Below, in pieces: positions 1 to 21,636 of a stretch of 21,636 bases of DNA; position 1 is the stretch's first letter, and every line of letters starts with the position of its first letter. This DNA is from a virus: IMG/VR virus record IMGVR_UViG_3300025647_000324, positions 1-21,636 of that record; one strand, 5' to 3'. The position numbers and the translations under genes are program-made. The notes below the pieces were generated by a model. The model did no database searches. It was not told where the DNA came from and saw nothing but the letters and a program-made list of their open reading frames with translations.

Positions 1-2
1 TC

Positions 3-1043
3 CTCATCATGTCCCCTAACTACGCCTTGTCTCAGATTTCTTTTGATTTACAGAGAAATCTGATAAAACACTTTGACTTAGAAGTTACAAAAGATAATGC
101 AAAAGATAAAGTTATAGAACTCTCAAATGGGTCTAGCATTCGTATGGGTTCTGTTAACCAGGTAGATTCCTGCGTTGGTCGTTCTTACGACCTAATTATA
201 TTTGACGAAGCTGCGCTCGCAGATGGAAAGGATGCTTTCAATGTAGCGCTTCGACCAACTTTGGACAAACCGAACTCAAAAGCTATCTTTATATCAACCC
301 CGCGGGGTCGCAACAACTGGTTCTCCGAGTTCTACTATAGAGGGCATTCTGATGAGTTTCCTGAGTGGGCTTCAATAAGAGCAACCTATAGAGATAACCC
401 GCGTATGTCGGAAAGTGATATTAGAGAAGCGCGTAAATCTATGTCAGACGCAGAATTCCGACAGGAATATGAAGCAGACTTTAATACCTATGAAGGACAA
501 ATATGGAAGTTCAACTTTCAAGACTGCACTGCTGACCTATCGAATCTTGATACAAGTGAGATGGATGTTTTTGCAGGCTTAGACGTAGGATTTAAAGACC
601 CGACCGCAATGTGCGTAATCGCTTACGACTGGGTTAGCGAGAAGTACTACCTGGTAGCCGAATATCTAAACGCTGAGAGAACCACAGAGCAACACGCAAT
701 AGAGATACAAAAACTTATTGATAGATGGGACATTGATTATATATACATAGACTCAGCAGCCCAGCAGACCAGGTTTGACTTTGCTCAAAATTATGATATT
801 AGTACTATAAATGCAAAGAAGTCCGTTCTAGATGGTATTTCTCAAGTAGCTACAATTATTGACAATGATAAATTAATTATAGACCAGCTTCAGAAAGAGT
901 CATTAATTTGCGTAGATGCTTATCAGTGGGACCCCAATCCAAATTTGTTAAAAGAAAAACCTAAGCATAATATGGCATCCCACATGGCAGATGCCTTGCG
1001 ATACGCATTGTATTCATTTCAAACTTCGTCCACCAGCTTCTAG
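3..1043 (+). CDS. terL: Terminase large subunit, C-terminal part (5' end outside window)
   Basis: DNA-packaging motor and headful/cos nuclease that docks on the portal. The frame is open to the left edge, so the ATG at 9 is probably internal and the N-terminal Walker A region is missing. Numbering from that ATG, the Walker B motif LIIFDE lies at 62-67, the ATPase coupling segment ISTPRGR at 95-101, and a RuvC-like nuclease domain follows with the three expected acidic residues: D192 (GLDVG), D248 (YIDSA) and D328 (HMADALRYA). These motifs in this order are diagnostic of phage TerL. It is followed by an 81-nt gap carrying a promoter and then head genes, as usual. No frameshift or damage is seen in the visible part. 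Confidence 0.95.
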   Translation, partial: LIMSPNYALSQISFDLQRNLIKHFDLEVTKDNAKDKVIELSNGSSIRMGSVNQVDSCVGRSYDLIIFDEAALADGKDAFNVALRPTLDKPNSKAIFISTPRGRNNWFSEFYYRGHSDEFPEWASIRATYRDNPRMSESDIREARKSMSDAEFRQEYEADFNTYEGQIWKFNFQDCTADLSNLDTSEMDVFAGLDVGFKDPTAMCVIAYDWVSEKYYLVAEYLNAERTTEQHAIEIQKLIDRWDIDYIYIDSAAQQTRFDFAQNYDISTINAKKSVLDGISQVATIIDNDKLIIDQLQKESLICVDAYQWDPNPNLLKEKPKHNMASHMADALRYALYSFQTSSTSF

Positions 1044-1066
1044 CGATACCTGGTCAAAAATAGTTA

Positions 1067-1095
1067 TTGACATGCTACCTTAAACTAGATATAAT
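1067..1095 (+). promoter_or_regulatory. Consensus sigma70 promoter upstream of HNH/portal genes
   Basis: TTGACA at 1067-1072 and TATAAT at 1090-1095 are separated by exactly 17 nt, a perfect match to the bacterial sigma70 consensus. It sits in the only sizeable gap between terL and the HNH gene, and the predicted transcription start (about 1101-1104) leaves a leader of only about 20 nt before the ATG at 1125. It would drive HNH, portal and the protease-capsid gene down to the terminator at 4994-5019. Activity is inferred from sequence only. Confidence 0.82.
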
Positions 1096-1124
1096 TCTTC
1101 TAATGAAAACACAAGAAAACGAAT

Positions 1125-1490
1125 ATGCCTAAGTTAAAACGAGATATCGTTAAATATGTAAGGGACAAAGCCAAAGCAAAATACCAAAAAGCAGGTGAAT
1201 GTAGAATATGCGGGGAAACAGAACTACTTGAGTTTCATCACTATTATAGCCTTACACCCTTGTTAAATGAATGGATGGCAAAGAACAAACATAATCCTGA
1301 GTATATACAATCACTCCGAGATGATTTTATAGAAGAACACTCAAAGGAGCTATATGATGACACTGTAACTCTGTGTCGCACTCATCATTTAAAGCTACAT
1401 TCAATTTACGGGAAAGACCCTGCACTTGTAACCGCAAAGAAGCAGATAGTCTGGGTAGAAATACAGAGAGAGAAATATGGCTTGGTATGA
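1125..1490 (+). CDS. HNH-family endonuclease-like protein
   Basis: A 121-residue protein with a zinc-binding treble-clef HNH layout: C26-x2-C29 (ECRICGE), a histidine pair H38-H39 in EFHHYY, and the second metal pair C84-x2-H87 with H88 (LCRTHH). Such small HNH proteins are common beside terminase genes and in several phages assist genome cleavage during packaging; others are homing nucleases. Here it lies between terL and portal, rather than before the small terminase where it is often found, and it has its own promoter directly upstream. The Shine-Dalgarno is weak (AAGAAAACG region). Its 3' end overlaps the portal start by 14 nt, which argues that it is integrated in the late operon and not a recent insertion. 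Packaging role is an inference; family assignment is firm. Confidence 0.85.
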   Translation: MPKLKRDIVKYVRDKAKAKYQKAGECRICGETELLEFHHYYSLTPLLNEWMAKNKHNPEYIQSLRDDFIEEHSKELYDDTVTLCRTHHLKLHSIYGKDPALVTAKKQIVWVEIQREKYGLV

Positions 1491-2691
1491 TAATATTTTC
1501 AATAGGGCTTCAAATAAAGAAGACCTAGAGGAAAAGCTAAATCCAGCACAACCGTATTATGACCATAAGACGGAACCCTCTCGCGAGCCTCATTTTTCTT
1601 ATGAAAGAGCTTATGAAGAATTAGAAGTTGTAAATAGAGCCGTTAATATTATTGTAGACGATTGTGCAGAGATTCGTACTAAAGTGGGTTTACAGCATAA
1701 AGGCATTAGTGTAGCAAAAGGTGTTAAACGCTCTAGAGTAGACTTATTATTAAACTACGAGCCTAACCCTTTCCAAGACATCAACTCATTTAAACGTAAT
1801 CTAATTATAGATTACTTAATTGATGGTAACATATTTATATACTTTGATGGCGTACATTTGTATCACCTGCCTGCCAGTAAAATGACTATTCATGCAAGTG
1901 ATACCACTTACGTCGAGTACTACTCGTTTAATGGTAAAATAAACTATTCTCCTAGCGAGATTATTCATGTGAAAGAAAACTCTTTCTATTCTATCTATAG
2001 AGGAGTTCCTAGGCTAAGCCCTGCTCTGCGTACTATGCAACTGATTACAAGTATGCGTAAGTTTCAAGATAACTTTTTCAAGAATGGAGCTGTTCCAGGA
2101 CTTGTACTAAAATCACCTAATACTTTGTCTGAGAAAATTAAAGACCGTATGTTAATGTCTTGGCAGGCTCGTTACAAGCCAGATGCGGGGGGACGCCGCC
2201 CCCTAATTTTAGACGGTGGCATTGAGGTAGACTCTATTTCAAATGTGAACTTTAAAGAACTTGACTTTCAAAATGCGATTGCAGACTGCGAGAAGATTAT
2301 TCTAAAAGCTCTCGGAGTGCCTCCAATCATGTTAGACTCTGGAAATAATGCGAACATTCGCCCAAATATGCGTATGTATTATCTGGAAACAGTACTTCCT
2401 ATTGTAAGAAAGATGAACTTTGCCTTTGAAAGATTTTTTGGATTTGAACTAAACGAAGACGTTAGTGATATTCCTGCACTACAACCAGAGCTACGAGATG
2501 CAGCTGCCTACTATACTTCATTAGTAAATGGAGGTATTATTACTCCACAAGAAGCAAGAGATGCTTTAGGTTTTGAAACTCCTGTAGAGGGCACTCAAGA
2601 AATAAGAGTACCTGCAAATATAGCAGGCTCAGCAGCCGACCCAAGCGTCGGTGGCGCGCCAGTAACATCAGGAGATGATAATAATGTCTAA
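1477..2691 (+). CDS. Portal protein
   Basis: Forms the dodecameric ring at one capsid vertex through which DNA is pumped and to which the tail attaches. The 404-residue length, the position immediately before the protease/capsid gene, and characteristic segments (NPFQDINSFKRNLIIDYLI, the IIHVKE...YRGVPRLSPAL stretch, and EKIILKALGVPPIML) match the HK97-type phage portal family. The ATG overlaps the end of the HNH gene by 14 nt and is preceded by a purine-rich AGAGAGAGA Shine-Dalgarno-like run. The C-terminal tail (GSAADPSVGGAP) is low-complexity, as in many portals. Intact. Confidence 0.93.
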   Translation: MAWYDNIFNRASNKEDLEEKLNPAQPYYDHKTEPSREPHFSYERAYEELEVVNRAVNIIVDDCAEIRTKVGLQHKGISVAKGVKRSRVDLLLNYEPNPFQDINSFKRNLIIDYLIDGNIFIYFDGVHLYHLPASKMTIHASDTTYVEYYSFNGKINYSPSEIIHVKENSFYSIYRGVPRLSPALRTMQLITSMRKFQDNFFKNGAVPGLVLKSPNTLSEKIKDRMLMSWQARYKPDAGGRRPLILDGGIEVDSISNVNFKELDFQNAIADCEKIILKALGVPPIMLDSGNNANIRPNMRMYYLETVLPIVRKMNFAFERFFGFELNEDVSDIPALQPELRDAAAYYTSLVNGGIITPQEARDALGFETPVEGTQEIRVPANIAGSAADPSVGGAPVTSGDDNNV

Positions 2692-3010
2692 CGTAAAACA
2701 ACGAAAAGTAGCCTTAGCTAATTTAGCCATGTACTTTTGTGAAAAGAATAAAATACTTACTCAACAAGAATATATTGACTCAGAAGATAAGCCTATACCT
2801 TTTTCGGGCATTCGTAGAGTTTTCAGAGCATATTCTAGAATGCTAGTAATGTTGCATACTGAACAGCCGGAGCTGCTGTCTATGATTGAGAGTAAAAAAG
2901 AGTCGCTGGTTAAAGTTGTGCCAGAGCCTCCCAAAGCACCAAAGCCAGTTGTTAGGGCAGCGGTCCGGCCTGCTATTAAACCAGCAGTTAGAGAAGAGAA
3001 AGATGAATAA
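2684..3010 (+). CDS. Small hypothetical protein between portal and protease
   Basis: A 108-residue protein I do not recognise. The start at 2684 (MSNVKQRK) is chosen over the ATG at 2675 because AGGAG at 2670-2674 is 9 nt from it but touches the upstream one. It overlaps the portal stop by 8 nt, and its own end overlaps the protease ATG (3003) by 8 nt, so it is translationally coupled on both sides. The first ~75 residues look helical and compact; the C-terminal third is a Pro/Lys/Arg/Val-rich tail (VPEPPKAPKP, then RAAVRPAIKPAVREE) likely unstructured. The position would suit a head-assembly accessory factor, but nothing in the sequence proves that. Confidence 0.8.
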   Translation: MSNVKQRKVALANLAMYFCEKNKILTQQEYIDSEDKPIPFSGIRRVFRAYSRMLVMLHTEQPELLSMIESKKESLVKVVPEPPKAPKPVVRAAVRPAIKPAVREEKDE

Positions 3011-4979
3011 AATCTTTAGTCTTACTTCTACTTTTAAAGCTCTTGCAAATGAGGACGGTTCCGTTATCATTCGAGGCATGGCAAGCACCGCAGATTTTGA
3101 CCGCGCTGGTGATTCCATCTCAGCAGAAGCTTGGCAGAAAGGTGGATTGAGAAATTTTGAAAAGAATCCTATAATTCTTTTTAATCATGACTATGACCGT
3201 CCTATTGGGCGAGCCACAGGCATGAAAGCAGGCCCCAACGGCCTCGAACTTGAATGCAAAATTAGCAAGAATGCCCCAGGCAATATTGCTGAGCTTGTGA
3301 AAGACGGTGTTCTTGGAGCCTTTTCTGTTGGTTTCCGAGTCAAGGATGCTGATTATATTAAGGAAACTGATGGATTAATGATTAAGGACGCTGAGTTGTT
3401 TGAGGTATCGGTTGTTTCCGTGCCCTGTAATCAATCAGCTACTTTTTCTCTGGCGAAGTCCTTTGACTCTTCTGAAGAGTACGAAGCCTTCAAGAAAACT
3501 TTCACTAATCGTGTAGATCTAGCCGGTCAGTCTCTGGCTAAGGACGAAGTCAATACTTCTAGCATAGCTAGTGACCACACACCGAAAAGCGCGGAAATAT
3601 CCGCAACAAAGGAGATCAAAATGGATAATTTGTCCAATATCGACTTGGAAGCTTTTGCTAAAAAAGTAGCAGATGAAACTGCTGCTAAAATCGCAATGAA
3701 GCAAGCCGAGCAAAAAGCAGTTGAAAAAGCAGAGCACGAAGCTAAAGCAGCTCAAGTAGTAGCTTTGGAAACCCAAAAAACCACCATTCAAAATGGTATT
3801 CAATCAGGCGTCGAGAAATTGATGGCTGACGTTCAAGAGCAAATGTCTGCAAAAGACGCAAAGCTGGACGAAGTAATTGCTCGTTTCTCTAAAGAGCTGG
3901 AAGACAAGTCTGTTGAAATCGCTCAAATGCGTGACAGCAAGCGTGTTTTCTCTGACCGTGGTCAGGCAAAAGGCGACGTTTCTAAGTGGGGCCAAGACTT
4001 CATGTATGCGTCTCTGCTGGGTACTATGACTGGCAAAGGCATGAACACTTCTTATGCCAACCGCGTTATGGAAAAAGCTGGTATCGACTATGCTACCAAT
4101 GCTGGCGATATTGACCAGGAAGTTTCTCGTCAAATCGAAAAAGAAGTAACTCTTATGCTTCGTACCGCTGGTCTGTTCCGCGAAATCCAAGTAAACGGTG
4201 CAGCTACTGTACTGCCAATCCAGCCTGATGTTGAGCCTGCTGTTTTCCAAACTGGCGCTGCTGCTGCTGGTAACCTGGAAAACCGTGATGCTTCAAACAA
4301 CACCTACCGTCCATCACAGGTAATCTTGAATGCTTACCGTTTGATTAGCCAAACTTTCATGGACAACAACGTTGATGAAGAAGTTCTCGTCAATCTGATG
4401 CCTATGCTGGTTGAGTCTGTTGCCCGTGCTCACGCTCGTGCAGTTGATAATGCTATCATCAATGGTAGTGGTTCTATCACTGGTTTGTCTGGCTATGCTA
4501 CTTCTGGTGGTACTGTTCTGGATGTTTCATCTGCAACTAAGCTTACTGCTGCTAACCTGCTGTCTCTTCGTAGGAGCATGGGTAAATACGGTATTAGCCC
4601 ATCTGACGTTGCTTACGTTGTATCACAGGCTCGCTACTTTGAGCTGATTGAAGATGCAGGTTTTGCTGATATCACTGATGTAGGTTCTGATGTTGCTACC
4701 AAGATTACTGGTGCTATCGGTGCCGTCTACGGTTCACCCGTAGTCGTTTCTGACAGCTTCCTCGCCGAAGGCGATGGTAGTACTCCAGTAGCTGCTGCCT
4801 ATGCAGTTAACCTGCGTAACTACGCTATCCCACGTCTTCGTGGTGTAACAGTAGAGACAGATTACGAAGTTGGTAATCAGCGTCGTGTTATCGTCGCTAC
4901 TCAATCTTTGGGCTTTGAAGAGCTTGTTGCTGACGCAGCAGGTAACTACTCTGCCATGAAGATTGTTACCCAGGCTTAA
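3003..4979 (+). CDS. Fused prohead protease / major capsid protein
   Basis: A 658-residue protein joining two normally separate functions. Residues ~1-165 form an HK97-type (peptidase U35/S78 family) prohead protease: H62 in FNHDYDRPIG, S108 in GVLGAFSVGF, and the acidic segment ELFEVSVVSVPCN at 131-143. Residues ~210-330 are an Ala/Glu/Lys-rich helical region like a capsid delta/scaffold domain, and residues ~340-658 are an HK97-fold major capsid protein (N-arm region from VFSDRGQ, P-loop-rich core, C-terminal RVIVATQSLGF). The start at 3003 is preferred over an in-frame ATG at 2886 because GAGAAGAGAAAG precedes it and the upstream extension lies wholly inside another gene. Overlap with the previous gene is 8 nt. 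No stop or frameshift separates the halves. An internal start at 3621 is annotated separately. Confidence 0.9.
   Translation: MNKIFSLTSTFKALANEDGSVIIRGMASTADFDRAGDSISAEAWQKGGLRNFEKNPIILFNHDYDRPIGRATGMKAGPNGLELECKISKNAPGNIAELVKDGVLGAFSVGFRVKDADYIKETDGLMIKDAELFEVSVVSVPCNQSATFSLAKSFDSSEEYEAFKKTFTNRVDLAGQSLAKDEVNTSSIASDHTPKSAEISATKEIKMDNLSNIDLEAFAKKVADETAAKIAMKQAEQKAVEKAEHEAKAAQVVALETQKTTIQNGIQSGVEKLMADVQEQMSAKDAKLDEVIARFSKELEDKSVEIAQMRDSKRVFSDRGQAKGDVSKWGQDFMYASLLGTMTGKGMNTSYANRVMEKAGIDYATNAGDIDQEVSRQIEKEVTLMLRTAGLFREIQVNGAATVLPIQPDVEPAVFQTGAAAAGNLENRDASNNTYRPSQVILNAYRLISQTFMDNNVDEEVLVNLMPMLVESVARAHARAVDNAIINGSGSITGLSGYATSGGTVLDVSSATKLTAANLLSLRRSMGKYGISPSDVAYVVSQARYFELIEDAGFADITDVGSDVATKITGAIGAVYGSPVVVSDSFLAEGDGSTPVAAAYAVNLRNYAIPRLRGVTVETDYEVGNQRRVIVATQSLGFEELVADAAGNYSAMKIVTQA
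3608..3623 (+). promoter_or_regulatory. Internal Shine-Dalgarno and in-frame ATG for capsid-only product
   Basis: AAAGGAG at 3608-3614 is followed by six bases and ATG at 3621-3623, among the strongest ribosome binding sites in the window. The ATG is in frame with the fusion gene (codon 207 of it), exactly at the boundary between the protease and the helical delta region. A small hairpin (GCGGA/TCCGC, 3591-3604) ends four bases before it. Confidence 0.8.
3621..4979 (+). CDS. Major capsid protein (nested product, internal start)
   Basis: The same reading frame as the fusion gene, begun at the internal ATG (MDNLSNIDLEAF), gives a 452-residue protein: a ~120-residue Ala/Glu/Lys-rich, coiled-coil-like N-terminal region followed by the HK97-fold shell domain. 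That length and layout is what a free HK97-type capsid precursor with its delta domain looks like. Hundreds of copies are needed per virion against few of the protease, so separate initiation makes sense. The codon choice supports high expression: of 21 Arg codons here 20 are CGT or CGC and one is AGG, unlike neighbouring genes rich in AGA. That this product is made, and that the delta region is cleaved in maturation, are inferences. Confidence 0.75.
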   Translation: MDNLSNIDLEAFAKKVADETAAKIAMKQAEQKAVEKAEHEAKAAQVVALETQKTTIQNGIQSGVEKLMADVQEQMSAKDAKLDEVIARFSKELEDKSVEIAQMRDSKRVFSDRGQAKGDVSKWGQDFMYASLLGTMTGKGMNTSYANRVMEKAGIDYATNAGDIDQEVSRQIEKEVTLMLRTAGLFREIQVNGAATVLPIQPDVEPAVFQTGAAAAGNLENRDASNNTYRPSQVILNAYRLISQTFMDNNVDEEVLVNLMPMLVESVARAHARAVDNAIINGSGSITGLSGYATSGGTVLDVSSATKLTAANLLSLRRSMGKYGISPSDVAYVVSQARYFELIEDAGFADITDVGSDVATKITGAIGAVYGSPVVVSDSFLAEGDGSTPVAAAYAVNLRNYAIPRLRGVTVETDYEVGNQRRVIVATQSLGFEELVADAAGNYSAMKIVTQA

Positions 4980-4993
4980 ACAGCTAGAAACAA

Positions 4994-5019
4994 GGGGGAG
5001 CTTGCTCCCCTAAGTTTTT
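4994..5019 (+). terminator. Intrinsic terminator after capsid gene
   Basis: A GC-rich hairpin, GGGGAG (4995-5000) with CTCCCC (5005-5010) around the tetraloop CTTG, is followed after four bases by TTTTT (5015-5019). It begins 15 nt after the capsid stop codon. The short T run and four-base gap suggest partial termination. No promoter is seen between it and the next gene, so downstream genes would depend on read-through. Confidence 0.75.
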
Positions 5020-5034
5020 ACTAATGGACTTACT

Positions 5035-5625
5035 ATGTCAGATTTTATAACATTAGAGGAATACAAGCAATCTCAAGGCATCGTATCTACAAAAGAAGAT
5101 ATTCGCCTAGGGCTTTTAATTCCCTCTGTGAGTCAATTAATAAAAACTTATTGTGGCAATAGTATAATCGACTATTACACAACTAATAAGATTGAAACAT
5201 TGAATATTAACTGGGATACTCATATAGTACAGCTAACCGAGAGTCCTGTTAATACTATAGTTAGTGTGGAAGAGCGCGACAGTTATGATGGAGCCTACAG
5301 AGTCCTTACAACTGGTGCTTTCCAATACTATTTTGACCAGAACACTGATAGTGTGCTACGGACTACTGGAGGTATTAATTATGCAAACTGGGCAAAGGGT
5401 CCAGGAGCTGTGCGAGTTACTTATACGGCTGGATATGCTACTTGTCCAAGCGACCTTAAACTAGCCGTTATAGACACGGTAACTTATTATCTTAAAGATG
5501 AGCACAAGGAACGGCGCACACTACAAGGTGCCACAGTACAGAACGCTGCAAGCACTACTCAAGCTAACAATGTTGCATTCCCTGACCACATTAAGCGAGT
5601 CTTAGACTTGTATAAAAACTTTTAA
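5035..5625 (+). CDS. Head-tail connector (gp6-like adaptor)
   Basis: A 196-residue protein of the HK97 gp6 / phiE125 gp8 type of head-tail connector, which binds under the portal and starts the neck. Family-like features are the N-terminal helical part (ITLEEYKQSQG, then IRLGLLIPSVSQLIKTYCG), the central beta region (VNTIVSVEERDSYDGAY; VRVTYTAGYA) and the helical C-terminus (DLKLAVIDTVTYYLKDEHKE). Position directly after the capsid gene is the expected one. The Shine-Dalgarno is weak, and the gene lies 15 nt downstream of the terminator T run, both consistent with low expression. Assignment is by pattern and position. Confidence 0.82.
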   Translation: MSDFITLEEYKQSQGIVSTKEDIRLGLLIPSVSQLIKTYCGNSIIDYYTTNKIETLNINWDTHIVQLTESPVNTIVSVEERDSYDGAYRVLTTGAFQYYFDQNTDSVLRTTGGINYANWAKGPGAVRVTYTAGYATCPSDLKLAVIDTVTYYLKDEHKERRTLQGATVQNAASTTQANNVAFPDHIKRVLDLYKNF

Positions 5626-6987
5626 ATGAGTAAGAGACTAATAGAAAATCTTTTAAAAGAGGTTTTTAAAGTCGCTGATGGTTCTAGAATTAGAAAAGAC
5701 ATAAGTAAGAATCAGCATATAGTTACAATAACTCATAGTAACTTAAAAGAGGCATATAAAGATTCTTATATATCATTAACTAAAAAAGATGAGTCTCTAC
5801 CAGACCCAAGAGGTTGGAAAATTTTTGATGCTGCAGCTACAGAAGCTATAAAGCTGCTAAAACTACATGCGTCACCAACCTCTAAAACTAAGTCTTACGA
5901 ACTACCGGAGACTATGAATAACAAGTTGGAAATTAAATATAGAAGCCCAAAGAACTCAGAATCTCCTTTGAAAATCATTAAAAGGACGGGCTTAGCTTAC
6001 ATAAAATCAAAACTAAATGAAAGCGGCAGAAGATTAAGTACCCGAGAGGATATGATAAAAAAAGGTGTGCCCTTTGCAGCAGCGGCATCCGCTAGTCAGA
6101 TAGGCCAGTTTAATACTAAAATTGAAATACACCACAAAGAGACAACAATCGGCGCCGCGCAACTAGCTGCTAGTCTAAATAAGCTAGGTACTACAAAGTA
6201 TTTTAGAAACTTTTTACAATCAGATGAATTAAAAAGTTTAAGGGGCGCTTTTGGAAGCTTTGACCTTAAATTTGAGGTAGACTTAACAGACTTTAAGGTA
6301 TCAATAAGGGAAGATGCTCATATTACCGTAGATATAGGAAGTTATAGAACTAACACTGCCGGAAGTGAGCCTAATGATTGGAAATACATAGCCCCAGCAC
6401 TACAAAAAGCTATTATAGCATGGGCACGAAATGAAAAGTGGTTTACTAGGAAAGGCAGCCCTTCTCCTCAAGAAGATGGAATACAGTTAGTAGAACACAA
6501 AATAATGTCTGAGTTAAAACAGATAAAAGGGGCTAAAGTTATGAGAAAAACTTCAGCTCCTAAAAGGAAGCCATCACAAACCGGTATAGTAATTGCGGGG
6601 GTTGTAGGGAAGAATAAAAGAAACACTAAAAAAGCTAGAAGCTATAAACCAAGAGCAAAGAGTAGGGGTGTATCCTCCTCTCCTTTAGCCTTGATAGCTT
6701 TATTAAACGCACAATTACCTGGAGTAGTTACTAAAAATATGAGTCTTCCGGGATTAGAAAATAGAACCGGAAGATTTGCAGGTAGTGTAAGAGTTACCGA
6801 TATTTTACAAACAGCTAGAGGTTTTCCTAGCGTAGGCTATACTTATGATACATTTCCCTATCAGACCTTTGAGCCTGGGTATGCCCAAGGTAGTGTAGAT
6901 AGAGACCCAAGAAAAGTAATTAATTTGTCTATTAGAGAAATTGCATCACAATACGCAATAGGCAGATTTTATACTCGGAGAGTATAA
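5626..6987 (+). CDS. Large neck-region protein of unknown fold, possible tail completion
   Basis: A 453-residue protein I do not recognise as a whole. Its ATG follows the connector's stop codon with no gap and no clear Shine-Dalgarno, so it is probably translated by coupling. It occupies the place where HK97-like phages carry head-closure and tail-completion genes, each usually only ~100-150 residues. Residues ~304-348 are extremely Lys/Arg-rich (PKRKPSQT, KNKRNTKKARSYKPRAKSRG). Near the C-terminus, LENRTGRFAGSVRV resembles the TGRL-x-S signature of the HK97 gp10-like tail-completion family, followed by an aromatic YTYDTFPYQTFEPG stretch. Arg codons are almost all AGA/AGG. The tail-completion role of the C-terminal part is a weak inference; the N-terminal ~300 residues remain unexplained. 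Confidence 0.65.
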   Translation: MSKRLIENLLKEVFKVADGSRIRKDISKNQHIVTITHSNLKEAYKDSYISLTKKDESLPDPRGWKIFDAAATEAIKLLKLHASPTSKTKSYELPETMNNKLEIKYRSPKNSESPLKIIKRTGLAYIKSKLNESGRRLSTREDMIKKGVPFAAAASASQIGQFNTKIEIHHKETTIGAAQLAASLNKLGTTKYFRNFLQSDELKSLRGAFGSFDLKFEVDLTDFKVSIREDAHITVDIGSYRTNTAGSEPNDWKYIAPALQKAIIAWARNEKWFTRKGSPSPQEDGIQLVEHKIMSELKQIKGAKVMRKTSAPKRKPSQTGIVIAGVVGKNKRNTKKARSYKPRAKSRGVSSSPLALIALLNAQLPGVVTKNMSLPGLENRTGRFAGSVRVTDILQTARGFPSVGYTYDTFPYQTFEPGYAQGSVDRDPRKVINLSIREIASQYAIGRFYTRRV

Positions 6988-7442
6988 TGGCAAATGAAAG
7001 ATTATATACATCTAAACGCTTAAACATAATAAACTCTCTAGTTACAAAATTGAAAAACATAAACGGCGCCGGAGAGTATTTAACAGATGTTAGTGAAAAT
7101 GTACACCCAAGATTAAAGTTTTGGGATGAAGTAGAAGAGTTTCCGGCTATTCATTTAAATGCTGGCTCCGAGACTCGTGAGTATCAGGCTGGAGGGTACA
7201 AAGATAGATTTTTATCAGTAACGTTAAGATGCTATGTTAAGGAAGAGGACGCGCAAGCCGCTCTTAATGCCTTAATGGAAGACGTAGAAACAGTCTTAGA
7301 AGAAAATTCTAGCTTAGAGTACGTAGATGCTTATAATAGGTCTTACTACACACAACAAATCACTATAGTCAGTATTGATACTGATGAAGGTGTACTTGAA
7401 CCTTTCGGCGTTGGAGAAATGCTTATAGAGGTTCGATACTAG
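6987..7442 (+). CDS. Tail terminator protein (gpU-like)
   Basis: A 151-residue protein that probably caps the tail tube and provides the joining surface for the head. It overlaps the preceding gene by one base (TAATG). The predicted alternation of an N-terminal helix (RLNIINSLVTKLKNI), a beta strand (FPAIHLNAGSETREY), a strand-rich core (RFLSVTLRCYVK), a helix (AQAALNALMEDVETVLEEN) and final strands (YTQQITIVSIDTDEG, GEMLIEVRY) is the pattern of tail terminators of the lambda gpU / HK97 gp10 type, and it lies directly upstream of the tail tube gene. No individual diagnostic residue is visible, so the call rests on fold pattern and order. Confidence 0.75.
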   Translation: MANERLYTSKRLNIINSLVTKLKNINGAGEYLTDVSENVHPRLKFWDEVEEFPAIHLNAGSETREYQAGGYKDRFLSVTLRCYVKEEDAQAALNALMEDVETVLEENSSLEYVDAYNRSYYTQQITIVSIDTDEGVLEPFGVGEMLIEVRY

Positions 7443-7504
7443 AAGATGCTGGCAAGAACAAACGTTCACGTCCATGCCTTTTCAAGATAACATAGGAGAA
7501 TACT

Positions 7505-8623
7505 ATGGCAGATACATTATATTTTAGCAGAGACTCGAAAGTCTACATCGAGTTATTAGACCCAGATACAGGGGCTGCATATTCCCCAACCGTTGTATGG
7601 GAGATTCCAGTACTTGATGGCTTTTCTTTTTCACAAGCAACAAACACATCAGAAATTACCTTGAATGAAATGGCGTCTACTGCAGGAGTTAGCCGCAGGG
7701 GTCGTCAAATGTTTACTGATTCGTATGCACCCGCCGAGTGGAGTTTCTCTACTTATGCTCGTCCATTTATTTCAGCAGGTACTGGCACAGGTGCCGCAGA
7801 TACTACTGCTAAGCACCATGCAGTAGAGGAAGTGCTATGGGCAGCAATGGTAGGGGATGCAGACTACGCTTCAAATACTTTCACAGGGTTTACAGCAGAT
7901 ACAACTGATTTAGATATTACTTTTGCAAGCTCTAACAAGGTAACACTAGGTACATTTAATCTTTACTTTGTTCTCGGAGGCGCTGGGGCAGGAACTACTA
8001 CTACTTATAAGATGGAGAATTGCTGTGTTAACGAAGCAGGACTAGATTTTGATATTGATGGTATTACTACTATTAATTGGTCTGGCATGTCCACTCTTAT
8101 TACAGAAGTAGCCTCATTTCCCGCAGCAACAGTGTATGAAGCAGTACTCAGTACCGGTAATTTTATTCGGAACCGCCTAACTTCCCTCACAGCAGTTTCT
8201 ACCAGCCCTACTGCAACAACTTATAGTTTAGTTCTTACTGGAGGTAGTATTACTATTTCTAATAATATGACGTTCTTAACGCCTGAGACTCTTGGTACAA
8301 TTAATCAGCCTTTGGGCCATGTTACTGGAACACGGTCTGTATCTGGTAGCTTTACTTGCTACTTAAATGCTGATTCTAACTCAAGCGCTGATTTGTTTGA
8401 GAACTTAATTGAAGGCACTACAACTATTACTAATGACTTTGACCTTCTGTTTAAAGTTGGCGGTGATGCAGCACCTAGAATGCAACTTCAGATGGTTCAC
8501 TGTCACTTAGAAGTGCCTACCCATAGCATTGATGATATTATCTCTCTTGAGACATCATTTCATGCTTTGCCAAGTACTATAAACGGTACAGACGAACTTA
8601 TTATCAAGTACGTAGGTAGGTAA
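7505..8623 (+). CDS. Major tail tube protein
   Basis: Polymerises into hexameric rings to form the tail tube. The 372-residue protein has an N-terminal tube-like domain (VYIELLDPDTG, VWEIPVLDGFSF, then SEITLNEMASTAGVSRRGRQ) and a second, similar beta-rich part from ~residue 230 (TYSLVLTGGSITISNNMTFL; HVTGTRSVSGSFTCYLN), as in two-domain siphovirus tube proteins. It precedes the frameshifting chaperone pair, as expected. A strong Shine-Dalgarno AGGAG (7494-7498) lies 6 nt before the ATG, matching abundant expression, and a strong terminator follows the stop. The 62-nt gap before it (7443-7504) holds no other feature I can support. Confidence 0.85.
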   Translation: MADTLYFSRDSKVYIELLDPDTGAAYSPTVVWEIPVLDGFSFSQATNTSEITLNEMASTAGVSRRGRQMFTDSYAPAEWSFSTYARPFISAGTGTGAADTTAKHHAVEEVLWAAMVGDADYASNTFTGFTADTTDLDITFASSNKVTLGTFNLYFVLGGAGAGTTTTYKMENCCVNEAGLDFDIDGITTINWSGMSTLITEVASFPAATVYEAVLSTGNFIRNRLTSLTAVSTSPTATTYSLVLTGGSITISNNMTFLTPETLGTINQPLGHVTGTRSVSGSFTCYLNADSNSSADLFENLIEGTTTITNDFDLLFKVGGDAAPRMQLQMVHCHLEVPTHSIDDIISLETSFHALPSTINGTDELIIKYVGR

Positions 8624-8628
8624 TTAAA

Positions 8629-8669
8629 GTGCAAAGCAAGGGCTCTTACGAGCCCTTGCTTTTCTGCAC
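8629..8669 (+). terminator. Strong intrinsic terminator after tail tube gene
   Basis: A perfect 11-bp stem, AGCAAGGGCTC (8635-8645) with GAGCCCTTGCT (8650-8660) around a TTAC loop, extends by an A-T pair (8634/8661) and runs into TTTT (8660-8663). An outer pair of arms, GTGCA (8629-8633) and TGCAC (8665-8669), can lengthen the hairpin. It starts 5 nt past the stop codon of the tube gene and should end the upstream transcript efficiently. A promoter follows immediately. Confidence 0.9.
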
Positions 8670-8686
8670 CATAAGAAAAATAATTC

Positions 8687-8715
8687 TTGACTTCTCACTT
8701 ATACTTGTTTATACT
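8687..8715 (+). promoter_or_regulatory. Sigma70 promoter for tail chaperone / tape measure block
   Basis: TTGACT (8687-8692) and TATACT (8710-8715) with a 17-nt spacer lie just behind the tube terminator and upstream of the chaperone gene, whose ribosome binding site AAGGA (8744-8748) is 9 nt before its ATG. Each hexamer differs from consensus by one base. It should restart transcription for genes 8758 to beyond the right edge. Confidence 0.78.
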
Positions 8716-8726
8716 GTCCGTATAAA
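8699..8726 (+). promoter_or_regulatory. Operator-like direct and inverted repeats over the promoter -10
   Basis: TTTATAC (8708-8714) and GTATAAA (8720-8726) form a perfect 7-bp inverted repeat with a 5-nt centre that covers the -10 box and the likely start site. The half-site TTATAC also occurs at 8699-8704, exactly 10 bp (one helical turn) before its copy at 8709-8714. This arrangement resembles a transcription-factor binding site; AT-richness makes chance partly possible. No candidate regulator is in the window. Confidence 0.5.
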
Positions 8727-8757
8727 ATAATTTATCTACCTAAAAGGAACCAACATT

Positions 8758-9180
8758 ATGACCGATACACCCATATCATTAGCTAGTTTAATGACTCCTA
8801 GTAAAACTGTTACAATTGACTACCCTGGGCACCCAGGAATGTCTATTGACCTATGCTACTTAGGGCGAGAAGAGCTACTGAAACTTCGTAAAAAAACAAT
8901 TACTACTAAGTTTGATAAACGAACACGCCAGCCTACAGAAGTATTAGATGAAGAAAGATTTATGTCCGAGTATGTAAAAGCGGTTATTAAAGGATGGAGT
9001 GGTTTAAAATATTCTTACCTAGAAAAGTTAATTCTAGTGGATATCTCTAGTCTTGACCCAGAAGATACTTTGGTGTTCACAAATGATAATGCAGAATTGC
9101 TTATGAAAAACTCAACAGAGTTTGATACTTGGATTACGGAAACGGTGGGTGATTTAGAAAATTTTACTGGGACCAAGTAG
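8758..9180 (+). CDS. Tail assembly chaperone (gpG-like)
   Basis: A 140-residue protein equivalent in position and architecture to lambda gpG, the chaperone that coats the tape measure before tube polymerisation. It opens with a clear ribosome binding site (AAGGA) and is the first gene after the promoter at 8687. The sequence has a short beta-like start (KTVTIDYPGHPGMSIDLCYL) and a helical remainder. The decisive evidence is the overlap with a -1 frame that begins before its stop and continues to the tape measure gene, with a frameshift signal in between. The sequence alone is not strongly diagnostic. Confidence 0.85.
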   Translation: MTDTPISLASLMTPSKTVTIDYPGHPGMSIDLCYLGREELLKLRKKTITTKFDKRTRQPTEVLDEERFMSEYVKAVIKGWSGLKYSYLEKLILVDISSLDPEDTLVFTNDNAELLMKNSTEFDTWITETVGDLENFTGTK

Positions 9181-9593
9181 CAGAAATACATAAGCTACTT
9201 GAAAAATTAATAAAACAATCCGCTGAAATAGATGTAGATAAGTATTTAAAAATATGTGAACAGCTAGGCGAAGAACCTGATTTTAATAAGATGCCCGTAA
9301 ATACTTCTGAGCTACCTGAAGAAGTACAGTTAGCAATATTTATATTTAGTATGCTTTCTGATATATGGGATGGAACATCTGGTAGTTATATGGGGAAAAA
9401 TTGGGTAGACTGTGAATTCATCTGTAAAGTGCACAATATAGATAATGTATCAATTGTACTGTACTTCGCAAAGCTTTATGAGAGATTGACAATGAACCAT
9501 AGAGCAGAGGTAGCAAGTAATAAACGCAAAGCTGAAGAGCGCAAAGCGAAAGCAGGCGGTGGGACAAACTACACCCATAATGTACAACGATAA
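8758..9593 (+). CDS. Tail assembly chaperone frameshift product (gpGT-like)
   Basis: A predicted -1 ribosomal frameshift at 9159-9165 joins 136 codons of the G-like gene to 142 codons in the -1 frame (first shifted codon at 9165), giving a 278-residue fusion. The junction reads DLENF then YWDQVAEIHKLL. The -1 frame is closed by TGA at 9123 and 9150 and open from 9153 to its stop at 9591-9593, so the shift must occur just where the slippery heptamer is found. The T-like part has a helical start (EIHKLLEKLIKQ) and a charged end (NKRKAEERKAKAGGG). By analogy with lambda gpGT it recruits tube protein to the tape measure. An ATG at 9291 in the T frame has no good ribosome binding site. The T stop overlaps the tape measure ATG (TAATG). 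Confidence 0.88.
9159..9201 (+). other. Programmed -1 ribosomal frameshift signal
   Basis: The heptamer A AAT TTT (9159-9165) is in the correct phase for X XXY YYZ tandem slippage. After an 8-nt spacer (9166-9173) comes a perfect 8-bp stem, CAAGTAGC (9174-9181) with GCTACTTG (9194-9201), closing a 12-nt loop. The zero-frame stop TAG (9178-9180) lies inside the stem. Heptamer, spacing and stem are all typical of -1 frameshift sites. Confidence 0.88.
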
Positions 9594-12500
9594 TGGCAAA
9601 AAATAAAGTACAAATAGATGTAACAGTAAACGATAAAGGCACTACTAAAAAAGTTGCGCTTGAGGCCAAAAAAGCCGCTACTAATTTAGATAGCACTGCT
9701 AAGTCTGCTGGACAGGCTGACCGTAAAGTTAAAGGCGTTGCTCAAGCCTCTTCTGGAGCTACCAAAAATTTCTCTAAAATGTCACAAGGTATGGGTGGTT
9801 TAGTAGGCATATATGCCACTTTAGCTGCTCAAGCCTTTGCTTTGTCTGCTGCGTATGAGTTCTTAAAAAGAGTTGGTGACCTTAAAGTTTTAAAGGACTC
9901 TCAAATCGCATATGCATCCTCCACAGGTATCGCCATAACTAGCCTAACTACTAAGATTAGGCTGGCTTCCGAAGGCATGTTAAATTTTGAAGATTCTTCT
10001 AGAGCCGCGGCCATAGGTTTATCCTCAGGACTTAGTAGTGGGCAGCTAACTAAACTAGCAGAAGGAGCAGCCTCAGTATCTAAAGTACTAGGTAGAGATA
10101 TTACTGATTCTTTTGACCGACTTATACGAGGTGTGACCAAAGCCGAACCGGAACTACTTGATGAATTAGGTATTATTTTAAGGTTAGAGTCCGCAAAAAA
10201 GAAATATGCAATATCTATTGGTAAAACAGTAAGTCAATTATCATTACTGGAGGAAAAACAAGCAGTATTAGTAGAAGTGCAGGAACAGTTAGACCAGAAA
10301 TTTTCAGGAACAACCAAAGCTATAGATATACAAGGTAATGCTGTTAAGAAATTTGGGGTGGCATTCAACGACGTGTTTGTTTATTTTGCAAAACTTATTG
10401 GTCCTGCCGTCACAATTGCAGCGAATTTTTTTGCTAAAAATATTACATCATTAATTGCTGCAATTAGTCTATTTGCATTAGTATTAGTTAGGTCAATGTT
10501 GCCAAACCTTGATGAATTTGGAAAAAAGGCAGTGGCTAATGCTAAAGCAGCTAAAAAAGCGTTCGAGGATTCCAGTGCTTCGTTTAAGCAAATGGAAAAA
10601 GCCTCTAAAGGTGCTGATACTGCCAAGGTAGCTGTGTCAGGTATTAAGGGAGCAAAACCCGGTAGTGGAATATATGCACTACAAAATGACGAATTTGTAA
10701 ACAAAAGAAAAGCATCATTGCTACTTAAGTATGCTGAGCAAGAGAAAGGTGTATATAATCAGCTAAGTAAGTACCAGCAAGTTGTATATAAAAGAGCTTT
10801 ACGCAATATCTTAGGCCAGCAAGAAACATTTGTTCAAAAGACTAACTATAATTTCAGAAAAATTGGAGACTACGCATCAAGACAAGCAATGCGAGTTGAA
10901 GTAGCCTGGAAAAAAGCCATGGTGGGAGTAACTAAAGCTGCCTCAGTAGCGGGTAAAGGTATAAATCTTGCATTTAAACTCGCAGGTGTTATCGGAATAG
11001 CAATGATGCTTTTTGACTTAGCTAAAGAAGCGGGGAAGTTTTTTGGGCTAATTAGACCGGCCAGTGCGGAACTATTGGCGTTTGTAGCAACAATAGAAGC
11101 AACTAGTAATAGCTTAGCGAGCCTAACCACAGAATATAGTCTTTTAGCTGTCGCAATGGACCAGCATTTAAAGGTAGCTAATAAAAGTAATAACCCTATT
11201 AAAGCTACAAGCGAATCCTACATAAAGCTAGGACGTGCTATTAGTACCTCAGCTAGAGAGCTAGCGGACTTAGTGGTGCAGCAAAATGCAAGTGCTGGAC
11301 ATAAAGACGTTGAAGGAGGGATTAAGGAAGACGCTAACGGGGATATGTTTTACCAAGAGGGTGTAAAGTTTAACCATATACTAGAAAAGAGTAGGGAGAG
11401 TGCTAAGCAGCTTATCGAAATACTTAGAGGTACTCTAGGTTTAGAAGCTTTTCCTAGAGAATTAGGTAAGGCCTTTGAGGCAGCACTAGGGAATCCTGCA
11501 GCTCTTAAACAACTTGCGGATGATATGGAGTTATTAGCTCAAACAACCAGTACTTTTAATGAAAGTTTTAAAAGTTCTGAATTAAACTTTCAATCTTTTG
11601 TACAAAATATATCACAATATAAAACCTCAGCAACCGAGTTACTAGAAACTACTTTGAAAGAAATTGACACAATAGCTACTAAGTTTAAAATAGGAGATGT
11701 AGGACAACTATTACTTAATACAACCACCTCTGAAAGTGAGACAAAGGCTTTAATAGAGAGATTAGCCTTTCTAAAATTAATTGATAAAAAAGAGACTGAA
11801 CAACAAATAAATCAACTCGACGCCGATAGAAAACATAATATATTAGTAAGTAGAGCCACAGACCTAGTTAAAGAGAGAATGCAAGCAGAGAAAAAATCTT
11901 TAGATTTAGAGATTCAATATAATGCTAAATTAGTCGAGTTAGCAGTACTTGAAAAAGAGGGTATAAATAAATCTGATGAGAAATATAAGATATTACAAGG
12001 CCAGACTGCTTCTTTAAAAGAGCAAATGATATTACAAGAGGAGTTAAACTCAGGACTTTATAAATTAGGTATGGCGGGCGCTCAAGCTTTTGAGTCTGGT
12101 TTTCAGTCTAATTTAAAAGACCTGATAACAGGACAGGAATCTTCCCTTAAAGAATCTATAGGTAAGTTATTATTAAGTGTAGGAGATGCATTAGCAGATG
12201 AGTTATCTAATCAAATAACTGAAAAACTAATGAGCATAGTATTACCACTGAAAAAAAAGCCAGAAGAATTGATGAATGAATCTATACTTGCTGCGGCAAA
12301 GGAAGCTGCTGCACTATGGCAAACTTCATTAACCGCAGCAGGGAAGGAGTTTGCTGACAAGATAAAGGCGGCCAAGGAAGGCCCTGCCATCACCAAAGAT
12401 AATAATGAGATAAATACTGCTCAGCAAAGACTGAACGTGGAAACTACTCAAGGTTCACTAGAAAAAAGAGGGGGGACATCAGCTACCGCACTATGGGTTA

Positions 12501-13420
12501 GAGTAGTGCCGGAGCATGGTGTCGAGCCATCTGCTCAGCAAAGTCTGGCGATGACACCTACTCCAGGTTTGGCAGAAGTAAGAGGGTTGACACCAGATAC
12601 CGCATTATGGGTTAAAATAGCGCCGTCAGTTAGCACAATCGGTACTGACGATTATTACCCAACTCATCCAGGGCCTTCTATACCTTTTCCATCGTATAAA
12701 AGAAATGAAAAGTCAGTTGTCCTAGACTCAACAAAGGGAGAGGGCGTTAAGTCAAGAGTATTGCAAGAAGAGATTATTACCGGACAAGGTGCCCTTACAA
12801 CTGCTACTAATGAGGCGGAAAAAACGCAGGTAGACCTTTTTAAGAAAGGAGGCGTGTTCGATTCTGTTTTTACGTTTAATGTGGATAAAATGGTATCAGG
12901 AATGGGAGGAGTACTAGCAGGGCTACTAGGGCCTACAGGGTCTACGTCGGGCTCAATATTGGGCATGTTATTAAATTCTGCTCTTGGTGCAGCAGTAGGG
13001 GGCGCAATGAGTGGCCCATCAATAGGGGCAGGAGCAACTACAAACTTAGCCACGATGAATACATCCATGGCCGACAAGGTACAAGCTGGATTTGCTGCTA
13101 AGATGCCAGGTATGGCAACTGGTGGTATAGCAAGCGGGTCTAAGGCAGGTTACCCTATGACTTTACATGGAACAGAAGCCGTAGTACCTCTTCCCAATGG
13201 TAAGTCAATACCAGTGGAAATGAAAAATGGCAGTGCACAAAACAACAATGTAGTTGTAAACGTTTCCGTAGATAGTCAAGGACGCGGTCAAACCTCTACA
13301 GAATCTCAATCAGGGGCAGACGCAGGTAATTTAGGAAATGCTATAGCTAGGGCTGTTCAACAAGAACTACAAAATCAAAAACGTTCAGGGGGCATCCTTA
13401 ACCCTTATGGAGTAGCATAA
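9593..13420 (+). CDS. Tail tape measure protein
   Basis: A 1275-residue protein that sets tail length and is ejected ahead of DNA. It begins by TAATG overlap with the T frame. The N-terminal ~120 residues are Ala/Lys-rich and helical. Hydrophobic segments lie near residues 268-305 (LIAAISLFALVLV), 454-478 (LAFKLAGVIGIAMMLFDLA) and 1107-1142 (Gly/Ala-rich, SILGMLLNSALGAAVGG). Long coiled-coil-like stretches occupy ~640-860. The C-terminus carries the hallmark MATGGIASGSKAGYPMTLHG followed by TEAVVPLPNGKSIPV, seen in lambda gpH-like proteins. A 38-residue tandem duplication lies at ~943-1013. The family rule of about 0.15 nm per residue would give a tail near 190 nm at most (inference; C-terminal processing would shorten it). 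Confidence 0.95.
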   Translation: MAKNKVQIDVTVNDKGTTKKVALEAKKAATNLDSTAKSAGQADRKVKGVAQASSGATKNFSKMSQGMGGLVGIYATLAAQAFALSAAYEFLKRVGDLKVLKDSQIAYASSTGIAITSLTTKIRLASEGMLNFEDSSRAAAIGLSSGLSSGQLTKLAEGAASVSKVLGRDITDSFDRLIRGVTKAEPELLDELGIILRLESAKKKYAISIGKTVSQLSLLEEKQAVLVEVQEQLDQKFSGTTKAIDIQGNAVKKFGVAFNDVFVYFAKLIGPAVTIAANFFAKNITSLIAAISLFALVLVRSMLPNLDEFGKKAVANAKAAKKAFEDSSASFKQMEKASKGADTAKVAVSGIKGAKPGSGIYALQNDEFVNKRKASLLLKYAEQEKGVYNQLSKYQQVVYKRALRNILGQQETFVQKTNYNFRKIGDYASRQAMRVEVAWKKAMVGVTKAASVAGKGINLAFKLAGVIGIAMMLFDLAKEAGKFFGLIRPASAELLAFVATIEATSNSLASLTTEYSLLAVAMDQHLKVANKSNNPIKATSESYIKLGRAISTSARELADLVVQQNASAGHKDVEGGIKEDANGDMFYQEGVKFNHILEKSRESAKQLIEILRGTLGLEAFPRELGKAFEAALGNPAALKQLADDMELLAQTTSTFNESFKSSELNFQSFVQNISQYKTSATELLETTLKEIDTIATKFKIGDVGQLLLNTTTSESETKALIERLAFLKLIDKKETEQQINQLDADRKHNILVSRATDLVKERMQAEKKSLDLEIQYNAKLVELAVLEKEGINKSDEKYKILQGQTASLKEQMILQEELNSGLYKLGMAGAQAFESGFQSNLKDLITGQESSLKESIGKLLLSVGDALADELSNQITEKLMSIVLPLKKKPEELMNESILAAAKEAAALWQTSLTAAGKEFADKIKAAKEGPAITKDNNEINTAQQRLNVETTQGSLEKRGGTSATALWVRVVPEHGVEPSAQQSLAMTPTPGLAEVRGLTPDTALWVKIAPSVSTIGTDDYYPTHPGPSIPFPSYKRNEKSVVLDSTKGEGVKSRVLQEEIITGQGALTTATNEAEKTQVDLFKKGGVFDSVFTFNVDKMVSGMGGVLAGLLGPTGSTSGSILGMLLNSALGAAVGGAMSGPSIGAGATTNLATMNTSMADKVQAGFAAKMPGMATGGIASGSKAGYPMTLHGTEAVVPLPNGKSIPVEMKNGSAQNNNVVVNVSVDSQGRGQTSTESQSGADAGNLGNAIARAVQQELQNQKRSGGILNPYGVA
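12419..12630 (+). repeat. Degenerate 114-bp (38-codon) tandem duplication in tape measure gene
   Basis: Two in-frame copies begin with GCTCAGCAAAG at 12419 and 12533. At the protein level both read AQQ-x-L ... T ... G ... E-x-RG-x-T ... TALWV ... P. A further ALW element at about 12311-12319 (GCACTATGG, also at 12488-12496) hints at an older third copy. The copies have diverged at many positions, so the event is not recent. Confidence 0.75.
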
Positions 13421-13800
13421 TGGCAATTGGATTTAACTTAGGACCAATATTTGCAAACTTACAAGTGTCCCCAGACCGTAACCTCAGCAGGCAATCTGCG
13501 CCACGAGTGCTTAAAGCACAATTTGGCGATGGATATGAGCAACGTTTAATAGACGGCATAAATAGTATAACAGAGTCTTATAATATTTCTTTTAATAATA
13601 GACCTGTCTCAGAGATTGATGATATAATGGCGTTTTTTGATTCTAAAGCAGGAGTAACAAGTTTTAACTACACTATAAGTGATACCAACGCAGGAGGAGA
13701 AAAAACTGTAAAAGTAGTCGCAGACACTTATAATATTACATATGTAAATGACATAACTTCCTCCTGTACCGCAGTTCTTCGAAGAGTTTATGAACCATGA
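13420..13800 (+). CDS. Minor tail protein (gpM-like)
   Basis: A 126-residue tail-tip protein of the lambda gpM / Phage_min_tail family. Family features are the N-terminal RVLKAQFGDGYEQRLIDGIN segment (the FGDGYEQR motif is characteristic), followed by NISFNNRPVSEIDDIMAFFD, then a beta hairpin ending TAVLRRVYEP. It overlaps the tape measure stop by one base (TAATG) and its TGA overlaps the next ATG (ATGA), so the tip genes are tightly coupled. Intact and of normal length. Confidence 0.9.
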   Translation: MAIGFNLGPIFANLQVSPDRNLSRQSAPRVLKAQFGDGYEQRLIDGINSITESYNISFNNRPVSEIDDIMAFFDSKAGVTSFNYTISDTNAGGEKTVKVVADTYNITYVNDITSSCTAVLRRVYEP

Positions 13801-14897
13801 GTAATATAATTGTAACGGACTTACAGAGTCCATCAATAGAATATGCACTAGTAGAACTATTTGAGTTAACTCTTTCGGATAGCGTTACTTTATTTTTTCA
13901 TGCTGGAGTAGAGTCAGACCTAGGTAATGTAAAATTTCACCCTATTGACGAGCCTGAAAAAAATACTGAAGCAGATGCGAATGAGTATATCGCATTACCG
14001 ATTGAAATGAGCGGTATTGCTAGTGCTTCCGATGGTGCCTCTAATCGACCCACTTTAAGTGTAGCTAACGTAACTCAATTATTCCGTAGTTCTTTAAACG
14101 ATAATAATTTTTCTTTTGAAGATGTTATAGGAAGAAAAATTACTCGAAGAACTACTTTTAGTAATTATTTAGTTGGAGGAGTGGATGAAGATACTCCGAC
14201 AGAATTTCCTTTATCAAAGTATGTTCTTGATAGAATTAGCTCAGAAAATCAAGTCATGGTTACTTTTGAACTTGCAGCTCCTTTTGACCTATCTGGAATA
14301 AAGCTGCCTAATAGAACTGTAATAGGAAAATATTGTTCCTGGATTTATCAAGGTAGAAGAAGTACCCCTAGCCGGGGTGGATGCAGCTGGTCTTTAAATA
14401 GTTCAATAAGCTATGATGGGGTGACTTATGATGCATTTTTTGATAGAGACGACCACCCTCTTGTAAGCCAAACTACTTTCAACTCAGTAGCTACTGCTTG
14501 GGTTGCAGGAACTTACACTAGAGATACTTATGTGACTTATAGTTCCAGAAATTGGAGGTGCATTACAGATAATAATGAGTCTCCTTTAGGAAGCGATTTC
14601 TGGCAGCAAGTATTTACGTGGACAGTATGGGACTCTGTTACTAGTTATACAGTACCTACCCATGGTAGGTACGTAAAACATAACAACCATATATGGAAAT
14701 CTATTAGAGGCAGTTTGAACGCAGAGCCTGAACCCTCGTCAGTATATTGGAGTAGAGTAGACTACTGTGGAAAAACTCTAGAGTCGTGTAAGTGTAGATA
14801 CCAGTTTGTTCCTATTAATGGGCTGCCTTCTGTGACTAAAGAAACTAATAAAGTATTACCTTTTGGAGCGTTCCCCGGCAGTGCTAAATTTAAGTAA
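13797..14897 (+). CDS. Minor tail protein (gpL-like, iron-sulfur) with inserted sugar-binding-like module
   Basis: A 366-residue tail-tip protein of the lambda gpL family, which binds an iron-sulfur cluster through four cysteines. The cysteines expected are present: C180 (GKYCSW), C196 (RGGCSW), C324 (VDYCGK) and C331 (ESCKC, with C333 beside it); the C-terminal PFGAFPGSAKF is also typical. Lambda gpL is about 230 residues. The extra length lies at residues ~233-320 between the second and third cysteines and contains two aromatic repeats (YTRDTYVTYSSRNW...FWQQV and GRYVKHNNHIW...YWSRV) resembling carbohydrate-binding modules of the CBM5/12 type. Starts at ATGA overlap with the M-like gene. 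The sugar-binding role is inferred from pattern only. Confidence 0.88.
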   Translation: MSNIIVTDLQSPSIEYALVELFELTLSDSVTLFFHAGVESDLGNVKFHPIDEPEKNTEADANEYIALPIEMSGIASASDGASNRPTLSVANVTQLFRSSLNDNNFSFEDVIGRKITRRTTFSNYLVGGVDEDTPTEFPLSKYVLDRISSENQVMVTFELAAPFDLSGIKLPNRTVIGKYCSWIYQGRRSTPSRGGCSWSLNSSISYDGVTYDAFFDRDDHPLVSQTTFNSVATAWVAGTYTRDTYVTYSSRNWRCITDNNESPLGSDFWQQVFTWTVWDSVTSYTVPTHGRYVKHNNHIWKSIRGSLNAEPEPSSVYWSRVDYCGKTLESCKCRYQFVPINGLPSVTKETNKVLPFGAFPGSAKFK

Positions 14898-15585
14898 TTG
14901 TTTAAATAAGATATTAGACCATTTTGAATCTGAGTACCCCCGAGAGGGTTGTGGTGTACTTGCAGTGAAAAAAGGAAAACTTGAGTGGCATCCTTGTACA
15001 AATGTAGCAAAGGACTCTGACGATTTTATTATAAAATCCTCTGAATATTTAAAGATAAGAAGAACTTCAGATATTGTAGCTATAGTACATAGTCACCCAG
15101 ACGCGACTTCGGAGCCATCTTCATGTGACATAGCTAATTGCAATGCTGTAGGATTACCTTACTATATTTTTAGTTACCCAGAAATGGAATTAACCGTAGT
15201 AGAGCCTACTATTAATACGGTCGCTTTATTAGGTAGACCCTATAAGTTTGGAATTTCGGATTGCTTTGAAGCTATGAGAGATTACTATACCCAAGAAGGG
15301 CTAGAACTACCACGAAGAGCTTTATATGAAGATGATTGGTGGCTAAAGGGGCTCGATTATTTTACAGAAGAACATATAAATACCTGGGGGTTTAATAAAG
15401 TAGTAGAGCCTAAGAAAAATGACCTTTTAATATTTGCTGTAGGTAGCAAGATTGGAAACCACTGTGGTGTTTATATTGGAAATGACGTATTCTTTCATCA
15501 TGCAACGCAAAGGCTTTCTTGTAAAGAAAATTTATACCCATTTTGGGTCAAGCACTTATTAGGTACATATAGATATGAAGCGTAA
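14881..15585 (+). CDS. Tail tip peptidase-like protein (gpK-like, JAMM + NlpC/P60)
   Basis: A 234-residue protein of the lambda gpK type with two domains. The first is a JAB/MPN metallopeptidase-like domain: E22 (REGCGVL), H70 and H72 (VHSHPD) and D83 (PSSCD) make up a full zinc site. The second is NlpC/P60-like, with C128 (GISDCFEAM) and H194 (NHCGVYIG) as catalytic Cys and His. Such proteins act in tail tip assembly and may cut peptidoglycan on entry. The start is uncertain: the GTG at 14881 overlaps the L-like gene by 17 nt and has GGAG at 14865-14868; an in-frame TTG at 14863 has no ribosome binding site. Both domains look active. Confidence 0.9.
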   Translation: MLNLSNCLNKILDHFESEYPREGCGVLAVKKGKLEWHPCTNVAKDSDDFIIKSSEYLKIRRTSDIVAIVHSHPDATSEPSSCDIANCNAVGLPYYIFSYPEMELTVVEPTINTVALLGRPYKFGISDCFEAMRDYYTQEGLELPRRALYEDDWWLKGLDYFTEEHINTWGFNKVVEPKKNDLLIFAVGSKIGNHCGVYIGNDVFFHHATQRLSCKENLYPFWVKHLLGTYRYEA

Positions 15586-16228
15586 ACTATTCCTAGAGGG
15601 AGAAATAGCTGAAAAATTCGGGTCAGAATTTACAATAGACGTGGATAATTTTAGAGATGCTATGAGACTCATGAATGTTAATTTTCCAGAGTTTCGCAAG
15701 TACTTAATAGAGTGCCATAGTAAAGGTATAGAGTTTATAGTACAAGTAGATGGTATTTCAGTCGATGAAGAAGAGCTGCTTGTACAATCAAGAAAAGGAG
15801 ACTTATCACTCATAGTAGCGCCTGCGGGCTCAAAGAGCGGTGGAGCAAAACTCTTAGCTGCGATAGCTATTGTGGCTTTTATGTTTTTGGTGCCAATTGG
15901 TGGTACTACATTATACGCTAGCTTAGGCACGGGGGGCATACAAGGATTTGCAGCCGCAGCCGCTGCCTCTATGGCTATAAATTTAGCTATGACAGGTATT
16001 CAGCAATTAATGGCTCCTGACCCTTCTACAGACTCCGCTGCTCCCCAAGCTTATTTATTTAATGGGTCAGAGCAGAATATAATTGAGGGAGACCCAGTAC
16101 CTATACTCTATGGAGAGCTAAGAGTACCAGGTAGGCCTATAGGGTTTAGTATAGCAAATGGCACCCAGTACGTAGGGTTCATAAACGCAGAATCTATTTC
16201 AATAGATATAGGAAACGTGGCGGGATAA
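15575..16228 (+). CDS. Tail assembly protein (gpI-like)
   Basis: A 217-residue protein of the lambda gpI family (Lambda_tail_I), required for tail tip assembly with gpJ and not always kept in the mature tail. A ubiquitin-like beta-grasp N-terminus (KLFLEGEIAEKFGSEFTID; FIVQVDGISVDEEELLVQ) ends near residue 82. A hydrophobic stretch at ~93-117 (LLAAIAIVAFMFLVPIGG) and an Ala-rich one at ~124-145 follow, then the typical C-terminal EGDPVPILYGELRVPGRPIG motif. It overlaps the K-like gene by 11 nt. Intact. Confidence 0.92.
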   Translation: MKRKLFLEGEIAEKFGSEFTIDVDNFRDAMRLMNVNFPEFRKYLIECHSKGIEFIVQVDGISVDEEELLVQSRKGDLSLIVAPAGSKSGGAKLLAAIAIVAFMFLVPIGGTTLYASLGTGGIQGFAAAAAASMAINLAMTGIQQLMAPDPSTDSAAPQAYLFNGSEQNIIEGDPVPILYGELRVPGRPIGFSIANGTQYVGFINAESISIDIGNVAG

Positions 16229-16229
16229 T

Positions 16230-19200
16230 ATGGCTGAAAAATCAGTAACATCAAGAGACCAACAAATAGCAGCAACTAATACTATGCTTAGTAAGACAAT
16301 AGGCCTTTCTCGTGAGCAAACAATATCTATTACGGACTTAATCTCAGAAGGTCCTATTGAAGGATTAGTTAATGGAGAAGCCTCTATCTTTTTAAATGAT
16401 GATAGAATAGTGCCTTTAGAGAATACTGCTGTATCAAATTTATCAAATAGCTCTACGATTGCTCCGTCTATATCTCTTACTTTTGGCAGTACCTCGGCCA
16501 CTTTAATCGGTACTATTCCAACTTCGAATTTAGGTGTAAGAAATTTTAGAATAAAAGAGGTATTCTCTTCTTCTATCAATGTAGGGAGTATAGTACCTTC
16601 TCAAATAGACTCTAATGTCTCAGCTTTAGAAGTTTCCACGCCTACTGCTTTTTTTACGGCAGATATGGCATTTAATAATGGGCTGCCCTCTACCTACTTT
16701 GGGTACTTTAATGACTTAGTTAGACTAGTAATAGAAGAGACGGGTACTATAGTACCAGGATTTCTTTCGTATGTAGATAGTACAAACGCCATATTCTCTT
16801 CAAAAGTAGAAGACCCTATACTCTTGGATATATTTAAAGAGGAAAGCGTAGGTAATACTGTTAAAATAGTAATTGACGGAGTATTACAAAGTATAACATC
16901 TGCTACTAATGCTATTACTTTACTTAACGCTTCCACTATTCCTACAGGGACTTATGAGATAATAATAGGTTCCAGCATATTAGACGATTTAGTAAGTCAA
17001 GGAATTCAAAACTCTGGTGCAGTTACATATCAATTTCGTAATGGCAATGCAAACCAAGAACCAATTATAGATTTAGGAGGCACTGGTTCTGTCTCTATAA
17101 TCTCTACTACCTTTGCTAGTCAGACTTTAATTAATAAGGATAATCAGAGTGACCCTTCTATTGACCCCCCAGAATCCCCTACTTTAATATTAAAAGGCTC
17201 TGCCTCTACGGCTACTGGTTTTGGACTTACTCCTGCCCAGGCGAAAGAAGTAGACGAAGTCAGGCTACTAATTTCATATAGCTCTTTTTATACAGTACAA
17301 ACTGAAAGCGGCGATGAAAGTACAGGAGCTGCTTCATATAAAATTGAGCTAACTTTATATAGAGGCTTAAGTGCTTCTACAGTTACTATTGCAGAAAATA
17401 AGATTCATACAGCCTCAAGCACCGGCCCCGTAACTTTTGAAGAAGTTATTAATTTGGAGCCTTTTAAGCCTTTTTCTGATTTTGACGTTAGAGTTACCAG
17501 GTTAACTAGAAGCACCGGGCTAGCGGTTAACCTAGACTTAACTGACACTATTGACTCCAGGTGGCAGCAATATTCAGAAGCTGCTATTACCAGCATAACT
17601 TCTATTATTAAAGAAAAATTAAGCTACCCATTTTCTGCTTATGCAAACGTGACATTCTCCAGTAAAGACTACCAGAGTGTACCTACGCGCACGTACCATC
17701 TTAGAGGCATGAAAATAAAACTACCCTCTAATTATACCACTAGAGAAAAGAACGATGGCTTAAACTCTATCTATACAGGTCTATGGGATGGTAGCTTTAA
17801 AACTGAACTAGAGTATAGTAATAATCCGGCCTGGATATTCTATGATATAATTACTAATAATAGATATGGACTAGGAGATTGGGTAGATGCAACTGAGATA
17901 GATAAATTTTACCTGTATAGAATTGCTAAATACTGCGACGAGCTGGTGTCCAATGGAAAAGGGGGCTTAGAGCCTAGATTTACATCTAACTTATACTTAA
18001 CAAAAGCTACCGACGCTTATAAAGTACTAAAAGATATGGCGACTACCTTCTTAGGTATGCTGTACTGGATGGATGCTCAAATAGTTGCAGTAAATGATGC
18101 CCCAAAAGACCCTATATATTTATTTACGAAAGGTAATGTTATTGAAGGGTCTTTTAACTATGAGTCTACAGGTTCAAAGACTAGAGCTAACCAAATAGTA
18201 GTTAGTTGGAATAATCCAGAGTCTAACTATGCTTTAGAGCCTATTATAGTAGAAGATTCTATTAATATAGCAGAAACAGGTAGGATAATATCTGAGAGTG
18301 CTATGGCATTTGGCTGCACTTCAGAAGGTCAAGCATATAGATATGGCAAATGGAAGCTGTGGACCGCAGTTAATCAAACAGAAATAATAAGCTTTAAAAC
18401 CTCTATAGATTCTGCCTTTTTGACACCTGGGGACGTTATTTCTATTCAAGATGCGGATAGGTATGGAGTACAGTATAGTGGTAGAATTTCTAGTACCGGA
18501 ACCTTGTCTTCATCTCAAATACCTCTTGATAGGTCAATTTTGCTCAACAGTGGTAGCACATATACTTTAAGTGTAGTTATAGAAAATGCTATAGTTGATG
18601 AAGAAAATGAAGCGCCTTCCGAAACTGTAGTTGAGTCAAGAACTGTCACAACCGCTGCGGGGTCGATTAGCTCTTTAACGGTAAGTACACCTTTTTCCCT
18701 CCTACCACCTATCGGGTCTATTTGGGTATTAAAAGAAACAAACTCTTTGGGGCAAGTAGTATCTTCGTCTACCAAAGACTATAAAATTTTAAATATATCT
18801 GAAGATGATGCAAATACCTATAGTTTATCTTGTGTTGAGTACTATGATGAAAAGTACTCTGCTATAGAAGGAGATTTTACTTTAGTACTTGAAGATACTG
18901 TTTATCCTCCCTTAAAATCAACTGACATTGTACCAGCTCCTCCTACTATTTATATTCTAAGGACTCCTGACTACACTAAAGGCGGGGACGAGTTTATAGT
19001 ATCCTGGGATGCTCCGGTAAATACAGACAATACTCCATACGATAATGTATCGGGGTATGAGCTTGTTCATAATATTCCAGGCTATGAAAATCCTATTAGT
19101 TTAACATCGTCTATTAAATCTTATCTTTTTGAGAATGTATCAGATGATAACTACTATGTTGGAGTTCGTACAGTTAGTACTATTGATAATAGGTCGGAAT

Positions 19201-21636
19201 TTACTACAACTGAATTTGAGATAGAAGATTATTTTTACGCTAAAGTACCAAGACAAGCCGCAGGTTTGGCTATTGGTGGAATTTCTTCTAGCCCCTTAGT
19301 TTATGCGCTTCTTTCTAATATAGAATTTGCTAAGCTTAACACTGATGTTTATCCAATACAGAATAGCAACACGAAAGTAACTGTTGCTAGTTCAACTTTT
19401 AACACAGTAAATGCAAGTATTCCTGACGGAGACTACTTTGCTATGTTAGACGCAAGTGAAGGTACAATAATCCCCGTTAAGTATAACGCACGAAAAGGCA
19501 GTAGAGCGCAGTACTGGTATAATGTTATAGATGCGGCAGGTGACCCAGACAGCACTTTTATACTTAAAACGGGTACTATCAGTATTGCTGCGAACTCGAA
19601 TAAGGTTATTGGTACTGGTACCTCTTTTTTATCTGATTATATTATAGGAGATATAATTAAGACTAATACTACCCTTTTAGCAGGTAAAGTAGTGTCTGTA
19701 GTAAGTGATACGCTATTACTTATTGATACATCTTTTAATGCTAGCTACTCAGGTACCCATGCTCGACAAGGTCTACGAATTGACTTTCTACTAGATACTA
19801 TTGTAGCAAAAATAACCAAAGCTGGTTCAACTTCTACATTTAATTCTTACTTATCAGTAAGCGGTGCCACAGTAGGTGCCCAACTTGGGGTGGATGTACA
19901 GGACTCTACTGGTGAAGTTCTGTCTGATGAGGATGTTCTTAATGATATAGTTCGTCAAGAGATTCTTACCATAGAGACTGAGCTAGGGGAAGTATTAAGT
20001 GCAGAAAATGGTCAAGCCGTTGATATACAAAATCTTGGAGATGTGGCCATCTACCAAAGTAATACTGCTATATTTTTAAATAACAGAATAGATTCGACTA
20101 ACTCTGAATTGTTAAGCCTGGGGGGTATTCTAACGGATATAACTTCCGGAAGTTCAGATATTTACGTCCAAGACGAACCCCCCGTACCTGGAGTAGGTGG
20201 GGTACCTGATCCTATTGATATAAATAGTCGTTGGTATGATTCCAATGATAATAACTCTCCTTATTACTGGAACGGAACCGCCTGGATAAGTCTGCTAGAC
20301 CCCAGAATCGCCTCTAATCAGGCGGATATAACCGCCGTGGAGGCTGCTTTAGAACTATCTGATGGTAATATCTTAGCAAATACGAATGGAATATCTGTAT
20401 TGGATTCTACTGTTATTGCACAAGGTAACACTATTTCTACTATATCTTCAGATTATACAGCACTCGCTGGAACTGTAACAACTATAGATGATACAGTGGA
20501 TGGGTTGCTTACTATTACTACAGCTAATACTACTGCGGTAAGTAATTTAGGTACCCGTATTGACGTAGTTGAAGGAGATATAGCACTTATTGAAGCTTTT
20601 GATTTAGTAGAAGTATCTGCTACTCTTGCTAAATTAACTAAAATAGAGGCAGAAGACGACTCTATTTTACTAAGTGAGGAGGATGCAGAAATAGAGATAC
20701 AGGACTTAAGTTCTGTAACTGCTGGAACTTCTTCCGTAACATCTCTTATATCTGCTAGGGTTACGGATACTGAGGGTGTTGTTACTGCTCAAGCTTCTTC
20801 TCTTTTGGGCTTAACAGCTAGAGTCGCGAGTTCTGAAGGCGAGATAATTAGCTTAAATACTATAGAGGCAACATCAGAATCTGCACTTGTACGGTCTCAT
20901 TTAACTTTAACAGGTACTGTTGGAACTAACACTGCAAATATTGGTCAATTAAACTTTATAGATGTAACATCTACTTCTGTTTTAGCTTCTAGCTATGCCT
21001 CTCTGAAAGCGTCTGTAGAAGACCCTATTACAGGGCTATCGAATGTTGCCACAGTATTGAGTGGAGTTACTGCAAATATAGGCGATGGGTCCACTGTAGT
21101 AAGTGATGCTAAAACTTTATTTGCGGCTATTAATATTCCACAATCAGATACTTTTAGCGCATTGAAATCTTATGCAACGGGAGATGGGGTTATTTATAAC
21201 GCTATACCCTATATTGCAAATACAACTATCGTGGCAGGAGAGGATGTACCAGGTATTAATGCTTCTTGGGATGAAGTGCAAACCACTTCGGGGGCGATTG
21301 CTGAAAATAACACAGTAAGAATAGGCTATGCCTTGGATGCTACTGGTCAATTAACAAATGATAAAAATGCGTCAGAAGCTGCTCTTAATGGAAATACTTG
21401 GTACCCAGATGCTGCTATAGCCTCTGCAATTAAAGCTCTGAAAGTCAAGAAGCCAGATGGCACCTATGCAGAGATACAAGCTGTTAGTGAGATCATAGCG
21501 GATGATGTTGATGGAATACATACTAACTATGGAGTAAAGGTCGATAATAACGGAGTCATTAGTGGCTACGGGCTTCTTTCTACTAGTAAAGATTCTGAGC
21601 CCTTTTCATCTTTTAAGATTAGTGCAAACCAGTTCT
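16230..21636 (+). CDS. Central tail hub / host specificity protein (gpJ-like), 3' end outside window
   Basis: The frame from ATG 16230 (one base past the I-like stop) is open to the right edge: at least 1802 codons. The N-terminus (LISEGPIEGLVNGEASIFLN) and the segments YQFRNGNANQEPI, FDVRVTRLTR, YHLRGMKIKLPSNY and NPAWIFYDIITNNRYGLG match the conserved core of lambda gpJ-like hubs (phage tail family 3). A fibronectin type III domain lies at ~897-1000 (starting PAPPTIYI). Next come a collar-like WYDSNDNN...YYWNGTAWI motif at ~1330, a Ser/Thr/Asp-rich fibre-like region at ~1350-1600, a CBM5/12-like aromatic module at ~1635-1690, and near the edge YGVKVDNNGVISGYGL with FKISANQF, matching the DUF1983 domain. 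It forms the tip and probably contacts the host receptor; the most variable receptor-binding end lies beyond the window. Confidence 0.93.
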   Translation, partial: MAEKSVTSRDQQIAATNTMLSKTIGLSREQTISITDLISEGPIEGLVNGEASIFLNDDRIVPLENTAVSNLSNSSTIAPSISLTFGSTSATLIGTIPTSNLGVRNFRIKEVFSSSINVGSIVPSQIDSNVSALEVSTPTAFFTADMAFNNGLPSTYFGYFNDLVRLVIEETGTIVPGFLSYVDSTNAIFSSKVEDPILLDIFKEESVGNTVKIVIDGVLQSITSATNAITLLNASTIPTGTYEIIIGSSILDDLVSQGIQNSGAVTYQFRNGNANQEPIIDLGGTGSVSIISTTFASQTLINKDNQSDPSIDPPESPTLILKGSASTATGFGLTPAQAKEVDEVRLLISYSSFYTVQTESGDESTGAASYKIELTLYRGLSASTVTIAENKIHTASSTGPVTFEEVINLEPFKPFSDFDVRVTRLTRSTGLAVNLDLTDTIDSRWQQYSEAAITSITSIIKEKLSYPFSAYANVTFSSKDYQSVPTRTYHLRGMKIKLPSNYTTREKNDGLNSIYTGLWDGSFKTELEYSNNPAWIFYDIITNNRYGLGDWVDATEIDKFYLYRIAKYCDELVSNGKGGLEPRFTSNLYLTKATDAYKVLKDMATTFLGMLYWMDAQIVAVNDAPKDPIYLFTKGNVIEGSFNYESTGSKTRANQIVVSWNNPESNYALEPIIVEDSINIAETGRIISESAMAFGCTSEGQAYRYGKWKLWTAVNQTEIISFKTSIDSAFLTPGDVISIQDADRYGVQYSGRISSTGTLSSSQIPLDRSILLNSGSTYTLSVVIENAIVDEENEAPSETVVESRTVTTAAGSISSLTVSTPFSLLPPIGSIWVLKETNSLGQVVSSSTKDYKILNISEDDANTYSLSCVEYYDEKYSAIEGDFTLVLEDTVYPPLKSTDIVPAPPTIYILRTPDYTKGGDEFIVSWDAPVNTDNTPYDNVSGYELVHNIPGYENPISLTSSIKSYLFENVSDDNYYVGVRTVSTIDNRSEFTTTEFEIEDYFYAKVPRQAAGLAIGGISSSPLVYALLSNIEFAKLNTDVYPIQNSNTKVTVASSTFNTVNASIPDGDYFAMLDASEGTIIPVKYNARKGSRAQYWYNVIDAAGDPDSTFILKTGTISIAANSNKVIGTGTSFLSDYIIGDIIKTNTTLLAGKVVSVVSDTLLLIDTSFNASYSGTHARQGLRIDFLLDTIVAKITKAGSTSTFNSYLSVSGATVGAQLGVDVQDSTGEVLSDEDVLNDIVRQEILTIETELGEVLSAENGQAVDIQNLGDVAIYQSNTAIFLNNRIDSTNSELLSLGGILTDITSGSSDIYVQDEPPVPGVGGVPDPIDINSRWYDSNDNNSPYYWNGTAWISLLDPRIASNQADITAVEAALELSDGNILANTNGISVLDSTVIAQGNTISTISSDYTALAGTVTTIDDTVDGLLTITTANTTAVSNLGTRIDVVEGDIALIEAFDLVEVSATLAKLTKIEAEDDSILLSEEDAEIEIQDLSSVTAGTSSVTSLISARVTDTEGVVTAQASSLLGLTARVASSEGEIISLNTIEATSESALVRSHLTLTGTVGTNTANIGQLNFIDVTSTSVLASSYASLKASVEDPITGLSNVATVLSGVTANIGDGSTVVSDAKTLFAAINIPQSDTFSALKSYATGDGVIYNAIPYIANTTIVAGEDVPGINASWDEVQTTSGAIAENNTVRIGYALDATGQLTNDKNASEAALNGNTWYPDAAIASAIKALKVKKPDGTYAEIQAVSEIIADDVDGIHTNYGVKVDNNGVISGYGLLSTSKDSEPFSSFKISANQF

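Follow-up and report, generated by a model that had tools for sequence, protein, structure and literature searches.

A conserved putative internal start for the shell protein within the protease-capsid fusion gene of a group of uncultured phages

The window, meaning the whole stretch of DNA that was analysed, is a separate virus record of 21,636 bases. Its head genes are found in the usual order: a terminase gene (from position 3), an HNH-like ORF, the portal gene, a small ORF, a gene fusing a protease to a capsid protein, and then genes for head-tail connectors and tail proteins. The HNH-like ORF (1125-1490), located between the terminase and portal genes, encodes 121 amino acids containing HNH-like Cys/His motifs and gives weak DUF matches only in Pfam. 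The 453-amino-acid protein encoded by 5626-6987 matches p143, the tail completion protein of T5, only towards the C terminus (376-418), so that a long N-terminal part lies outside the match. A two-domain tail protein (JAB and NlpC/P60) is encoded at 14863-15585; the TTG listed as its start lies in an overlap with the gene before it.

The protease-capsid fusion gene (3003-4979), which like the features described within and next to it is on the + strand, encodes 658 amino acids. The original prediction that protease and capsid share one uninterrupted frame was borne out; the ORF contains zero internal stops and displays both domains of the protease-capsid fusion class. In Pfam, Peptidase_S78 (PF04586) matches residues 22-152 with 53.3 bits (cut-off 21) and Phage_capsid matches residues 414-638 with 30.9 bits (cut-off 24.2). 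By its PF04586 match the N-terminal part is a prohead protease of the S78 (HK97) type, and this domain extends from residue 1 to about 156 (3003-3470). His62 and Ser108, the two protease residues singled out beforehand, are both invariant across 47 diverse fused relatives and are likely to be the active-site residues. An AlphaFold2 model of the fusion, of moderate confidence (mean pLDDT 67), displays a beta-rich protease at residues 14-140 and disorder at 159-215; long helices begin at residue 215, and the HK97 fold at about 363. The segment following the protease (3471-3620) is a linker that is predicted to be disordered (pLDDT below 50 at residues 159-215), and insertions and deletions in relatives change its length by whole codons.

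The rest of the frame consists of a helical scaffold domain of the delta type (3621-4082, residues 207 to about 360) and the mature capsid part (4083-4976, residues about 361-658). In profile searches the capsid part matches the solved T5 capsid 5tjt with an E-value of 6e-70 and T5-type capsids with E-values of 2e-78 to 6e-80, while the best Foldseek matches among solved structures are the capsids of DT57C and T5 (E 4e-20). Judged by sequence profile and predicted fold, it is an HK97-fold major capsid protein of the T5 type. In T5 the N-terminal scaffold domain of the capsid protein pb8 is removed through cleavage by the protease pb11 (PMC5292684). Since the mature T5 chain in 5tjt aligns from profile position 361, the scaffold domain would comprise approximately residues 207-360, near the size of that in T5. 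The predicted helical domain, of about 154 residues, thus sits where a protease-removed N-terminal scaffold is expected, and it may be cleaved off in the same manner.

It had been proposed that an internal start is located exactly at the border between the two proteins. The motif AAAGGAG is indeed found at 3608-3614, and the in-frame ATG at 3621-3623 opens a nested capsid precursor of 452 amino acids (3621-4979). Residue 207, where this product begins, is the domain border in the AlphaFold2 model, at the end of the linker and eight residues before the scaffold helix. The predicted pairing of this Shine-Dalgarno (SD) site is -8.7 kcal/mol, unmatched by any of the 17 other in-frame ATGs scored in the gene, while the start of the fusion itself at 3003 has a predicted pairing of -2.9 kcal/mol.

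The window belongs to a large, mostly marine group of uncultured phages carrying the fusion. The set compared here consists of 80 viral contigs from an initial search and further contigs, together 204 entries with some contigs fetched twice, and includes two contigs out of genome bins, whose labels, Parcubacteria and Gammaproteobacteria, apply to the bins only. The entries reduce to 80 representatives at below 90% identity, 17 at below 70% and four at below 50%. A chimera or sequencing artefact was rejected as the source of the fusion; the same fusion is carried by many independent contigs. Frameshifts early in the protease of relative L066 and in a poly-A run within the capsid part of L193 are probable sequence errors. 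Some distant relatives (L181:854-3937, L185:916-4035, L183, L179, L188 and L206) contain 150-400 in-frame residues ahead of the protease, so even more may be fused onto this gene; in L181 and L185 the extra residues give a weak match to the TUDOR domain.

When the relatives were checked for loss of the internal site, an in-frame ATG was found to be retained at the join in every fused relative examined. ATG 3621 is invariant in 68 distinct close relatives. Codon -3 is GAG in 68/68 of these, while elsewhere GAG makes up 31% of the Glu codons. Codon -3 is preceded in the close clade by CAG, AAG or TTG, encoding Q, K or L but always with a final G, and in distant branches with the same spacing by ACG, ATG or AAG (T, M or K). 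GGAG is thus kept in spite of amino acid changes, as the codon preceding GAG ends in G. The linker of the relatives otherwise changes freely, but only whole codons are inserted or deleted and the frame stays open, which indicates that full-length translation is maintained as well. Scanning the whole collection for CARGAGATCAARATGGAYAA gave 113 places in newly fetched contigs, all of them capsid starts: 109 are fusion joins, three are cut off upstream, and one, in relative L289, follows an interrupted linker. In this relative (1-260) the linker contains an in-frame TAG stop while the internal start is intact, which is either an error in the sequence or a naturally split variant.

Strong SD sites are concentrated at the join. 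There, 78 of the 80 representatives below 90% identity reach a pairing of -5 kcal/mol or better, compared to 8.6% of 1,240 other in-frame ATGs, as do 16 of the 17 below 70% identity, compared to 4.8%. L180 has a weak SD at the join (-3.5 kcal/mol), L180/L177 being the sole deep branch of this kind; L183 falls outside the span scored for SD pairing and has an SD and an ATG a few codons downstream. Tested against synonymous recoding, the SD of a single gene is rarely significant (p about 0.1), while the combined test across 17 representatives yields p = 5e-5 when these related sequences are treated as independent. The accessibility of the SD is modestly raised (0.58 vs. 0.44). On both start signal and conservation, the site thus resembles that of a nested head gene, where an in-frame internal start yields the C-terminal product alone.

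Immediately 5' of the SD is an RNA hairpin, GCGGA-AATA-TCCGC (3591-3604), whose 3' arm ends 16 nucleotides before the internal ATG. It surfaced in an RNAalifold analysis without prior prompting, with 93.6% paired cells in the alignment. Compensatory changes were found in 21 cells compared to 4.6 in shuffles, none of 500 shuffles reaching 21, and pairing falls to 28-37% when the partner is slid by one column. The stems differ widely among relatives (GCGGA/TCCGC, GAACTGA/TCAGTTC, GCGAC/GTCGC and GGAC/GTCC). In a separate position-restricted test the hairpin was present in 92.5% of the 80 representatives, compared to 37-39% of synonymous shuffles and 32-33% at other positions, and in 16/16 representatives below 70% identity. 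Tests of position and covariation were used because the local folding energy alone is only weakly above that of recoded sequence (combined p 0.004). A larger RNA fold around the start was marginal (p 0.08) and was rejected, as were the long-range pairs from RNAalifold, which are mostly invariant and hence uninformative. No Rfam family matched within 2600-5100.

Synonymous variation along the gene dips into a trough that is deepest at codons -40 to +11 relative to ATG 3621, and 19 of the 20 lowest-variation windows are found at codons -42 to +16, a span that holds 9% of the windows. Among the lowest-variation windows of the gene is a block upstream of the internal start (3507-3542), which is part of the trough and is accounted for neither by the hairpin nor by overall folding. 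Its sequence, GTAGATCTAGCCGGTCAGTCTCTGGCTAAG, shows hardly any synonymous change within the close clade, and the L178 branch has a partly similar block, CTAGGTGGTCAG. At the level of sequence, the site, its SD, the adjacent covarying hairpin and the synonymous trough all agree with the earlier suggestion of initiation at 3621 and indicate that it is under selection.

The closest cultured relatives are T5 and related phages of the Demerecviridae, which have the same gene order. The T5 protease pb11 and capsid protein pb8, the latter with a cleaved N-terminal scaffold domain, are homologous to the two parts of the fusion (PMC5292684). In T5-like phages, however, these are two genes with stop codons between them, while the fused phages have a single frame, and the capsid proteins are about 23-24% identical to the capsid part of the fusion. 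Sequence comparison places the beginning of the T5-like capsid genes at the position homologous to ATG 3621. T5-like phages are the only relatives with separate genes that were seen. They are also the best among the listed matches in a phage collection, where the two genes are annotated separately; these matches revealed no cultured phage belonging to the fused clade. In a tree of both domains, which is unrooted, a branch with 100/100 support splits the fused from the T5-like rows. With neither separate genes nor a place in the T5-like clade, the fused phages are, as judged from these sequences, outside the Demerecviridae.

The start of the fusion itself has a different context. The stop of an upstream ORF encoding 111 amino acids (2675-3010) overlaps it by eight nucleotides, and such overlap or abutment is also found in most close relatives. 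This suggests that translation of the fusion is coupled to that of the upstream ORF, and the weak SD together with the overlap would fit translation at a low, coupled level. At the other end, 15 nucleotides after the capsid stop, a pattern scan gave a strong terminator-like hairpin with a T run (4994-5011), which could set the end of the capsid mRNA.

The internal start at 3621 is very probably a genuine start that is in use. The fused frame, the conserved start, the hairpin and the homology with separate genes of the T5 type, all seen by sequence comparison, are in all likelihood best explained by a model in which one frame gives two products and the longer one delivers the protease. Ribosomes would initiate at ATG 3621 by means of the strong SD, with the hairpin just upstream, and make the 452-residue capsid precursor, equipped with a scaffold domain of its own, as the bulk shell subunit. 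Fewer ribosomes would start at ATG 3003, with its weak SD and overlap with the upstream stop, probably by coupling, and read the whole frame into a minority of 658-residue protease-linker-capsid protein. That the fusion is the minor product is a guess from the SD strengths. The capsid half of the fusion would co-assemble with the free capsid protein and in this way place the protease inside the prohead, and cleavage at the border between scaffold and capsid would then give an identical mature subunit from both forms. A difficulty for the model is that ribosomes arriving from upstream must unwind the hairpin and cross the internal site.

The open frame might also mean that the 658-residue fusion is the sole product, with a protease on every subunit, and that the internal start, left over from two formerly separate genes, goes unused. 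As the T5-like capsid starts share its place, the internal site may be inherited. A relic would nevertheless decay, yet the SD, the ATG and the covarying hairpin persist below 50% identity amid a changing linker, and the synonymous constraint is centred on the internal site. One protease per subunit would also need room inside the shell, and this explanation is therefore considered very improbable.

Two other explanations accept a free capsid protein. Capsid could be made from 3621 while the protease is set free, for instance by immediate self-cleavage in the linker, so that none is carried into the shell by the fusion. The linker is predicted to be disordered and is variable, and the stop in L289 may mean that the fusion is dispensable there, unless it is a sequencing error. 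A free protease has no need of the fused frame, however, which the whole clade keeps, and early cleavage would forfeit the obvious benefit of a fusion; this alternative is judged unlikely. Capsid could alternatively be translated from a transcript of its own, produced by an internal promoter or by RNA processing in the linker, comparable to herpesvirus UL26.5. The hairpin and the synonymously constrained block upstream of the SD could then be processing signals, and the window has one sigma-70-like match at 3147-3175. Such matches occur at chance level, though (two found vs. 3.5 expected), and that at 3147-3175, the best one, lacks conservation in relatives and was rejected as a promoter. Separate mRNAs, which we find distinctly unlikely, would in any case leave the free capsid protein beginning at 3621.

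Protease-capsid fusions have been reported in actinobacteriophages, for Arthrobacter clusters AM, AU and AN, Microbacterium cluster EE and Rhodococcus phage RRH1 (PMC5513430; PMC9671004). They resemble the fusion of the window in having an S78-type protease and a capsid protein in one open frame. The capsid profile of the window, however, gives no match to their capsid part (E above 0.2), and their fusion is for this reason probably of independent origin. Behind the protease, 11 of the 13 actinobacteriophage fusions examined have an SD-led ATG or GTG, the starts being picked after inspection: ten are ATGs at -5 or better, compared to 11% of the other ATGs in these genes, and one is a GTG at -10.3. 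Emperor has no internal start and that of Yavru is weak. Such starts in front of non-homologous capsids support the nested-start reading, but are only suggestive because they were chosen after inspection and not in a blind test. The available portions of the actinobacteriophage papers describe the fusion and do not mention a second product (PMC5513430; PMC9671004). A protease domain fused to an HK97-type capsid protein has also been reported for the thaumarchaeal proviruses NCAV2-Pro1 and Nvie-Pro1, which differ from the window in being archaeal, and the accessible part of that report does not describe an internal start (PMC6563490).

Both protease-capsid fusions and nested head genes are thus already known. 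In lambda C/Nu3 the long product bears the protease, and its C-terminal part is also present in a shorter in-frame product. The analogy drawn with this pair in the original prediction fits in its logic but not in the type of product, since Nu3 is a scaffold and the nested product here is an entire capsid precursor that itself includes a scaffold domain. Herpesvirus UL26/UL26.5 likewise pairs a protease-bearing long product with a shorter in-frame product sharing its C-terminal part (PMC4498786). As an analogy it appears equally good, and there too the nested product is a scaffold, while in the window it has the HK97 capsid fold. To our knowledge the UL26 proteins have no homology to the fusion. 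No internal start in a protease-capsid fusion was found described in the open-licence literature, and as far as this literature was searched, an internal start of the shell protein that is conserved and accompanied by RNA structure seems to be new for such a fusion. Going further, the segment from the block at 3507 through the hairpin and the SD could act within the coding linker as a regulatory RNA element governing how much fusion is made relative to free capsid, perhaps through feedback by head proteins, and internal starts of this kind could be a general rule of protease-capsid fusions that has arisen independently; this combined proposal is possible but doubtful.

Annotations treat a protease-capsid fusion as a single protein, leaving unexplained how a shell tolerates a protease on each of its hundreds of subunits; the T5 shell has 775 (PMC5292684). 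If used as the two-product model proposes, the conserved internal start would resolve this problem, and subunits with and without the protease tag should occur in a definite ratio. Abundant shell protein and a small amount of protease already attached to it would come from a single gene. In addition, a putatively regulatory RNA structure is kept within a coding linker across a large group of uncultured phages. The comparison further suggests that many of the fusion annotations in cultured actinobacteriophages are worth re-reading.
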